NCBI GenBank assembly: GCA_019635215.1
Contig: JAHBZZ010000007.1
Span: 1 to 64,000 of the forward strand
Length of the DNA stretch: 64,000 bases
Origin: Nitrosomonas sp.
Lineage (GTDB): Bacteria > Pseudomonadota > Gammaproteobacteria > Burkholderiales > Nitrosomonadaceae
Reading direction: 5' to 3'
Shown: in pieces, positions 1 to 64,000 of the stretch
Numbering within the stretch: position 1 is the first letter of the stretch
Layout: each line of letters opens with the position of its first letter
The notes under the pieces: generated by a model
What the model was told of the DNA's origin: nothing
Databases searched by the model: none
Seen by the model: the letters and a program-made list of their open reading frames with translations, nothing else
Program-made: the position numbers and the translations under genes

Positions 1-16
1 GACTTTGAACAGGCTC
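1..16. mobile_element. IS5-family (IS427-type) right terminal repeat, element lies left of window
   Basis: The first 16 bases, GACTTTGAACAGGCTC, match the inner-to-outer right end of the IS5-family element at 17464-18302 (GACTTTGAACAGACTC) and are followed by TTA, a TNA-type target. The element body would be outside the window to the left. It appears to have inserted into the IS3 orfB remnant that starts immediately after. Confidence 0.6.
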
Positions 17-207
17 TTAGAAACCGAATTGATCCATCATCAAACGTTCCATTCTCGGAAAGAAGCTAAACAGGCTGTGTTTGAATATATCGAAGTATTT
101 TACAACCGTGAGCGATTGCATTCAGTTAATGGATATATATCGCCCGTTGACTTCGAGTTGCAGCAAAATGCTGCTTAACTTTGTGTCCAGAAAAGTGTTG
201 ACACATC
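17..207 (+). pseudogene. IS3-family transposase orfB, C-terminal fragment with terminal repeat
   Basis: Read in the frame that stops at 176-178, this gives about 55 residues with the typical end of an IS3 OrfB: TELIHH, then EYIEVFYNRERLHS, then GYISPVDFE. This lies at and after the last catalytic Glu of the DDE integrase core. The 5' part of the gene is missing, cut by the IS5-type end at 1-16. After the stop, TGTGTCCAGAAAAGTG then TTGACACATCA looks like the IS3 terminal repeat and abuts an IS200 tnpA start. Family is clear; the subgroup is not. Confidence 0.7.
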
Positions 208-208
208 A

Positions 209-292
209 CAACTTCTTTCTACGCTTCGGAATAAATACCGCATGATATTTACAATCCCAGCGTGTATGGCTCAAACTTTGATACTCCCTCAT
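209..292 (-). pseudogene. tnpA: IS200/IS605-family TnpA (Y1 transposase), N-terminal fragment
   Basis: On the minus strand an ATG at 290-292 opens a peptide starting MREYQSLSHTRWDCKYH and continuing AVFIPKRRKKL. This is the unmistakable N-terminus of the single-strand-DNA Y1 transposases of the IS200/IS605 family. The reading stops being TnpA at about 209, where the IS3 remnant begins, so the catalytic HUH motif and the Tyr are gone. The IS200 was therefore present first and was cut by the IS3 element. Confidence 0.75.
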
Positions 293-364
293 TTTTGATT
301 CCTCATCTCGTGGTTGGGACGAGTACGTTACTGCTATTGCCGTAACGGTTAAACCTTTGGGAGT

Positions 365-383
365 CCCCCGGCATAGCCGGGGG
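365..383. repeat. IS200-type left-end hairpin
   Basis: CCCCCGGC ATA GCCGGGGG is a perfect 8-bp stem with a 3-nt loop. It sits about 75 bp upstream of the tnpA start at 292, in the position of the left-end hairpin that TnpA recognises in IS200/IS605 elements. It could also act as a terminator downstream of the regulator gene that ends at 425, but there is no T-run on that strand. Confidence 0.55.
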
Positions 384-424
384 CTTACCTAACTTTAATT
401 ACTCTAGCTATCTATCAACAGCAT

Positions 425-2296
425 TCACAGATAATCGGATTTATTTATACGATATACCTTCATTCTGTAAGCCAGCGTGGATGGCTTGATGCCAAGCAGT
501 TCCGCAGCGCCATCCGTGCCTGAAATACGCCAGTTGGTACTTTTGAGAACGGCGATCATATTCATTTTCTCTTGCTCATGAAAATCCGCATCGGTCAGAA
601 GCTGTACTTTTTCTGTCAACCTGGTAGACAGTTGATTCACCGGGCTGTCCCGGTGAATATGCTCGGGCATTGCAAGATCAAGCCTGAGCTTTTGACCTTT
701 TGTCAGAATAACCGCTCGTTCAATAATATTTTTGAGTTCACGGATATTACCTGGCCAACTGTAGCTGCTCAATTGGTCCAGTTGCTGTCGGGTCAATTTG
801 AGCGGGTCACGACCGAATTCCTGACAGATATTTTTTAGAAATTGCATGGCCAGCGGCCCGATATCCTCGATTCTTTCGCGCAGCGGCGGTACTTCGACAG
901 GAAAAATACTCAATCGATAGTATAAATCCATACGGAAACGCCCGGCTTCAACCTCTGCTTTCAAATCACGATTGGTTGCCGCTACAATGCGCACATCCAC
1001 CTTAATCGTTTTATCGTCACCCACACGCTCGAATTCCTGTTCTTGTAAAGCACGTAATAGCTTTCCCTGTAAATCCAGCGGAATCTCACCCACTTCATCT
1101 AGAAACAGTGTACCGCCGGTAGCCAGGTGCAACCGGCCGATCCGGTCACGATGCGCGCCTGTAAACGAACCACGCACATGGCCGAAGAATTCGCTTTCAA
1201 AAAGCGCTTTGGGAATGGAAGCACAGTTGACCTTAACGAGCGGCTTATCGGCGCGGAAACTATTGGTATGAATCGCGCGGGCAATCATTTCCTTACCAAC
1301 ACCTGATTCACCCAATATCAGAACGCTGGCCGATGTTTTAGCAACGGCCTCTATCTGGGCTAGCGTACGTTTCAGGGCCTGGCTTTCGCCGATAATTTCA
1401 CCAAAATTGGCGGTGATATTGATTTCATCGCGCAAATAATCACGTTCCCGTTCCAGCTGTTCCTTCAGGGTTTTTATTTCCAGATAGGCTGCTTTGCGCT
1501 GTTGTTCGTTTTTCCTGCGCTCTGTAATATCCCGATAGACGACAACGGCCCCTTTCAGTTCACCATTCTCGCGGATAGGTGTGCTGGTATATTCAACGGG
1601 AACCGGTGTGCCGTCTGTACGCCAGAAGAATTCGTCATCTCCACGGTGTATTTCGCCATCTGTAAATGCGCGATAAATCGGGCATTCACCGCTTGGGTAT
1701 AGCCTGCCATCCGGATAGGAATGGTGGTGGATATCGTGCAGCGACTTTCCAATGACATCTTCGGTGCGCCATCCCAGAATCTGGGTCGCCGCCTCATTGA
1801 CAAAAGTTGTATTACCCTGCGCATCAACGCCGTAAATCCCTTCCCCCACCGCGTTAAGAATCAGTTCATGCGTCTTTTGCAACTGGTTGAGCTTATTAAC
1901 TGCACGGCTGTATTCTGCTGTCTCTGTAAACACCAGCAGCGCGTATTGTCGTGTGTCGTCCGCCTGTTTTATACGCCATGCCGATAGCATGCCCTGAAGT
2001 ACAGCGCTTCCGGCATAATCCTGTTCCGGCTGCAGCCGCGACAGCGATATCGGCCTGTCACTTATAACAGCACCGTTCTGTATGACCTGAGTAATCTGAT
2101 TAACGAGCGCAGCATCGTTCTGCCAATTAAATAACGCCTCAAGTGGATATGAAACGGCATCGGTAGTGCCTGGCAGCCCCAGATATTTCCGCCAGATCAT
2201 ATTGATGTTACGACAGACATATATTTCATCGACAATCGCTGCAAACAGCGGCGAATGACGGAAGCACAAATCAAAATTAATCATCATCAGAGTCAC
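425..2296 (-). CDS. Sigma-54-dependent enhancer-binding regulator with PAS domain
   Basis: Bacterial enhancer-binding protein, 623 aa. An N-terminal PAS-like region (about 5-125) precedes a second PAS domain (about 143-257) with the HHHSYPDGRLYP...CPIYRA stretch and FWRTDGTPVPVEY seen in many sensory PAS domains. The AAA+ core (about 295-525) has Walker A GESGVGKE (329-336), a sigma-54 contact loop GSFTGA (376-381; Ser replaces the usual Ala) and Walker B GGTLFLDE. A Fis-type helix-turn-helix closes the protein (AAELLGIKPSTLAYRM). It should activate RNA polymerase-sigma-54. The gene lies downstream and on the same strand as a cytochrome operon that has a -24/-12 promoter (4768-4783), its most likely target. 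The ligand is unknown. The start is uncertain among Met1, Met4 and Met5. Confidence 0.88.
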   Translation of the reverse strand: MTLMMINFDLCFRHSPLFAAIVDEIYVCRNINMIWRKYLGLPGTTDAVSYPLEALFNWQNDAALVNQITQVIQNGAVISDRPISLSRLQPEQDYAGSAVLQGMLSAWRIKQADDTRQYALLVFTETAEYSRAVNKLNQLQKTHELILNAVGEGIYGVDAQGNTTFVNEAATQILGWRTEDVIGKSLHDIHHHSYPDGRLYPSGECPIYRAFTDGEIHRGDDEFFWRTDGTPVPVEYTSTPIRENGELKGAVVVYRDITERRKNEQQRKAAYLEIKTLKEQLERERDYLRDEINITANFGEIIGESQALKRTLAQIEAVAKTSASVLILGESGVGKEMIARAIHTNSFRADKPLVKVNCASIPKALFESEFFGHVRGSFTGAHRDRIGRLHLATGGTLFLDEVGEIPLDLQGKLLRALQEQEFERVGDDKTIKVDVRIVAATNRDLKAEVEAGRFRMDLYYRLSIFPVEVPPLRERIEDIGPLAMQFLKNICQEFGRDPLKLTRQQLDQLSSYSWPGNIRELKNIIERAVILTKGQKLRLDLAMPEHIHRDSPVNQLSTRLTEKVQLLTDADFHEQEKMNMIAVLKSTNWRISGTDGAAELLGIKPSTLAYRMKVYRINKSDYL

Positions 2297-2593
2297 AAAT
2301 TTTTGTGAATCGTATCACAGAAATTTGAAAATCATAGCTCTTTGATACTACCATAATTACTAAATAACCATCGACTAAAGCCCGATGGATTCAGGCTATG
2401 GCTCAAAATCAGATTCACGGAACTATAATTGAAACCGCATCACTGCCGGAGTAAAACATATTCAATCAGCCGACCCTCGAATTCGATCATAAGCCGGTAA
2501 ACTTGAGGTCATTTTTAAAGCAGTTTTTGTACGGAATAACAGGATATCTCTAAGAATTCAGAGAAATGAACATACATGATCCATTATTGGAAG

Positions 2594-3895
2594 CTAATAA
2601 CGGCTATCTTTATTTCGATCCACATCTATTGCTGTTATCAAACGGCTACGATTTCCCCAGGTATTGCGTATATACGACACCACAAGTGCTACTTCCTCGT
2701 TGCGCAGAATCTGCTGGAATGGTGGCATTCCATAGGGTCTGGGATTTTCCGCTGTTGTCGGTGGATAGCCGCCATTCAGAACGCTGCGTATGGCATTTGA
2801 TGGCGGATTCATCATGACGCTGCGATTACCTGCCAGCGCAGGATAAATACCCGGCACACCTTTGCCGTCAGCACCATGGCAGGCCTTGCAATGCTTGTCA
2901 TACAGTTGCCTCCCTTGATTCAGATGCTTCAGCAAACTGCCCGTCATCACTGAGAAAGTAACACCAGACGCTACAGTACCGCTTTCATTTTCTGACAGTG
3001 ATTTCAGATAAACCGCCATTGCGTCGGCATCTTCCTGCGACAGATACTGCAGGCTTTGCCTCACGACAGTCGCCATCGGCCCGGAAGTCACAGCACGTTC
3101 GGTCACGCCGGTTTTCAGCAATGTTACGATTTCTTCGGTGGTCCAGTCACCGCTACCGGCCTCCATCCGCGAAGACAGAGAAGGCGCATACCAACCCATA
3201 CCCATAATCTGTCCGCCAGTCAGCGCATCATCCTTACTGGCACCCAATACATTACGCGTGGTATGGCAGGCATTGCAATGACCGAGTCCCTGCACCAGAT
3301 AGGCGCCACGATTCCATGTGTCACTCTGGGATTGCTCCGGCTGAAACACACCTGCTTTGAAATACAAGGCACGCCAGATTGCCAGCAACGGTCTGAAATT
3401 ATAGGGAAAGAAAATATCGCTGGGTGGATTGGATTGCGAAATCGGCGGCAGTGATTGCAGATAGGCAAAAATCGCATCGGCGTCTTGCCGCGTTACTTTG
3501 GTATATTCGGTATAGGGAAAAGCGGGATAAAGAAGACGTCCGTCACGTGATTTCCCCTCATGCAGCGCTTGCCAGAAATCCGCTTTGCTCCACAGGCCGA
3601 TGCCTGTTCCCTTGTCGGGCGTAATATTGGGTGTCACGAAAATACCAAATGAGGTAGACAGCCGGAGCCCACCTGCAAATGGCTGACCACCTTTAGCCGT
3701 ATGGCATCCCATGCAGTTGCCAACACGTGTCAGATAGGCGCCACGCATGAGCTGCTGCGTTTCGCTGGAATGTTTGGAATCACCAGCAAGCACATCGACA
3801 GCCGGTGTAAGTGAAGCAAACACCAACACTGCCATATATTTCCAAAATGACGTGTTGAATTTAAAGCAATTAACGCTGAATATTGGATAGCTCAT
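2594..3895 (-). CDS. Triheme c-type cytochrome (dehydrogenase cytochrome-subunit type)
   Basis: 433 aa exported cytochrome with three CxxCH haem sites: CMGCH (about residue 62), CNACH (about 207) and CKACH (about 337). The N-terminus has a hydrophobic segment ending VDVLAG, a plausible Sec signal. Spacing and the GAYLTRVGNCMGCHT / RGAYLVQGLGHCNACHT repeats resemble the cytochrome subunit of membrane-bound alcohol and gluconate dehydrogenases. No flavin or quinoprotein dehydrogenase is adjacent, so the electron donor is unknown. Its start overlaps the stop of the upstream diheme cytochrome by ATGA, implying translational coupling. Ends about 300 bp before the sigma-54 activator gene on the same strand. 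Confidence 0.85.
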   Translation of the reverse strand: MSYPIFSVNCFKFNTSFWKYMAVLVFASLTPAVDVLAGDSKHSSETQQLMRGAYLTRVGNCMGCHTAKGGQPFAGGLRLSTSFGIFVTPNITPDKGTGIGLWSKADFWQALHEGKSRDGRLLYPAFPYTEYTKVTRQDADAIFAYLQSLPPISQSNPPSDIFFPYNFRPLLAIWRALYFKAGVFQPEQSQSDTWNRGAYLVQGLGHCNACHTTRNVLGASKDDALTGGQIMGMGWYAPSLSSRMEAGSGDWTTEEIVTLLKTGVTERAVTSGPMATVVRQSLQYLSQEDADAMAVYLKSLSENESGTVASGVTFSVMTGSLLKHLNQGRQLYDKHCKACHGADGKGVPGIYPALAGNRSVMMNPPSNAIRSVLNGGYPPTTAENPRPYGMPPFQQILRNEEVALVVSYIRNTWGNRSRLITAIDVDRNKDSRY

Positions 3896-4629
3896 CGGGC
3901 ACCTCCATTTGCCGGGATAATTTGACCGCAGCGGTACGCCAACTCAGGCAGCAACGCGCTAAGAGGCCTGGATTCTCCCGTAACGGGCTGGCTTGCCAGC
4001 CATTTTGCAATCGCATCGGCTTCATCGTCGCTCAGCTGTTTGGCAATTTCGGACATACAATCCGGCGTCTGGCTTCGCATGATGCTGCCATTGCGCCAAC
4101 CACTGAGCTGTGCCGCAATATACGCACGAGATAACCCGAGCAAAGCCGGAATCGCAGGCTCTATCCCCATCAGCACATCACCATGACATGCACTGCAGGG
4201 TGGAATATCTTTATCCGGATTCCCTGAATAGATCAAACGTTCTGCCCGTTTGATTTCCTCAGGTTGCATGTGGATCTGTTCAGGCGCCGGATAGGGTAAT
4301 TGCAGTAAAGAAAAATACCGGGCGATTTCCAGCAGATATTCATCCGACATATTTTCCAGCAGAATCACCATGGGCTGATAATAGCGCCGGCCATCCCTGA
4401 AATTGCGCAGCTGATTGAAAAGATAACCCTGTGGTTTGCCTGCGATGCGCGGGTAATAAGCATCCCGTCCGGCTTTATCCTCAGCGCTATGGCAAATGGT
4501 GCACGCTCGAACGCGCTCAGCCATGGTATCCGGCACGATAATAGCTGTATCGCCATAAACATTTGTCAGCCCAGTGATACAGAGGAATATCATTAGAATC
4601 AAACGTAGCATCTGAGATCCCTTGGTCAT
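3892..4629 (-). CDS. Diheme cytochrome c (c4/c553-like)
   Basis: 245 aa periplasmic diheme cytochrome. It has a signal peptide (LRLILMIFLCITGLTNVYG) and two CxxCH sites, CTICH and CSACH. The first domain carries the cytochrome c4-like stretch YYPRIAGKPQGYLFNQLRNF, which is repeated in weaker form in the second (IPALLGLSRAYIAAQLSGW). It is first in an operon with the triheme cytochrome (4-bp overlap), giving a five-haem electron relay. The start may be Met7 (MLRLIL) rather than Met1. A -24/-12 promoter lies about 140 bp upstream, so expression probably depends on sigma-54 and an activator. Confidence 0.82.
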   Translation of the reverse strand: MTKGSQMLRLILMIFLCITGLTNVYGDTAIIVPDTMAERVRACTICHSAEDKAGRDAYYPRIAGKPQGYLFNQLRNFRDGRRYYQPMVILLENMSDEYLLEIARYFSLLQLPYPAPEQIHMQPEEIKRAERLIYSGNPDKDIPPCSACHGDVLMGIEPAIPALLGLSRAYIAAQLSGWRNGSIMRSQTPDCMSEIAKQLSDDEADAIAKWLASQPVTGESRPLSALLPELAYRCGQIIPANGGAR

Positions 4630-4767
4630 AAGTTATCAGAAACGGATGTTATATATACTAGAGTCAGCTTACCGGAGCTGTGGCTGGATTGGTCACATAT
4701 ACTGGATAAACCAGAGTATCATCCCTATAAAACATAGATAGAATCTTCTTAGTCCTTCAAACATTCT

Positions 4768-4783
4768 TGCAAAAACCGCACCA
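4768..4783 (-). promoter_or_regulatory. Sigma-54 (-24/-12) promoter for the cytochrome operon
   Basis: The minus strand reads TGGTGCGGTTTTTGCA. Against the consensus TGGCACG-N4-TTGCW it has the invariant GG (4782-4781) and GC (4770-4769) exactly 10 bp apart and differs at only two positions. Transcription would start near 4757, leaving a leader of about 128 nt before the diheme cytochrome start. The enhancer-binding protein encoded at 425-2296 is the obvious candidate activator. Confidence 0.7.
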
Positions 4784-4837
4784 TCCCCATTTTCTTTAAA
4801 ATTATCTGATTTCATCAATTATTGTCAGAATTTCTTA

Positions 4838-4951
4838 GAACCTTATTCATGATCTCAATCAAGAGGTGCAGTGTAAGACAAAATTGAACGAAAAAGTTGA
4901 GTTCGATTTTAACGCAGCAATGCGTCCTTCAGTGAGATCATGAACAGCTTC
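4838..4951. mobile_element. MITE with IS427-type ends, copy 1 (114 bp)
   Basis: Left end GAACCTTATTCATGATCTCA and right end (read inward) GAAGCTGTTCATGATCTCA form about 20-bp terminal inverted repeats. Both sides are flanked by TTA (4835-4837 and 4952-4954), a 3-bp target duplication of TNA type. The interior shares sequence, in reverse orientation, with the element at 32643-32830 (TTCAATTTTG...TTAC/GCACTRCACC...CTTGAT). The ends resemble those of the IS5-family element at 17464-18302. It has no coding capacity. Confidence 0.7.
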
Positions 4952-5027
4952 TTACAGGAGCTTTAGCATTAATCATGCCAAGAAATAAGATTATGATTTA
5001 TCTGTATCTTTAATTTATGTGCAAAAA

Positions 5028-5054
5028 CAGAATATTGAGATTCTCAATATTCTG
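5028..5054. promoter_or_regulatory. Perfect 27-bp palindrome, candidate activator-binding site
   Basis: CAGAATATTGAGA, one T, then TCTCAATATTCTG: a 13-bp perfect inverted repeat around a single base. Its centre is about 259 bp upstream of the -24 GG of the cytochrome promoter, and about 142 bp if the MITE and its target duplication are subtracted, which is a normal distance for an enhancer. There is no T-run, so a terminator is unlikely. The link to the activator is inference from position. Confidence 0.45.
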
Positions 5055-5518
5055 AGGCATGATTCACAAAAAACTGTGAGTCATTTTGAAATAATCGATA
5101 CTTTTAAAACAATGTTTCAGGATCTGTCTTTGTTGGCGACGCCGATAGATGGCGCACTAATTTGCCATGAACTCAATACCACCTGAATCTAAATCTACTC
5201 AAGCAACTCACCAAAACACTAATTGAGCGTATCCTGCAAGCAGGGACGATCAGACACATTTTAGTCACGATAAGCACGAAACTGTGAGCAATCTCACTGG
5301 CAATACCCAAACTATCATTAGGCTCTCATCGGACCGATTGCATCTCATTTGAATTCTCTCGTGTATTCCTTCCTTGTTGCCATGTTCTCCTCCAGTTATA
5401 GTCAATTTCCTCTTAGACTGGTGTGTCTGGATCTATTGGATCCGCATATCAATGAGCGTAGAAAATCTGTCTACGTACAAGCGCAAAGCTTGAGAGTGAA
5501 AATTATTTATTTTCAAAT
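5055..5518. other. Gene-free stretch, nothing recognised
   Basis: About 460 bp of AT-rich sequence with no reading frame that has a plausible ribosome site or recognisable product. It holds one near-miss for a sigma-54 promoter (5150-5165, wrong spacing). Confidence 0.5.
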
Positions 5519-5537
5519 GAGAATAATAATCATTTGT
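5519..5537. promoter_or_regulatory. Fur box over the -35 of a small-RNA promoter
   Basis: GAGAATAATAATCATTTGT matches 14 of 19 positions of the Fur consensus GATAATGATAATCATTATC. In the 7-1-7 form, TGAGAATAATAATCA (5518-5532) matches 12 of 14. It overlaps the -35 hexamer of the promoter at 5534-5562, the arrangement expected for repression by iron-loaded Fur. Confidence 0.6.
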
Positions 5538-5562
5538 AATGATAAAAAATGCTATGTATAAT
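5534..5562 (+). promoter_or_regulatory. Sigma-70 promoter TTGTAA-17-TATAAT
   Basis: -35 TTGTAA (5534-5539), a 17-bp spacer and a perfect -10 TATAAT (5557-5562), predicting a start near 5569. It is the best sigma-70 promoter noticed in the window, yet no convincing protein-coding gene follows; a terminator does, at 5669-5717. Confidence 0.65.
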
Positions 5563-5568
5563 GAACAT

Positions 5569-5717
5569 CATTCATCGAGTCCTTATCTACAGATGTATTA
5601 CCGCACCAGTCAGCGCATAACAGTATGCGTAGTCGGATGATTGGAATAGTTTTATGATAGACATGTTACCCGGCACATCCCTGCGTTTAACCTCCTTCGG
5701 TGTGCCGGGATTTTTAT
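5569..5717 (+). ncRNA. Candidate Fur-regulated small RNA
   Basis: A transcript of about 150 nt is predicted between the promoter at 5534-5562 and the terminator at 5669-5717. Only tiny unsupported frames lie inside, for example 15-19 codons with no ribosome site. A Fur box on the promoter and a free-standing intrinsic terminator are the hallmarks of RyhB/PrrF/NrrF-type iron-sparing sRNAs. The terminator loop contains CCTCCTT (5691-5697), complementary to Shine-Dalgarno sequences. No sequence similarity to a named sRNA was recognised. The transcript itself is inference. Confidence 0.5.
5669..5717 (+). terminator. Intrinsic terminator with anti-SD loop
   Basis: CCCGGCACA (5669-5677) pairs perfectly with TGTGCCGGG (5701-5709) and is followed by ATTTTTATT. 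The 23-nt loop is long for a terminator and includes CCTCCTT. No convincing coding gene on the plus strand ends here, so it probably terminates a non-coding transcript. Confidence 0.75.
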
Positions 5718-5802
5718 TGCGTGTCAATCAAATTTCAGTGTTTGTGCTGTTGCGTTCCCGGTTACGGGAAAAATGCAGGCGTCACAAACACCCGGCAGCA
5801 GA

Positions 5803-5889
5803 TTATCTGATAACCAGGTACCCAACGTACTGCGGTGTCCAGACAATGGGGTTTGAATGTTGATATGCAGATTTATAGTTGTGAATCAT
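5803..5889 (-). CDS. Possible small protein, 28 aa
   Basis: A 28-codon frame starting MIHNYKSAYQHSN is preceded by a strong ribosome site, AAAAAGGAG, 7 nt from the ATG. The peptide contains IVWTPQY, faintly like the start of IS200-type transposases, so it may be a decayed transposase start rather than a real small gene. The ribosome site is the only positive evidence. Confidence 0.25.
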   Translation of the reverse strand: MIHNYKSAYQHSNPIVWTPQYVGYLVIR

Positions 5890-5967
5890 CTTTCATCTCC
5901 TTTTTAACAAGAACATCATGTACCCGCTGAAAAAGGACAACTCTGGTACATGCCGATTGTCAGCGCA

Positions 5968-6759
5968 TCAATCCTCGCGATTCGAACCGGCAATCTCGAT
6001 TCGATTCACATACAAACGATTTCTAGGGCCTCTGCCGCTGATCCGTTCGCTGTAGTGCACTTTCACCATGACCGCCGCTTTCAGGCTTTTGACGGCAAAT
6101 TCGTACAGGTCGCGGTCGTTCATGATGAAATGGCTGAATCTGTTTCCGCTGCCGCCGACCTGCATCGTCAGGTAATACGTTCTGCTGATACTCCTGTTAC
6201 GGACGGCATTGGTTATTCTGCCGTACTCAACGCCACGGGAAACTTCGAATTCAAAAGTGCTGATATTTCCTTCAAGTACTGTTTCATCAGGCGAATCGTT
6301 TTCCTCAACGGAATAAATGGCGGCAAATTCGGCAATTGCCGAACAGGAAAGCATGGATGATCTGCGCGGTGTTTTGAATTCGACCACGACGTCTTTCCCG
6401 ATGAACGCTTCAATCATTTCATAATCATCCTTGTCAAAACAAAACGGCCAGGGATTATTGTCCAGACTTAGCGGAAACCCACCGTAACTGACAAACGAAC
6501 CGCTACCGCTGCCGAGCAACAACTGGCCGGCATAGGCCTGATTAAATGCGTTATTAAACTTGTTCTGCAGTCCTACTCTGCTCAACTGGCCCGAAGCATA
6601 ACCCTGTGTATCCACCACGGGCGCTGTCGGAATCACTTGGCCATCCTGCAAAAACTGGGCGGTGACGGAACCTGAATGTAAAACACCGCAATAGACCAGG
6701 ATAATAAAAAGGAAGCCGGAAAAATTATTGTTATGGCTGACAGCGGTTATCATAAACAC
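5968..6759 (-). CDS. Secreted protein of unknown function
   Basis: 263 aa. The N-terminal hydrophobic stretch FSGFLFIILVYCGVLHSGSVTAQ is a likely signal peptide with cleavage after VTA. The mature part starts with a Gly/Gln-rich segment (residues 40-100: QGYASGQL, GSGSGSFVSYGG) and continues as a mixed alpha/beta-looking domain with two Cys (about 107 and 138). No catalytic motif or family was recognised. The neighbour at 6891-7277 is also a secreted orphan on the same strand, 131 bp upstream, so they may be expressed together. Codon use resembles the surroundings. Confidence 0.6.
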   Translation of the reverse strand: MFMITAVSHNNNFSGFLFIILVYCGVLHSGSVTAQFLQDGQVIPTAPVVDTQGYASGQLSRVGLQNKFNNAFNQAYAGQLLLGSGSGSFVSYGGFPLSLDNNPWPFCFDKDDYEMIEAFIGKDVVVEFKTPRRSSMLSCSAIAEFAAIYSVEENDSPDETVLEGNISTFEFEVSRGVEYGRITNAVRNRSISRTYYLTMQVGGSGNRFSHFIMNDRDLYEFAVKSLKAAVMVKVHYSERISGRGPRNRLYVNRIEIAGSNRED

Positions 6760-6890
6760 TCATTTTTATAGGGTACGGCAACGAAAAACGCGATTATACG
6801 GCATGCATGCGATCACACTGCACATACCCGCATATCGATGGATAAGTTCAGTTTTGAAATGAAGATGATCACACTGCTAGCCACCGCCAT

Positions 6891-7277
6891 TCAGCCTTTG
6901 TGAAACTTCCCGCCACTGCTAATACAAGTTTCTTCTATAGTCGATGCGTCCCAATCATGTATTTTTTCCGTGCCGGAATAATAGTGTTTATCAAAAACCA
7001 GGCCATCCGGATCTTTGAATCGGCTGCAGTAACCGATACGGTCTTCCTCCGGACAGCGCACGCCAACAGTGCAGTGTTTGGTAATCAATTGCCTATCCGT
7101 AGCGGACAGCATATTCAACCTGTATTCCTCGCAAATCCCCTGGCGCTTGATGCGCTCGCAAATGACAAACCCTTTCGGGTCTTCATCCGCACTGCTATAT
7201 GCAGCGCCTGTCTGCAGGATAAATAACGGAATTAAACCAATGATCAGTAAATAAGCTTTTGTCATGAATTGTTTCAT
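6891..7277 (-). CDS. Small secreted cysteine-rich protein
   Basis: 128 aa from the ATG at 7277; a GTG three codons earlier is possible. The signal peptide MKQFMTKAYLLIIGLIPLFILQTGAAYSS is clear. The mature part of about 100 residues has six Cys, suggesting three disulphides in the periplasm: C-ERIKRQGI-C, then HC, RC, YC and a last C near the end. Charged and Gly/Asp-rich (SRFKDPDGLVFDKHYYSG). No family recognised. It sits between pgsA and another secreted orphan, all on the minus strand. Confidence 0.6.
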   Translation of the reverse strand: MKQFMTKAYLLIIGLIPLFILQTGAAYSSADEDPKGFVICERIKRQGICEEYRLNMLSATDRQLITKHCTVGVRCPEEDRIGYCSRFKDPDGLVFDKHYYSGTEKIHDWDASTIEETCISSGGKFHKG

Positions 7278-7304
7278 TTTTACCACGTTCCACTTCTGTT
7301 TATT

Positions 7305-7886
7305 TCAGGAATGTTTATCATAATCGATTGCCTGCGGAATCGCCGCCTTTAAATAATAAACCATTGACCACAAGGTCAGGAGCGCTGCCGCATAAATCAG
7401 CCAAGTGCCAATTTCCTGCGCGTTGAATCCCGCCACCAGATCAACCTGATACAGCAACAGAGGAATCGCAATCATCTGCGCCGTCGTCTTGATTTTTCCT
7501 AAAAAGGAGACCGCAACACTTTTTGATTTGCCGATTTGCGCCATCCATTCGCGCAGGGCAGAGACGGCAATTTCACGACCGATAATAATCAGTGCAATAG
7601 GCGCGCCGAGCCGATCCAGATAAACGAGCACAATCAGTGCGGCTGCAACCATGAGCTTGTCCGCAACCGGATCAAGAAATGCGCCAAAGGCCGAGGTCTG
7701 ATTCAAGGCACGCGCCAGATAACCATCGAGCCAGTCGGTAATCGCCGCACCTGTAAATATAAGCGTCGCCGCCAGATTTTTCTGCATCGGCGTCAACCAG
7801 CTGTCGGGTAAATAAAAAATACCTACAAATAGCGGTATAGCCAGAATTCTAAGCCATGTCAGTATATTGGGAAGGTTATAAAACAT
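7305..7886 (-). CDS. pgsA: CDP-diacylglycerol--glycerol-3-phosphate 3-phosphatidyltransferase
   Basis: 193 aa inner-membrane enzyme of phosphatidylglycerol synthesis, the committed step to PG and cardiolipin. The CDP-alcohol phosphotransferase signature D-G-x2-A-R-x8-G-x3-D-x3-D is complete: DGYLARALNQTSAFGAFLDPVADK (about residues 54-77). About five to six hydrophobic segments are visible. Length is normal for the family. It lies downstream of uvrC on the same strand, a pairing common in proteobacteria, but 254 bp separate the two, so it may have its own promoter. Confidence 0.96.
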   Translation of the reverse strand: MFYNLPNILTWLRILAIPLFVGIFYLPDSWLTPMQKNLAATLIFTGAAITDWLDGYLARALNQTSAFGAFLDPVADKLMVAAALIVLVYLDRLGAPIALIIIGREIAVSALREWMAQIGKSKSVAVSFLGKIKTTAQMIAIPLLLYQVDLVAGFNAQEIGTWLIYAAALLTLWSMVYYLKAAIPQAIDYDKHS

Positions 7887-8140
7887 AAGATTTCATGCCG
7901 TTGCGGCATATTATTTCATCTATTAAAAATCAATTGCCGGACGCCCGCAAAATCCGGAAAACCAGAAGTTTACCTGCTACGAACTGCGCGGTCTTCCGGA
8001 ACCTATTATTATTGTTGTTCATACCGAAAAACCGCAGTCCATTATCAATTAAACGGCTGCATCATATCACTTGTACATAAGTCTGCATTAAGCAAAATAA
8101 AGTATGAGCGGACATTCAGCAGGCGAAAAAACAGTCGTCG

Positions 8141-9991
8141 TCAGTGCAATTCCCGGTAAATTTTCTCCGCCAGCTTCCGGCTGATGCCTTCGGTCTGCGC
8201 AAGTTCTTCGATACTGGCATTCTGCACACCTTTCAGTCCGCCGAACCGTCCCAGCAGTCCCTGGCGGCGCTTGGCACCGATACCGCTGATGTCCTCCAGC
8301 GTAGAGGTCGTGCGCACTTTATTGCGCCGGCTGCGATGCCCTTGAATCGCAAAACGGTGCGCTTCATCGCGGATCTGCTGAATCAGGTGCAGCGCCGCAT
8401 GGTCGTTCGGCAATTGTAATGGCTTTTCCTGTTCGGGAAAAATCAATTGCTCAAGGCCGGGCTTACGTGATTCGCCTTTTGCAATGCCCATCAGGCTGGC
8501 GTCATTGAGACCAAGTTCATCGAGCGCTTCCTTGGCGGCGTTGACCTGTCCGCGGCCGCCATCGATCATAATCAGATCGGGTAGACGCTCTTCGCCCTGC
8601 ATGGCTTTCTGATACCGGCGGCTCAATGCATCGCGTATGGCCGCATAATCATCGCCCGGTGTAATGCCTTTAATGTTAAAACGACGGTATTCATTATTGC
8701 GCATGGCAAACTGATCGTACACCACGCAGGATGCCACCGTCGCCTCCCCCATGGTATGGCTGATATCGAAACATTCAATGCGCATCAATCCGCTCATATT
8801 CAGAACCTGCTGCAAAGCAGCCAGCCGTTCCTCCTGGCTGGCCTTGCGCTGCATCAGCTGCTGCAGCGCAAGCCGTGCGTTTTCAGCAGCCATCTTCAAC
8901 CACATACGCCGCTCGCCGATGGGATTCTGGTTGATCGTCACTTTATGGCCGGATTGCTCAGACAATAAATCTTCCAGCACTTCGCGGTGTATTTCCCGAT
9001 CGACGATGATCTGGCTGGGCACGCTGCGGTTCAGGTAATGTTGCGCCAGAAAAGCCTCGATGACCGAAGACAGGTTATAGCCGTCGGCATTCTGCGGAAA
9101 AAAGCTTTTGTCGCCGAGATGGCGGCCGCCCCTGACCATCGCCAGCGTCACGCAGACTTTGTCACCGCCATCCTCATGCCCGTCACACGCGACGATATCG
9201 GCGTCCATCGCCTTACCGCTGTCCATAAACTGTTTTTCCCTGATTTTGCGCAATGCCTGCATCTGATCACGCAAAACCGCCGCATGCTCGTATTCCGTAG
9301 CATCCGATGCCTGCTGCATCTTCAGCGCGATACTGTCGATAACTTCCGATTGCTTGCCTTGCAGAAACAAGACTGCGCTCTGTACATCCTCACGATACTC
9401 CGCCTGTGAAATCTGGTTGACACAAGGCCCGCTACAACGTTTGATCTGATACAGCAAACAGGGCCGTGTACGGTTGGCAAATACGCTGTCTTCGCAGGTA
9501 CGCAGACGAAAAACCTTCTGCAGCAGCTGGATGCTCTCGCGCACAATGCCGGCATTGGGAAACGGCCCGAAATACTGATGCGTTTTTTCCAGCAGGCCAC
9601 GATAAAATCCCAGCCTGGGATATTCATGCCCGCTCAGAATAATATAAGGATAGGTTTTGTCATCACGGAACAGAATGTTGTAACGCGGCTTGAGGCTTTT
9701 GATGAGATTGTTTTCCAACAGCAGCGCTTCCGCTTCCGAACGCGTCACCGTGGTTTCAATCCCCGTAATATGCGACACCATCAACTGCGTACGCGGCGCC
9801 AATCCGGTTTTCTGGAAATATGACGACACGCGTTTTTTAAGATCAATTGCCTTGCCGACGTAAATGACTTCACCCTTTTCGTTCAGCATCCGGTAAACAC
9901 CGGGCTGCGCAGGCAGGTTCCTGCAAAACCCTTTGGCGTCGAATACCAAAACCGGCTTGCTCTCGTTATTTTCGCTATTTGTTTGCGTCAA
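8141..9991 (-). CDS. uvrC: Excinuclease ABC subunit C
   Basis: 616 aa nuclease of nucleotide excision repair, making both incisions around UvrB-marked lesions. GIY-YIG domain near 28-105 (PGVYRML, VIYVGKAIDLKKRVSSYF), a Cys-rich patch (RPCLLYQIKRCSGPC), a UVR/UvrB-binding coiled coil (about 205-245), the RNase H-like C-terminal nuclease (IECFDISHTMGEATVASCVVY, IDGGRGQ) and two helix-hairpin-helix motifs at the end (EDISGIGAKRRQGLLGRFGG). Full length and intact. pgsA lies downstream. Start taken at the first Met. Confidence 0.98.
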   Translation of the reverse strand: MTQTNSENNESKPVLVFDAKGFCRNLPAQPGVYRMLNEKGEVIYVGKAIDLKKRVSSYFQKTGLAPRTQLMVSHITGIETTVTRSEAEALLLENNLIKSLKPRYNILFRDDKTYPYIILSGHEYPRLGFYRGLLEKTHQYFGPFPNAGIVRESIQLLQKVFRLRTCEDSVFANRTRPCLLYQIKRCSGPCVNQISQAEYREDVQSAVLFLQGKQSEVIDSIALKMQQASDATEYEHAAVLRDQMQALRKIREKQFMDSGKAMDADIVACDGHEDGGDKVCVTLAMVRGGRHLGDKSFFPQNADGYNLSSVIEAFLAQHYLNRSVPSQIIVDREIHREVLEDLLSEQSGHKVTINQNPIGERRMWLKMAAENARLALQQLMQRKASQEERLAALQQVLNMSGLMRIECFDISHTMGEATVASCVVYDQFAMRNNEYRRFNIKGITPGDDYAAIRDALSRRYQKAMQGEERLPDLIMIDGGRGQVNAAKEALDELGLNDASLMGIAKGESRKPGLEQLIFPEQEKPLQLPNDHAALHLIQQIRDEAHRFAIQGHRSRRNKVRTTSTLEDISGIGAKRRQGLLGRFGGLKGVQNASIEELAQTEGISRKLAEKIYRELH

Positions 9992-10040
9992 ACCTTTTCC
10001 TGTCCGTTTTTTTATCCGTCATTTTTCCTTGAACGGACTC

Positions 10041-10229
10041 TTATTCTTTCTTGCCGAGCAATTCACCACCGATCGCCCAGTTCTCATGCGGCACTTCCTC
10101 AAACGTGATATAGGTATACGACTTTGATTTATTGGCCACACGCGCAAACGTATCGGTGATTTCTTCGGCAATCTGCGCTTTTTGATCGGTATTCAAAGCA
10201 CCCGCAACGCGGATATGGATATAAGGCAT
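10041..10229 (-). CDS. 4-oxalocrotonate tautomerase-family protein
   Basis: 62 aa from the ATG at 10229, which has a good ribosome site (GGGAGAG, 8 nt upstream). It begins MPYIHIRVAG; after Met removal the conserved Pro becomes the N-terminal catalytic base of the tautomerase superfamily. Length and the beta-alpha-beta pattern fit the small tautomerase subunits. Substrate unknown. It starts 4 bp after the stop of the uracil-DNA glycosylase gene, so the two are probably cotranscribed and may continue towards uvrC. Confidence 0.8.
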   Translation of the reverse strand: MPYIHIRVAGALNTDQKAQIAEEITDTFARVANKSKSYTYITFEEVPHENWAIGGELLGKKE

Positions 10230-10233
10230 ATCA

Positions 10234-10923
10234 CTACTCTCCCTGAAAATGATGGTCTGACAGATCGGCGGCAATGCGCGTAAAAACCTGCCCGAACATC
10301 TCCGCCGTCAATCGCTTGGTCTGCGTATTGTAGCGACTGCAGTGGTAGCTGTCATACAGTTTGACAGGCAGATCCTCCAGCGTATGCACGGCGCCATGCG
10401 CAAACAGATAATCCTTCAGGCGTAGATCCAGACTGCGCAACACTGCCTGATGCGCAATCGCGCCCAATGCCAGCAGCGCCTTACCACCATGCCGCACAAA
10501 TTCCCGGAGTTCCACTTGCAGATAATGATTACACTGGCGTATTTCATCGGGATTTGGCTTATTCTGCGGTGGCAGGCACTTCACCGCATTGGTGATACGG
10601 CAATTGAGCAGGCGCAGATCATCGTGCCGCGATACCGATTCTGCATGGCTGGCGAAACCGAATTTATGCAGCGTCTGATACAGCAGAATACCAGCATAAT
10701 CGCCAGTAAAAGGCCGTCCGGTGCGGTTTGCGCCATGCATGCCGGGTGCCAGCCCGACAATCAGCAGTTGTGCGTTGCAATCGCCGAACGCACTCACCGG
10801 CCGCGCGTGATAATCCGGATAGCGCATCTTCACAGTATCCAGAAATGTCGCCAGCCGTTCACACCGGCGGCAATCCGCCGGTTGCGGAGGAAAATCCTGA
10901 TTTGTAGTAGAATCTAAAGGCAT
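10234..10923 (-). CDS. Uracil-DNA glycosylase, family 5 (UdgB-like)
   Basis: 229 aa from the ATG at 10923; a longer frame exists but runs through the divergent tamA region. Four-Cys iron-sulphur type glycosylase: CRRCERL at the N-terminus, then motif GLAPGMHGANRTGRPFTGDYAG, which is diagnostic of family 5 (GLAPG lacks the Asp/Glu of other families), ITNAVKCLPPQNKPNPDEI, and a late SYHCSRYNTQT with the His-containing motif 2. It removes uracil, and in family 5 also deaminated purines, from DNA. Followed after 4 bp by the tautomerase gene. The start codon overlaps an ATG on the opposite strand. Confidence 0.88.
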   Translation of the reverse strand: MPLDSTTNQDFPPQPADCRRCERLATFLDTVKMRYPDYHARPVSAFGDCNAQLLIVGLAPGMHGANRTGRPFTGDYAGILLYQTLHKFGFASHAESVSRHDDLRLLNCRITNAVKCLPPQNKPNPDEIRQCNHYLQVELREFVRHGGKALLALGAIAHQAVLRSLDLRLKDYLFAHGAVHTLEDLPVKLYDSYHCSRYNTQTKRLTAEMFGQVFTRIAADLSDHHFQGE

Positions 10924-10996
10924 GGCGCAAAAAATAAACAGTTTAAACGAGTGCAGCGTGATTTCCAGTACCGGCGATACCACTGCCGGAGCTTCG

Positions 10997-12826
10997 ATGA
11001 AGCGCAGTTTTCCTGACAACCGCATAATGCATGCAACCCGCTCAACGCTCAGAAAAATACTTCCTGTTATTATCCGGATATCACTGTGCACAGGCACGCT
11101 TCTGGGCTGCCACGCCCCTATTTTAGCGGAATCCGCCCTGATGCCCAAGCCACTCCAGCAAACCGACTTTGTGATCTTATCTGCCCCTCAATCCGTAGAG
11201 GCGTTTCTCGAAGAACATATCAAACTGCCTGAAAAACCGTTTGCCAATGACATGGCGCAACGCGCCTTTCTGCGCCGGACCAGGCAGGATATCGAAGAGT
11301 TACTGGCTACGCAGGGTTATTTCTCGCCTGCTGTTACATTTGACAGGAAAGTCAAGCATGAAACTGAAATTCCGGTGATCCAGGTCGATCCGGGGCCGCT
11401 CACGCATGTCGAGTCCGTACAGATCGAATTTCAGGGCGACATTGCCGCCGCCGACAAAAAACAGCAAAAAAAAATGCAGCAATGGCGCAAAGCCTGGCCC
11501 CTCAAATCCGGCAAACCATTCCGCTCCGCCGATTGGGAAAACGCCAAGGCGGCGCTGCTGTCCGAGATTACTTATGAAAAATACGCTGCCGCCAGCATGG
11601 TCCGGAGTGAAGCGGTCGTCCATAAGGACAATGCCACTGTCGCACTGCACATCGTCATCGATTCCGGCCCTGCGTTTTACTTTGGCGAGCTTGAAATTAC
11701 CGGACTGGAACGTTACAGCCCCGAGATGATCGAAAATTACCGGCCGTTCCGCACCGGCGACCCGTACAGCAAGGAACAAATGCACCTGTTTCAGATTGCA
11801 CTGCAAAGCATTCCGCATTTCGGCAATGTATCCGTCAGCATTTCGTCGGATAGCTCAACACACGCCGCTGTTCCAGTCTATGTCAGCGTAACCGAAGCCA
11901 AAGCGCAGCGCATCGCCATTGGCGGCGGCTATAGCTCCAACAACGGCGCGCGCGTCGAACTGAATTTCAGCAACCACAACTTCCTGCACCGCGCATGGAA
12001 TTTCAACACCCTGTTGCGCCTGGAACAAAAGCGCCAGACCGCATTGGTCGGCGTCAATACCCTGCCCGATCAGAACAACATTTATTATGCCGCCAGCGCC
12101 AGTATGCAAAGAACTGATATCAGAGACCTTGTCACGGTACGGCAACGTGTCGACGCCGCGCGCATTTACCAGACGCCCAACCTTCAGCGGCAATATTCGC
12201 TGAGCTGGCAGCGCGAGGAAAAACGGCCTGATGGTGCGGTCAACCAGACCAACGAAGCCCTGGCGTTCGACTGGCGCTTCCGTTACAACGTGATCGACAA
12301 TCCGGTCAATATCCGGCGCGGCACTGTTTCGGAGCTGCGCATCGGCGGCGGCACCGAATTGATCCTCTCCGACCAGGATTTCATCCGCACCTACGGCCGC
12401 CAGCAGAACTGGTGGCCGATCGGCAAAAACGGCGTCCTCTATCTGCGCGGCGAGGCCGGCTATACCTTTGCCGCGTCGCGCTTCGGCATTCCGCAGGAAT
12501 ATCTGTTCCGCGCAGGCGGTATACAATCAGTACGCGGCTATGATTTCATGAGCCTGGGCGTGCGGGAAGGCAACGCCATCGTCGGCGGCCGCGCCATGGC
12601 GACCGGCACGATCGAATACACTCATTGGTTCATGCAGAACTGGGGCGCCGCCGCGTTTGTCGATGCAGGCAGCGCAGCCGACAATATCAAGGATATGCAC
12701 CTGTTTGTCGGTTATGGCATCGGCCCGCGCTGGCGCAGCCCGGCGGGCCCGCTGGCGCTGGATCTCGCACGGTCACATGAAACCGGCACATTCCGCGTAC
12801 ATTTTTCCATGGTAGTCAATTTCTGA
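10997..12826 (+). CDS. tamA: Autotransporter/outer-membrane assembly protein TamA (Omp85 family)
   Basis: 609 aa from the ATG at 10997, chosen because GGAG lies 5 nt upstream; an in-frame ATG at 10922 overlaps the divergent glycosylase start. A signal sequence follows (LRKILPVIIRISLCTGTLLGCHAPILAES). Periplasmic POTRA domains occupy roughly the first 250 residues (LEITGLERYSPEMIENYRPF), then a 16-strand barrel with the loop-6 motif VRGYDF and a C-terminal Phe (FSMVVNF). It works with TamB, which starts within its stop codon, to move proteins or lipids to the outer membrane. Confidence 0.93.
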   Translation: MKRSFPDNRIMHATRSTLRKILPVIIRISLCTGTLLGCHAPILAESALMPKPLQQTDFVILSAPQSVEAFLEEHIKLPEKPFANDMAQRAFLRRTRQDIEELLATQGYFSPAVTFDRKVKHETEIPVIQVDPGPLTHVESVQIEFQGDIAAADKKQQKKMQQWRKAWPLKSGKPFRSADWENAKAALLSEITYEKYAAASMVRSEAVVHKDNATVALHIVIDSGPAFYFGELEITGLERYSPEMIENYRPFRTGDPYSKEQMHLFQIALQSIPHFGNVSVSISSDSSTHAAVPVYVSVTEAKAQRIAIGGGYSSNNGARVELNFSNHNFLHRAWNFNTLLRLEQKRQTALVGVNTLPDQNNIYYAASASMQRTDIRDLVTVRQRVDAARIYQTPNLQRQYSLSWQREEKRPDGAVNQTNEALAFDWRFRYNVIDNPVNIRRGTVSELRIGGGTELILSDQDFIRTYGRQQNWWPIGKNGVLYLRGEAGYTFAASRFGIPQEYLFRAGGIQSVRGYDFMSLGVREGNAIVGGRAMATGTIEYTHWFMQNWGAAAFVDAGSAADNIKDMHLFVGYGIGPRWRSPAGPLALDLARSHETGTFRVHFSMVVNF

Positions 12827-15800
12827 TGGAAACACAGCCACAAAACGACCTGCCTGCGCAGGACGACAAGCCACAGCGTCCCCGGCGCCGTATTCTGAAA
12901 GGGCTGGCCGGTACCATGCTGGCCCTGTCGATCACGCTCACCGGCAGCGGCTATTGGATATTCAATACGCCATCCGGACTGCAGTGGCTGTTCTCCACGG
13001 TTCAGCGCATCAGTGGCGGAACGGTGCAGTTCGAAGCCGTGAACGGCACCGCCGCAGCGCTGCACATCGGCCGATTGAATTTCACCAGCGAATCCATGCA
13101 GATCGCCATCGATCAATTTGAAATACACTGGTCGCCGTACCGGCTGTTGACCGGGGAATTACTCATCCATGCGTTCAGTGTGCAATCCATTGATCTGCAT
13201 ACCGCGCCATCGGAAGAAGAAACCACACTGCCCGGGGATTTATCCCTGCCGGTCGGTCTGACCGTCGAACACCTGCGCATCGACGCACTGCGTACCTACT
13301 CCATCGATGATCAGCCGGCTCAGGAGCGGCAGCCCGACCTGACCCTGACCGATATGTCGCTGCGCCTGAAAAGCGATGCGCGGCAACACACGATCAATCA
13401 TCTCGCACTGAATACCGGATTCGGCGTTTTACAAGCTTCGGGATCCATAGAAACCGCCCTACCCTTCCGTCTGCGATTCATCCTGCAACACGCAGCTCCG
13501 GAAAAATGGGGCACCACGCAAGCCACCGCGACCGGAACGCTTGAACAACTGAACGTCAAGCTTCGGCATCGCCATACGCAAATGCAGGCCTTCGCCGACG
13601 CCTGGCTGCAGCCGTTTACGTCAGACCCTACAGCCATGGTAACAGCGCTCAAAACCGCCGTTACCGGCTTCAATCCGGCAGATTTTTTCCCCGAAACGCC
13701 GCAGGCCGGCATTACGCTGCATACCGCACTTCGCCTGAACCCGGAAAACCGACTCGAGGGCACGCTGACGCTCGTCAACAAAGCGGCAGCGACACTGGAT
13801 CGAAACGGATTGCCGCTCAGCGCTATCCGGACAGCAGTTTTGCTGGATGCAGAGACACTGAAACTGGACAACCTGAAACTATTGCTTACGGAGAAATCAC
13901 ACCTTTCCGGCCATGTCGCCTGGCATTTCAAGCAGGCATTCGGTCAGGCCGCAATCAGCGTCAGCAATCTGAATCCTGCGGCCATCGACACACAATGGCA
14001 GGCCGCCGGAATAAACGGCACGCTCCGCCTGACCGGCGATGCAGCGCAGCAGCGTATCGAAGCCCGCTTACACGATCGACCGCTGAAACTGAAACTGGAT
14101 GTGGCTGCCGTTCACAGCGCCAACCGGATTGTGCTGGAACACGTCAACCTGAACCGCGGCCAGTCCAGCCTGAGCGGAAGCGGCGCAGTAAGCCTGCCCG
14201 ACGCAACGGCGAGCGGGGAAACGCTGCCGTTTCATTTCACAGGCCGGCTCAGGCAATTCAATATCGCCGATTTTGTTCAGGGCTATACATCCAGTCTGAA
14301 TCTGAAACTGGATATCACCGGAAACCATTCCCCCGAATTGACCGGCACACTCGATTACCGCTTCGAGGAAAGCCATTTCAACCACCAGCCGGTCAGCGGC
14401 AAAGGCCGGATCACATTCGCGCAGCCGCCATCCACCGCGATCGCCATCACCAGTGCGGCCGATCTTCAGATCGGATCGAACCATCTGAAAGCACACGGCA
14501 AATACGGTAAGCCCGGCGACATGCTGACTCTGCAGATCAGCGCACCCGCACTGGATCAAGCCGGACTCGGACTTTCCGGCGCACTCAATGCGCAAATCGA
14601 TATGCGCGGGACAATCGACAAATCTGCGATTAATTTTGATATTGACGGCACGCAACTGGCGTTGCCCGGCGCTCAGTCGATCGGCAATCTGGCTGCACGC
14701 GGCAAAATACATCCCGAAACGTTAGCGTTGGCGCTTTCGGCACATCAAATCCGCTCTGCGGATAAAACACTGCTTGAACAACTCCAGCTCAAAGTGGATG
14801 GTCGGATACCGCAACACACAATACAGGCCGATTTGCATATCGACCAGAAGCAATCGGTCATCCTGCAGGCTGACGGCGGCCTGATCGGTTACGGCAAACC
14901 GGGCACGACAGCCTACTGGCAAGGATTGATAACCCAACTGACGATCAGCGGACAGCTGCCGGTAACGCTGCAAACGCAGGCGGCATTAACGCTCGGCAGC
15001 GACAAGGCAGTGCTCAGCAACGCACGGCTTGCGGTTGCGGATGGCGAAGTGAATATTGAAAATGCATTCTGGTCACCTGCAAAATGGGAAAGCAGTGGTC
15101 ATTTTTCAAGCATCAGGGTTCACCCCGGTAGCGACCTGATTCCACAGGAAAACATCCTCCAGTTGCGCGGGCAGTGGAACATTCAGGCGCAAAAGCAACT
15201 TAAAGGTGAAATTTCAATTTCACGGGAACAGGGCGACTGGTACCTGCCCGGAGAACTGCCGTACGCCATCGGTTTACAGGATCTGCGCCTGCATATCGAT
15301 GCGAGTGGTGACCAACTGAGCGGCCGGTTCGACCTGACAAGCGAACACCTCGGTCAGGCAAGCGCCAGAATAGCATTGCCGGCCGCATCCTCCACCAGCA
15401 GCGATTTTTTCCCGCCGCATACGCCGCTCAATGGTACGTTAAACGTGCAGTCCACCGATCTATCCTGGCTGGATTATCTAACCGACAGCGCGATACACGC
15501 CGGTGGCGGGATTACACTGGAAGCCGCCATCTCCGGGACACTCGGCAAGCCCGCGCTGCAGGGCCGTATTACAGGAGAACAACTGGCCTTTGCGCTGCCC
15601 GATGAAGGATTGAACCTCGACCAGGGCCAGCTGGCGGCACGGTTTGATCAATCGGCGCTGCATATCGACCGGCTCTATTTTGTTTCGCCACATGAAGCGC
15701 CACCCAAGGACCGCCTGCTGAACAAATTGAAACACAAGGGAAAACCGGGCTCGGTGGAAATCACCGGCTCGCTCGGCTTTGCCGACAATGCGCATCAGTT

Positions 15801-16830
15801 GAACGTTGCGATCGACCAGATTTATCTCGTCCATCCGCCGCATTACTGGATTGTCGCCTCAGGCTCCAGCAGCGCAAAAATGTCCGGCAACGTACTTGAT
15901 CTCGACGGCGAAATCACCGCTGACGCCGGTCTTATCACACAGCCGCCGGAAACCCGGCCGCAACTCGCCGATGACATCATCCTGGCCGATGACACGGTAG
16001 AATCACCCGGCGATCCGGCCACAGATACGTCCACCGTTGTAAATCTGAACGCAACGCTTAACCTTGGCCAACAGTTTTACCTGCGCGTCGCCGGGCTCGA
16101 AGGACGGCTTGACGGCAGCCTGAAATTGCGGAATGACGCGAAAGGTTTAAGCGCAGTGGGCTCCATCGCCACACGGAATACCACCTACAAAGCCTACGGC
16201 CAGAATCTGACCGTGGAGCGCGGCATCGTGAATTTCCACGGCCCGCTCGACGATCCGGGACTCAATGTGCGGGCAATCCGTAAAGGGCTTGCCGTCGAGG
16301 CCGGCGTGGAAGTCGCCGGCACTGTGCGGCACCCCCAGATTAAACTGGTGTCGTCGCCCAATGTGCCCGATACCGAGAAACTGTCCTGGATTGCACTCGG
16401 CCGCGCGCCCGATGTCAGCGGACTGGACACCTCCCTGCTGGTTACCGCCGCCAACTCCATCCTCGGCGGGCAATCCGGCTTCGGCGTGACCGACCAGATC
16501 CGGGATTTATTCGGCTTCGACGAATTCTCCTTCCGGCAAGGCAGCACAGCAGGGAGTACATCAGACAGCGCCCAGACCGGCCAGGCAGCAACACAGATCA
16601 GTCCTTTCAGCAACCCCTATGCATTCGCAGGCAGTACGCTGAGCGGTCAGATCGGCACCATCGGCAAACGCATCTCCTCACGCGCCTACCTGAGCTACGA
16701 ACGTGGCATCACCGCAACCACCGCCGGCATCACCAAACTCACCTACACCCTGACCCCCAGCATCACCGTCGTCACCCAGGCGGGCGAAGACAGCGCAGTG
16801 GATTTGTTTTATACGTTCAGGTTTGATTGA
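12826..16830 (+). CDS. tamB: Translocation and assembly module protein TamB
   Basis: 1334 aa, AsmA-like bridge protein. One N-terminal membrane anchor (LAGTMLALSITLTGSGYWIF, about 27-46) is followed by a very long repetitive beta-strand region spanning the periplasm. The C-terminal TamB (DUF490) domain has its typical sequence (YGQNLTVERGIVNFHGPLDDPGLN, then KLVSSPNVPDTEKLSWIALGR) and a terminal barrel-like segment ending FYTFRFD. It overlaps tamA by one base (TGATG), so translation is coupled. No clear terminator was seen in the 118 bp after its stop. Confidence 0.95.
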   Translation: METQPQNDLPAQDDKPQRPRRRILKGLAGTMLALSITLTGSGYWIFNTPSGLQWLFSTVQRISGGTVQFEAVNGTAAALHIGRLNFTSESMQIAIDQFEIHWSPYRLLTGELLIHAFSVQSIDLHTAPSEEETTLPGDLSLPVGLTVEHLRIDALRTYSIDDQPAQERQPDLTLTDMSLRLKSDARQHTINHLALNTGFGVLQASGSIETALPFRLRFILQHAAPEKWGTTQATATGTLEQLNVKLRHRHTQMQAFADAWLQPFTSDPTAMVTALKTAVTGFNPADFFPETPQAGITLHTALRLNPENRLEGTLTLVNKAAATLDRNGLPLSAIRTAVLLDAETLKLDNLKLLLTEKSHLSGHVAWHFKQAFGQAAISVSNLNPAAIDTQWQAAGINGTLRLTGDAAQQRIEARLHDRPLKLKLDVAAVHSANRIVLEHVNLNRGQSSLSGSGAVSLPDATASGETLPFHFTGRLRQFNIADFVQGYTSSLNLKLDITGNHSPELTGTLDYRFEESHFNHQPVSGKGRITFAQPPSTAIAITSAADLQIGSNHLKAHGKYGKPGDMLTLQISAPALDQAGLGLSGALNAQIDMRGTIDKSAINFDIDGTQLALPGAQSIGNLAARGKIHPETLALALSAHQIRSADKTLLEQLQLKVDGRIPQHTIQADLHIDQKQSVILQADGGLIGYGKPGTTAYWQGLITQLTISGQLPVTLQTQAALTLGSDKAVLSNARLAVADGEVNIENAFWSPAKWESSGHFSSIRVHPGSDLIPQENILQLRGQWNIQAQKQLKGEISISREQGDWYLPGELPYAIGLQDLRLHIDASGDQLSGRFDLTSEHLGQASARIALPAASSTSSDFFPPHTPLNGTLNVQSTDLSWLDYLTDSAIHAGGGITLEAAISGTLGKPALQGRITGEQLAFALPDEGLNLDQGQLAARFDQSALHIDRLYFVSPHEAPPKDRLLNKLKHKGKPGSVEITGSLGFADNAHQLNVAIDQIYLVHPPHYWIVASGSSSAKMSGNVLDLDGEITADAGLITQPPETRPQLADDIILADDTVESPGDPATDTSTVVNLNATLNLGQQFYLRVAGLEGRLDGSLKLRNDAKGLSAVGSIATRNTTYKAYGQNLTVERGIVNFHGPLDDPGLNVRAIRKGLAVEAGVEVAGTVRHPQIKLVSSPNVPDTEKLSWIALGRAPDVSGLDTSLLVTAANSILGGQSGFGVTDQIRDLFGFDEFSFRQGSTAGSTSDSAQTGQAATQISPFSNPYAFAGSTLSGQIGTIGKRISSRAYLSYERGITATTAGITKLTYTLTPSITVVTQAGEDSAVDLFYTFRFD

Positions 16831-16948
16831 CAGGTTGTTGAAGCGCAGAACGCTAATCAACGAAGCGCGGGTTCTTTTATCAAAGGCGAAGAAGGCCCGG
16901 TTTTTTACTTTTCTCATCAAGCATTCACTGAGTCGGATTATGGCGTTG

Positions 16949-17152
16949 TCATGCGATATTTTTTAAGCGGTTGACAAAGTCATGGTCGGAAATGGCTAGT
17001 GGTAAGGATTTGCCATCCTTGCGATAGAGCGCTATAGCCTCTTCGATAATTTGGCATAGTTCCTCAAACACCTGTTTTTCTTCGTCACCGTGACAACCGT
17101 CGAGGATTAACCCGGGCTTTTCGATGGCTTCCTTTACCACCACAACGACCAA
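16949..17152 (-). CDS. HicB-like antitoxin, possibly 5'-truncated
   Basis: About 67 residues: VVVKEAIEKPGLILDGCHGDEEKQVFEELCQIIEEAIALYRKDGKSLP. This is the partial RNase H-like fold of HicB/UPF0150 proteins. No HicA toxin gene lies next to it. The reading begins with a TTG or GTG and a run of Val codons without a ribosome site, and the sequence upstream is unrelated low-complexity DNA, so the natural start was probably lost in a rearrangement. It abuts the disrupted ATPase gene. Confidence 0.45.
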   Translation of the reverse strand: MVVVVVKEAIEKPGLILDGCHGDEEKQVFEELCQIIEEAIALYRKDGKSLPLAISDHDFVNRLKNIA

Positions 17153-17463
17153 GCTGCGCGGCGCAAACAGCGCACAGCGTTGTTTGCGTCCGTATCAGCG
17201 CCTTATTATGTGCATTCTTTACTTCAATATCCTATTTATACTTTCAAACAAACTTCTCCATTGACTGCGCTCAACTTCTGTTAAAGCGCCTAATTCATTC
17301 GCTCTCGTCCAGCGAACATATGCCTTAGCTAATTTATACTTAGAAAATTGATCTATTTCATTGGTAAATATACTTACTATAGGCCGTTCAGCTTGTTCTA
17401 CGGCTTGTTTTGATACATCCACTCCGAAAGTATCTTTGGCTATCTTGATTAAAGTTTCCCTAA

Positions 17464-18302
17464 GAACCTGTTCAAAGTCTCTGGATTATGGGAAACTTAT
17501 GAGATGAGAAAAAGTTACCCAAGCGATATCAAGCGCGAACAGTTTGAGGAGATCCAGCTGTTGCTGGAGAGTGCCCGCAAGAAGACAGCGCCACGCAAAG
17601 TAGATCTGTACGAGGTGTTCTGCGCGGTACTGTATCTGTTACGCACGGGTTGCCAGTGGCGTGCACTGCCCAGTGATTTTCCCCAGTCGGCGCACAGTGC
17701 ACCTGCATTGACCATCTGGAGTGAGCCCTGTGAAGGAGGTAGCCTGTTGAGCAGGCATTAAAAATCAGGTTGGCGCGGCCCGAGAGAAACGGGGGCGCAA
17801 CGCCTGCAGCACGCTCTTGATCGTGGACGCGCAGCGTCAAGAACATCGACAATGACCTGGAAAGCGCTACGACGCGCGGCAGCAAGAAGGTTTCAGGCAT
17901 CAAGCGCCACATCGCGCGGGACAATCAAGGGTTACCACATGCTGTGGCAGTGAGCACGGCCGAGGTAACCGATCGCAAAGGAGCGCTACAGGCGCTGGGT
18001 CGCTGTAAACCTGGGCTTGAGCGGGTGCAAAGCGTGTTGTGCGACAGTGGTTATGTGGGCCAACCCTTTGTACAAGGTGTACGCGAAATCCTGGGTGAGC
18101 ATGTGCAGGTACAGATCGCCAAACGCTGTGAATTACATACCTTCAAGGTCATGCCTAAGCGATGGATCGTCGAGCGTAGCTTTGCCTGGCTGGAAAAGAA
18201 TAGAAGATTGTGGAAGAACTGCGAACGCTGGCTCAACACCAGTTTGCAGTTCATTCACCTCGCCTTCTTGGCCCTTCTACTTAAAAGACTTTGAACAGAC
18301 TC
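17464..18302 (+). mobile_element. IS5-family (IS427-group) insertion sequence, 839 bp
   Basis: Terminal inverted repeats GAACCTGTTCAAAGTCT (left) and GAGTCTGTTCAAAGTCT (right, read inward). Flanking TAA on both sides (17461-17463, 18303-18305) is the 3-bp target duplication. It carries one decayed transposase gene. It sits inside the ATPase-TOPRIM gene, whose frame is exactly restored when the element is removed, so the insertion was clean and relatively recent. Confidence 0.9.
17504..18294 (+). pseudogene. IS5-family transposase, frameshifted
   Basis: The N-terminal part ([25 protein letters not shown]) runs to about 17690. The central part (QVGAARETGGRNACSTLLIVDAQ, with the first catalytic Asp) is in another frame. 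The C-terminal part from 17944 (VLCDSGYVGQ, second Asp; KRWIVERSFAWL, catalytic Glu; stop 18292-18294) is in a third. One programmed frameshift is normal in this group, but here there are at least two breaks, including a likely 2-base loss near 17840 and a garbled stretch around 17690-17760. Probably inactive. Confidence 0.8.
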
Positions 18303-19776
18303 TAAGTAAGTCTTCTATTTCCGCTTTTTGAATAGAACAATAGTCTTTTGTGCGTAAAATATTTTTATTCCCAAGAGTATGGACAAGCGTTTCCTGTTGA
18401 GCCGCCTGATCGCCAGCTGAATCAGAATCTAGAAGAGACGCTACCTTTAGGTTGTGAGCGTGCAGGATGGTTGCATAGTAAACAACCTTTCCCGCTGTAT
18501 TCGCAAAGACCAAAGCTATTTTATCGTTTATGTTTGAATCTGAATTCGCACGGAATAGCTCAGAAGTTGTCTCGATGTACCAGTAGTCAGTAATCCCTTC
18601 TAATATTAAATTCCTTTGTTGAGAAAAGAGACTATGAGCCAAATCATACCCTAGTGCTTCTTGTAATGGCAGCAAGCCAGCAGGATCTTCTGACGATATT
18701 GTTGTATGAACTTTCGTCCCCGTAACTCTATTTTTCATCTCAACGACTCTAACAATATCAAGCTCGCCAGGGCCGACAAGAAATGGTGAATGAGTTGTAA
18801 AAAATGTTTGATTGTTTTTGGCGAGTCTAGAAATTGTCTCTCGAAAGTCTCTCTGCTTCAACGCATGTAAACTCATTCCAGGTTCATCTAAGAGCAGGAT
18901 AGCGTTTTCATGCTTATCCATAGCTTCTGAAAAAAATACAATAAAGAAAGAAACAAGCCACTGGAATCCCTCTGATCGCTGATCCAATTCGATATCTACA
19001 CCAAGATCGTCTTCTACTACAACCTTTAAATATTGGCCATCTGCTGTAACTTTTAGTTTATCTGCTTCTGGCCTATCAGGATTTGGCATCCATACCTGTC
19101 TAATTTCATTCGTTAGCCTAACACTTGCAGCATTAAGCTGATAGCTTCTACTATCTAGCTTGTCTTTATAAATCTTGAGAGCATCTGCGTCATTCGCATT
19201 AGGGCTTGGTGTGTTTCCTAGGTTTGATAACTCTCTGGCACTAAATCCAAGAAGCTTGAGTAAGCATTGATTGCCGTAGTCATAATACTCATCGTCAAGA
19301 ATATTTTGTTCTATTCTTTGCGCCAAGTGTTCTAAGTGTATAGTCGGCTTAACCTTGAAATAGTTATTAAAAAGGATGAAAACTGGGATTCTCTTATCAA
19401 GGATTTTTAGGACTTCATCATACTTCCGATTGGTTTTTACTTTCTCCAGCAGCTCAGTATGTCTTTTTTCTTCTGTTTCATTATCCTCAGCTACGTATTT
19501 GTAGTTATCATTCAACCATTTTTCTAGCGATGTAATTATGTCACCTTCAATGCTTCTTGTATCTGCCCAAGTTGAGCTCAGTTCACTTAATGTTTCGCTA
19601 GGCTTCTTGCTATCTTCGGTTGCAGTGAAATTCGTATCCATATGTGATGCCATACGGATAAGAGTTTTTTTGATATCTGCATACTTGAGTTTATCGGGAA
19701 CATTTAATAATGAATGATATCCCTTGTTATTTAGATTCTTGTACAACTTGTACTGACACTGATGAAAATCATCAGG

Positions 19777-21081
19777 TGAATCGGCCCGGGATTGCCGGAG
19801 ACTCTATTTCTTGAGAGGATAGAGTAATGAAAAAACAAATGAGATATTCACCGGAAGTACGGGAACGAGCTGTCCGGCTATTGGGAGAACAGCAAGGCGA
19901 GTATGCGTCGCAGTGGGCAGCACTGGAATCGATAGCATCCAAGATCGGTTGTAGTGCTGAGACGCTGCGTAAATGGGTACGACAATCAGAAACTGATCAA
20001 GGTATTCGAGGAGGCATGTCAACCACGGAACGAGAGGCTCAAACAACTGGAGCGCGAGAATCGTGAGGTTAAAGCGGGCAAATGAGATATTGCGCAAGGC
20101 GTCTGCTTATTTTGCCCAGGCGGAGCTCGACCATGCCCGACCAGAAGAAATGACAATGGTATTTGTCGATCAACACAAGAGACAGTATGGGGTCGAGCCG
20201 ATCTGCAAGCAAATTCCAGATTGCCCCGTCGAGTTACTACGAACACAAGGCTCGTGAACGAGATCCTAATCGCTACCCGATCGCATCCAAACGAGACAAA
20301 GCGCTTGAAGGAGAGATACAGCAGTATGGGACAGCAACTTTAAAGTCTACGGCGCCAGCAAAGTCTGCGACAACTGTTACGTGAAGGCATTCGCGTTGCG
20401 TTGTACAGTCGAGCGGCTGATGAAGAAGCTTGGAATACAAGGCGTCAGACGCGGTAAAGCGCTGGACAACGATTGCAGACGAATTGCTTGACCGGCCAAC
20501 AGATAGGGATTAATCGTTCGTTGCTTGGCAATGCGCCGAATCAACTGTGGGTGGCAGACATTACGTTTGTTACAGCTTGGACAGGATTTGTTTATGTGGC
20601 TTTTTATTACCGATGTTTTTGCTCGATTTATTGTTGGTTGGCGAGTCAGTCGTCATTGCATACGGATCTGGTGCTCCGATGCATTGGGCAGGCGTTATGG
20701 GCACGACGGGAAACCGGCGGGTTGATTCACCACGGTGATAGAGGCAATCAATATCTGTCGATTCGCTATACAGAACGTCTGGTAAACCAATATTGATGCT
20801 TCTGTTGGTAGTGTCGGCGATTCTTATGACAATGCAATGGCTGAAAACGATTAACGGATTATACAAGACAGAAGTTATTCGACATCGCGGTCCATGGCGC
20901 AATAGTGATGAAGTCGGGTACCGCACGATGGGTTGACTGGTTCAACAATCGCCGATTACTGGAACCGATTGGAAATATTCCGCCGGCTGAATTTGAAATG
21001 GCATATTATCGCCAACTGGAAGAGTCAGCTGATGCTGCTTGACTCAAACTAAAAAGTCTCCGGAAAAATCAGGCCGATTCA
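19777..21081 (+). mobile_element. IS3-family insertion sequence (IS51-like), 1305 bp, degenerate
   Basis: Left end TGAATCGGCCCGGGATTGCC and right end read inward TGAATCGGCCTGATTTTTCC are matching terminal repeats starting TGA as usual for IS3. The bases outside (CAGG left, TATT right) do not match, so there is no target duplication. Different truncated genes lie on each side (ATPase left, lipoprotein right), consistent with deletion by recombination between two copies or an adjacent deletion. Confidence 0.85.
19827..21042 (+). pseudogene. IS3-family transposase OrfAB, multiple frameshifts
   Basis: OrfA starts at 19827 (MKKQMRYSPEVRERAVRLLGEQ; helix-turn-helix GCSAETLRKWVRQ) but leaves frame near 20045; its leucine-zipper end (RANEILRKASAYFAQAELD) is in another frame. 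OrfB pieces follow in several frames: APSSYYEHKARERDPNRYP, then NQLWVADITFV (first catalytic Asp), GLIHHGDRGNQYLSIRYTERL (second Asp), INGLYK (Glu) and DWFNNRRLLEPIGNIPPAEFE near the end, stop at 21040-21042. At least five breaks make it inactive. Confidence 0.85.
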
Positions 21082-21559
21082 TATTGGTGTGTTGTGACTT
21101 GTACTCTCTTAGCGCATAAAGCACCCTTTCAAGGGTACCACCGGCCGATAACGCCTCTGTAGCAGGAAATCGCCCTTCTCCAGATGCCCAAGTAAGCATA
21201 ATTGGACTCAAGTTGTATTCGATATTTAGGCCGCTCAACAACCCGTCATTAATCGCTTTACTTGGTTCATCACCTTTTCCATGTATGTAAATAACGATAT
21301 TGTTAGCGGGATTATCCTTTATTAATTTGTCTAATATCGCCGGCAATGCATTTACCTGGTAAATATCGCCTGGCAAAACGAATAGTTCTGGTGTTTTTGT
21401 GTTCGGTAACGTCGAATTGGATTTTGCTATTTTTGCCTTTTCAGTTTTTGGCAAGGCACAAGCATTTGCTATTGGTTTTTCCTCTTTGGCAAAAACCGCG
21501 CATCCAGATAGCAATATGCAGGCAAGAAAAGCAGATATTGTTTTGAACTTATTTTTCAT
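21082..21559 (-). pseudogene. Lipoprotein with alpha/beta-hydrolase-like domain, 3' end cut by IS3
   Basis: About 159 genuine residues, then the frame runs into the IS3 end. It begins with a lipoprotein signal (ISAFLACILLSGCAVFA, lipobox LSGC) and a good ribosome site (GGAGG). The IVIYIHGKGDEPSKA and SPIMLTWASGEGRF stretches look like the first strand and oxyanion loop of alpha/beta hydrolases acting on envelope substrates. The catalytic C-terminal part is lost. The 88-bp repeat at 21589-21676 ends 30 bp upstream of the start, as it does for the integron cassette gene at 26641-27237. Confidence 0.65.
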
Positions 21560-21588
21560 ACGGTGCCTCCGTTGATTAGTGTTTCATT

Positions 21589-21676
21589 GCCTAGCTAGAA
21601 TTATACGTCCGAAATGATGCAATATATCACATCAAAAATGAAATCTAACACATCCAACCGCATGCTATCCCATTAA
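21589..21676. repeat. 88-bp structured repeat, copy A (partner 27262-27349)
   Basis: Starts GCCTAGC and matches copy B at about 70 of the first 81 positions. The centre (21615-21634) reads TGATGCAATATATCACATCA, a stem whose fourth pair is T-A here and C-G in copy B. It lies just upstream of the start of a minus-strand gene in both places. The terminal heptamer is integron R'-like (GCTAGGC on the minus strand). Confidence 0.7.
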
Positions 21677-21806
21677 TCATTATAATAATTCTCCGACTCA
21701 GGTTTCATCATAACAAATTTTGTTAGATCCACAAATAAGCTGGCAATAGGGCGCAATGTTTGAAAAACAGAGAATGAATGTCAAACGATCAATGTGATAC
21801 CTGTAG

Positions 21807-21834
21807 GGTGCCAATAAGCGAAGCGCATTGCACC
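21807..21834. repeat. REP-like hairpin
   Basis: GGTGCCAAT AAGCGAAGCGC ATTGCACC forms an imperfect stem with the AAGCGAAGCGC loop typical of dispersed palindromes that trail genes in many proteobacteria. The rest of 21677-22007 shows no gene. Confidence 0.45.
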
Positions 21835-22007
21835 ATTTGTGGTTTTTATTGACTGGCTATGTAAAGCTGCGCTTTGCCGGTGGATGACGTTTCCTAAACC
21901 ACTCGTGTATATTAAAACCGGACAGGAAAATTGTACTCGAGTGGCGCTGATGTCTCCATCGCCTCATATCCAACGGGGAAACTAACCCGATTTATCGCAC
22001 ATCCGAA

Positions 22008-22346
22008 TCAGATTCCGATGATTTCATTTAACCCTTCGACAAGCTGAACCAACTCTTCAGGCGATGCCCTCCCGAACTTCTTGCCGATCCGCTCAACGGA
22101 TAAAGTGCGAATCTGACTGATCTTAACCCACGAACGCTTGGGTAAATCCTCTGAATGCAGCGCCAGAGTCAGCGGAAAACCGGCTCGCTGAGGCTGGCTG
22201 GTAATAGCCATAGCGATAACCGTGCCGGAGCGTTCGTTAAAGATATCGTGGCTGAGGATAACCACCGGCCGCAAACCGGCCTGCTCATGGCCACGGGTGG
22301 GATTAAGGTCGGCCCAGCGGATATCGCCTCTCAATATTCGGGCCAC
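22008..22346 (-). CDS. MazF/PemK-family toxin
   Basis: 112 aa endoribonuclease toxin. Typical start [38 protein letters not shown] with the conserved GDI, G-H-E-Q and R-P-V-V-I elements, then the second-strand motif MAITSQPQR (Thr/Ser of the active site) and the closing helix. It cleaves mRNA when free of its antitoxin. It overlaps the upstream antitoxin gene by 16 bp, so synthesis is coupled. Both are intact. Confidence 0.92.
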
Positions 22347-22573
22347 TCATCCAACTCCCGGGAAACCCCTTCTTCAGCCAACGCCTTCTCAAAGGCAGGA
22401 TCAAGCTTGGCACACTCCCGCGCAAGCCGCCCGTGTTCAAGACGCTCAATCTTCTCCTCTACTGCGGCCTCAATAGCCTGGCTGCGGCTGGAAAAAACCT
22501 GCTCGGCCACCAGCCTATCAATGCGTGCCAGAATAGGCTCATCAATCGTGATCGCAATTTTCGCTTTGCTCAT
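22331..22573 (-). CDS. Ribbon-helix-helix antitoxin of the MazF module
   Basis: 80 aa. [46 protein letters not shown] is a ribbon-helix-helix DNA-binding domain (strand KIAITID, then two helices). The acidic tail ([17 protein letters not shown]) is the likely toxin-binding segment. It should neutralise MazF and repress its own operon; a 19-bp operator-like repeat lies just upstream of the start (22588-22606). Confidence 0.88.
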
Positions 22574-22587
22574 ATAAGCACCCTAAA

Positions 22588-22606
22588 GTATGAGGTATTA
22601 TCATAC
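22588..22606. promoter_or_regulatory. Candidate operator of the MazF module
   Basis: GTATGA GGTATTA TCATAC is a 6-bp perfect inverted repeat with a 7-bp spacer, 15 bp upstream of the antitoxin start and over a TAATAC -10-like element on the minus strand. Its size and place suit autoregulation by a ribbon-helix-helix dimer pair. Confidence 0.5.
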
Positions 22607-22764
22607 TCCTGATAGTACAAATGACAAGGCGCAGAAAAAACTGACGAGGACATTGAGAAACCCATTTTTCAGCCTGATGGCGCATCTAGGCTTCAATTTT
22701 TATACAGCGTCAACATCTAATCCGGAGCCTTTCCAATTCCAGGCCTCGTTCGCGGAGAAGCGAA

Positions 22765-24693
22765 TCAGAAAAAATAATTGACTGAAAAAATACCTTCGTG
22801 ATTATGATCGAAACGGTTGAATTCCAGCCTGACATCGAGGTTTTGTGATAAGGCGTAGCGGGTTTCCAAATGCGTCGTGAAGAAACGCTTACTCTCGCCC
22901 AACACGAAGACGTGATAACTTCCGGCGATTTTGACCCTCAGGTTTTCGGAGATGTCATAGTACGCACCGGCTTCCAAGTCGCCACCCAGACGGTAATTTT
23001 GCTGTAAATGACCGGATAATTCAGCTTTGAGATCGATAAATGAAAATAACAGCAATGGCGAGAAAAAATCGGGCCGGTAGGAAAACCCTCTTCCATAAAA
23101 GGCTTTTAGCGAATTGCAATAATGACAATCCCGATCCCTGAGCGTATCGATCTCCAGGCTGCCACGCCATGAGGTCTTGCCGAACAAAGGATCGTATGGA
23201 TTGAGCGCAGTAATCGAGAGAATATTGGCCCGGTCCAATCTGACTCGTTCGGACTCAAAATAATAACGGAGTTTGAAGTCCAGAAAAATAATCTCCGAGT
23301 GCTTGTCATAACCCGCATCCCTGGCCATCAAGTCATGGTATGCCGGACGGTATGCGAATTCCAGAAACGATTCTCGATCGTTATGCCCAAAACCCAGGCG
23401 AACGCGGTCTGTGCCGTGACCGAGGTGCGGCGGGCTGGAAAAAAGTGTGGCTTCCTCATTCTGATCGCTGGCCACACGCAAGCGGCTCCGGGCTGATAGA
23501 ACGGCGTGGGGAATTTTCACTTCCTGGTCGCTTGCCTGTTGCATGCTCCGGTACTGAAGGTAGTCCATATAGGCATCCAGCAGCAGCGCCTGACTGCGCG
23601 CGGGAAGACTGTTGAAGCGGCCGCTTTCAATGCTCACTTCTCCCTTGATCATGGCATGCAGCAGCTGCCTTTCCGCGTTGTCCATCCGGGCGCGATGATG
23701 GTTCATCTGATTGAGAACGGCCGGGCGGTACGCGACCTGTTTAACCAAATGATCCTGCGCCATGACCGCTTTAACCGTATCCGCCGGAATCACACTGAAA
23801 AAAAACTCGTCTTTCAGGCGCAGATCCGGGTTGGCAATCTCTAAAAGCGAAAGTACGTGGTAAGAACAGTTTTCCTGGAAATAATAATAATCGAAATAAG
23901 TCCCTCCCAATTCCCACAAGTGCAGCAGCATCATGTGCAACTGGTCTTCGGTGAATTTGAGTTCATATTCCCACAGATCGCGGCTTTCCCAATTATTGTA
24001 TTCCTGCACCTTGGTGTAATAGGGAAAAATTGCAAAGCGGCCTTCAAATGAACCGATCAACCCTTTCAGTGCATACAGAAAGGCATTTTCGGTATCGGGA
24101 ACCGCGGCGTAGTTTACGCCGTAATTGATGAGGTTATTGTCCCCTGTCCTGCGGCTATCGATGCGTATCAGGGTATGGCCGAACATCGACGCGGGGTTGT
24201 TCAGGAAATAGGAGGCAAATACCAGGGTGACGCCAACAGGATCGAGAATGTCCAGCCAGCGGCCGAGACGGTCGCATTCCTGGATTTCCAAACGGGCCGG
24301 ATCGAACGCGAGTTGCTCGCTCAGCCATTTGAAGCGCGCAGGAAAGTTACACTGCGGATGTTCTTTACCGCTGGTAATTTCAGCCAGCGGGACGAAAAAA
24401 CTGGCCAGCGTAGCCGCCAGTTCCGATTCCGGATCGGTTCTTCCGGCGGGGGAATTGAAAAACGCCATGCCATCGGCTTCGCTCTCCATGCCGCCAAAAC
24501 GCTTTTTGTTATATTTCAGGAGCAGATGCCAAACTCGCTGGTCGCTGAGTTTTTGCGCACGCGCTTGTTGTTGCAGCTCCACCAGATAACGCGCGGCATT
24601 ATCGTCCTGAGAATAGGAAAAGGCGGGAAACGAAAAAAAACAGAACAGCAGGCTGACGGCAAGGAAAACAAATAGCAAGGGACAGTAACGCAT
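22765..24693 (-). CDS. DUF4105 (Lnb N-terminal periplasmic domain-like) protein with C-terminal barrel-like region
   Basis: 642 aa. The signal peptide is clear (LLFVFLAVSLLFCFFSFPAFSYS). The DUF4105 domain (about 110-360) has FASYFLNNPASMFGHTLIRID with the conserved His and DYYYFQENCSYHVLSLL with the conserved Cys, presumably a Cys-His catalytic pair. The last 200 residues alternate hydrophobic and polar (VRLGFGHNDRESFLEFAYRP, LEFNRFDHNHEGIFSVNYFF) and end in Phe, like an outer-membrane barrel. Some relatives act in lipoprotein acylation; the substrate here is unknown. It lies 46 bp downstream of the DUF3015 gene, a recurrent partner in my memory of related genomes. Confidence 0.82.
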   Translation of the reverse strand: MRYCPLLFVFLAVSLLFCFFSFPAFSYSQDDNAARYLVELQQQARAQKLSDQRVWHLLLKYNKKRFGGMESEADGMAFFNSPAGRTDPESELAATLASFFVPLAEITSGKEHPQCNFPARFKWLSEQLAFDPARLEIQECDRLGRWLDILDPVGVTLVFASYFLNNPASMFGHTLIRIDSRRTGDNNLINYGVNYAAVPDTENAFLYALKGLIGSFEGRFAIFPYYTKVQEYNNWESRDLWEYELKFTEDQLHMMLLHLWELGGTYFDYYYFQENCSYHVLSLLEIANPDLRLKDEFFFSVIPADTVKAVMAQDHLVKQVAYRPAVLNQMNHHRARMDNAERQLLHAMIKGEVSIESGRFNSLPARSQALLLDAYMDYLQYRSMQQASDQEVKIPHAVLSARSRLRVASDQNEEATLFSSPPHLGHGTDRVRLGFGHNDRESFLEFAYRPAYHDLMARDAGYDKHSEIIFLDFKLRYYFESERVRLDRANILSITALNPYDPLFGKTSWRGSLEIDTLRDRDCHYCNSLKAFYGRGFSYRPDFFSPLLLFSFIDLKAELSGHLQQNYRLGGDLEAGAYYDISENLRVKIAGSYHVFVLGESKRFFTTHLETRYALSQNLDVRLEFNRFDHNHEGIFSVNYFF

Positions 24694-24739
24694 AGACGCA
24701 CGGATACAGGGTTCAGCCTGTATCCGTGCGGATGTTGTT

Positions 24740-25249
24740 TTAATTCAGTGCGGATAAATGGATATTGCAGGATTTTGCCAGTCTGGGATGCTGAGAGAGT
24801 TGATTCTCAAGCTGTGCCAGCAATTCGTTCGAAGTGGTCTGATCGTTTGCCACCAGATGATCGAATTTTTCCTGAGTCATCGCACCAAATTCCCCATGTG
24901 CTTCTGCAGGGCATCGGTACAGGCTTGCCAGGGTAGACAGGTTTTCACCTTTTCCTTGCGCCATCTCCTTGATCAGGCTGGTGTAGTTTTCCTGTGCAAA
25001 TATTTCCCGTTCTTTGCTCAAATTCAGTAAACCGTGGTCACCGCAGTTTGATGTGCCGGAAGTAATGCCGAGTGTTTGTGACCCAAAAGTACCATTGGTG
25101 GTGGCCGCAAAAATCTGCTGCGCCCCTGGCTCTGACCCGATGACCATGGAACCTAACCCACAACCTGCTGCGCCATATCCGGCCGCAAAACTGGAAACAG
25201 GAAGGTAAAGTAGAGAAGCTGCGATTGCAATCAAATGACGTCGTTTCAT
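24740..25249 (-). CDS. DUF3015 family periplasmic protein
   Basis: 169 aa from the ATG at 25249 (an upstream in-frame Met has no signal peptide context). Signal peptide MKRRHLIAIAASLLYLPVSSFAA. The mature part starts GYGAAGCGLGSMVIG and contains TSGTSNCGD, both Cys-Gly motifs of the family, then a helical C-terminal half. Function of the family is unknown. Same strand as and 46 bp upstream of the DUF4105 gene; likely one operon. Confidence 0.8.
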   Translation of the reverse strand: MKRRHLIAIAASLLYLPVSSFAAGYGAAGCGLGSMVIGSEPGAQQIFAATTNGTFGSQTLGITSGTSNCGDHGLLNLSKEREIFAQENYTSLIKEMAQGKGENLSTLASLYRCPAEAHGEFGAMTQEKFDHLVANDQTTSNELLAQLENQLSQHPRLAKSCNIHLSALN

Positions 25250-25536
25250 ATTATGCTCTCCATATAAAAGGTTGTTTCTGCCGCACCAGATGAACGCTTC
25301 GATAATGCTCAAGTTGGTTTAATTGAGTCTCAAAGCGTATAACTTTTTGTCATAAAAATTCAAGAATACGATCTAGGAAAAATGAACAACCTTTTTCGTT
25401 AGAACAGGCCAGAATCTACTGAAACTTCTACAGGTTGTCAAACACAAAACGGTTGTTTTCACAGGGTCGGCAAACAGCCTGCCATGATGTCCGGATAGTT
25501 TGCCATTGTGACATCCGGCGATAATATATTGATCAT

Positions 25537-26397
25537 CTACGGATATTCCAATTTCTCCAGGAAAGTTAAGAATTTGGCACGGTATTGGTGGTTGTGGCGC
25601 CAGAATACATCGGTGTGGGCGCCTTCCGGAATTCGCCACAAGGTTTTAGGTTCGGCCAGTTTCTCGAAAACAATCTCGCCGAGTTCGGGCTCCACCACGC
25701 GATCGTTTTGTCCGTGAATAACCAGAACCGGAATCGGTGAAATCGTTGACAAATCCTGCGGTGCCCATTGATCGCTGACTAATAGATAACTCAAGGGTTG
25801 CAGCGGCCATGTGAGCCAGGCATGTGCGAGTTTGACTCTGACGATTTTCTGAAAAGAATCGAAGGTGCTGTCCGCAACAATGAGTTTTAAGTTAATCTCA
25901 GATTTCTTATCGATTGCCGTCCGGAGCGCAACGATTCCTCCCATACTTTGCCCGTAGATGATCATAGATCCACCAGGGGATTTGTTTTTTGCCACCCAAT
26001 CGACCGCGGCATGGCCGGCCTCGACACAGCTTCCGGGCGTGGGTTTCCCTTCAGAAAGGCCATAACCCGGAAAATCGAAAATGAAAAGATTATAGCCTTC
26101 ATCGGTCATCCAGACTAACTGTACGTAATGGGATGTCAGATTCTCAGCATTGCCGTGAAAAAAAACGACAGTTGCCTTTGCAAGAGTTTTCCTGGCAGGA
26201 AACCACCAGCCATGCAGCTTTCGTTGAGCGGCGTCGGTAAAAAAAATATCTTCCGGCGCGTATCCCGCTGCCTTCGGATCATAGTAAAGATGCTTTTTGT
26301 CGGGATAATAGAAAAGACTCGAACAACCGCCGAGTATGAAAATACCTGGAATAGCCAGGAAAAATAACAACGTGAGTTTCGCGCGCATGATTTTCAT
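25537..26397 (-). CDS. Alpha/beta-hydrolase lipoprotein
   Basis: 286 aa. Lipobox ILGGC (Cys about 25) after a short hydrophobic leader, so probably anchored in the outer or inner membrane facing the periplasm. Alpha/beta hydrolase fold: oxyanion-loop FFHGNAENLTSH, nucleophile elbow GQSMGG (Ser about 148), FDFPGYGLSEG, Asp in HGQNDRVV, His in PEGAHTD. It resembles BEM46/YfhR-type hydrolases. Substrate unknown. Two to four alternative Met starts exist near the N-terminus (MKIMRAKL). The attC site at 26575 is 178 bp upstream. Confidence 0.85.
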   Translation of the reverse strand: MKIMRAKLTLLFFLAIPGIFILGGCSSLFYYPDKKHLYYDPKAAGYAPEDIFFTDAAQRKLHGWWFPARKTLAKATVVFFHGNAENLTSHYVQLVWMTDEGYNLFIFDFPGYGLSEGKPTPGSCVEAGHAAVDWVAKNKSPGGSMIIYGQSMGGIVALRTAIDKKSEINLKLIVADSTFDSFQKIVRVKLAHAWLTWPLQPLSYLLVSDQWAPQDLSTISPIPVLVIHGQNDRVVEPELGEIVFEKLAEPKTLWRIPEGAHTDVFWRHNHQYRAKFLTFLEKLEYP

Positions 26398-26574
26398 GAA
26401 GTGGGCGTTAGCTGCGTTTACGATCGGGTTGAATCCTAAGCTGACGAGTGCTCATTGAGGGTCGCCGGGTAACGCTCCAAGCTGCTGCATCAGTCCCATT
26501 GTATCCATGAGAAGGGAGTATTCGCCGGTAGCGGCAATCTCACCTGAAGAAAGAGAGAGTGGGCGAGCTATACG

Positions 26575-26634
26575 CCACAACGCTGGAGTTAAGCCGCGGC
26601 GCGTAGCGCCGTTGGCTTGAACGACTTGTTAGGC
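26575..26634 (-). other. Integron attC recombination site (60 bp)
   Basis: In cassette (minus) orientation: R'' GCCTAAC (26634-26628), then GTTCAAGCC paired with GGCTTAAC around CGGCGC TAC GCGCCG, ending at R' GCGTTGTGG. The order and sequence are very close to the attC of aadA-type cassettes. R' is imperfect (GTTGTGG instead of GTTRRRY). The stop codon of the gene at 26641 lies 6 bp before R'', the normal cassette layout. No integrase gene is visible. Confidence 0.8.
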
Positions 26635-26640
26635 TGTCAC

Positions 26641-27237
26641 TCAATGTAATCTTAATTTTTCCTTAAATTTCTTAATTCTATTGGTCAATTTTAAGTACCA
26701 AACAGGATGAAAAACGATGCGTCTACTCTGCAGCATAACACCCCTGACAATTTCATCTTGCAAATGATAGTTACTGCCTAGTTCAACTATTAAGAGCCGA
26801 TAGTTCGTATCATATCTTACGCCTGTTGTATCCCAGCAAAGCAACTCAATGCAAAATGATAATGATTTGGAACCAGGCTTTCCTTCGATATTTTTCCAAC
26901 ATATTCTAATCTCGCCATCAACGCTTCTACTTTGATTTGATGGAATCAATGAATCTCTAATAGTACCCATTGTGGCTTTTGGGCGATTATCATCTGCATA
27001 CAATATTGAATTTATGTGCACATGTAATGCCGACCCAGGCCCAGCATTTTGAACAATACTAAAACATATTTTTTCTACGCCAACTTCCTGAGATTGAGGG
27101 CGACTCCAGCCCGAAATAATTAACTCTGGCCTGAACGATTGCCGATAGCTCTGCAAACTTGTTCTCCACATTAAAAACGCCGTAAGAGCAGACGCAACGG
27201 CTGCTACAGCAGACCAAAACGCACTTGAAAATTCCAT
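26641..27237 (-). CDS. Integron-cassette-type hypothetical membrane protein
   Basis: 198 aa with one N-terminal membrane helix (FWSAVAAVASALTAFLMWRT, about 7-26) and a soluble domain of about 165 residues, mostly beta by pattern (ELIISGWSRPQSQEVGVEKICFSIVQNAGPGSALHVHI). A basic tail follows (LKLTNRIKKFKEKLRLH). No family recognised. A GTTAGGC heptamer 24 bp upstream of the start and an attC 6 bp downstream of the stop mark it as a mobile gene cassette. Its lower GC than the flanking core genes fits transfer. Confidence 0.7.
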   Translation of the reverse strand: MEFSSAFWSAVAAVASALTAFLMWRTSLQSYRQSFRPELIISGWSRPQSQEVGVEKICFSIVQNAGPGSALHVHINSILYADDNRPKATMGTIRDSLIPSNQSRSVDGEIRICWKNIEGKPGSKSLSFCIELLCWDTTGVRYDTNYRLLIVELGSNYHLQDEIVRGVMLQSRRIVFHPVWYLKLTNRIKKFKEKLRLH

Positions 27238-27261
27238 AGAAATTTCTGGATATTTTTATAA

Positions 27262-27349
27262 GCCTAACTAGAATTAAACGTCCGAAATGACGCAATATAT
27301 TACGTCAAAAATGAAACCCAACATGTCAAACTGCATGCTATCTCCTTAA
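27262..27349. repeat. 88-bp structured repeat, copy B (partner 21589-21676)
   Basis: Starts GCCTAAC, an exact integron core-site heptamer, and has the central palindrome TGACGCAATATATTACGTCA (27288-27307). The compensating C-G/T-A change against copy A suggests the stem is selected. It does not have the two-arm layout of a classic attC. It forms the 5' boundary of the cassette gene at 26641-27237. Confidence 0.7.
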
Positions 27350-27371
27350 ATTTATTGATAATACACCAGTT

Positions 27372-27739
27372 CAGCTCGCGTAGGTCCGACTAGCCCCGCG
27401 TAATCGGACTTCCTGTCACACCTTTTAAAAAGGTGTCAGGTTACGCTTCGCTAACCTGACCTACCCTGACTAAATTCATCGGGATTTCCATTAAATCATC
27501 CCGGCTGAACCCCTTGAATGGGAATATTCAATATAAACCGCGTTGGATTTTTATGCTGGATCGTCAATTCGGCCGAAATCTGTTCACTGAGCAGTTGCAC
27601 GAGCTGCAGACCCAGCGATGATGAGTTTTCTATATCAAAGTCTTCCGGTATGCCTACGCCATTGTCCGCAATGTACAGTTGCAATACCGCCGGTTCGAGA
27701 TATTTCAGGCTGATATCGATATTTCCGGAATCATGCTCG
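27372..27739. repeat. 368-bp direct repeat, left copy (duplicate of 28502-28869)
   Basis: Nearly identical to 28502-28869 at a constant offset of 1130 bp. It contains hairpins ACACCTTTTAAAAAGGTGT (27418-27436) and CAGGTTACGCTTCGCTAACCTG (27437-27458) and the last 81 codons of the kinase gene. The match ends abruptly after TCATGCTCG. Confidence 0.9.
27496..27739 (-). pseudogene. Duplicated 3' fragment of the sensor-kinase gene
   Basis: Encodes EHDSGNIDISLKYLEPAVLQLYIADNG to the stop, the same as the last 80 residues of the kinase at 28626-30038 with two visible substitutions (I to V, R to H). It covers the ATP-binding N and G boxes' ends only. Upstream of the match the frame runs into foreign sequence. 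Not functional as a kinase. Confidence 0.85.
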
Positions 27740-27745
27740 AAAACA

Positions 27746-27817
27746 CATCCTACGCATTTCGAGTGCAAGTTCTGCCCTTATGCCAATCGCTGCTGGCAGG
27801 AAAGAGGAAAGCAATGA
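27746..27817 (+). pseudogene. Fragment resembling the Cys-cluster end of a RecB/Cas4-type nuclease
   Basis: On the plus strand the last codons before a TGA read HFECKFCPYANRCWQERGKQ. The C-x2-C-x5-C-W arrangement is like the C-terminal iron-sulphur cluster motif of PD-(D/E)XK nucleases of the RecB/Cas4 type, often phage-borne. Only about 22 residues remain, between the kinase duplicate and the antitoxin gene. Weak evidence. Confidence 0.3.
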
Positions 27818-27833
27818 GTACGTTTCTTAAGTC

Positions 27834-28169
27834 TCAATCAAGTGCAGCGAGCGCTGCCTCAGGCACCTTATCCAGTATCTTGAGCAGAGCCTTGGCGGCC
27901 CCGGTCGGGCAGCGTTTGCCTTGTTCCCAGTTGCGGATGGTATCGAGCGGGACACCGATGCGCTCGGAAAACTCCATCTGGCTCAATCCCAGGCGCTTGC
28001 GCACACGGCGGGTGAATTTAGCTGCATCTTGCATGGCTTCCATTTCATCGGCTGCCTGCTGGGCAGCAATGTCCTGTTCGGTGGCAGTATCCACGCGCGC
28101 AGAATCAATACGCCCCAGTTTCATCGTAGTTGGATCGGCTGGGTCAATCTTCACGCGTATGGTCTTCAT
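27834..28169 (-). CDS. XRE-family antitoxin of the BrnT module
   Basis: 111 aa. The C-terminal half is a helix-turn-helix (VRKRLGLSQMEFSERIGVPLDTIRNWEQGKRCPTGAAKALLKIL), the N-terminal half is a charged extension (ARVDTATEQDIAAQQAADEMEAMQ). Its start overlaps the end of brnT by 26 bp. It should bind and neutralise BrnT and repress the module. Classic BrnA is ribbon-helix-helix, so this is the XRE-type variant. Intact, while the toxin is not. Confidence 0.8.
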   Translation of the reverse strand: MKTIRVKIDPADPTTMKLGRIDSARVDTATEQDIAAQQAADEMEAMQDAAKFTRRVRKRLGLSQMEFSERIGVPLDTIRNWEQGKRCPTGAAKALLKILDKVPEAALAALD

Positions 28170-28424
28170 AGTAGCGGATCTCTCGTTGGTTGGCTTTGCG
28201 AGCGGAAATGATGCGCATCACATTCTTCTGGGTGTGTAGACCAGGACAAACAGGCGCCGTTCAATCCTGCCCATCAGCTGATATCGCTCCTCGCCATAGC
28301 TGTAGCGGACATCCAGCTGAATCACCCGATCCAGATCGAAAAAAGCGCGTGCAGCATAAGCAAAGTCGAATCCACGCTCGCGAAAGCAGGCTTCGCTCTT
28401 GGCTTCATCCCATTCGAAATTCAT
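28144..28424 (-). pseudogene. BrnT-family toxin, frameshifted
   Basis: Starts MNFEWDEAKSEACFRERGFDFAYAARAFFD, the BrnT signature, and continues YGEERYQLMGRIERRLFVLVYTPR. Then the reading frame stops (ATG TGA near 28220). One base is missing: in the next frame the sequence continues as NVMRIISARKANQREIRYYED with a stop at 28144-28146, the expected end of BrnT. The loss lies in the AGAAGAATG stretch near 28222-28230. An RNase toxin of about 93 aa is therefore inactivated, assuming the base is really absent. Confidence 0.8.
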
Positions 28425-28501
28425 GGGCGCAGTGTAGTTCATTAGCCTATACACAGCAAGTCTGGAGGTAACTATGAAATCAACTTCCAAACTACACAAA
28501 C

Positions 28502-28869
28502 CAGCTCGCGCAGGTCCGACTAGCCCCGCGTAATCGGACTTCCTGTCACACCTTTTAAAAAGGTGTCAGGTTACGCTTCGCTAACCTGACCTACCCTGAA
28601 TAAATTCATCGGGATTTCCATTAAATCATCCCGGCTGAACCCCTTGAATGGGAATATTCAATATAAACCGCGTTGGATTTTTACGCTGGATCGTCAATTC
28701 GGCCGAAATCTGTTCACTGAGCAGTTGCACGAGCTGCAGGCCCAGTGATGATGAGTTTTCTATATCAAAATCTTCCGGTATGCCTATGCCATTATCCGCA
28801 ATGTACAGTTGCAATACCGCCGGTTCGAGATATTTCAGGCTGATGTCGATATTTCCGGAATCATGCTCG
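28502..28869. repeat. 368-bp direct repeat, right copy
   Basis: The original location: it includes the true 3' end of the intact kinase gene and its downstream hairpins. The pair of repeats brackets the BrnT/XRE module. Confidence 0.9.
28548..28588 (-). terminator. Twin hairpins downstream of the sensor-kinase gene
   Basis: ACACCTTTTAAAAAGGTGT (28548-28566) and CAGGTTACGCTTCGCTAACCTG (28567-28588) are two adjacent perfect or near-perfect hairpins, about 40 bp beyond the kinase stop. The first has A/T-rich inner arms, the second has the TACGCTTCGCTA loop of REP-like palindromes. Probably terminating and mRNA-stabilising. Confidence 0.5.
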
Positions 28870-30038
28870 GCAAACGCATATTTTATCGCGTTGGAGCATA
28901 ACTCATTGATGATCAGGCCCAGGGGAATACTGATATCGATCGGCAGGAAAACAGGGTCCGTATCGATATTCACCTGTATTCGAGAAGAATCCAGCGCATA
29001 GGAAGATGCCAGGCTGTTGACCAGCAATTGAATGACGCTGGAAAAGTCGACACTGGAAAAGTCGGACGACTCATAGAGAATCTGGTGAATCAGCGCCATT
29101 GATTTCACTCTGTTCTGGCTTTCCTTCAGAATGGAAATTGCGGATTCATTGAATAATATATCGGATTGAATGCCGAGCAGGCTATCGATGATCTGCAGAT
29201 TATTTTTGACCCTGTGATGTATTTCAGCCAGCAAAAGATCCTTCTCCTTCAAGGCAGCCATCAATTGCTGTTCCTGGTTTTTCCGTTCGGTAATATCGAT
29301 CACCGAGGCCAGCACCATCATGCCCTGCGGTGTCCGGATCGGATTCAATCCCACTTCGACCGGAAACTCTTTTCCACCCTTGTGTAACCCATAAAGATCT
29401 CTGCCATGTCCCATGGCACGCGCACTGGGCTGCTTCAGATAATTTTTCCGCAGCTCCGGATGGCTGCTGCGATGCGATTCGGGTATCAGGATTTCAATCG
29501 GACGACCTATCAATTCCTCGCGGCGATAACCGAACAGCATCTCGGTCGTTGAATTCACCATGACAATCACGCCATCGTAATTGGTCATGACCATGCCATT
29601 GGGGGAGGCTTCAACAGCCAGATGGATCATTTCCTCGGCATGTTTGCGGTCGGTGATATCGACTATGGCGGCCAGTACAAAAACGCCATGATTGGTTTCG
29701 ACCGGATTCAGCCCCACTTCGACGGGGAATTCATTGCCATTCTTGCGCAAACCGTAAAGATCCCTGCCATGCCCCATCGGGCGGCTTTTTGATTCGCTGA
29801 GATAGGATTCCCGATAGCTGGGATGATGATGCGTGAATCTTTCAGGTATCAGTATTTCGACGGACTGGCCGATCAGCTCCTGCCGTGAGTAGCCGAAAAG
29901 CCGCTCCGTGGTGGAATTGACCATGACAATGATACCTTCACGGTTTGTGATCACCATGCCATTCGGCGAAGCCTCCACGGCGAGATGCATCATTTCTTCG
30001 GTATTATTCAAATTGTCCAATCGAATCAGCGGTGGCAT
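28626..30038 (-). CDS. PAS-PAS HisKA_2-type sensor histidine kinase
   Basis: 470 aa, soluble, no membrane segment. Two tandem PAS domains (about 15-132 and 137-254) are strikingly alike (LAVEASPNGMV-TN, MGHGRDLYGL, FPVEVGLNP), a recent internal duplication. The HisKA_2 dimerisation helix has the phospho-acceptor in EIHHRVKNNLQIIDSLLGIQSD (about 273-294), followed by a HATPase domain (NELCSNAIKYAF, ADNGIGIPEDF, LGLQLV). It lies 45 bp downstream of the REC-PAS-GGDEF-EAL gene on the same strand, so the two probably form a signalling pair controlling c-di-GMP. Its 3' end is duplicated at 27372-27739. Confidence 0.9.
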   Translation of the reverse strand: MPPLIRLDNLNNTEEMMHLAVEASPNGMVITNREGIIVMVNSTTERLFGYSRQELIGQSVEILIPERFTHHHPSYRESYLSESKSRPMGHGRDLYGLRKNGNEFPVEVGLNPVETNHGVFVLAAIVDITDRKHAEEMIHLAVEASPNGMVMTNYDGVIVMVNSTTEMLFGYRREELIGRPIEILIPESHRSSHPELRKNYLKQPSARAMGHGRDLYGLHKGGKEFPVEVGLNPIRTPQGMMVLASVIDITERKNQEQQLMAALKEKDLLLAEIHHRVKNNLQIIDSLLGIQSDILFNESAISILKESQNRVKSMALIHQILYESSDFSSVDFSSVIQLLVNSLASSYALDSSRIQVNIDTDPVFLPIDISIPLGLIINELCSNAIKYAFAEHDSGNIDISLKYLEPAVLQLYIADNGIGIPEDFDIENSSSLGLQLVQLLSEQISAELTIQRKNPTRFILNIPIQGVQPG

Positions 30039-30083
30039 ATTCCTGAACTCCAGTTTTCCTGATATAACTATTTCACTGAAAAA

Positions 30084-32519
30084 TCAGCTTCCCAACGTCG
30101 TTGGATGATCCGGCCGATTTCTGATCAGATCGGGTATCTGCTCCGGCGCAACCGGCTTGCCAAACAAAAATCCCTGCAAATCGTTACACCCCAGGTTATT
30201 CAGAAAATTAACCTGCTCCGATGTTTCGATACCTTCCGCAACCACCTTCAAATTGAGCTCTTTGGACAATGCCAGAATTGCGGCTGCAATGGCACAATCA
30301 TTTTTATCCTGAGGAATGTCCTTGATAAAACTCTGATCGATTTTCAAACGATGTATGGGCAGATTCTTCAATGAACTCATACAGGAATAACCGGTACCGA
30401 AATCATCGATGGAAATCGATACCCCCAGCTTTTCCAATTGCTGCAGGCACGTGATATTAACCAGGTCATTCTGCAGGCAGGATTCCGTTATTTCCAATTC
30501 AAGCAGGTGCGCCGGCAGATGATATTCCGCCAGTAATCCCGCAATGAAAAGCGGCAGATGATTATCCGAAAATTGCCGTATCGAGATATTCACCGAGATC
30601 CGAAGGTCATGGAAACCGGCCGCGCGCCACACACTCAGTTGCCTGCAGGCCTCTCGCAATACCCAATTCCCGATCGCGAGGATAAGCCCGCTCACCTCCG
30701 CCACAGGAATAATTTCCGCCGGAGACAACAGACCCTTGACCGGATGTTGCCAGCGTATCAGCGCTTCCACGCCGGTTACTTCAAGTTCCGATGCAGAAAG
30801 CTGCGGCTGATAGTAAAGCAGAAATTCCTCTCTCTCCAAAGCAAGATGAAGTTCATGCTCTCTCGTCAAATAATGCACCGCTCTCTGTGTCAATGACGGG
30901 TGATAGAACAAAAAACGGTTTCGCCCGTTACTCTTTGCCTCATACATGGCAGTATCCGCCATTTGCACCAATCCGTCATGGTGGTCGGAATGATCCGGAT
31001 AAACACTGATGCCGATACTGCACGAAGGAACGATTTCCATACCGCCGACAATAATGGGACTGGACAGACAATTCAGGATTTTTTCGGCGATTTTGGCGAA
31101 TGCATCCCGGGAATCCGCATTCGTGACAATCACGACAAACTCATCGCCGCCGAGTCTGCCCAAAGTATCGCTCTGCCGCAGTATCGCCAGCATTTTTTGC
31201 GAAATATGGCACAACATCGAATCTCCGGCTTTATGGCCAAGCGTATCATTCACCCGCTTAAAGTTATCGATATCGATAAACAGCACACCCAACAGTAATG
31301 ATTCTCGCGCTGCTTGTGCCAGCGCCTGCTTTAACCGATCCATCACCAGCATGCGGTTCGGTAAATTGGTCAGATTGTCGTAATAGGCAAAATAGGACAA
31401 CTGCTCCTGCGCTTCCCGCACGGCGGTGATATCCGATACCATGACGATAAATTGCTTCTCTTCATCACACTTCCTGACAGGAATCCGGCCAATGGATAAC
31501 CACGCATAGATTATTTCATTATTCTTTTTGTACGCCTTGATCTCGCCCTGCCAGCTATCGTGATCATCCATGCTTTGCCAGATTCTTTCATAGGCCTCTT
31601 TACCCAGAAACTGGCTTGTCAGGAACGGTAATTCCTGATTTTTCAGATCATTTTCCTGGTATTGGGTCATGACAAAAAAAGCATTGTTCGCGCAGTCAAA
31701 CTGCCTGTTTCTAAGAATGACGATACCCTCCGTCGCGCATTTGAAGATGGTGGCCGCTTGTGCCAGCCGGTTTATAATACGGCGGCTCTCGGTCGTTTCC
31801 TGTAAAATGCCGACGATCTGGAGATCGTCCACCTTTCTGAATGATTTACCATACAACTTATACCAGGCATTTTGCCCGCCACCGGAATTGACACGGAATT
31901 CGATCTCGTCGGTATTATCCGGTTCGCTGCGCAATCTCTCGATAAATTCAAATACCTTCCGCTTATCATGCTTGTCTATCGACTGGAAAAACGCTTTCCA
32001 GTCAGTTAACGGCTCGAGGTTACCTTTACTGCTTTTCCGCATGAATACTTCGCAAGGCTCTTTCGCGATTTCCCAGGTACCCAGATGCGCGGCCTCCAGT
32101 GCAAGCCGGAAATGCTGTTCATTTTTTGTGATCTGCATATCTCTTTCATAGCGTTCTATGCTGATCTGAATCATGACATGCAGTTCCCTGTCGGAAAATG
32201 GCTTTAACAAATAACCATAAGGCCTGGTTTCTCTTGCCCTGCTCAAGGTTTTTTCTTCGGAATAAGCCGTCAGATAAATAACCGGAATACTGTGCATTTT
32301 CTGCATCATGGCGGCCACTTCCACACCATCGGCATCGCCCTGTATATGGATATCCATAAGCACGATATTAGGCTGTTCTCTCTTTACCAACGCCAATGCC
32401 TTATTACCATTGGCCGCCATTCCGGTAATCTGGTACCCCAATTTCGTCAAACGTCTTTTCAGATCGAGCGCTACGATCTGTTCGTCTTCAACTATTAATA
32501 TTTTGATAGATTTATCCAT
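30084..32519 (-). CDS. Response regulator with PAS, GGDEF and EAL domains
   Basis: 811 aa c-di-GMP enzyme. REC domain 1-120 with phospho-acceptor Asp about 56 (VLMDIHIQGDADG), two PAS-like regions (about 130-250 and 255-375), GGDEF domain (about 380-545) with intact GGDEF and the inhibitory I-site RQSD five residues before it, and EAL domain (about 560-805) with EALIRW, ELEITES, DDFGTGYS, KIDQSFI and AEGIE. All key residues of both catalytic domains are present, so it may make and break c-di-GMP under phosphorylation control. Partner kinase is encoded just downstream. Confidence 0.93.
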   Translation of the reverse strand: MDKSIKILIVEDEQIVALDLKRRLTKLGYQITGMAANGNKALALVKREQPNIVLMDIHIQGDADGVEVAAMMQKMHSIPVIYLTAYSEEKTLSRARETRPYGYLLKPFSDRELHVMIQISIERYERDMQITKNEQHFRLALEAAHLGTWEIAKEPCEVFMRKSSKGNLEPLTDWKAFFQSIDKHDKRKVFEFIERLRSEPDNTDEIEFRVNSGGGQNAWYKLYGKSFRKVDDLQIVGILQETTESRRIINRLAQAATIFKCATEGIVILRNRQFDCANNAFFVMTQYQENDLKNQELPFLTSQFLGKEAYERIWQSMDDHDSWQGEIKAYKKNNEIIYAWLSIGRIPVRKCDEEKQFIVMVSDITAVREAQEQLSYFAYYDNLTNLPNRMLVMDRLKQALAQAARESLLLGVLFIDIDNFKRVNDTLGHKAGDSMLCHISQKMLAILRQSDTLGRLGGDEFVVIVTNADSRDAFAKIAEKILNCLSSPIIVGGMEIVPSCSIGISVYPDHSDHHDGLVQMADTAMYEAKSNGRNRFLFYHPSLTQRAVHYLTREHELHLALEREEFLLYYQPQLSASELEVTGVEALIRWQHPVKGLLSPAEIIPVAEVSGLILAIGNWVLREACRQLSVWRAAGFHDLRISVNISIRQFSDNHLPLFIAGLLAEYHLPAHLLELEITESCLQNDLVNITCLQQLEKLGVSISIDDFGTGYSCMSSLKNLPIHRLKIDQSFIKDIPQDKNDCAIAAAILALSKELNLKVVAEGIETSEQVNFLNNLGCNDLQGFLFGKPVAPEQIPDLIRNRPDHPTTLGS

Positions 32520-32642
32520 AAAATAGCCCTACAACCATTCGTCATTTATCCCCGACATTCAACAGAGCCAAAGCGGGAATCCATTTGAAAACAGCCTGCA
32601 TAACTTTAATTATCGCCACTGATTTTATCAACAATTCTCTCA

Positions 32643-32830
32643 GAACTTGTGCAATATCTCATTGAAGGACACATTGCTGCCGCGTTAAAATTGAACTCAA
32701 AATGCGCACATACTTCAAGTATGCTTCGTTTCGCCCTACGGATCAGCCTTACGGCTGTTTGCTACGTTTTGCTTGCGTCGTTCAATTTTGCCTTGCACTA
32801 CACCCCTTGATCAAGATTTTGAGCAGGCTC
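32643..32830. mobile_element. MITE with IS427-type ends, copy 2 (about 188 bp)
   Basis: Right end GATTTTGAGCAGGCTC matches the IS5-type ends at 1-16 and 18287-18302; the left end GAACTTGTGCAATATC is its diverged inverted repeat (about 11 of 16). TCA and TTA flank it. The arms share sequence with copy 1 (4838-4951), but about 75 bp are added in the middle, with CATACTTCAAGTATG and other small palindromes. The remaining bases of 32520-32995 show no gene. Confidence 0.6.
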
Positions 32831-32995
32831 TTAGAAACTATTTGGAAATGCTGAAACCGAACCAAAGAATACAATGCTTTAAGCGATGCTCGAAGCAAAT
32901 TCAGGTTTTCTTCGGTAAGCTACGCCAATCAAGGCTTCCATGCGGAATTTCCAATGTGAACCCACCATAACAGAATAAAACTTTAAATCGATACG

Positions 32996-34198
32996 ATGCA
33001 ATCGAACACTATATTTTTACCATGGTTCCGGGATAGCACCAAAACCTACGCACACGTATGGTTTTTTACGGCGGCATGCCTATATGCCCTATTGATGGTG
33101 CCATTGGCCATGCTGGCAAGGCATGGTTATGGACCGGCAGCACTGGCCACCCCAACCGGCCATGCTTTCGAAATGCTGTTTGGTTTCGCCCCGGCCCTGA
33201 TTGCCGGTTATCTGCTGGGGCCGATGCCAAGACGACGGCTGGTTTTATTTCTATTTTTCTGGTTGCTGGCACGGATTATGGGTTTGATCGCCTTGGCCGG
33301 CTGGTTGACCGCGGTCAGTAATGCCGTGTTTGTCGCACTACTCGCTTGGCATTTATTGCCCCGCCTGTGGGTCGCGAAAAAATGGCGTAACCGGACATTG
33401 GTACCATTGCTCGGCCTGATTTGTGCGATGACGATTGTTATCGCCTGGATCGGTCAGTTTGATCATTACGGGTTACAGCGCTCTTTACTGATTGAAAGTG
33501 TGCAATTATTCGCCCTACTGATGCTTTTTATGGGAGGCCGCATGCTGGCACCCGCGGCAGCCGGTGAGTTTTACCGCCAGGGAATGGAGCTGGAGGCCAG
33601 GGTTCAGCCGCATATCGAAGCCGGGTTGATTGTAACGGTCGCCGCTGCTTTCGTGCTCGCCCCCATCGCGGCTTCCGTCTCAGGCGCTTTACTGATCGTC
33701 AGTGGCATGCTGGCCGGTATCCGTCTGATCCGCTGGCAATTGTGGCATTGTCTGGCGCGGCCTGATCTGATCTGCCTCGGACTAGGCTATGGTTGGCTGG
33801 CGCTGGGACTCATATTGCTGGGTATTGCCAAACTGAACGACGGTGATTATTTCAGTACGGCGGTCCACGCGATCACAGTCGGTGCGTTAGGAACACTCGC
33901 CACCAACATCATCGTGCGTGTGACCCTGCTGCATGTGAAACAATATCCTTCACGCATACCGCAGATCACCACCATGACCGGCATCATAACCATTGCCGCA
34001 ATCACACGCATCAGCGCGGATTTCAGCGTACACCGGGAAATGCTGTTGGCCATCGCGGCGATCGCCTGGAGCACGAGTTTCCTGTTTGCGTTGTTTATTC
34101 TGCTGAATTGCCTGACTCATATGCCACCCCGAAAATCCAGACAAGAAATACTCTCTGCGTATCGTGACCGGCAGGTTCACGATAACAAAACCGACTGA
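32996..34198 (+). CDS. nnrS: NnrS family membrane protein
   Basis: 400 aa polytopic haem/copper membrane protein with about 12 predicted helices. Family hallmarks are HAFEMLFGFAPALIAGYLL near residue 52 and HAITVGALGTLATNIIVRVTLLH near 285, both with the conserved His. NnrS is linked to nitric-oxide stress relief; in ammonia oxidisers NO is an intermediate, so the role is plausible. Monocistronic on the plus strand. No FNR/NNR-type site was seen in front of it; a MITE ends 165 bp upstream. Confidence 0.85.
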   Translation: MQSNTIFLPWFRDSTKTYAHVWFFTAACLYALLMVPLAMLARHGYGPAALATPTGHAFEMLFGFAPALIAGYLLGPMPRRRLVLFLFFWLLARIMGLIALAGWLTAVSNAVFVALLAWHLLPRLWVAKKWRNRTLVPLLGLICAMTIVIAWIGQFDHYGLQRSLLIESVQLFALLMLFMGGRMLAPAAAGEFYRQGMELEARVQPHIEAGLIVTVAAAFVLAPIAASVSGALLIVSGMLAGIRLIRWQLWHCLARPDLICLGLGYGWLALGLILLGIAKLNDGDYFSTAVHAITVGALGTLATNIIVRVTLLHVKQYPSRIPQITTMTGIITIAAITRISADFSVHREMLLAIAAIAWSTSFLFALFILLNCLTHMPPRKSRQEILSAYRDRQVHDNKTD

Positions 34199-34226
34199 AA
34201 CCTGGCTTAGCATGGTCAAATAATAC

Positions 34227-37200
34227 TTATCCCCGTCTAGAAATGATTGAAATTTCATCAGGTACGCTTTTGATATGAATATCCTGATGCGGGAACGCAA
34301 TTTCTATTTTTTCTTCACGGAAACGTTGATCGATTTCCATCAACAGATCGTGGCGTATCTCGAGCTGTAGATCCGGGTCTGGAATAAAAACGCGCAATTC
34401 GAATTTAAGCGCACTGTCTCCAAAACCGACAAACCGTGAACTCGGCTCGGGGTCTTTGAGTACATTAGGGTGATTCTTCGCGACAGATAGCAGTATTTCG
34501 TTTGCGTGTTTAGTATCTGATCCATAGACGATATTGACAGGAATGACAATACGCAAAATAGGGTCGGTCAGCGACCAGTTGATCACTTGGCCAGTGACGA
34601 ATTCCTTGTTGGGAATGATCAATTCCTTCCTGTCCCAATCAATAATGGTGGTTGCGCGCATCTGGATACGCGACACCTTACCGCTAATGTTGCCCACCGT
34701 AACAATATCGCCTACGCGTACCGGTCGTTCAAATAGGATGATCAGACCGGAAACAAAATTGGCAAAAATTTCCTGTAATCCGAAACCAAGTCCAACGGTT
34801 ACCGCTGCCGCAAGCCACTGGACTTTGGACCAGCCGATGCCCAGCGCATTAAATGTCATCGCGAAGCCGATAATGATGATGAAGTAGCGTGCGATGGAGG
34901 CAATCGCATAGCGGCCGCTGGGTGTAAAGGGCAAGCGTTGCAGAATAACGATCTCCAGCAATCCCGGAATATTGTTACTGATAAAAAATGTCATCAGAAA
35001 AATGATGATAGCAAGCAACAGGCTGGCTAGCGTGATCGGAACCTGGCTGGTGATTTCCTTACCGTTCTCGCTGCTGGTTATTTCAGTACTCCACAATATG
35101 ACGTCATTAAGCATGGTAAATGCCGGCAGTACCTGTGACCATATCAACGCAATTCCGATAACGATGGCAAACCAGTGGGCGGTATTGAGCAGCTTCATGG
35201 TTTGTGTACTAATCGTTTCGACATCGAGCATTTCTTCTTCAGCAACGATTTGTTCTCTCGTATCCGCTGACCGGATCTTTTCATCCTCCTGAGACGATCC
35301 GGTTTGTGCGGCAAATTTTCTGCGCCATTGTTCAATGGCAAGCTTACGTTGCGCAATATTCAGCCAGCGTATCAAAAGTGCTCTTGCGATGGTCACTGCA
35401 AAAATAAGCAATACCGAATGGATGATGAGCAGTGACAACTGCCCGGCGGTATACATGTAGCCGATTGCCGCAGTGAATGCCATACTGAAGGGCGTGATCA
35501 GCAGAATCGGAAACCAGAGACCGGAAAGCCGGTTAATCCAGCCTTCGTCGTTTCTTTCCAGATAATTGGCCAACAACCCTCTGGATGGATGCATCAACCG
35601 GTAGATCAACACGGTAGCTACGGCCATGAGAATGAAGAACACAAAACGCCCCAGTGACTCATAATGCGCTTCTGTCGGTTGTTCCATAGTTACGACGAAT
35701 ACAAAAGCCAAAGGCAAGGCAGCAGGCAGAAACCAGGCCAGTTGACGCCTGATCAATATCATATTCTCGGATTTCCAGCGGAAATGCAGTTCTCCCAGCC
35801 CTTCCTTACGGCACAGATGGCGCAGCAGCAATCCGGCAAAAAGCAGATAGGCCAACACAACCAATCCGGGCGCAAATGCAATTACAAATGCCGAATCGGT
35901 GTTCATCTGATGCATACGCCAGCTGATCAGGTAAATCAACAACGGCCAGGGCAGCGCCATGAGTACGGTCACCATGACTGCCCAAAGCGTATCAATGAAC
36001 CGGGCTTTGCTGAGTTTGGTCACATAGCGCCCCAGTGCGGATAATTTTTCTTTCAGGTAATACTGCATGAACAGCAGCACGGTAATGGCGAACAATACCG
36101 GCATAACAATCAGGACATTCTCGTCCAGGTCCCGGCCTAAAAGCGTTATCGTTATAATCCAGGATTCCGGATCAAGCAGCCATGCCGTAGCGGCACCCAA
36201 CCGTTCGATGTCCTTCAACTGAATCATAGGCGCACTCTGTATCCACAGAATACGGGTATCAATGAAATCCTTATAATCCCTGATCAGGATGATTAATTTC
36301 TGCTCTTTATCGAGCAAGGGATATAGTTTTTTCTCGAAATAAACGTCATAGGCATTGATCAGTTCATCCAGATAATCGTCTTTCTGCTTCAGCAATGCCT
36401 GATAAATGATCGGCAGCAGTTCCGCTTCTTCTTCTTCATTTAATGCTATCTTGGCGCCTTCCAACCGGCGTCGGACTTCCTTGTTCAGGTCAACCCTCTC
36501 CAGCAACCAGTCCTCAAGTTCGATACGCTTGAGTTGTACACGATTGATTTCGAGATTACGCACCTTTATTTTCTTTTCATGCAGACCGATATCCGGTAAC
36601 AACTTACGATCATTACGCAGTTTTAAACCAATGGCATTAGTCAATCCCGTCTGAGCGATTTTTTCCCGAATTCGGTCATAATTGCGTTGAATTGATGCCA
36701 GCAACTGGTTGAGTGATTTTTGTTCCTCGCTGAGTGCGGCGCTATCGACGGTTATTTGTTCCAATTCCGCTGCGAGCAACTTGTTTTCTTCCATGATCGC
36801 ACGAACCAGTGGATGCTCTGTGCCGGCGGCCTGAATAGCGGTGTCAGCAACTTCCTTGGCGCGTGCAGCGGCTTCGGATCGCAGCTTATTGACCACCTGT
36901 TCAAAAACATTATTATTATGCTCGGCAATCAATACTTTACGTTCAGCAAGATGTCGCTGCGCACGTGACAGTTCACGCTGCTGATTGTAGCTATTGTCTT
37001 CCAACTCTAATTCCTGAATCAGCTGATTTAAATAATCCAGTTCAGCTGTTTGCGCAACCTTCTGCGTTTCATTTAATAGCTCGCTGGATTTTTCCGGTAC
37101 TGTAGCGGCAGTCCGATTCAGTTCGTCGATCCGTTTCCGCGCAAGCGATTGCTCTTCCTGCAGCTTAGGTTGCCGCTCATTGCGCCGGGCAATTTCCTGT

Positions 37201-37772
37201 TCCGTATCGTCACGGTATTTTTGTGCAGCTGCCAGTTCTTTTCTGATGGCTTCAAACTGGGATTCCAGGATGTTAAGCGGTTGTTTATCATCAATATTCT
37301 CCAGCTTCAGCTCTTCATCCTGTAATGGTGCTTCGAGTGTCTGTTCAAAAGCTTTCAGCTGTTGCGGCGCAATTTGCGATGACCGGATATACTGCACAGA
37401 CCGACCGACAGACTCAATGCTTTTAAGCAACCAATCCTGTACCTGAATCAATAGCGACAATTCGGATTGTTGCGCTTCGTTCAGCGCATCAATCTTTTTC
37501 AGAACAGCAATACGTTCTTCGATATTGTTTAATGTTGCACTGAATTTGCTGCGATTTTCATTCAATGAAGCTTCGATGGTCAGATATTGATCAGCATTCT
37601 CAGCCGCCAAAACAGCATTAAAAGATAAAATGAACGAAAAATACGCAAAAAACAAAATACTGAAACAAACTGCTGCAGAATTCTTCTGTTTCCTAGTGCT
37701 GCTCAACAAAAAAATGGAACGGTTTCTCAAAAGTTGTATACCTATCTGATACTTAAATAAATCGTAATGCAT
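34227..37772 (-). CDS. Large mechanosensitive channel (MscK/MscM-like, MscS family)
   Basis: 1181 aa. A signal sequence (ILFFAYFSFILSFNAVLAAE) precedes about 430 residues of periplasmic coiled coil (many E/Q/L repeats), then about 11 membrane helices and the MscS core at the C-terminus: pore helix region VTVGLGFGLQEIFANFVSGLIILFERPVRVGD, then the beta domain ISGKVSRIQMRATTIIDWDRKELIIPN. Such channels release solutes on hypo-osmotic shock. The predicted start overlaps the end of the histidine-kinase gene by 31 bp; the true start could be slightly later. Last gene of the PepSY-PhoP-PhoQ run. Confidence 0.9.
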   Translation of the reverse strand: MHYDLFKYQIGIQLLRNRSIFLLSSTRKQKNSAAVCFSILFFAYFSFILSFNAVLAAENADQYLTIEASLNENRSKFSATLNNIEERIAVLKKIDALNEAQQSELSLLIQVQDWLLKSIESVGRSVQYIRSSQIAPQQLKAFEQTLEAPLQDEELKLENIDDKQPLNILESQFEAIRKELAAAQKYRDDTEQEIARRNERQPKLQEEQSLARKRIDELNRTAATVPEKSSELLNETQKVAQTAELDYLNQLIQELELEDNSYNQQRELSRAQRHLAERKVLIAEHNNNVFEQVVNKLRSEAAARAKEVADTAIQAAGTEHPLVRAIMEENKLLAAELEQITVDSAALSEEQKSLNQLLASIQRNYDRIREKIAQTGLTNAIGLKLRNDRKLLPDIGLHEKKIKVRNLEINRVQLKRIELEDWLLERVDLNKEVRRRLEGAKIALNEEEEAELLPIIYQALLKQKDDYLDELINAYDVYFEKKLYPLLDKEQKLIILIRDYKDFIDTRILWIQSAPMIQLKDIERLGAATAWLLDPESWIITITLLGRDLDENVLIVMPVLFAITVLLFMQYYLKEKLSALGRYVTKLSKARFIDTLWAVMVTVLMALPWPLLIYLISWRMHQMNTDSAFVIAFAPGLVVLAYLLFAGLLLRHLCRKEGLGELHFRWKSENMILIRRQLAWFLPAALPLAFVFVVTMEQPTEAHYESLGRFVFFILMAVATVLIYRLMHPSRGLLANYLERNDEGWINRLSGLWFPILLITPFSMAFTAAIGYMYTAGQLSLLIIHSVLLIFAVTIARALLIRWLNIAQRKLAIEQWRRKFAAQTGSSQEDEKIRSADTREQIVAEEEMLDVETISTQTMKLLNTAHWFAIVIGIALIWSQVLPAFTMLNDVILWSTEITSSENGKEITSQVPITLASLLLAIIIFLMTFFISNNIPGLLEIVILQRLPFTPSGRYAIASIARYFIIIIGFAMTFNALGIGWSKVQWLAAAVTVGLGFGLQEIFANFVSGLIILFERPVRVGDIVTVGNISGKVSRIQMRATTIIDWDRKELIIPNKEFVTGQVINWSLTDPILRIVIPVNIVYGSDTKHANEILLSVAKNHPNVLKDPEPSSRFVGFGDSALKFELRVFIPDPDLQLEIRHDLLMEIDQRFREEKIEIAFPHQDIHIKSVPDEISIISRRG

Positions 37773-39079
37773 GCACCTACCGGATGATTTTTTTCTATGG
37801 ATAAATGACCGCCATAAACCTGGATGATGTCGCGCACGATTGCCAGGCCGATGCCATGCCCCGGAATAGACTGATCGGCGCGTACACCGCGTTCGAGTAT
37901 TCTGGTGATTTCATTCTCCCGAATACCCGGCCCGTCATCCTTAACCTGAATAATAATACGATCCTGATTCTGCCTTGCAGCGATCACAATCGACCGGTCG
38001 CACCACTTAAAAGCATTGTCAACTAGATTACCAAGCAGTTCCATGAGGTCGCCTTCATCGATGCGCAAACTGATCGTTTGATCGATATCCTTGGAAATTT
38101 CAGGATCCTTGTCGTGATATGCTCTTCGAACTGTCTTGACAATACGATCGACTACCGGATAGAGCCTGACCAACCGCATGCCTGGAGAACTACCCGCTGT
38201 GGCCGCACGCCGAAGCTGGTACTGAACAATATTGTCCATGCGTTCGATCTGTTCACGTATGGTTTTTTCCTTATCCAGCTCACCACTCCCGGCAGTAGCC
38301 GCACCCTGCAAAATGGCCAAAGGCGTTTTCAGACTATGCGCCAGATCAGCCAAGCCATTGCGGTAGCGTTTTTGCTGTTTCCGCTCATGATTGATCAAGG
38401 AATTGATATTGTCGGTCAACACCTTCAGTTCACTCGGATATACGCCATTGACATTCTCCTGCATGCCCGATTCGATTGCCGACAATTCGGTTGACACCCG
38501 GCGCATCGGCTGTAATCCCCAACGCAGTACCAGCATTTGTGTAATCAACAACAATAGCGTCATGACACTTAGCCAGCCCCAGAGATCTTCACGATAACGT
38601 TCAATCTGAGCATCGAACAATGTTGTATCGGTAATGACATTAAAAGTCAACGGATAGTCACCCGCTTCAGTCGCCCATGCCACGCCATAGCGGTAAATGA
38701 AGTAAGTCTGGTCATTTATGCTGATTTGCCCGAAGTCCTTGACGCCTTTGTCCAGCAGTATCAACTCGGGAATTTTTTTGTTTAATGCCGATGTCGACTG
38801 CCAGACTATAGTTCCAGACTGATCGACAATATAGGCATAGGTGCCCGCATTCGGACGGCTGAATTCAGTATCGAGCAGATTGGTCGGCATATCGAGCCTT
38901 CCATCCTCTTCCACTTCCGCATCGCCCATCAACATCAACAGTCTTGCCAACATGCGATCTTGCACACCGAGACGCGCGCTGTCGTGAAATGCCCGGTCCA
39001 AAGCCAGCGCGATACCCACGATAAAAATCAAAAGAACCAGTGTGGCGCTTAATAGGATGCGCTTGTTAAGCGACATCAT
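37742..39079 (-). CDS. PhoQ-like sensor histidine kinase
   Basis: 445 aa. Two membrane segments (about 8-28 and 167-187) flank a periplasmic sensor domain of 135 residues with acidic patches (GDAEVEEDGRLD), as in PhoQ. After a HAMP-like linker come the HisKA helix with His about 248 (LADLAHSLKTPLAILQ) and the HATPase domain (LVDNAFKWCD, DDGPGI, GHGIGLAIV). It overlaps the response regulator gene by 4 bp (ATGA). The ligand could be divalent cations or peptides, by analogy with PhoQ only. Confidence 0.88.
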   Translation of the reverse strand: MMSLNKRILLSATLVLLIFIVGIALALDRAFHDSARLGVQDRMLARLLMLMGDAEVEEDGRLDMPTNLLDTEFSRPNAGTYAYIVDQSGTIVWQSTSALNKKIPELILLDKGVKDFGQISINDQTYFIYRYGVAWATEAGDYPLTFNVITDTTLFDAQIERYREDLWGWLSVMTLLLLITQMLVLRWGLQPMRRVSTELSAIESGMQENVNGVYPSELKVLTDNINSLINHERKQQKRYRNGLADLAHSLKTPLAILQGAATAGSGELDKEKTIREQIERMDNIVQYQLRRAATAGSSPGMRLVRLYPVVDRIVKTVRRAYHDKDPEISKDIDQTISLRIDEGDLMELLGNLVDNAFKWCDRSIVIAARQNQDRIIIQVKDDGPGIRENEITRILERGVRADQSIPGHGIGLAIVRDIIQVYGGHLSIEKNHPVGACITIYLSIR

Positions 39080-39762
39080 GGCGCTTTTTCACATACGATC
39101 GTAAAACGATATCCGCGTCCGCGCAATGTCTCTATAGGATTCAGATCACCCTGGGGATCCAGCTTGCGCCGTAAGCGGCCTACCATGACTTCGAGCACAT
39201 TGCTGTCGCGATCTTCATCATGCGGGTAGAGATAATCTGTCAGTATTCTTTTGGACTGCACTTCACCCTGATGTCTGATGAGGTGTTCAAGCAGGCGGTA
39301 CTCGAAACTTGTCAATTCAACTCTATTATCATTAACGGTTACCTGCTGCGCTGAAACGTTGAGAACAATCGGACCACATTTGATAATTGTGCCGGGTATG
39401 CCTGTCGCACGGCGCAGCAGTGCTTTGATTCTGGCCAGCAACTCTTCAACCTGGAACGGCTTGGTTAAATAATCATCCGCGCCGATCTCAAGTCCTTTTA
39501 CTTTATCCTGCCAGCTATCCCGGGCGGTCAGAATTAAAATCGGCAGCAAATTCCCCTGCTCACGCAGGGCTTTAATCACATCCAATCCGGAAATACCGGG
39601 CAGACCGATATCAATCACCGCAGCATCAAGAGGATATTCATTGACGATATATAATCCCTCATTTCCATCACCGCAGGTATCGACCATAAAGCCTTCAGAT
39701 TCGAGTTTCCGGCGAATCTGTTCCTGCAATGTCACTTCATCTTCAATAACCAATATGCGCAT
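39076..39762 (-). CDS. PhoP-like response regulator (OmpR family)
   Basis: 228 aa. Receiver domain 1-115 with Asp51 (VIDIGLPGISG), acidic pocket IEDE at the start and Lys in LTKPF; winged-helix DNA-binding domain 130-222 (LTSFEYRLLEHLIRHQGEVQSK, VMVGRLRRKLD). It pairs with the downstream kinase (4-bp overlap) and follows a PepSY gene by 10 bp. Likely targets are the operon itself and envelope genes; no binding repeat was identified with confidence. Confidence 0.92.
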   Translation of the reverse strand: MRILVIEDEVTLQEQIRRKLESEGFMVDTCGDGNEGLYIVNEYPLDAAVIDIGLPGISGLDVIKALREQGNLLPILILTARDSWQDKVKGLEIGADDYLTKPFQVEELLARIKALLRRATGIPGTIIKCGPIVLNVSAQQVTVNDNRVELTSFEYRLLEHLIRHQGEVQSKRILTDYLYPHDEDRDSNVLEVMVGRLRRKLDPQGDLNPIETLRGRGYRFTIVCEKAP

Positions 39763-39772
39763 GATTTCTTAA

Positions 39773-40063
39773 TCAGTGACCTGTGATGATTTCACCATCA
39801 ATAGCGTTGACCTGCACGATATGAACCGACCCTTTCTCGCTTAAAATCTTGACACGATAAATATCACCGTGTTGTTTAATATCAAGAACGCGGCCCTTGA
39901 TATATTTCTGTGCAATGGCAATGGCTTTGCGTTGTGAAATTTCACTGTGCTGATCCACGACTTGATCACGATAGATACTCCGAGTTTCTCCGCTGGTCTG
40001 CGCCAGAACAGGAGAAACCACGAGTAAGAAAACGATTAGAAAGAAAATAGTCAGTTTATTCAT
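39773..40063 (-). CDS. Secreted PepSY-domain protein
   Basis: 96 aa from the ATG at 40063 (MNKLTIFFLIVFLLVVSPVLAQ signal peptide). The mature part is one PepSY domain: ISQRKAIAIAQKYIKGRVLDIKQHGDIYRVKILSEKGSVHIVQVNAIDGEII. PepSY proteins in PhoPQ-type operons are thought to modulate the sensor in the periplasm; the position 10 bp before the response regulator supports that here. A longer frame upstream lacks a signal. Confidence 0.82.
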   Translation of the reverse strand: MNKLTIFFLIVFLLVVSPVLAQTSGETRSIYRDQVVDQHSEISQRKAIAIAQKYIKGRVLDIKQHGDIYRVKILSEKGSVHIVQVNAIDGEIITGH

Positions 40064-40183
40064 GAACAGGCTGCTTTTATGTTCCGGTAGACAGACGCTC
40101 ACTGCATTGGTCCACGGCCTTGAAACCACAAATCTAAAGCCGGCGGTGCATTAATATTTCACACAATACCGGCCTTTTTATAG

Positions 40184-40537
40184 TCAATAGCGTAACATAA
40201 AGCTTCCATTCCCGGTATTGATGCCTATCATTCTGTTGGGTGGATAGCCGTAAACAGATGCAGGCGGATAGACATTATAGCTGCTACCATAACCATATCC
40301 AGACTGCGGAGGATAATACGGTTGTTTATAACCGCCGTAATGGCGTTTGTGCTTATGTTTATGCTTGTGTTTTTTCGGATAATGATTGTAATGTGAATGC
40401 CCATAACCATTATGATAATGTGTATGGCCATAACGATGATGATACTTACCAGCTTCGGCCGCAACCGGAAGTACCAGAACCAAACCCAGCAATATCATCA
40501 AAAGGATATTCTCAAGTGCTTTACCATTCGCTTTCAT
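40184..40537 (-). CDS. Small secreted histidine/tyrosine-rich protein
   Basis: 117 aa with a good ribosome site (GGAGG, 6 nt). Signal peptide up to AAEAG, then a strongly biased mature part: HHRYGHTHYHNGYGHSHYNHY and KKHKHKHKHKRH (about 15 His in 40 residues), then a Pro/Gly/Tyr-rich tail. Such stretches bind Zn, Cu or Ni or buffer metals in the periplasm. It lies 120 bp upstream of the PepSY-PhoPQ operon on the same strand and may belong to the same regulon. No enzyme motif. Confidence 0.7.
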   Translation of the reverse strand: MKANGKALENILLMILLGLVLVLPVAAEAGKYHHRYGHTHYHNGYGHSHYNHYPKKHKHKHKHKRHYGGYKQPYYPPQSGYGYGSSYNVYPPASVYGYPPNRMIGINTGNGSFMLRY

Positions 40538-40818
40538 GGGAAACCTCCATATTACTTTGATAACAGTTTCAGATTTAATTTCATCTGGCAGCTTGACTAT
40601 ACGCAGATAAACATGAATGCAGACTGAATAAAAAAGATGCAGTTATCAGCGTTTCCAACACACACTACAGCTATTGGAATAACACAGCGCTGAACAGTTT
40701 GGCCGATGTCCGTATAAAACTGTGCGCTATCGCCACTGTGTCATGTCCGCATGGTAAAATGCGCTTATTTCAACAGGCAGCTACTTAGCGAAGCATCTGA
40801 ACCCGAAATAATTTTCTC

Positions 40819-41022
40819 ATGATACAACTCACAATCAATGGTGAAGTTCGACAGCTTCATCAATCCATGAATATTGAACAGTTCATTGATCAGAATAATT
40901 TACAGGGCAAACGTATTGCCATAGAACGCAATGGTGAAATTGTGCCGCGCAGTCAATATGCTGAACAATATTTGATTGATGGCGATCAACTTGAAGTTGT
41001 TGTAGCGGTTGGTGGTGGTTAA
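40819..41022 (+). CDS. thiS: Sulfur carrier protein ThiS
   Basis: 67 aa, ubiquitin-like fold: MIQLTINGEVRQLHQSMNIEQFI...VVVAVGGG. The C-terminal Gly-Gly that is thiocarboxylated is present (three Gly here). It donates sulphur for the thiazole ring of thiamine. 29 bp upstream of thiG. No TPP riboswitch motifs were found in the 280 bp before it. Confidence 0.95.
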   Translation: MIQLTINGEVRQLHQSMNIEQFIDQNNLQGKRIAIERNGEIVPRSQYAEQYLIDGDQLEVVVAVGGG

Positions 41023-41051
41023 AATTTTTTCTCTAACAGTTAAAGAATGAC

Positions 41052-41846
41052 ATGGACAATTTTGTCATTGCCGGTAAAACCTATTCGTCAAGGTTATTGG
41101 TCGGCACAGGTAAATACAAAGATTTCACGGAAACACGTGCTGCTATTGAAGCCAGTGGCGCGGAAATTGTAACGGTTGCAATCCGCCGCACCAATATTGG
41201 TCAGAATGCCGATGAACCGAATCTGCTGGATAGCGTACCGCCGTCGAAATACACGCTTCTTCCCAATACGGCCGGTTGTTACACGGGAGACGATGCGATA
41301 CGCACCCTGCGCCTGGCACGTGAGTTGCTTGACGGACATAGTCTTGTCAAACTGGAAGTGTTAGGTGACGCCAAAACGCTCTTCCCGAATATGATGGAAA
41401 CGCTCAAAGCCGCGGAAATACTGGCTAAGGAAGGGTTTGATGTGATGGTTTACACTTCGGATGATCCCATTGCCGCAAAACAGCTTGAGGAAATCGGCTG
41501 TGTGGCGATCATGCCCCTGGCCTCGCTGATCGGTTCAGGTATGGGTATTCTAAATCCCTGGAATTTGCAGATTATTATTGAAAACGCGAAAGTACCTGTA
41601 CTAGTTGACGCCGGTGTAGGCACCGCTTCAGATGCCACCATTGCACTGGAACTCGGCTGCGACGGCGTATTGATGAATACCGCCATCGCCGCCGCTAAAA
41701 ATCCGATTCTCATGGCGTCGGCGATGCGCAAAGCGGTTGAAGCAGGCCGGGAAGCCTATCTGGCGGGACGCATGGCCAAAAAAATATACACCGCCAGTCC
41801 CAGCTCACCTGTGGAAGGCGTCATCGCCAGCACAAAGGCGCTTTAA
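41052..41846 (+). CDS. thiG: Thiazole synthase ThiG
   Basis: 264 aa TIM-barrel enzyme joining deoxyxylulose phosphate, dehydroglycine and ThiS-thiocarboxylate to the thiamine thiazole. Landmarks are [18 protein letters not shown], the Schiff-base Lys in [10 protein letters not shown] (about 97), [15 protein letters not shown] and [14 protein letters not shown]. Full length. Cotranscribed with thiS; trmB follows 24 bp later, probably in the same transcript. Confidence 0.97.
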
Positions 41847-41870
41847 CATTAGAGACTTCCTTTTCTGTTT

Positions 41871-42575
41871 ATGACACACACCATACGCAGCTTCGTCCTG
41901 CGTCAGGGAAGAATTTCCACCGCCCAGCACCGTGCCTGCGAGCGTCTTAAACCCAAATACGGTATTCCGTTCAGCAAGGCATGGATTGATCTAGAATCGG
42001 TTTTTAACCGTAAAGCACCCAAGATTCTGGAAATCGGCTCTGGCATGGGCGAAACTACCGCAACCATTGCCCAAGCGCATCCGGAATTCGATTATCTGGC
42101 CATTGAAGTGCATACACCGGGGATCGGCAGTCTGCTCAATCAGATCGAATTACGGGAACTTGCCAATTTACGCATCATTCAACATGACGCTGTAGAAATC
42201 ATACACCACATGCTCCCCTTAGAATCATTGGACGGCGTGCATATTTTCTTTCCCGACCCCTGGCCCAAAGCCCGGCATCATAAGCGCCGATTAATCCAGC
42301 CGCCGTTTATTGCACAGCTGTGCCAGCGCCTAAAACCCGGCGCCTACATTCATGTAGCAACCGACTGGGAAGAATACGCACAGCAAATCCTCGCAGTATT
42401 ATCCGCTGAGCCATTACTCAGCAATACTACTGAAAATTATGCCGAACGTCCGAATTATCGCCCTTTGACCAAATTCGAACAACGCGGTATTAAACTCGGC
42501 CATACCGTCCGAGATCTGATCTTTCGCCGCAACGGCACTACCACTCATTCAGCGGACACACCGAATGCATCTTGA
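41871..42575 (+). CDS. trmB: tRNA (guanine-N7-)-methyltransferase
   Basis: 234 aa SAM-dependent enzyme making m7G46 in tRNA. Class I methyltransferase motif [19 protein letters not shown] (about 56-74), catalytic-site [26 protein letters not shown] (Asp/Pro-rich motif) and [17 protein letters not shown] at the end are all typical. Third gene of the thiSG cluster. Confidence 0.96.
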
Positions 42576-42576
42576 T

Positions 42577-42591
42577 TGATAATTATTCCTA
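42577..42591. promoter_or_regulatory. Candidate Fur box before the ferric transporter genes
   Basis: TGATAATTATTCCTA matches 11 of 14 positions of the 7-1-7 Fur consensus TGATAATNATTATCA, with a perfect left half-site. It begins 2 bp after the trmB stop and 68 bp before the iron-binding protein gene. The right half is weak. Confidence 0.45.
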
Positions 42592-42658
42592 TTCATAATA
42601 TAGTTAGTTATATTCACATTCTATTCAAATCGTTCTTACACGTTTTTCTGGAAGTCAC

Positions 42659-43678
42659 ATGCAAATTCCAAGCTTAAAATCCCGCATTATTTCAACATTA
42701 CTCTGGATCATCCTGTCTGTTTTTATTACCAGCCCGGTCTACGCCGAGCAGGTTGTCGTCTATTCGGCCAGAATTGAACAACTCATCAAACCGATGTTTG
42801 ATGCATTTACTCAGAGAACAGGTATCAAGGTCAGATACACTACAGACAATGAAGGTGCGCTCATGGCGCGCCTGCAAGCCGAGGGTAAAAACACACCTGC
42901 GGACATGCTGATAACCGTTGACGCCGGCAACTTATGGGCTGCATCGCAGGCTGGATTACTTAGGCCTTTTGATTCCCAGATTCTCAAGACGAATATTCCG
43001 GAACATCTGCGCGCTCCTGATGATGAATGGTTCGGACTGTCCATACGCGCCCGCACAATCATCTACAATACTGAGAAAGTGGATCCTGCGGATCTATCGA
43101 CTTATGAAGATCTTGCTGATCCCAAATGGAAAAACCGCCTGTGCTTGCGCACATCCAAAAAAGTGTACAACCAATCACTGGTGGCAATGATGATTGCCGA
43201 ACACGGCGAAGCAGAAACCGAAAAGATCGTCAAAGGCTGGGTCGCTAATCTTGCAACAGATCCGTTATCTGACGATACTCGTGCGATGGAGTTCGTAGCC
43301 GCCGGACGCTGCGATCTGACCGTTGTCAATACCTATTACTATGGTCGTCTGATGCAAAAGGACCCCAATTTACCGCTTGGTATTTTCTGGCCTAATCAGA
43401 AAAACGGTGGTGTTCATATCAATGTTTCAGGTGCCGGATTGACACGTTATGGCAAAAACCAACAGGCTGCAGAAGCACTACTGGAATTTCTGTCGTCCAT
43501 CTCAGCACAAAACCTGTTTGCAGACGTCAATATGGAATACCCGGTGAATCCCAACATTGTACCCGACCCGGTCGTCGCCGCTTGGGGAAAATTCAAACAA
43601 AACCATATCAACCTCACCAAAGCGGGTGAACTGCAAGCTGAAGCAGTCAAACTCATGGACCGTGTCGGTTATCGATAA
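42659..43678 (+). CDS. Ferric iron ABC transporter, periplasmic binding protein
   Basis: 339 aa with signal peptide (STLLWIILSVFITSPVYA). FbpA/FutA family: VVVYSARIEQLIKPMFDAFTQRTGIKV at the start, TADMLITVDAGNL-like region, and NTYYYGRL with the adjacent Tyr residues that bind Fe(III). It hands iron to the permease encoded 53 bp downstream. No ATPase gene is adjacent. Candidate Fur box at 42577. Confidence 0.93.
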   Translation: MQIPSLKSRIISTLLWIILSVFITSPVYAEQVVVYSARIEQLIKPMFDAFTQRTGIKVRYTTDNEGALMARLQAEGKNTPADMLITVDAGNLWAASQAGLLRPFDSQILKTNIPEHLRAPDDEWFGLSIRARTIIYNTEKVDPADLSTYEDLADPKWKNRLCLRTSKKVYNQSLVAMMIAEHGEAETEKIVKGWVANLATDPLSDDTRAMEFVAAGRCDLTVVNTYYYGRLMQKDPNLPLGIFWPNQKNGGVHINVSGAGLTRYGKNQQAAEALLEFLSSISAQNLFADVNMEYPVNPNIVPDPVVAAWGKFKQNHINLTKAGELQAEAVKLMDRVGYR

Positions 43679-43731
43679 AAGAAAAACATCACGCCTCATG
43701 CATAGCACTCAAGGATACAGTCAAGGGTAAT

Positions 43732-45336
43732 GTGGTTGCGGGCTGGCGGCTGATTCCTTATATCGCGGCAACGCTGGTCATCGTACCGATCGGCGTTGTT
43801 ATTTCATCGCTATTTACATCAACCAGCGATATCTGGCAGCATCTGATCGACCACACCCTGCCACTGTTGCTGATCAATACACTTTGGCTGACGCTGGGTG
43901 TTCTGCTAGGAACAGGGTTTCTTGGCATCAGTCTTGCATGGCTTATTGCAATCTATGAATTCCCGGGCCGCAGATTCTTCACTTGGGCTTTGCTGTTGCC
44001 GATGGCAATTCCTGCTTATGTTACGGCATTTGTCGCATTAGGATTGTTTGATTTCACCGGCCCTGTTCAGACAGCGCTACGCGGCTGGCTGGAATCTGAT
44101 CTGCACGGATTCCCGGAAATCCGCGGTCGCACGGGCGTCATCATTGTCATGACACTGGCGTTTTACCCCTATGTTTATCTACTCGCGCGGAATGCTTTTG
44201 TAAGCCAAGGCAAACGCTCTCTGGAAGTTGCGCAATCATTGGGTTTTACACAGCGCACTGGTTTCTATAAAGTCGCATTACCAATGGCGCGCCCATGGAT
44301 TGCCGGCGGTCTGATGCTGGTACTGATGGAAACGCTGGCCGATTTTGGCACAGTGGCAGTATTTAATTATGATACCTTCACAACTGCAATCTACAAGGCA
44401 TGGTTCAGTCTGTTTTCACTACCGGCCGCCTCACAGTTGGCCTCCCTACTCGTCATTATCGTTTTTGTCATTATTGTACTCGAACAACACTTCCGGGCAC
44501 GCATGCGCTATGCTGAAAACAGAAAAAGTCCACGTGCTGATCGCATTCAGCTAACAGGCAAACAAAAATGGATTGCACTCAGCTTTGTCATGACGGTATG
44601 GTGTTTTGCATTCCTGCTGCCGTTACTGCAACTCTTGCACTGGGCTATACAGTCAATTGCACTGGGTTTCGATCTGGAACGTTACCTCGAATTCCTTTTA
44701 CACTCACTGACCTTGTCCAGTCTGGCCGTATTGATCATCTGCACCACTATCACCATGATTGTCTATGCTGCGCGCCGTTTCCCGGGCAGAAGCATGGAAT
44801 TTGCCGTACGTACTGCAACTATCGGTTATGCACTGCCAGGAACCGTACTGGCTATCGGTATCTTCATTCCATTAGCTTGGCTGGAAAACCTGCTCAGCGA
44901 ATGGGCTCTCACGCTATTCCAGCTTGAAACCGGCCTGCTGATACAGGGTACAATCATCGTCATGCTGCTCGCATACCTGATACGTTTTATGGCGGTAAGT
45001 CATTACCCGATTCATGGGGCAATGCAGCGCATCACCCCGAGCATCGAAGAGGCAGCAATGGGTATGGGATTGTACGGTTGGACTCTACTCAGAAGAATTC
45101 ATTTACCAGTTCTGAAATCCGGTATCTTCACCGGTGCAACACTGGTTTTCGTCGATGTCATGAAGGAGATGCCGATTACACTGATGACACGTCCTTTCGG
45201 CTGGGATACTCTGGCGGTACGTGTTTATGAAATGACATCCGAAGGTGCATGGGAACAGGCAGCCGTACCCGCTGTGACGCTGATACTCGCCGGATTGCTG
45301 CCCATTCTGTTTTTCATGCGCCAAACTGAGAATTAA
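43732..45336 (+). CDS. Ferric iron ABC transporter, fused permease
   Basis: 534 aa with about 12 membrane helices in two halves, each with an EAA-type loop (SLEVAQSLGFTQRTGFYKVALPMARPWIAGG and SIEEAAMGMGLYGWTLLRRIHLPVLKSG), as in FbpB/SfuB. It starts with GTG at 43732 after AAGG; the first residues VVAGWRLIPYIAATLVIVPIG form helix 1. Transports Fe(III) from the binding protein encoded upstream. The ATP-binding subunit must be supplied from elsewhere. Convergent with ycaC. Confidence 0.92.
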   Translation: MVAGWRLIPYIAATLVIVPIGVVISSLFTSTSDIWQHLIDHTLPLLLINTLWLTLGVLLGTGFLGISLAWLIAIYEFPGRRFFTWALLLPMAIPAYVTAFVALGLFDFTGPVQTALRGWLESDLHGFPEIRGRTGVIIVMTLAFYPYVYLLARNAFVSQGKRSLEVAQSLGFTQRTGFYKVALPMARPWIAGGLMLVLMETLADFGTVAVFNYDTFTTAIYKAWFSLFSLPAASQLASLLVIIVFVIIVLEQHFRARMRYAENRKSPRADRIQLTGKQKWIALSFVMTVWCFAFLLPLLQLLHWAIQSIALGFDLERYLEFLLHSLTLSSLAVLIICTTITMIVYAARRFPGRSMEFAVRTATIGYALPGTVLAIGIFIPLAWLENLLSEWALTLFQLETGLLIQGTIIVMLLAYLIRFMAVSHYPIHGAMQRITPSIEEAAMGMGLYGWTLLRRIHLPVLKSGIFTGATLVFVDVMKEMPITLMTRPFGWDTLAVRVYEMTSEGAWEQAAVPAVTLILAGLLPILFFMRQTEN

Positions 45337-45415
45337 CAGTTTTCTATCAAACATAAACCACTAAAAAATGCAAAACCCATGATAAAAAACCAGACGTATT
45401 GCTGATCAAATCTGT

Positions 45416-46045
45416 TTATTTCCGGGTGATAGCGAAATAACTCGTCATCAGATTCCGGTAGTTCGGAATATAATCAGAAAATAAGGCGCCCAACCCTTCC
45501 ACATCGTTGCGCCAATCGCGGTGCAATTCACAGGCCACACCGAACCATCCCATCAACTGCACACCGGCTGCTTGCATACGCACCCAGGCGGAATCACGGG
45601 TTACTGTATTAAAAGTACCGGAGGCATCAGTAACCACAAATACTTCATAACCTTCCTCGATTGCGGACAATGCTGGAAATGCGACACAGACTTCAGTTAC
45701 CACACCGGCGATGATAAGCTGCTTACGGCCAATCTTTCGGATCGCCCTCACGAAATCTTCGTTGTCCCATGCATTGATGTTGCCTGGGCGCGCAATATAA
45801 GGTGCATCAGGAAACATCGCTTTGATTTCCGGAACCAACGGACCATTCGGACCAACTTCGAAACTCGTCGTTAGGATAGTTGGCAGTCCAAAGTATTTTC
45901 CACAAGCTGCGAGAGCCAGCACGTTATTCTTAAATTCATTCGGTGAGAAATCTTGCACGAGCGAAATCAAACCTGCCTGATGATCAACTAGCAGTAAAAC
46001 GGCGTCATCCTTGGAAAGTCTGTTGTACTTGAAAGTTTTGTTCAT
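45416..46045 (-). CDS. ycaC: YcaC-like isochorismatase-family hydrolase
   Basis: 209 aa. Cysteine-hydrolase fold: LLLVDHQAGLISLV (catalytic Asp), ARPGNINAWDNEDF, the Lys in RKQLIIAG, and GVVTEVCVAFPALSAIEEGYEVFVVTDASGTF with the nucleophile Cys. Good ribosome site (AAGGAG). Substrate unknown for YcaC. A fragment with the same type of N-terminus lies upstream at 46236-46329. Confidence 0.88.
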   Translation of the reverse strand: MNKTFKYNRLSKDDAVLLLVDHQAGLISLVQDFSPNEFKNNVLALAACGKYFGLPTILTTSFEVGPNGPLVPEIKAMFPDAPYIARPGNINAWDNEDFVRAIRKIGRKQLIIAGVVTEVCVAFPALSAIEEGYEVFVVTDASGTFNTVTRDSAWVRMQAAGVQLMGWFGVACELHRDWRNDVEGLGALFSDYIPNYRNLMTSYFAITRK

Positions 46046-46190
46046 TGCTGCTCCTTAGTCTTTGATTATGAAATATTTGCAACATGCTTCAACGCCCTTG
46101 AATAATTCGGATTCCCGTTCTCCGGTTTACTCCAGAGCCTTTGCTGCCCTATTGTTTCAACCTGTTTTTCCACTTTGAATCCTCTGAAAG

Positions 46191-46329
46191 TTAATACTTC
46201 ACCTTCTGTACAGCCTGAGCTTTATCATAGCTTTCAATTAACAGTCTGTAATGCGGCATCGGATGATCGGCAGCCACTTTGATGATCGATCAAAAGCATG
46301 AGTGCTTCGTCGGGATTGATATGACTCAT
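46191..46329 (-). pseudogene. Chimera of two gene ends: hydrolase start and another C-terminus
   Basis: A good ribosome site (GGGAG) precedes ATG at 46329 and MSHINPDEALMLLIDHQSG, the start of an isochorismatase-family hydrolase. Then the frame fails, and in the next frame IIKVAADHPMPHYRLLIESYDKAQAVQKVKY runs to a stop at 46191-46193, which looks like the end of a different small protein. The rest of 46046-46409 shows nothing else. Confidence 0.4.
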
Positions 46330-46409
46330 GGTATTTTCTCCCACAGTTCGATCAGATAAAAAGACTACAAATTAATAACAGAACTACCTAATAATCAGCA
46401 GTCTATGTG

Positions 46410-47306
46410 TCAGTGCCGGTGTATTTTTCCCATCTTGCCACTTTGGTAATCCGCCATTGCCTGACGTATTTCCTCTGCAGTATTCATGACAAATGGGCCG
46501 CTTCCTGTGATAGGTTCATCGATTGGTTCACCACAAAGCAGCAACGCTGTTGTATTGTGCGCATTATCAATACGGATATAACTGCCTGTGCGATCAAACA
46601 GACCGACTTCTGCTGCACCTATGGTTTCAGATCCATTGACGCACACCGACCCCTTGAGTACTGCCAGCAGCGTATTGTAGCCATCCGGTACGACAAGGTT
46701 GATGGGCTGTTCGCTCGTTAAATGCAAATCCCACACGTTGATGGGTGTAAAGGTACGTGCTGGCCCTGCAATTCCATCGAATTCTCCCGCAATGACGCGC
46801 ACTTTTCCTTGATCATTTGGAAAATTGACAGTGGGAATCTGATGGTCCAGAATACTCTGATAACGAGGTAATGACATTTTGTCCTTGGCAGGCAGGTTTA
46901 CCCACAGCTGCACCATTTCTAGAACACCGCCATACTGCGCAAAATTCCGCCCGTGGAACTCTTCGTGAACCAGGCCAGATGCGGCCGTCATCCATTGCAC
47001 ATCACCCGGACCAATTTTACCACCACCGCCGGAGCTATCACGATGTTCCACTTCGCCGCTATAAACAATGGTAACGGTCTCAAAACCACGATGCGGGTGT
47101 TCTCCAACGCCACGGCGTTGCTCGGTAGGTGCAAATTCTACTGGTCCTGCATAATCGAATAATAAAAAGGGACTGATTATTGGTCCCAGTGACGAATAGG
47201 AAAAAAGAGTACGTACAGGGAAGCCATCACCAACCCAGTGTTGGTCAGTTTTTTTCTGGATGCGCAATAGTTTTTTCGCTGATGCTTCAGATTTTACTGT
47301 CTCCAT
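46410..47306 (-). CDS. Pirin family protein
   Basis: 298 aa from the ATG at 47306 (GGAG 9 nt upstream; the TTG five codons earlier is less likely). Bicupin: the N-terminal metal site HPHRGFETVTIVYSGEVEHRD (two His), then GPGDVQWMTAASGLVHEEFH with the third His and Glu. Some pirins oxidise quercetin, others are redox-sensing regulators; the role here is unknown. Divergent from an HxlR regulator, which probably controls it. Confidence 0.92.
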   Translation of the reverse strand: METVKSEASAKKLLRIQKKTDQHWVGDGFPVRTLFSYSSLGPIISPFLLFDYAGPVEFAPTEQRRGVGEHPHRGFETVTIVYSGEVEHRDSSGGGGKIGPGDVQWMTAASGLVHEEFHGRNFAQYGGVLEMVQLWVNLPAKDKMSLPRYQSILDHQIPTVNFPNDQGKVRVIAGEFDGIAGPARTFTPINVWDLHLTSEQPINLVVPDGYNTLLAVLKGSVCVNGSETIGAAEVGLFDRTGSYIRIDNAHNTTALLLCGEPIDEPITGSGPFVMNTAEEIRQAMADYQSGKMGKIHRH

Positions 47307-47326
47307 AAATTGTAACTCCAAAGAAG

Positions 47327-47345
47327 TATTGTTCTACACACAATA
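47327..47345. promoter_or_regulatory. Inverted repeat between pirin and hxlR genes
   Basis: TATTGT TCTACAC ACAATA, a perfect 6-bp inverted repeat with a 7-bp spacer in the 108-bp divergent region, is a candidate HxlR operator. Confidence 0.35.
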
Positions 47346-47414
47346 GAATAATATTGCTGGATTAAATTACAAGTACGCACAAAAAGGATACTGCTCAAAA
47401 TAAGGAGATTAACA

Positions 47415-47735
47415 ATGCCAAATAAAGAAGTTTGTTGTCCTGTTGAAGTTACATTGAAAATAATCGGGGGACGCTGGAAGGTTCTGATTATCCATCATCT
47501 ATTAAACGGCACGATGAGATTTAACCAGCTGCAAAAAAACTTAACCGGAATTACGCATCGCACTTTAAGCCGACAATTACGCGAAATGGAAATGCATCAA
47601 TTAATTATCAGAAATGATTTCAATGAAATTCCCCCACGCGTTGAATATTCGTTATCTCCTTTAGGATATTCACTTAAAACCATTCTGTTTGCGATGGATG
47701 AGTGGGGAAAAAGATACAGTATTGTGATTAAATAG
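47415..47735 (+). CDS. HxlR-family transcriptional regulator
   Basis: 106 aa winged helix. CCPVEVTLKIIGGRWKVLIIHHLLNGTMRFNQLQKNLTGITHRTLSRQLREME is diagnostic, with the N-terminal Cys that senses quinones or electrophiles in some members, and EYSLSPLGYSL in the wing. Ribosome site AAGGAG. Divergently arranged with the pirin gene; that and the shared intergenic repeat suggest it regulates pirin. Confidence 0.92.
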   Translation: MPNKEVCCPVEVTLKIIGGRWKVLIIHHLLNGTMRFNQLQKNLTGITHRTLSRQLREMEMHQLIIRNDFNEIPPRVEYSLSPLGYSLKTILFAMDEWGKRYSIVIK

Positions 47736-47746
47736 AACGGATGTAA

Positions 47747-47953
47747 GGATTCCTGCCACTGGATTCTTCGTTACAGGAGCGATCCCACAAATTGCAGGCA
47801 AAAAAACAGCAATTATGGATTCAAGTAGCCGGATACCACCAACAGCAACAATTACCTGAAATCAAGCAGAATCGACTTGAGGCGTTTACCAAAGCGCTCA
47901 GGAATAAGCTGTTGGACAGATCAACCGGATTCGGCACTCACACATGCGATTGA
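47747..47953 (+). pseudogene. Fragment of a large serine recombinase C-terminus
   Basis: An open stretch of about 68 codons without a usable start reads LQERSHKLQAKKQQLWIQVAGYH, then IKQNRLEAFTKALRNKLLDRSTGFG before losing similarity. The coiled coil followed by F-x-K-A-L-R-x-K-L-L-D-R is like the end of resolvase-type large serine recombinases. No catalytic domain remains. Suggests an excised or decayed element beside hxlR. Confidence 0.4.
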
Positions 47954-48079
47954 TGAAACAAAAAAGCACTCCTTTGAAAAAGTGCCCAGTTTTGTACCCA
48001 ATTGGCTCGGCAATCATGCATCGTGCTATTCTTATCCGTGTGCCATCCGGCATCGCGCCATGTTGCCGATACCACAACA

Positions 48080-48682
48080 ATGCAGTCTATACCCATGACA
48101 CTTTCCGAAGCCGCTGAACGCAACAAACACCCGATTCTGGAGAAATTGCGCCCGCTATTGCGCAATTATACGGCGGTACTCGAAATCGGCAGCGGCACTG
48201 GCCAACATGCAGTCTTCTTCGCATCCGCCCTGTCCCACCTGGTTTGGCAACCCAGTGAATTGCCCGATAAACTGATTTTACTCACAAGTATGTGTAGAAA
48301 TTATCCGTCGAAAAATCTCACGATGCCATTGCCGCTTGATATTGATGATGACCGCTGGCCCGTCGTTCATGCCGACGCCGTCTTCACCGCCAACACGTTG
48401 CATATCATCCACTGGCCGCAAGTGTGCCGGTTATTCCGCCATGTCGGCGCATTATTGCCGCAACAAGGCCTCTTCTGTGCTTACGGACCTTTCAACGTTG
48501 ATGGCCGTTATACCAGCGCCAGCAACGCGCAGTTTGATGAATGGCTGAAAAGTCGTGATCCTGGCAGTGGCATACGCGACAAGGCTGATTTACAATCATT
48601 AGCTGAAAAATACGGTTTATCGCTACAGAACGATCTGATCATGCCGGCCAATAATCGTTTGCTGGTCTGGCGCAAGAGCTGA
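48080..48682 (+). CDS. DUF938 SAM-dependent methyltransferase-like protein
   Basis: 200 aa from the ATG at 48080 (a Met five codons later, MTLSEAAERNKHPI, is also possible). ERNKHPILEKLRPLL then VLEIGSGTGQHAVFFASAL is the family start with SAM motif I; ANTLHIIHWPQVCRLFRHV and CAYGPFNVDGRYTSASNAQFDEWLKSRDPGSGIRD are typical of DUF938. Target unknown. Slightly short for the family around 75-90, but apparently intact. Confidence 0.85.
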   Translation: MQSIPMTLSEAAERNKHPILEKLRPLLRNYTAVLEIGSGTGQHAVFFASALSHLVWQPSELPDKLILLTSMCRNYPSKNLTMPLPLDIDDDRWPVVHADAVFTANTLHIIHWPQVCRLFRHVGALLPQQGLFCAYGPFNVDGRYTSASNAQFDEWLKSRDPGSGIRDKADLQSLAEKYGLSLQNDLIMPANNRLLVWRKS

Positions 48683-48686
48683 ACAC

Positions 48687-49472
48687 CTAAAACGTCCGCA
48701 TAACACGTACCGTCAGTAACCAATCAGTTTTAGCCATTTTGTCCAGATTAGATGGTCCGCCACCAACCTGGATTGCTTTGTCGGAACTTATACTGTAATG
48801 AATCTGTGGCGTCAGCCTATAGCGCCATAGTTTACGCGTACTTATTTCACTGTTGAGTTCGACACCGAGCGTCAACAATCGGGAATGATGGTAAAACAAG
48901 CTCGTGTTCAGGAGAGTAACAATTTTTTCCGGCTCGCCAAAATCAGTGTGCCGAATACCGATCATATTCATAGCACTCCATTTGTTAAAAAGCCGGATCC
49001 CATTTAAATAAAGCATATCCGCTGAATATATCTCTTCACGTTTGCCATACCGGCCTAATGCCTGCCATCCATGAATCATTCGTCCATTGAGTAACTCACC
49101 GAATGTGCCTTGCGAACCTATCTTTTATTGCTCTAATGTGTTGTTTCCAAAAGGCAATTCCAATTCAACGGCATAACCATCATAAAAGGCATATTCAATT
49201 TCCGGCGCCCATGAAAATTTGCCTGTTTGGGAAGAGCGATTAATAAAAGCATTGACCTCAAGCTCACCTTTGGGGGAGTTCAATGGCCTTACCAAATCGA
49301 ATACCAGAGGTTCCGGGATACCCAGTTCCTGACTGCTCAGTACCGCGTCGTTTGTTGCAGAATAAACATTATTAATTGGACCACTGCCGCACAGAATGCA
49401 CAAAAACACGATGCGGTAATTAATATTTCTTACTCTATTTAGAATTAACTGATTAATATCATTGAGGGGCAT
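48687..49472 (-). pseudogene. Exported, probably outer-membrane protein gene with an in-frame stop
   Basis: One continuous frame of 262 codons interrupted only by TAA at 49125-49127. Before it: signal-like VFLCILCGSGPINNVYSA, then WAPEIEYAFYDGYAVELELPFGNNTLEQ. After it: KIGSQGTFGELLNGRMIHGWQALGRYG and alternating strands to VRVMRTF, ending in Phe like barrel proteins. Removing the stop gives a coherent exported protein of about 260 aa. The family was not recognised. Read-through cannot be excluded. Confidence 0.65.
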
Positions 49473-49549
49473 ATAAAGAAAAAACCCGACCGCTAACCGT
49501 TGTCAGCTTAGCATAACCGCTCCCGCTTGACGTCCGGTTTATCAGCCCG

Positions 49550-51166
49550 TCATCCTTCAAACGCATTGGTAATCGGATACCGCCAGGTGGTGCCAAAATC
49601 GCATTGCGTAATACGGATGCCGGGTGGTGATTGGCGGCGTTTGTATTCGTTGATTTTAATGAGGTGAATGACACGATGGACATCAGCTTCGCTGAAGCCT
49701 TTTTCGATGATCTCCGCTGCGGATAAGTTGTGTTCGACGTAAGCTTCCATGACGGCATCGAGCACTTCGTAGGGCGGCAGACTATCCTGGTCGGTCTGGT
49801 TATAGCGCAGCTCGGCCGAAGGCGCGCGTTCGATGATACGCTGCGGAATGACTTCGGCTATCTGATTGCGGTATTTGCACAACTGATACACCATTGTTTT
49901 GCTGATATCCTTAAGCACCGCAAAGCCGCCGGCCATGTCGCCGTACAATGTGCAATAACCGACGGCCGCTTCCGATTTGTTACCCGTAATCAGAACGATC
50001 GCACCGGTATGATTCGACAGCGCCATCAACAAGGTACCGCGGATGCGGGCCTGCAAATTTTCCGGTACGGTACTGGTATAAGCACTATCGGGCGAGATAT
50101 GAAAGTCATGCTCCAGCGTCAGCAGAAAATGATCCAGTAACGGCTTGATCAGACTCTGGTCATACCGGACGCCAAGCGTTTGGGCCATTGTTCCGGCATC
50201 TTCTAGGCTGATGCTCGAGGTGTATTGCGTCGGCATCATCACCGTCTGCACCCTGTCGGGGCCCAGTGCATCCACCGAGATGGCCAGCGTCAGTGCCGAG
50301 TCGATACCGCCTGACAACCCGATGACCACGCCCGGAAAATGATTCTTCTCGATATAATCCCGGACACCCATGCAAAGCGCCTGATAAATACTCGAGACTG
50401 TCGATGGAGGCGGTTCGATGTACCCGCTAACCGGTTCTTTATGTTCGATTTCAATCCAATCGAGCGTTTCCCTGAATTCGGGAAACTGATGCGTCAACAC
50501 ACCCTGCCTGTTCATGACAAAGGATGCGCCATCGAAAACCAGTTCATCCTGACCACCGACCAGATTGGCGTGAATCACGTTAATGCCAGTATCCTGGATA
50601 AAATGTTGGGTCAACTGATAACGGGACACCTGCTTGTCGATGTGATAAGCGGAAGCGCTCAACACAATCAGGTGATCGATATCCGCCGCCATCAGCATAT
50701 CATCCGGCGCACTGTGTGCCTGCCAGAAATCAGCACAGATCATGAGGCCGAATTTCTCACCCGCCAGTTCAAAACGGCAGGGCTCCGTACCTTTATCAAA
50801 GTAGTAATATTCGTTAAAAAATGGCGCACGATTGAGTGTATGCTTGTGATATGTTGCGATAATCGTACCATTCTGAATCACGGATGCTGAATTATAGAGC
50901 CTGTCCTCCTGAAAATCCGGATGTCCTACAATCAGCGTGATGCCCGACATATGCTGCATCAGATCGTCCAACGCCCTGGCGCAGGCCAAGTGAAAAGTTT
51001 CGCGTAACAACAGATCAACCGGCGGATAACCGGACAAGGCCAGTTCGGGTGTTACAATCAGATCCGCACCGGCATGCTTCGCCTTTTCCGCCGATTCAAT
51101 GATTTTTGCCGCATTACCGGCGATATCGCCAACCGTAAAATTGATTTGTGCAATCGCAATTTTCAT
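49550..51166 (-). CDS. nadE: Glutamine-dependent NAD+ synthetase
   Basis: 538 aa two-domain enzyme, last step of NAD synthesis. N-terminal nitrilase-type glutaminase (1-250) with Glu (VTPELALSGYPP), Lys (YHKHTLNRAPFFNE) and Cys (GLMICADFW); C-terminal ATP-dependent synthetase with GLSGGIDSALTLAISVDALG, the PP-loop, TGNKSEAAVGYCTLYGD and ERAPSAELRYNQTDQDSLPPYEVLD. Full length and intact. Separated by 17 bp from the phosphomannomutase gene upstream, so probably cotranscribed. Confidence 0.97.
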   Translation of the reverse strand: MKIAIAQINFTVGDIAGNAAKIIESAEKAKHAGADLIVTPELALSGYPPVDLLLRETFHLACARALDDLMQHMSGITLIVGHPDFQEDRLYNSASVIQNGTIIATYHKHTLNRAPFFNEYYYFDKGTEPCRFELAGEKFGLMICADFWQAHSAPDDMLMAADIDHLIVLSASAYHIDKQVSRYQLTQHFIQDTGINVIHANLVGGQDELVFDGASFVMNRQGVLTHQFPEFRETLDWIEIEHKEPVSGYIEPPPSTVSSIYQALCMGVRDYIEKNHFPGVVIGLSGGIDSALTLAISVDALGPDRVQTVMMPTQYTSSISLEDAGTMAQTLGVRYDQSLIKPLLDHFLLTLEHDFHISPDSAYTSTVPENLQARIRGTLLMALSNHTGAIVLITGNKSEAAVGYCTLYGDMAGGFAVLKDISKTMVYQLCKYRNQIAEVIPQRIIERAPSAELRYNQTDQDSLPPYEVLDAVMEAYVEHNLSAAEIIEKGFSEADVHRVIHLIKINEYKRRQSPPGIRITQCDFGTTWRYPITNAFEG

Positions 51167-51183
51167 GGATACTGGAACCAGGA

Positions 51184-52572
51184 TTAAAAAGGCAGCACAG
51201 CATCCGGCTTGATCCGTCGAATATTGTCACGAAAATCCTGTTGAATGCGCGCCAGCGCCGCCGCATTATCGGCTTCAAAACGTAGTACAACCACCGGTGT
51301 GGTATTGGATGCACGCGCGAGACCGAATCCGTCGACATATTCAACACGCAGTCCGTCGATCATGATAATCTGCTGCGCACGGCTGAAATCCGCGTTTTGC
51401 TGCAAAGCGGCAATCAGCGCATGGTTTTCGCCTTCCGCAACTTTGATTTGCAGCTCGGGAGTATTGATCGAATCCGGCAGACTGTCCAGTACCGCATCAA
51501 TGTTTTCGACATGACTCAGCAGTTCGAGAAGCCGTGCTCCCGCATATAAGGCATCGTCAAAACCATACCAGCGTTCCTTGATAAAAAAGTGGCCGCTCAT
51601 TTCCCCTGCGAGTAAGGCATTGGTTTCTTTCAGCTTGGCCTTGATCAGGGAATGACCGGTTTTCCACATCACCGGCACGCCGTTATGCTGTTCAATCCAG
51701 GCTGCCAGATTACGTGTGCATTTCACATCGAATATGATCTTGCCGCCCGGGTTGCGTGACAGCACATCGGCCGCAAACAGCATCAGGATCCGGTCGGGAT
51801 AAACAATAACGCCTTTTTTTGTGACAATACCAAGCCTGTCGCCGTCTCCATCAAAAGCCAGCCCGATTTCCGCATCCGTTGCGGCAAGTGTTTGGATCAC
51901 ATCGCGCAGATTATCCGGAACGGACGGATCAGGGTGATGATTCGGAAATGTACCGTCCACCGCGCTGAACAGTTCGATAACTTCACAGCCAAGTTTTCGA
52001 TAAAGCATTGGCGCAAAGGCCCCGGTGACACCATTGCCGCAATCCACTACGATTTTCATCGGACGGTCAAGCCGGACGTCGTCAGCAATACGCGCAATAT
52101 AACGGTTTGAATCATCCAATTCGGCGTATTGACCCTCGCCATGCGCCAGATCGTTATTTTCGATGCGCCGGCGCAATGCCTGTATCGACTCTGCCGCCAG
52201 CGTTTCGCCGCCCAAAACGATTTTAAAACCATTGTATTCAGGTGGATTATGACTGCCGGTCACCATCACGCCGGAATAATCACACCGTTCATGTGCGGCA
52301 TAGTAGAGCATGGGCGTGGCCACCATACCGACATCCAGAACATCGATGCCGCTTTTCATAATACCTCGTGCCAGCGCCTCGGAAAGCGATAATCCGGATA
52401 ACCGGCCGTCCCGCCCCACCGCGATTGATTTCAGTTGACGTGCACGGCCTTCTGAGCCAATGGCGTGGCCGATTTTTTCAACCGTAGAAAGGGTTAGTGT
52501 CTTGTCGACAATACCGCGGATATCATAGGCCTTGAAAATCTCACCGGGGATGTTCTTGTCTGTATCATTCAT
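51184..52572 (-). CDS. Phosphomannomutase/phosphoglucomutase
   Basis: 462 aa AlgC/ManB-type enzyme for sugar-nucleotide and envelope polysaccharide synthesis. Phosphoserine loop VMVTGSHNPPEYNGFKI, metal-binding DGDGDRLGIV, sugar-specificity loop GEMSGHFFIKERWYGFDDA and the phosphate-binding C-terminal RASNTTPVVVLRFEAD. Length matches AlgC. First of a nadE transcript on the minus strand. Confidence 0.96.
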   Translation of the reverse strand: MNDTDKNIPGEIFKAYDIRGIVDKTLTLSTVEKIGHAIGSEGRARQLKSIAVGRDGRLSGLSLSEALARGIMKSGIDVLDVGMVATPMLYYAAHERCDYSGVMVTGSHNPPEYNGFKIVLGGETLAAESIQALRRRIENNDLAHGEGQYAELDDSNRYIARIADDVRLDRPMKIVVDCGNGVTGAFAPMLYRKLGCEVIELFSAVDGTFPNHHPDPSVPDNLRDVIQTLAATDAEIGLAFDGDGDRLGIVTKKGVIVYPDRILMLFAADVLSRNPGGKIIFDVKCTRNLAAWIEQHNGVPVMWKTGHSLIKAKLKETNALLAGEMSGHFFIKERWYGFDDALYAGARLLELLSHVENIDAVLDSLPDSINTPELQIKVAEGENHALIAALQQNADFSRAQQIIMIDGLRVEYVDGFGLARASNTTPVVVLRFEADNAAALARIQQDFRDNIRRIKPDAVLPF

Positions 52573-52627
52573 TAAAAAAGTATTGATCGTAACGATTTGT
52601 CATGCGTCATTCAGGCTGACTGCCAAG

Positions 52628-52831
52628 CTAGTGATGCCCGGCCAACGCGCCACCCTTGAGGGTATAGTGTGTTCCGCAATATGGGCAAAGTGCTTCACCC
52701 GTCTTCTCGATGGGCAGATAAACCCGTGGATGCGTATTCCAGAGCCTCATTGCCGGTGTAGGGCAATGCAGCGGCAGATCGTCGGCTGTAATTTCAATTT
52801 CTCTTGCTTTGTTATCCGTTTGTTGATTCAT
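52628..52831 (-). CDS. CHCC-type zinc-finger protein
   Basis: 67 aa. ITADDLPLHCPTPAMRLWNTHPRVYLPIEKTGEALCPYCGTHYTLKGG carries the Cys, His and Cys-x2-Cys ligands of the zf-CHCC domain, related to the mitochondrial complex I NDUFS6 zinc domain. It starts 23 bp after the ilvE stop; this ilvE-zf-CHCC pairing is common in betaproteobacteria in my memory. Function unknown. Confidence 0.85.
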   Translation of the reverse strand: MNQQTDNKAREIEITADDLPLHCPTPAMRLWNTHPRVYLPIEKTGEALCPYCGTHYTLKGGALAGHH

Positions 52832-52854
52832 AGATCCACTTGCTCCAATTGAAC

Positions 52855-53778
52855 TTATTTGACAAAAGTAAGCCAGTCTTTATGCTTGTCATTTCTGCCC
52901 TTGACACAGTCAAAGAACAGCGATTGCAGCTGCGCCGTGATCCGTCCGCGTTTACCGCTGCCTATCATGCGGTTGTCCAGTTCACGGATCGGTGTAACCT
53001 CCGCTGCAGTTCCCGTAAAAAAGGCTTCATCCGCGCAATAAATTTCATCACGCGTAATCCGTTTTTCAATGACCGGGATCCCCAATTCGGCCGCCAGTTC
53101 TATCACTGATGCGCGGGTTATGCCTTCCAGACAGGAAGTCAGGTCAGGCGTATAAATTCTACCCTTCTTGACGATAAAAATGTTTTCCCCCGATCCTTCC
53201 GCAACGTAACCGTCGACATCAAGCAATAATGCTTCGTTGTAGCCATTCTGGGCCACTTCCTGATGTGCAAGTATCGAATTGGCGTAGGTGGTTACCGATT
53301 TGGCCCGGCACATATTGATGTTGACATGATGGCGGGTAAAGGTTGAAGTTTTCACACGAATGCCCGTCTCAAGACTGTCGGCGCCGAGATAAGTACCCCA
53401 TGACCATGCGGCAATGGCAATATGCACTGACAGTGTCGTTGCCGAAAGTCCCATGGCCTCGGGACCGTAAAACACAATCGGGCGAATATAACCTGAGGCC
53501 AGGTGGTTCTGTTTGACGACATCGCACTGCGCCTGCATGATCGTTGCCTTGTCATAAGGCATTTTCATCATGAAAATATGCGCCGAGTTAAACAACCGGT
53601 CCGTATGCTCCTGCAGTCGAAAAATTGCCGGCCCCTGTTCCGTCTCATAAGCACGCACGCCTTCAAACACTCCCATTCCATAGTGAAGCGTATGGGTCAG
53701 TACGTGCGTATTGGCTTCCCGCCAGGGAACCATTTCACCGTCATACCAGATAACGCCTTCACGATCAGCCATTGACAT
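52855..53778 (-). CDS. ilvE: Branched-chain amino acid aminotransferase
   Basis: 307 aa fold-type IV PLP enzyme, last step of Leu, Ile and Val synthesis. Landmarks: GEMVPWREANTHVLTHTLHYGMGVFEGVRAYET at the start, the PLP-binding Lys in CRAKSVTTYANSILA (about 158), and DVDGYVAEGSGENIFIVKKG. Start at MSMAD, with GGGAG 7 nt upstream. Intact. Confidence 0.97.
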   Translation of the reverse strand: MSMADREGVIWYDGEMVPWREANTHVLTHTLHYGMGVFEGVRAYETEQGPAIFRLQEHTDRLFNSAHIFMMKMPYDKATIMQAQCDVVKQNHLASGYIRPIVFYGPEAMGLSATTLSVHIAIAAWSWGTYLGADSLETGIRVKTSTFTRHHVNINMCRAKSVTTYANSILAHQEVAQNGYNEALLLDVDGYVAEGSGENIFIVKKGRIYTPDLTSCLEGITRASVIELAAELGIPVIEKRITRDEIYCADEAFFTGTAAEVTPIRELDNRMIGSGKRGRITAQLQSLFFDCVKGRNDKHKDWLTFVK

Positions 53779-54083
53779 CCAGAGACTCCCGAAAAGATCA
53801 GTAAAAGCGATATTCTAACTGATTTTTTATCCGGCGTTGAACTCCATATTATCCGTAGTTCCAAAACACTAAACTTTGCATGACATTTCAGGGTACGGCC
53901 ATCGGATCAGCCAGAATTATTCCCGGGAATCTTTGCCTGAATTAGATGAACACTGCTTTGAAGCAGGCATAGGAATTGCACCCGGAATTCCATGACAAAC
54001 CACACAATAACGCATAAGATAACGAAATCAAGGCAACTTTAATAATCACGCACGCCTTCATGCCAACAGCCTAATACGATCAT
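53779..54083. other. Intergenic stretch, nothing recognised
   Basis: Divergent spacer of 305 bp between ilvE and the cyclase gene. No frame, hairpin or repeat stood out; it must carry the promoters of both genes. Confidence 0.5.
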
Positions 54084-55439
54084 ATGGATAATTTTGTCGA
54101 ACAACAGCTCTATCCATCGAATACAGCGTATTCCCGCTTGTTACACACTCAGACAACTAGCATGATTGTTGCCGGCGTTATTGCGCTCATTACGCTTTCC
54201 GGTTGGCTCATTCCCTCGTTTGAGCGGATTCTACCCAGCGGCTGGTGGCTCATGAAGCCGAATACAGCACTTTGCATTTTGCTCGGCGCGGCTTCCATTT
54301 TACTTATTCAGAAAAGCGTCAGCGTTCTTGCTGTGCGTCTCTGCGGCGTATTGATCATTTTTTTGGCTTCGCTATCGTTATACGGCTACGCCACAGGACA
54401 GTCTCTGCCGGTGGAAACCTTTCTGGCTACGGATGAACACGCCGAATTTCCCGGAAGAATGCCGGTACATTCAGCGGCTTTCTTCTGCATATTGGGTCTT
54501 TCGTTCATTATTGCCGAGAAAATTGAGGATCACAGCAATAACTTCCGTGATGTCCTGACATTGCTGCTGATCAGCTTGGTTATGGTATTTTTTTCGGGTT
54601 ATTTTTTCTCGGCGACCAGTCTGTATGGCCACTCCACCGAAATCCTGGTCGATACGTACACGTTCATTGCCATGTGCCTGCTGACATTCGGCAATTTTGT
54701 CCGTGGCATCCACGGCGGCATTTTTTCATCGTTCATGGGGTTCGGGATAAGCAGCTATACCGCCAGAACCACATTACCCTGGGCGCTGTTGGGACCGTTC
54801 GCAATCATCAGTGCGATCAACTACCTGTCAACCATTCTTGGCATCTCTCTGGAAAACCAGATTGCGCTATCGGCAACCTTACTATCGCTCATGCTTTTTT
54901 TCATCATCGTCGGGGTATCCAACAAAATCAGCCATCTGGAGGATGATTTGCGAAAACTGGCGCTGACTGACGAAATGACAGGCTTATACAACAATCGTGC
55001 ATTCTGCATTCTTGGTAAGCAGGCCTTTCTGGACAGTCTTCGCAAAGACTCTCTAATCGTCCTGCTCTATTTCGATCTCGACGGATTGAAGACCATCAAT
55101 GACACACTGGGCCATCAGGTGGGTTCTGAAATGATTATCGAATTTACCAATCTGCTGAAAGCCAATTTCCGACGCAATGAAACTATTGCACGTATCGGCG
55201 GCGACGAATTTGTCGTACTGAGCCAGCAGGACGGCATTGAAATCGCACTCAAGCGACTCGCCGATGCTACTGAAGCTGCAAACCGGAAAGACAACAAGCC
55301 TTATATCATCAGCTACAGCCATGGCAAGGTTACCGGCAAAGCGAAGGAATATCAGTCGCTCGACGATCTGCTCGAACAAGCCGATGCACTGATGTACAAA
55401 AACAAAAGTAACAAGAAGCTGAGCAAGAAACAACCCTGA
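54084..55439 (+). CDS. Membrane-anchored diguanylate cyclase
   Basis: 451 aa. The N-terminal 270 residues hold about eight hydrophobic helices, a MASE-type sensor, followed by a short linker helix (NKISHLEDDLRKLALTDEMTGLYNNRAF) and the GGDEF domain with RIGGDEFVVL and FDLDGLKTINDTLGHQ. The inhibitory I-site is not canonical (RRNE where RxxD is expected), so product inhibition may be weak. It makes c-di-GMP in response to a membrane signal. Monocistronic. Confidence 0.92.
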   Translation: MDNFVEQQLYPSNTAYSRLLHTQTTSMIVAGVIALITLSGWLIPSFERILPSGWWLMKPNTALCILLGAASILLIQKSVSVLAVRLCGVLIIFLASLSLYGYATGQSLPVETFLATDEHAEFPGRMPVHSAAFFCILGLSFIIAEKIEDHSNNFRDVLTLLLISLVMVFFSGYFFSATSLYGHSTEILVDTYTFIAMCLLTFGNFVRGIHGGIFSSFMGFGISSYTARTTLPWALLGPFAIISAINYLSTILGISLENQIALSATLLSLMLFFIIVGVSNKISHLEDDLRKLALTDEMTGLYNNRAFCILGKQAFLDSLRKDSLIVLLYFDLDGLKTINDTLGHQVGSEMIIEFTNLLKANFRRNETIARIGGDEFVVLSQQDGIEIALKRLADATEAANRKDNKPYIISYSHGKVTGKAKEYQSLDDLLEQADALMYKNKSNKKLSKKQP

Positions 55440-55507
55440 ATGTTTTGAATGACGGCCAGCAGAGCATTCTGGCGGTGAGCCGCCGTGCGCCGATCAGCAG
55501 ACTGAAA

Positions 55508-55747
55508 TCATTCGTCTCTGTTACCTCGCAATTCATCACCGCTTTCCATTTCCTGAGTATTATCTGTTTCACAGGGAATTGCCACTTCAGCCAATTTCTG
55601 TTCCGCCGCCACCTCATTCGATGGCATCCGAACATCCTTGACTAAGGCGATCTGATTAACCATGTCAACAATCTGGCAATCGGGGATCATACCGTCGGCG
55701 ACTTCGTCAGCTTCCTTAAATCCGTCAGAAGAGTTTTCCATGCTCAT
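55508..55747 (-). CDS. Small acidic hypothetical protein
   Basis: 79 aa from the ATG at 55747, which has GGAGG 9 nt upstream. Very acidic (MSMENSSDGFKEADEVADGMIPD...CETDNTQEMESGDELRGNRDE), with two Cys, no membrane segment and no recognised family. It is convergent with the diguanylate cyclase gene (68 bp apart). The ribosome site is the main reason to believe it. Confidence 0.45.
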   Translation of the reverse strand: MSMENSSDGFKEADEVADGMIPDCQIVDMVNQIALVKDVRMPSNEVAAEQKLAEVAIPCETDNTQEMESGDELRGNRDE

Positions 55748-55765
55748 TGCAGCAAGCCTCCACAA

Positions 55766-56134
55766 ATTTCAGTCAATTGGAGTTGCTATTAGATACCATA
55801 ACATTCAATACCCAAAGCGAAGACAATCACCTATTTACCTTATAATTCCGGTATCTACACGAATCAGGTCATCCGCAAGGCTACCACATGGAGCAATCCA
55901 AGAAACAGCTGTGAAACGCTGTTATCTGGAGTGTCGGATATGGATGTATCTAAACGATTCTGGCAGGCAAATTTACTCAAACCGGATAGCCTCACCTGTA
56001 AACAAGATAACTATCGGATCAAATTTAGCAAGCTGTTAAACCACTATATCAATCAAATCACCTGACAATTTCCCGAACACCATCAAATGAAAAACCCGAT
56101 GCTTTTTCTCCTTATAAGCTCAGGATATCCACCG
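55766..56134. other. Intergenic stretch, nothing recognised
   Basis: 369 bp, AT-rich, with only short frames lacking ribosome sites. Confidence 0.45.
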
Positions 56135-57499
56135 TTATTTAACCCATACAGTTTTGACATTCACAAACTCGCGGATACCGTGATACGACAGTTCCCGCCC
56201 GAATCCCGAATGCTTGATACCACCGAAGGGCAATCGTGGATCACTTTTAACAACACTGTTGACGAATACACAGCCGGCATGAATTTTTCGCGCCATATCC
56301 TCTCCCCGTTTTATATCGCCGGTCCATATACTGGCGCCCAAACCGAATTGTGACCGGTTCGCCTGTGTAATGGCTTCATTTGCATCGTTTACGCGCACGA
56401 TCGCTGCAACGGGACCGAATAATTCTTCGTCGAAAGCGGGCATGCCCGGTTGTACATGATCCAGCAGGGTGGGCGCATAAAAGGTGCCTTGCATTCCCAT
56501 AAATACACCGCCCGTCACAAGCACCGCACCCAATTTCAGACTGCGCTCAACCTGAGTATGCAAATTGTCACGCAAATCGGCTCTCGCCATGGGTGCAATA
56601 GTGGTTGTTTCCATTCTGGGATCTCCGCACTGCAACTGACTGATTTGGCGTTTGAAATGTGTTACAAACTGATCGGCAATGGCATCTACCAATATAAAAC
56701 GTTTCGCAGCAATACAGCTTTGCCCCGTGTTTTGGAAACGGGCTGTAATGGCCTGTTCCACGGTCACAGCGATATCCGCATCTTCAAGTACGATAAAAGG
56801 GTCTGACCCACCCAGTTCAAGCACGCATTTTTTCAGATATCGACCGGCTATAGCAGCCACTTTGCGTCCTGCAGACGTGCTGCCGGTCAACGTTACCGCA
56901 GCAATGCGATCATCCGCAATTACAGATTCCGCCTGCGTTGTGGTAATCAGTAAACTGCGAAAGGTATTGTCAGGAAAACCCGCCACTCGAAAGGCTTCCT
57001 CTAATGCAAGCGCGCAGCGCGGCACATTGGCAGCATGTTTTAACACAATCGTATTGCCAGCCATCATCGCTGGTACAGCAGCACGCATCACCTGCCAAAA
57101 GGGAAAATTCCAAGGCATAATACAAAACACCGTACCCAAAGGTTGATAAGCAACATAGCTGCGCGTAGCATCAGAAATCACTGGTTCATCGGCAAGAAAA
57201 TCTGCGGCATGCTCAGCATAATATTCGCAACCCCATGCGCACTTTTCCACCTCTGCTTTGGCTTCTCTGAGCAATTTGCCCATCTCTTCAGTAATAATCG
57301 TTGCGTACGTGTCACACTGCTGGCGCAGCAATTGTGCAAGATTCAGCATATAGCTTGCCCGCTGTTCGACCGTAAGTGCAGCCCACTGCGTTTGCGCAGT
57401 CGCCACAAGCTCAAGTACTGCTGTGATCTCATCAGCCTGCAACACTGGAAATTGACTCAAAGCCTGACCCGTAGCCGGATTAATGGATTGCATCAACAT
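56135..57499 (-). CDS. NAD(P)-dependent aldehyde dehydrogenase (succinate-semialdehyde type)
   Basis: 454 aa. Aldehyde dehydrogenase signatures: MPWNFPFWQVMRAAVPAMMAGNTIVLKHA (cofactor and oxyanion Asn), LTGSTSAGRKVA, the general base Glu in LELGGSDPFIV, the catalytic Cys in FQNTGQSCIAAKR, and LPFGGIKHSGFGREL. Closest by pattern to GabD/YneI-type succinate-semialdehyde dehydrogenases, a little short at the N-terminus as usual for YneI. Ribosome site GAAGGA. Stands alone; substrate assignment is inference. Confidence 0.9.
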   Translation of the reverse strand: MLMQSINPATGQALSQFPVLQADEITAVLELVATAQTQWAALTVEQRASYMLNLAQLLRQQCDTYATIITEEMGKLLREAKAEVEKCAWGCEYYAEHAADFLADEPVISDATRSYVAYQPLGTVFCIMPWNFPFWQVMRAAVPAMMAGNTIVLKHAANVPRCALALEEAFRVAGFPDNTFRSLLITTTQAESVIADDRIAAVTLTGSTSAGRKVAAIAGRYLKKCVLELGGSDPFIVLEDADIAVTVEQAITARFQNTGQSCIAAKRFILVDAIADQFVTHFKRQISQLQCGDPRMETTTIAPMARADLRDNLHTQVERSLKLGAVLVTGGVFMGMQGTFYAPTLLDHVQPGMPAFDEELFGPVAAIVRVNDANEAITQANRSQFGLGASIWTGDIKRGEDMARKIHAGCVFVNSVVKSDPRLPFGGIKHSGFGRELSYHGIREFVNVKTVWVK

Positions 57500-57851
57500 G
57501 TGAAATTCCTTCGACCATTTATAGTGCTGTTTACCTATTTTCGCATAAGCAGGCAGATGTTATTGTAAAAATTGGTTTTATGAAGACACATAACAATCCC
57601 TTCAGCTGATCCGAGCTGTTAACCGATAGGGTTGACATCAGATTAAGATATTGAAATTTTTCGAGATATACCGCAGAATTTTTTGACTATGCCCTTTATT
57701 TTTTACAACACTAACCCCATTAAATAGATTGTAGTGGTAACACAGATCGTTTTTCAACAGCCTGCTAAAACAGTCTCGGCACAGTCTGTTAGTATTAGGA
57801 CGCAAGTTAAATCAACGCATCGATATAACCCGGAATGCAAGGAGAATGAAG
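57500..57851. other. Intergenic region before katA
   Basis: 352 bp divergent spacer between the aldehyde dehydrogenase and catalase genes. No OxyR-type tetranucleotide repeat could be called by eye, no hairpin of note. The ribosome site of katA, AAGGAG, lies at its end. Confidence 0.4.
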
Positions 57852-59315
57852 ATGAATGACGAAAAGAAAAAACTGACCACCGCTGCAGGCGCACCAGTTC
57901 CAGATAATCAAAATGTAATGACTGCAGGGCCGCGCGGGCCTCAGTTGCTGCAAGACATCTGGTTCCTGGAAAAGCTCGCGCACTTCGACCGTGAGGTAAT
58001 CCCCGAGCGCCGCATGCACGCAAAAGGTTCCGGTGCCTATGGTACGTTCACCGTAACGCATGACATTACGCAATATACCAAGGCGAAACTATTCTCACAG
58101 ATCGGCAAAAAAACCGATCTTTTTGTACGTTTTTCAACAGTCGCCGGTGAACGAGGGGCTGCCGATGCGGAGCGCGACATCCGTGGTTTTGCGATCAAGT
58201 TCTATACCGAAGAAGGCAATTGGGATCTTGTCGGGAATAATACCCCCGTATTTTTCCTGCGCGATCCACTCAAGTTTCCCGATCTCAATCATGCCGTAAA
58301 ACGTGATCCGAAAACCAATCTGCGCAGTGCGCAAAGCAACTGGGATTTCTGGACTCTCCTGCCCGAGGCATTGCATCAGATCACCATCACGATGAGCGAC
58401 CGCGGCATTCCACTTTCCTACCGCCACATGCATGGCTTCGGCAGCCATACTTTCAGCCTGATCAATACCGCGGGCAAACGGAGTTGGGTGAAATTCCATT
58501 TCAAGACCCGGCAAGGCATCCGATCCCTGGCCGATCAGGAAGCGGAGCAATGCATCGGCAAGGATCGCGAAAGCCATCAGCGAGACCTTTTCGAAAGCAT
58601 TGAGAAAGGCGATTTTCCAAAATGGGACATGAAAATTCAGATCATGACCGAGGAACAAGCCCGGCAGACACCATTCAATCCGTTTGACCTGACCAAGGTA
58701 TGGCCGCACAAGGACTATCCGCTCATTGATGTGGGCGTACTGGAACTGAATCGGAATCCGCAAAATTACTTTGCCGAAGTCGAGCAATCCGCGTTCAATC
58801 CAGCGAATGTCGTGCCTGGAATTGGTTTCTCACCGGATAAAATGCTCCAGGGACGCCTTTTCTCTTATGGCGACGCGCAACGCTACCGCCTCGGTGTGAA
58901 CCATCACCAGATTCCGGTCAATCATCCGCGATGCCCATACCATGCTTTCCATCGTGACGGCCAAATGCGGATTGACGGTAACTATGCCGGAACACTCGGT
59001 TACGAACCTAATAGTTACGGAGAATGGCAGGAGCAGCCGGACACCAAAGAACCACCGCTCCAGCTCGATGGTTCAGCCGATCACTGGAATCACCGCGAGG
59101 ATGACGATGACTACTATTCCCAGCCCGGCAATCTGTTCCGGCTGATGGACTCCGGGCAACGGCAGATACTCTTTGAGAACACCGCCCGCGCGATGAGTGG
59201 TGTTCCGGAAACAATCAAGTTGCGCCATATCGCCAACTGCCTGAAGGCCGACCCGGCCTATGGCGAAGGCGTTGCTAAAGCGATGGGTATCTCCATCAGT
59301 GATACCAAGAAATAA
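57852..59315 (+). CDS. katA: Monofunctional haem catalase
   Basis: 487 aa from the ATG at 57852 (AGGAG 7 nt upstream; the Met two codons earlier is too close to it). Clade 3 small-subunit catalase: [15 protein letters not shown] (distal His), [12 protein letters not shown]-type region, [37 protein letters not shown] (Asn), and the haem-ligand Tyr in [14 protein letters not shown]. Cytoplasmic, no signal peptide. It removes hydrogen peroxide; a weak hairpin at 59337 may end the transcript. Confidence 0.97.
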
Positions 59316-59336
59316 TAACCGGTGAACAAATCGGTT

Positions 59337-59364
59337 TCAGCCGCCGGTACAACGCCGGCGCTGA
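59337..59364 (+). terminator. Weak hairpin after katA
   Basis: TCAGC(C)GCCGG and CCGGCGCTGA pair with one bulged C, around TACAACG, 22 bp after the katA stop. A T-run is missing, so termination is uncertain. Confidence 0.35.
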
Positions 59365-59404
59365 ACCGGAACGTTCAATCAAACTTTTCTCACCTTAAAT
59401 CTGT

Positions 59405-59563
59405 TTACTCAAATTGTACGGCACGGGTCAGATTAAGCACCAGAATATCCTGTAGATCGATATCCTGTTTCAGATGATTGACATGAACAGGCTTTTTATC
59501 TTCGATACGCCGGATACAACGCCGCAGGGATTCCAGTTTCTCAGCCAGCACTACTGTATCCAT
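59405..59563 (-). pseudogene. HepT-like toxin (DUF86), truncated
   Basis: 52 aa: MDTVVLAEKLESLRRCIRRIEDKKP then LKQDIDLQDILVLNLTRAVQFE and a stop. This is the first third of a HepT protein (about 140 aa). The catalytic C-terminal motif R-x4-H-x-Y, needed for RNase or AMP-acceptor function, is missing and the sequence beyond the stop is unrelated. It overlaps the end of the partner gene mntA by 13 bp, the normal arrangement. Probably dead as a toxin. Confidence 0.65.
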
Positions 59564-59967
59564 CGGTCGCGCCTTTCCTTAAGTAATCTTTGCTGCAGCG
59601 GAACAAAATCGGCGGTATTCAGCAGGTGACGTGTCAGCAGCTGCGCATAGGCCGTATCGTCGCCCAGCAACCGCCAGCCTTTGAAAACTTCTCCAAGTAT
59701 CGGCTCTGGCGCTTCATGCACATCGACAATATCCACCGGATAACCCAATTCGGTACTGATTGCTTCCATCAATTGCATTTTAAAAATGCTGTTTATCGGC
59801 GCAGTAGCCAGTATCGCCAGATCGATGTCGCTACCGGAATATTTTCGTTGTGCGGGATTTGCCTGAGAACCGAACAATATCGCCAACCTGATATTGGGAT
59901 ATTGTGACAACAATTCGGTCAATTGCTGCGCAAGCCGTGACTTTGACTTGATGGATGTCCTATTCAT
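59551..59967 (-). CDS. MntA-like nucleotidyltransferase antitoxin
   Basis: 138 aa from the ATG at 59967. Minimal nucleotidyltransferase domain: ILFGSQANPAQRKYSGSDIDLAIL holds the G-S-x10-D-x-D active site, with the third acidic residue in VDIVDVHEA. MntA adenylylates and silences HepT in HepT-MntA modules. Here the toxin gene directly downstream is truncated, leaving an orphan antitoxin. No strong ribosome site; an upstream Met is possible. Confidence 0.78.
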   Translation of the reverse strand: MNRTSIKSKSRLAQQLTELLSQYPNIRLAILFGSQANPAQRKYSGSDIDLAILATAPINSIFKMQLMEAISTELGYPVDIVDVHEAPEPILGEVFKGWRLLGDDTAYAQLLTRHLLNTADFVPLQQRLLKERRDRWIQ

Positions 59968-60053
59968 GAAAAGCCCAAAGTATAAGAAGCAAGCTGACTG
60001 ACATGATAACACTGATCATCATCTCATTCATAACAGAGCCGGTAAGCGTATAA

Positions 60054-61013
60054 TTATTCTTCGTATTCCATACGCTCATCCCCCGCTTCATCTTCATCAC
60101 CTTCCCGAACCAATGTGCTCCGCCCGATCTCCCGCAATGCATCGACGGAAAACTCCGCCACGGTAAAGTAATATGGCAGATCCGAGCGCTTGAGGATGTA
60201 GTAGTCGCTTTCTGCATCAGGCTTTGAAAACCGGTAATTGAAGACATCGCCATTTTTTAACGTCACGTCGATTTCGAGTACCGGTTTATTCAGTTGATAG
60301 TCTTCACTATCTTCAATCCCCAGTATGGATTGAATCTGCAGGCCGGCAATCTGATGAATCAGGTTGCTGATCGCCGCCGTATCCGGTTTTTCCTGCTCTG
60401 AAAGATCATCAGGTTGCAAAGTCATATCGGAGCGGGTTAATACCACATCGGCCATGGCGAGCCGGTCGATATCCGGCGCATTAATTAACAAACGATCCTT
60501 TTTCAGCCAATCATCAGCTTGTGCGCTGACTTTCCAGCTTTCCAAGGTAACGGCAAAGATATGATCATCCCCGTTCAGACGCACATGCGCTTTGCGGAAT
60601 CCCGGCGAGGTACCGATATAAAGAGTCGCCTGCTCCTGGTTGCCGGTCAGGAATGCAATCTTCCGTTCAAAATCATCTTTTGCGACTTTGAAGCGCTCGG
60701 CAGCGCCAGATGTGGTTGCGACCGGCCAGCCTTTGTTGAGTGCGGATAGTGTATTCAATAATCGGGTCACTGCATCGGTATCAGCCGGATAATTCCATGT
60801 TTCGGGCAATATCCACCGGCCGTCCTGTTTTTCCAGTGTCACATATTGATCGCCGCTTTCCACTTTCAATCGATCAATGGTTTCAACATTGAATGCCAGC
60901 AACTTTTCTTCTGCCCGGAATGCGCCATAATCATCGCCCGACAAATTAACCACGGTCACCAATACCAGTTGGAACGCCAGCAATCCGCCAAGTACCATAA
61001 TCCATTTTTTCAT
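60054..61013 (-). CDS. DUF4340 domain-containing protein
   Basis: 319 aa. One N-terminal membrane anchor (WIMVLGGLLAFQLVLVTVVNLSG) and a periplasmic domain with repeated LEKQDGRWILPETWNYPADTDAVTRLLNTLSAL-type motifs of DUF4340, ending in an acidic tail (REGDEDEAGDERMEYEE). It lies 12 bp downstream of the GldF/GldG-type gene, its usual companion, and probably forms part of the same ABC export complex. Function unknown. Confidence 0.85.
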   Translation of the reverse strand: MKKWIMVLGGLLAFQLVLVTVVNLSGDDYGAFRAEEKLLAFNVETIDRLKVESGDQYVTLEKQDGRWILPETWNYPADTDAVTRLLNTLSALNKGWPVATTSGAAERFKVAKDDFERKIAFLTGNQEQATLYIGTSPGFRKAHVRLNGDDHIFAVTLESWKVSAQADDWLKKDRLLINAPDIDRLAMADVVLTRSDMTLQPDDLSEQEKPDTAAISNLIHQIAGLQIQSILGIEDSEDYQLNKPVLEIDVTLKNGDVFNYRFSKPDAESDYYILKRSDLPYYFTVAEFSVDALREIGRSTLVREGDEDEAGDERMEYEE

Positions 61014-61025
61014 CGCCGCGCCTCC

Positions 61026-63971
61026 TTACACTATTGAACCGGATGCGGATGACGCATTCAGGATTGCAGCATAGCGCAATTGCGCCTGCCGTTTCATCCA
61101 GCGGCGGGTTAATCCGATCAGCAGCAGGCCGGTCAACGCCAATCCATAATTCAGATATTCCCAGAAAATTTGTTCTTCCTGATTTAAGGGATCCAATGTG
61201 CGCGAAAATTGACTGCGGCCACGGATGGCCAGTAATTCCCGCTCTTCCAGCGACCAATCGATGGCATTCTCGAGCAATTCAACCGGTTTAGTGTAACGGG
61301 TGCCCAGACCCATCGAAGCAAGATTGATCATGTCATCCGCCAGAAAATCATTGGAGGCGAACAGAATGATACGCGCCGATTCCGGGGAATGATCAATGAC
61401 ACGGGTAATCACCGGTTGCACCGTTTCTTCAGATTCATCGGCATCCGGTTCGTTGATATCGGCGTCATGCCCATGATCGTGGTCATGATCCGCATTGTCC
61501 GATAATGCTGCAACGGCCAGCGGTGAAGCCTTGTCTTTGAAATAGGATTCAAAACGGCCTTCCGCAATCACCGCGAGCAAGTGGCTTTGCTGTTGTTCAT
61601 CGGATGGGAAACCGAAATCCGGATAGGTTTCAAAATCCGGTTTGACGATTGGATTGTCCGATGTCCATGACCGGCCGGAACTTTCCAGAAGGCGGATGAT
61701 TTTACGCGACTCGGGATATTGTTCATCCAGTACAATCGGCGAAGCCCAGGTCATGGTAATCTGGTTAATGCCAGATGCCAGACTGCTGTCCTGATCGATA
61801 CCTTTTTCGCGGATATCGATGAAATAAGGGTAGTCGATCATGCGAGTTTCCTGCAGTACAAACCCGCCGATACGCCGGTCAACCGGAACCGGAAATGCAG
61901 CATTCTGCGCATCGAGCACCAACTGCTGCTCTACCGTAATGCCATGATAACTGAGCCAGTCACCCAGACCGGATTCATAGGGCTGTGCACTCATTGAGCC
62001 CTGCAATTCGATCAGAAATGGCGAAGTGGCGGCGACAACCGTGCCGCCACGCATGAGGAATTGATCGACCGCGAAAAGCTGTTTTGCATCAAGATTCTCG
62101 GGCGCCATCAATACCAATAGGTCTGTTTCATCCGGTAGCTGACCGCTTCTCAGATTGGTTGAAACGAGATCATGCTCTTCTGACAGCGTTTTCTGCAACC
62201 AGCCATAACGCAGCTGGCGCCCGGGTTGGCCGAATTGCGCCATACTTTGATCCACGGCGGGCGCATGAACCGCAATCGTTTTCAGGAATCCTTTGGAAAA
62301 ACGTTTTAACGTCGCCAGAATACTCTGTTCCAGCGCGTTCTTTTCCAGATTTTCCGGCAATGGCACCTGAAACAGCCGGCTATTGCCTTCCAGCATCATA
62401 TAAAACCAGAATGTTTCCGTCTCAAAAAAGCCAGCCGTCATCGGCCGCAGGCCAAAATCAGTTTCGATCTGCGCGGCCAGTGCACCTCCACCGTCATCCG
62501 GATCCAGAATTTCAACACTGAGCTTACCGTCCGAACGCTGCTGCAGATCCAGCAACACACTGTCCAGATCGGCCCGGAAAGTCTTCAACACTTCAGGTAG
62601 TTTGTCATCCGCGGAAATATAGCCTTTAAAACTGACCGGATGCGCAATGTTGTCAAATAATGTGCCACTGCCCTGATAGGCATACAGGGTTTTCTTGATA
62701 GCTTGGGTCAGGTCGTATTCCGGATTGCGCAGATCCACAGTCAGATCGCTGTCGCCTTGTATCTTAAGCTCGATCAGATCCTGAAAACCCAGCACAACAT
62801 GCTGATCGCCGTACTGAATCAAAATGTTGAAATAGGAATTCACCACAGATGACTGGTATTTACTGGCAAACTGAAACGGTACAGCACGGATACCGTATTT
62901 TTCATTGGCTTCCTGCTCGAGTTCCGGGTGTTCCTGCGGATCGACAAATTCGACTCTCAGGCGGCCATCGCCTGCCAGTGCATATTCTTTCAGCAAATCC
63001 CGCAGACGGGGAACCAGCGGCGCCAGCAGTGGATGCGTTTGCGCACTGAAATAGCCACGGATCAGCATCGGTTCCTGCAGTTGCATCAGATAGCCCCGTG
63101 TGACATCGGATATCGAATAAATCCTGCCCTGCGTCATATCGGTACGCAGCGAACTAACCGGCGCCAGCCACAGATTGACAGCGATAAAATTGGCTGCCAA
63201 TAGCCCGATCAACCATTTCCAATTGCGGTGATTGGGATTGGCGGGATTTCCTGCCCAGCGTACCTTCTCCAGCGCCAGAATATTCAACGCCAGAAAAACG
63301 CCAACCAAGCTAACGTAATAATACAGGTCGCGTACATCAATCATACCGCGGGTAATTGAATCGAACCGTGCGCCCGAACCCAGCAACTTCAGCAACTCAG
63401 CCGCCTCATTGCCGAACAATGCAGTCAATTTATCCGCACCGATCAAATAAAAAATGCCGCAGATGCTGACCGTCAGAATCAGACTGAAAATCTGGCTCAG
63501 CGCACGTGAACTGGCGTACAAGCCAATGGCAATATAAGCCGCCGCCAGGAAAACAGCTGCGATATAACCGCCGATCACCGGCCCCCAATCCAGCGGGCCG
63601 ATCAAGCTGACAGTGACAGGCAGCGGCAGCGTCAGCGCCAGAGCCAGTACAATCAACGCCAGGCAGGCGCTGAATTTACCCAACACCAGATGCAAGCTTT
63701 TAACCGGCGCGGTCAACAGAAATTCCAGCGTACCGGAACGGCGCTCTTCCGCCCACATGCGCATCGTGATTGCGGCCACCAGGAAAATCATCAATACCGG
63801 CATCCATTCAAATAACGGACGCACATCGGCGATATTACGGGCAAAAAACGTTTCTACCCAAAAGAAAATGAACAGTGTAATCGCCAGAAAAACGCCAAAG
63901 AAAATATAGGCGACAGGCGTAGAAAAAAAACCGGTGAATTCTTTACGTGCAATTTTTATCACATGATCCAT
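61026..63971 (-). CDS. Fused ABC-2 permease and GldG-type auxiliary protein
   Basis: 981 aa. Residues 1-240 form six membrane helices of an ABC-2 permease (KEFTGFFSTPVAYIFFGVFL). A helix near 255-275 starts the GldG/ABC_transp_aux region, a large periplasmic domain (VSSLRTDMTQGRIYSISDVTRGYLMQLQEP...LLVLMAPENLDAKQLFAVDQFLMRGGTVVAATSPF), closing with a helix near 945-965. An acidic His-rich insert (DNADHDHDHGHDADINEPDADESEE, about 825-850) is unusual. The ATPase gene should lie upstream, beyond the window's right edge. Relatives include gliding-motility genes and transporters of unknown substrate. Confidence 0.88.
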   Translation of the reverse strand: MDHVIKIARKEFTGFFSTPVAYIFFGVFLAITLFIFFWVETFFARNIADVRPLFEWMPVLMIFLVAAITMRMWAEERRSGTLEFLLTAPVKSLHLVLGKFSACLALIVLALALTLPLPVTVSLIGPLDWGPVIGGYIAAVFLAAAYIAIGLYASSRALSQIFSLILTVSICGIFYLIGADKLTALFGNEAAELLKLLGSGARFDSITRGMIDVRDLYYYVSLVGVFLALNILALEKVRWAGNPANPNHRNWKWLIGLLAANFIAVNLWLAPVSSLRTDMTQGRIYSISDVTRGYLMQLQEPMLIRGYFSAQTHPLLAPLVPRLRDLLKEYALAGDGRLRVEFVDPQEHPELEQEANEKYGIRAVPFQFASKYQSSVVNSYFNILIQYGDQHVVLGFQDLIELKIQGDSDLTVDLRNPEYDLTQAIKKTLYAYQGSGTLFDNIAHPVSFKGYISADDKLPEVLKTFRADLDSVLLDLQQRSDGKLSVEILDPDDGGGALAAQIETDFGLRPMTAGFFETETFWFYMMLEGNSRLFQVPLPENLEKNALEQSILATLKRFSKGFLKTIAVHAPAVDQSMAQFGQPGRQLRYGWLQKTLSEEHDLVSTNLRSGQLPDETDLLVLMAPENLDAKQLFAVDQFLMRGGTVVAATSPFLIELQGSMSAQPYESGLGDWLSYHGITVEQQLVLDAQNAAFPVPVDRRIGGFVLQETRMIDYPYFIDIREKGIDQDSSLASGINQITMTWASPIVLDEQYPESRKIIRLLESSGRSWTSDNPIVKPDFETYPDFGFPSDEQQQSHLLAVIAEGRFESYFKDKASPLAVAALSDNADHDHDHGHDADINEPDADESEETVQPVITRVIDHSPESARIILFASNDFLADDMINLASMGLGTRYTKPVELLENAIDWSLEERELLAIRGRSQFSRTLDPLNQEEQIFWEYLNYGLALTGLLLIGLTRRWMKRQAQLRYAAILNASSASGSIV

Positions 63972-64000
63972 TTGAATATGTTCCCTTAATCCATTCTTTC

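Follow-up and report, generated by a model that had tools for sequence, protein, structure and literature searches.

Does the gap between two cytochrome c genes and the next minus-strand gene of this Nitrosomonas contig hold the gene of a small RNA, and would such an RNA answer to iron? An earlier note on the same DNA had suggested so for positions 5519 to 5717 of the window (the whole stretch of 64,000 nucleotides analysed here), where it saw a Fur-regulated gene with no protein product. Read together with its relatives in other genomes, the locus lends good support to a Fur-controlled sRNA gene. The parts on which this reading rests are the following, together with the neighbouring genes.

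2594-3895 and 3892-4629, minus strand: cytochrome c genes (PF00034)
5519-5537, plus strand: predicted Fur box GAGAATAATAATCATTTGT, overlapping the -35 element
5534-5562, plus strand: predicted sigma-70-type promoter TTGTAA-17-TATAAT, 10 of 12 positions, from the promoter scan
5570-5598, plus strand: P0, a 5' hairpin ATTCATC/GATGTAT with one mismatch, paired by hand, exact pairing uncertain
5577-5591, plus strand: loop of P0, GAGTCCTTATCTACA
5598-5645, plus strand: conserved core of 48 nt, from alignments and covariance models
5606-5612/5638-5644, plus strand: helix P1 of the core
5613-5619/5624-5630, plus strand: helix P2 of the core
5631-5637, plus strand: 3' bulge AGTCGGA of the core
5601-5603 (CCG) with 5634-5636 (CGG), plus strand: possible pseudoknot of the core
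5669-5709, plus strand: terminator hairpin CCCGGCACATC/GGTGTGCCGGG, from direct reading and the terminator scan
5690-5697, plus strand: anti-Shine-Dalgarno (anti-SD) stretch ACCTCCTT, 8 nt of the anti-SD, in the terminator loop
5710-5717, plus strand: U-tract ATTTTTAT, the predicted 3' end
5968-6759, minus strand: gene without a Pfam match

The locus and its surroundings

Direct reading and scanning both returned the Fur box that the earlier note had placed over the -35 of TTGTAA-17-TATAAT. It matches the Fur-box consensus GATAATGATAATCATTATC at 14 of 19 positions, and the promoter at 5534-5562 has the joint top score of the promoter scan (4500-6500). The 9-bp perfect stem with U-tract was likewise found as described: CCCGGCACA and TGTGCCGGG at 5669-5677 and 5701-5709 form nine perfect pairs (11 when a G-U is counted) and ATTTTTATT lies directly 3' of them, whereas a first scan that allowed loops of at most 8 nt had listed just a 5-pair stem here. 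Judging from the position of the -10 element, transcription would start at about 5568-5570, which gives a predicted transcript of some 148 nt (5569 to about 5717, plus strand). A single complete ORF of at least 15 aa, itself 15 aa long, lies within it, in agreement with the earlier view that the interval holds no credible ORF. As for P0, the automatic hairpin scan chose a different pairing in the window copy from the one that we made by hand.

The window copy sits in the 1.3-kb gap between the cytochrome c genes and the gene at 5968-6759. Its neighbours comprise these cytochrome c genes, two proteins without a Pfam match and two further genes, which we take to be pgsA- and uvrC-like; no phage gene was found beside it among the neighbours examined. 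Ten window proteins, compared with 122 loci (many with 1.5 kb of flank), revealed a shared neighbourhood only at the locus itself and at L069, a record with a masked stretch inside uvrC. The same gap also holds a 12-pair inverted repeat, CAGAATATTGAGAATCTCAATATTCTG, at 5028-5054 with a T-tract on the minus strand. Elsewhere in the window, an ALIL pseudoknot (RF01497) scored 74.3 bits at 20104-20228 (plus strand). This element is typical of frameshift sites in the IS3 family, and an insertion sequence is likely there.

Judged alone, the window's Fur box, promoter and terminator are weak evidence, only suggestive of a gene, because shuffled sequences and chance expectations come close to their scores. 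Six promoters were seen between 4500 and 6500 against 5.3 expected, and four terminators against 1.5. When the surrounding 200 bp were shuffled 1000 times, the Fur score was attained 51 times, and the 64-kb window contained seven sites of at least 14/19 compared with a mean of 2.85 over 20 shuffled windows. Folding of the predicted RNA gave a z of -1.66, with equal stability in 12 of 200 shuffles. The case for an RNA gene therefore rests on comparison, in which the parts recur together across relatives.

A family of structured cores

A blastn search with 5480-5740 returned one paralogue in the own genome and numerous partial matches within the genus, often at query positions 120-173. Side-by-side reading of the relatives yielded a core pattern, ACCGCACCARYCAGCGC...GCGTAGYCGGATGRYTGG, and two covariance models followed, a first (R1) and a second built on 90 matches (R2); the window core scores 70.4 bits with R1 and 65.6 bits with R2. 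At E<=0.01, R1 detected the core in 44 of the 125 genomes of the family; all 44 belong to a single genus and have at most six cores each, and four of them are doubtful as they match only at E 0.005-0.009. With R2, 41 of the 85 genus genomes have the core (E<=1e-4), and the own genome has three copies, each with a Fur box (14, 16 and 14 of 19).

A phylum sample of 398 genomes, searched with R2 at E<=0.001 under stricter filters, contained no core beyond the own genome. Fourteen of the 399 genomes in an order sample matched: five of the genus, one Gallionella (G453) that is convincing at 56.7 bits, and eight weak ones (23.3-28.1 bits). A contig scan across records matched 42 stretches, 32 of them from Nitrosomonas; model scoring covered 14 of the 42. 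Among the ten stretches from elsewhere, L067 (Gallionella, 56.7 bits) and L070 (68.3 bits) are strong; the remaining eight comprise seven with no more than 25.9 bits and L076, which gave no match. Searches by blastn against plasmids and phages returned two and one short matches, respectively, which we judged to be chance.

Across the core, Rfam 15 gave nothing above cut-off; outside it, the window matched ALIL, and L032 had a nuoG match below threshold. The cores thus computed form a structured RNA family common to Nitrosomonas and some phages that is apparently undescribed. Within the literature searched and Rfam 15, we found no publication on the window RNA; its overlap with the candidates of Gvakharia et al. 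2010, a study that covers N. europaea sRNAs according to its citation in PMC3927594, is possible.

Two alignments bear on the structure. A1, made of 37 cores with MAFFT independently of the covariance models, fits a helix P1 of seven pairs and a helix P2 of four to seven pairs with a 3' bulge AGYCGGA; 10 of the 14 pairs show double-sided changes, and covariation is 0.297 against 0.155±0.013 in shuffles. A2 holds 102 fetched cores from 100 stretches at E<=0.001 (101 of the genus and that of G453), leaving out a few further genus or family sites found by R1 and R2. Being fitted to the covariance model and hence biased towards it, as A1 was not, A2 has double-sided changes in 12 of 14 pairs, 89.9% of its cells paired and a covariation of 0.440 against 0.185±0.009. 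Computation thus supports the P1/P2 structure. The 5' CCG is able to pair with the CGG of the bulge, which would make the core an H-type pseudoknot with an inserted hairpin. The evidence for this is suggestive: pairing is possible in 99.3% of the A2 cells, with one compensatory change (L191), one case kept by a wobble (L042) and two broken cells (L193, L213). An alternative core hairpin, AGYC[GGAU]GRYU, had weaker support than P1. Besides, we considered ribozymes (self-cleaving) and riboswitches, and to our knowledge no consensus of either fits the core.

Promoters, terminators and flanks

The 102 members fall into four groups, assigned by eye with computed Fur scores. Group a, the Fur type, comprises 38 members in 24 genomes (a tally from a hand-made list), in which a Fur-like box of 13-16/19 begins 61-102 nt upstream of the core; L188, with 13/19 at -125, was left out as another type. 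The remaining 64 have no comparable box at this position. Group b lacks a Fur box and carries a motif resembling GTTCGATAACGAACAGA or CACGTACAGATAAATT upstream, group c a AACTCTCCTTTCTTTGATT hairpin plus a short terminator, and group d stands in phage-like settings, so that the non-Fur members have other promoters or phage settings, some immediately before a gene. To group b belong L259, L260 and L261, Fur-less chromosomal cores (at about 4000) in three genomes whose upstream motif resembles AGCGCACAGAAAGATAA; they have one neighbour in common by eye, and two of them share both. Their RNA is possibly an sRNA under a different regulator than Fur.

Some cores lie close together in pairs: 408-457 and 551-598 in L152, 402-449 and 543-590 in L230, and 473-519 and 1209-1264 in L037. 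The L152 pair scores 11 and then 14 of 19, the Fur-like box standing at the second core only. In L175 the core (441-484, minus strand) adjoins a CRISPR-repeat-like sequence, GTTCCCCACGCCCGTGGGGATGAACCG.

Terminators follow the core in 70 of 102 members compared with 41 of 306 shuffles, among them 33 of the 38 of the Fur type; in the other five of that type, L034, L140, L206, L207 and L215, the hairpin lacks a T-tract. A hairpin just 5' of the core has a mean score of 7.1, compared with 5.0 in shuffles. The loops are 71% pyrimidine in this hairpin and 79% in the terminators, both raw shares set beside no control of their own. Anti-SD matches of at least 6 nt are enriched on both sides: 18 of 102 members have one within the 36 nt that precede the core (4.9±2.3 expected) and 41 downstream of it (18.6±3.2), compared with two inside the core (4.0±1.8); the backward control gave 4 upstream and 22 downstream. 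With matches of 5 nt, little excess is left downstream (70 against 54.7±4.9, backward control 66). A full-length alignment of 12 Fur-type members (A4) has three terminator pairs with double-sided changes and 98.5% of cells paired there, a weakly kept and poorly aligned P0 (53.7% of cells) and no double-sided change in P1; its total of seven double-changed pairs was equalled by 79 of 500 shuffles.

By computation, then, the arrangement of promoter, RNA and terminator with no conserved ORF recurs in relatives, mostly Nitrosomonas, as the earlier note had led one to expect. Its expectation of conservation stood as regards the RNA structure, which is kept without a conserved short ORF; on the other hand, R2 detected no core at E<=1e-4 in 44 of the 85 genus genomes.

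Phage copies and alternative readings

The pattern scan gave 23 viral loci, and in 20 of them the covariance model confirmed the core; a looser viral pattern added 15 new loci, among which L280 alone has cores (two). One common box of 13/19 stands at the Fur-type position in L221, L228, L231, L233 and L234. L232 has a 13/19 box, the top site of L224 (14/19) is located elsewhere, and L230 has a 15/19 box at the Fur-type position before its second core and 9/19 before its first; the remaining 12 viral loci score 8-11. In L221 the core follows directly after a CII-like gene (PF06892, phrog_101). L228 has a gene of similar appearance (by eye) on one side, and a frame with an antirepressor domain (PF08346) lies downstream of the core. 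The long P2 loop of the L225 core (7074-7137) occurs in a viral record of 35.9 kb (IMG 637000196) that is, we presume, possibly a N. europaea prophage.

These settings might indicate that the hairpin P0 and the core form a mobile regulatory RNA module exchanged between phages and Nitrosomonas. In phages it would serve as mRNA leaders and early-region small RNAs, and in the host as trans-acting sRNAs driven by Fur-controlled and other promoters; the core, folded into a pseudoknot, would have a single partner throughout and represent a new class of RNA domain. We regard this broader picture as speculative and somewhat unlikely. Under it, the good Fur-like box of L230 would tie phage control to iron.

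Alternatively, the RNA could stem from phages and act, in the manner of c4 and sar, as an antisense RNA on a prophage antirepressor or early gene, the chromosomal copies, that of the window included, being domesticated or stranded with a Fur-like promoter kept by chance. This reading draws on the same viral cores, on the genes adjoining L221 and L228 and on the boxes of the six viral loci that have one at 13/19 in common or 15/19. Yet a large number of members are surrounded by chromosomal genes, at least one neighbour is common to L259, L260 and L261 (by eye), the window copy shows no phage gene among the neighbours examined and Rfam C4 is not among its listed matches. We consider this origin unlikely.

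Other phage loci raise the question of a cis-acting leader or attenuator, in which the anti-SD loop and the core would regulate whichever gene follows them in the transcript. By eye, 3-28 nt separate the end of the core from a start codon in the six phage loci L219, L220, L222, L226, L237 and L239 and in Gallionella L204, and the distance is 43 nt in L235 and 100 nt in L240. In L226 the following gene encodes a terminase small subunit; the L237 core (5391-5438) overlaps the end of the portal gene, with the conserved TAG of the core serving as that gene's stop, and lies 3 nt before the head-morphogenesis start; the genes after the cores of L219, L220 and L222 have no PHROG match. The window RNA, however, ends in a terminator with the next gene on the opposite strand, and the plus-strand ORFs before 10922 are at most 155 aa long and mostly overlie minus-strand genes. 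Besides, 18 of 63 non-Fur rows have no ORF of at least 40 aa starting within 260 nt. A leader is thus an improbable account of the locus.

A real RNA gene outside Fur control, its AT-rich box a chance match, would fit the marginal score of the window box, equalled by the local shuffles mentioned above, and the 64 members that have none. Against this, the top upstream box reaches at least 14/19 in 32 of 102 members compared with 9 of 1020 shuffled upstream sequences, and the 38 boxes of at least 13 lie at a similar distance from the core; six of these score just 13/19, which 54 of the 1020 shuffles attain. We find a chance box very improbable.

Coding was the last alternative. A core frame (PHQ..A...RSRM..) is stop-free and open from an upstream start in 53 of 102 members against 26% of shuffles, and 58 of the 102 cores have a length divisible by three. 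This frame is often open because in the other two the conserved letters themselves spell stop codons. Paired changes fall on differing codon positions of the two sides, matching base pairing. In the window, the frame is open over 5565-5655 with no start upstream of the core, and no conserved ORF was found among the 102 members. A short conserved peptide is hardly credible and we dismissed it, as 44 of 102 core lengths break the only frame in which openness is to be expected and the changes covary as base pairs.

Proposed function

We are left with the reading that positions 5569 to about 5717 (plus strand) probably constitute the gene of a Fur-repressed, trans-acting sRNA whose loops pair with ribosome-binding regions and whose core binds a partner or protects the RNA. 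To judge from its Fur-box promoter, this non-coding RNA would be repressed by Fur when iron is plentiful and made in iron shortage. It would consist of three blocks, namely a 5' hairpin with a pyrimidine-rich loop, the 48-nt core, probably a pseudoknot, and a terminator whose loop carries the anti-SD stretch. Most likely, the exposed loops would pair in trans with the ribosome-binding regions of mRNAs and so lower their translation, while the core could be a platform for an RNA-binding protein, be it Hfq or another partner, or could protect the RNA. Both Fur (152 bits) and Hfq (102 bits) are encoded in the own genome. Searches for targets gave no lead: the complement of the P0 loop (13-mer, at most one mismatch) matched only itself, against 10 matches for the reversed control, and that of the terminator loop (at most one mismatch) had five other matches (18 in the control), of which none lies convincingly at a start codon.

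Counted against the Fur-repressed sRNA are the marginal window box, the 64 of 102 members without a box and the lack of a loop target, as well as the A4 shuffles, the absence of a common neighbourhood, the presence in 41 of 85 genomes and the five hairpins lacking a T-tract. If the reading is right, ammonia oxidisers, which depend on haem proteins for their energy metabolism, would have an RNA that responds to iron, and this would offer a way to test iron economy in nitrification. More broadly, the known structured RNAs would gain a family with no Rfam 15 match above cut-off, with strong covariation and a possible pseudoknot, common to host sRNAs and phage genomes.

Comparison with known systems

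BrrF, according to PMC7377471, is a low-iron sRNA of Burkholderia located downstream of hemP, without a Fur box directly upstream, and is reported there within Burkholderiales only. The window RNA would have in common with BrrF that it is a low-iron sRNA of a beta-proteobacterium, its iron response being predicted; it differs in having its own promoter and a different build and in not being linked to hemP.

The alpha-proteobacterial cuckoo and alpha-r14 sRNAs have anti-SD motifs in hairpin loops and many paralogues, as does our family, in which such motifs are enriched though not universal, ACCTCCTT being the one in the window copy. They belong to another lineage and are not known to have such a P1/P2 core. 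The c4 RNAs of phages P1 and P7 and the sar RNA of P22 are antisense RNAs that control a prophage antirepressor or early gene by pairing near ribosome-binding sites. They resemble the phage members in being small phage RNAs near an antirepressor gene, whereas many members of the window family stand alone and 38 have a Fur-like box; Rfam C4 gave no match at E<=10 in either the window region or the L221 stretch.

With regard to RyhB, PrrF and NrrF, which are iron-sparing sRNAs repressed by Fur, Rfam gave no match over the region at gathering score, neither to these nor to any other family. PrrF (RF00444) reached 16.7 bits against a cut-off of 90 (E 1.4) and was rejected; at E<=10 the only others were four families of eukaryotes or archaea, none of which reached its cut-off. 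The earlier note's likening of the locus to these RNAs was sound insofar as it concerned an sRNA gene with a Fur-box promoter. Its phrase that they have exactly this build went too far, since the conserved structured domain has no Rfam family, 64 of 102 members lack the Fur box at that place and some reside in phages. The locus has in common with the three RNAs a Fur box over the promoter, the lack of an ORF, a predicted intrinsic terminator and a predicted length of about 150 nt, and with PrrF also the occurrence in multiple copies. The structured core, found also without Fur boxes and in phages, sets the window family apart from them. On sequence grounds, then, the window RNA is not a homologue of RyhB or PrrF and instead appears to be a member of a wider RNA family.
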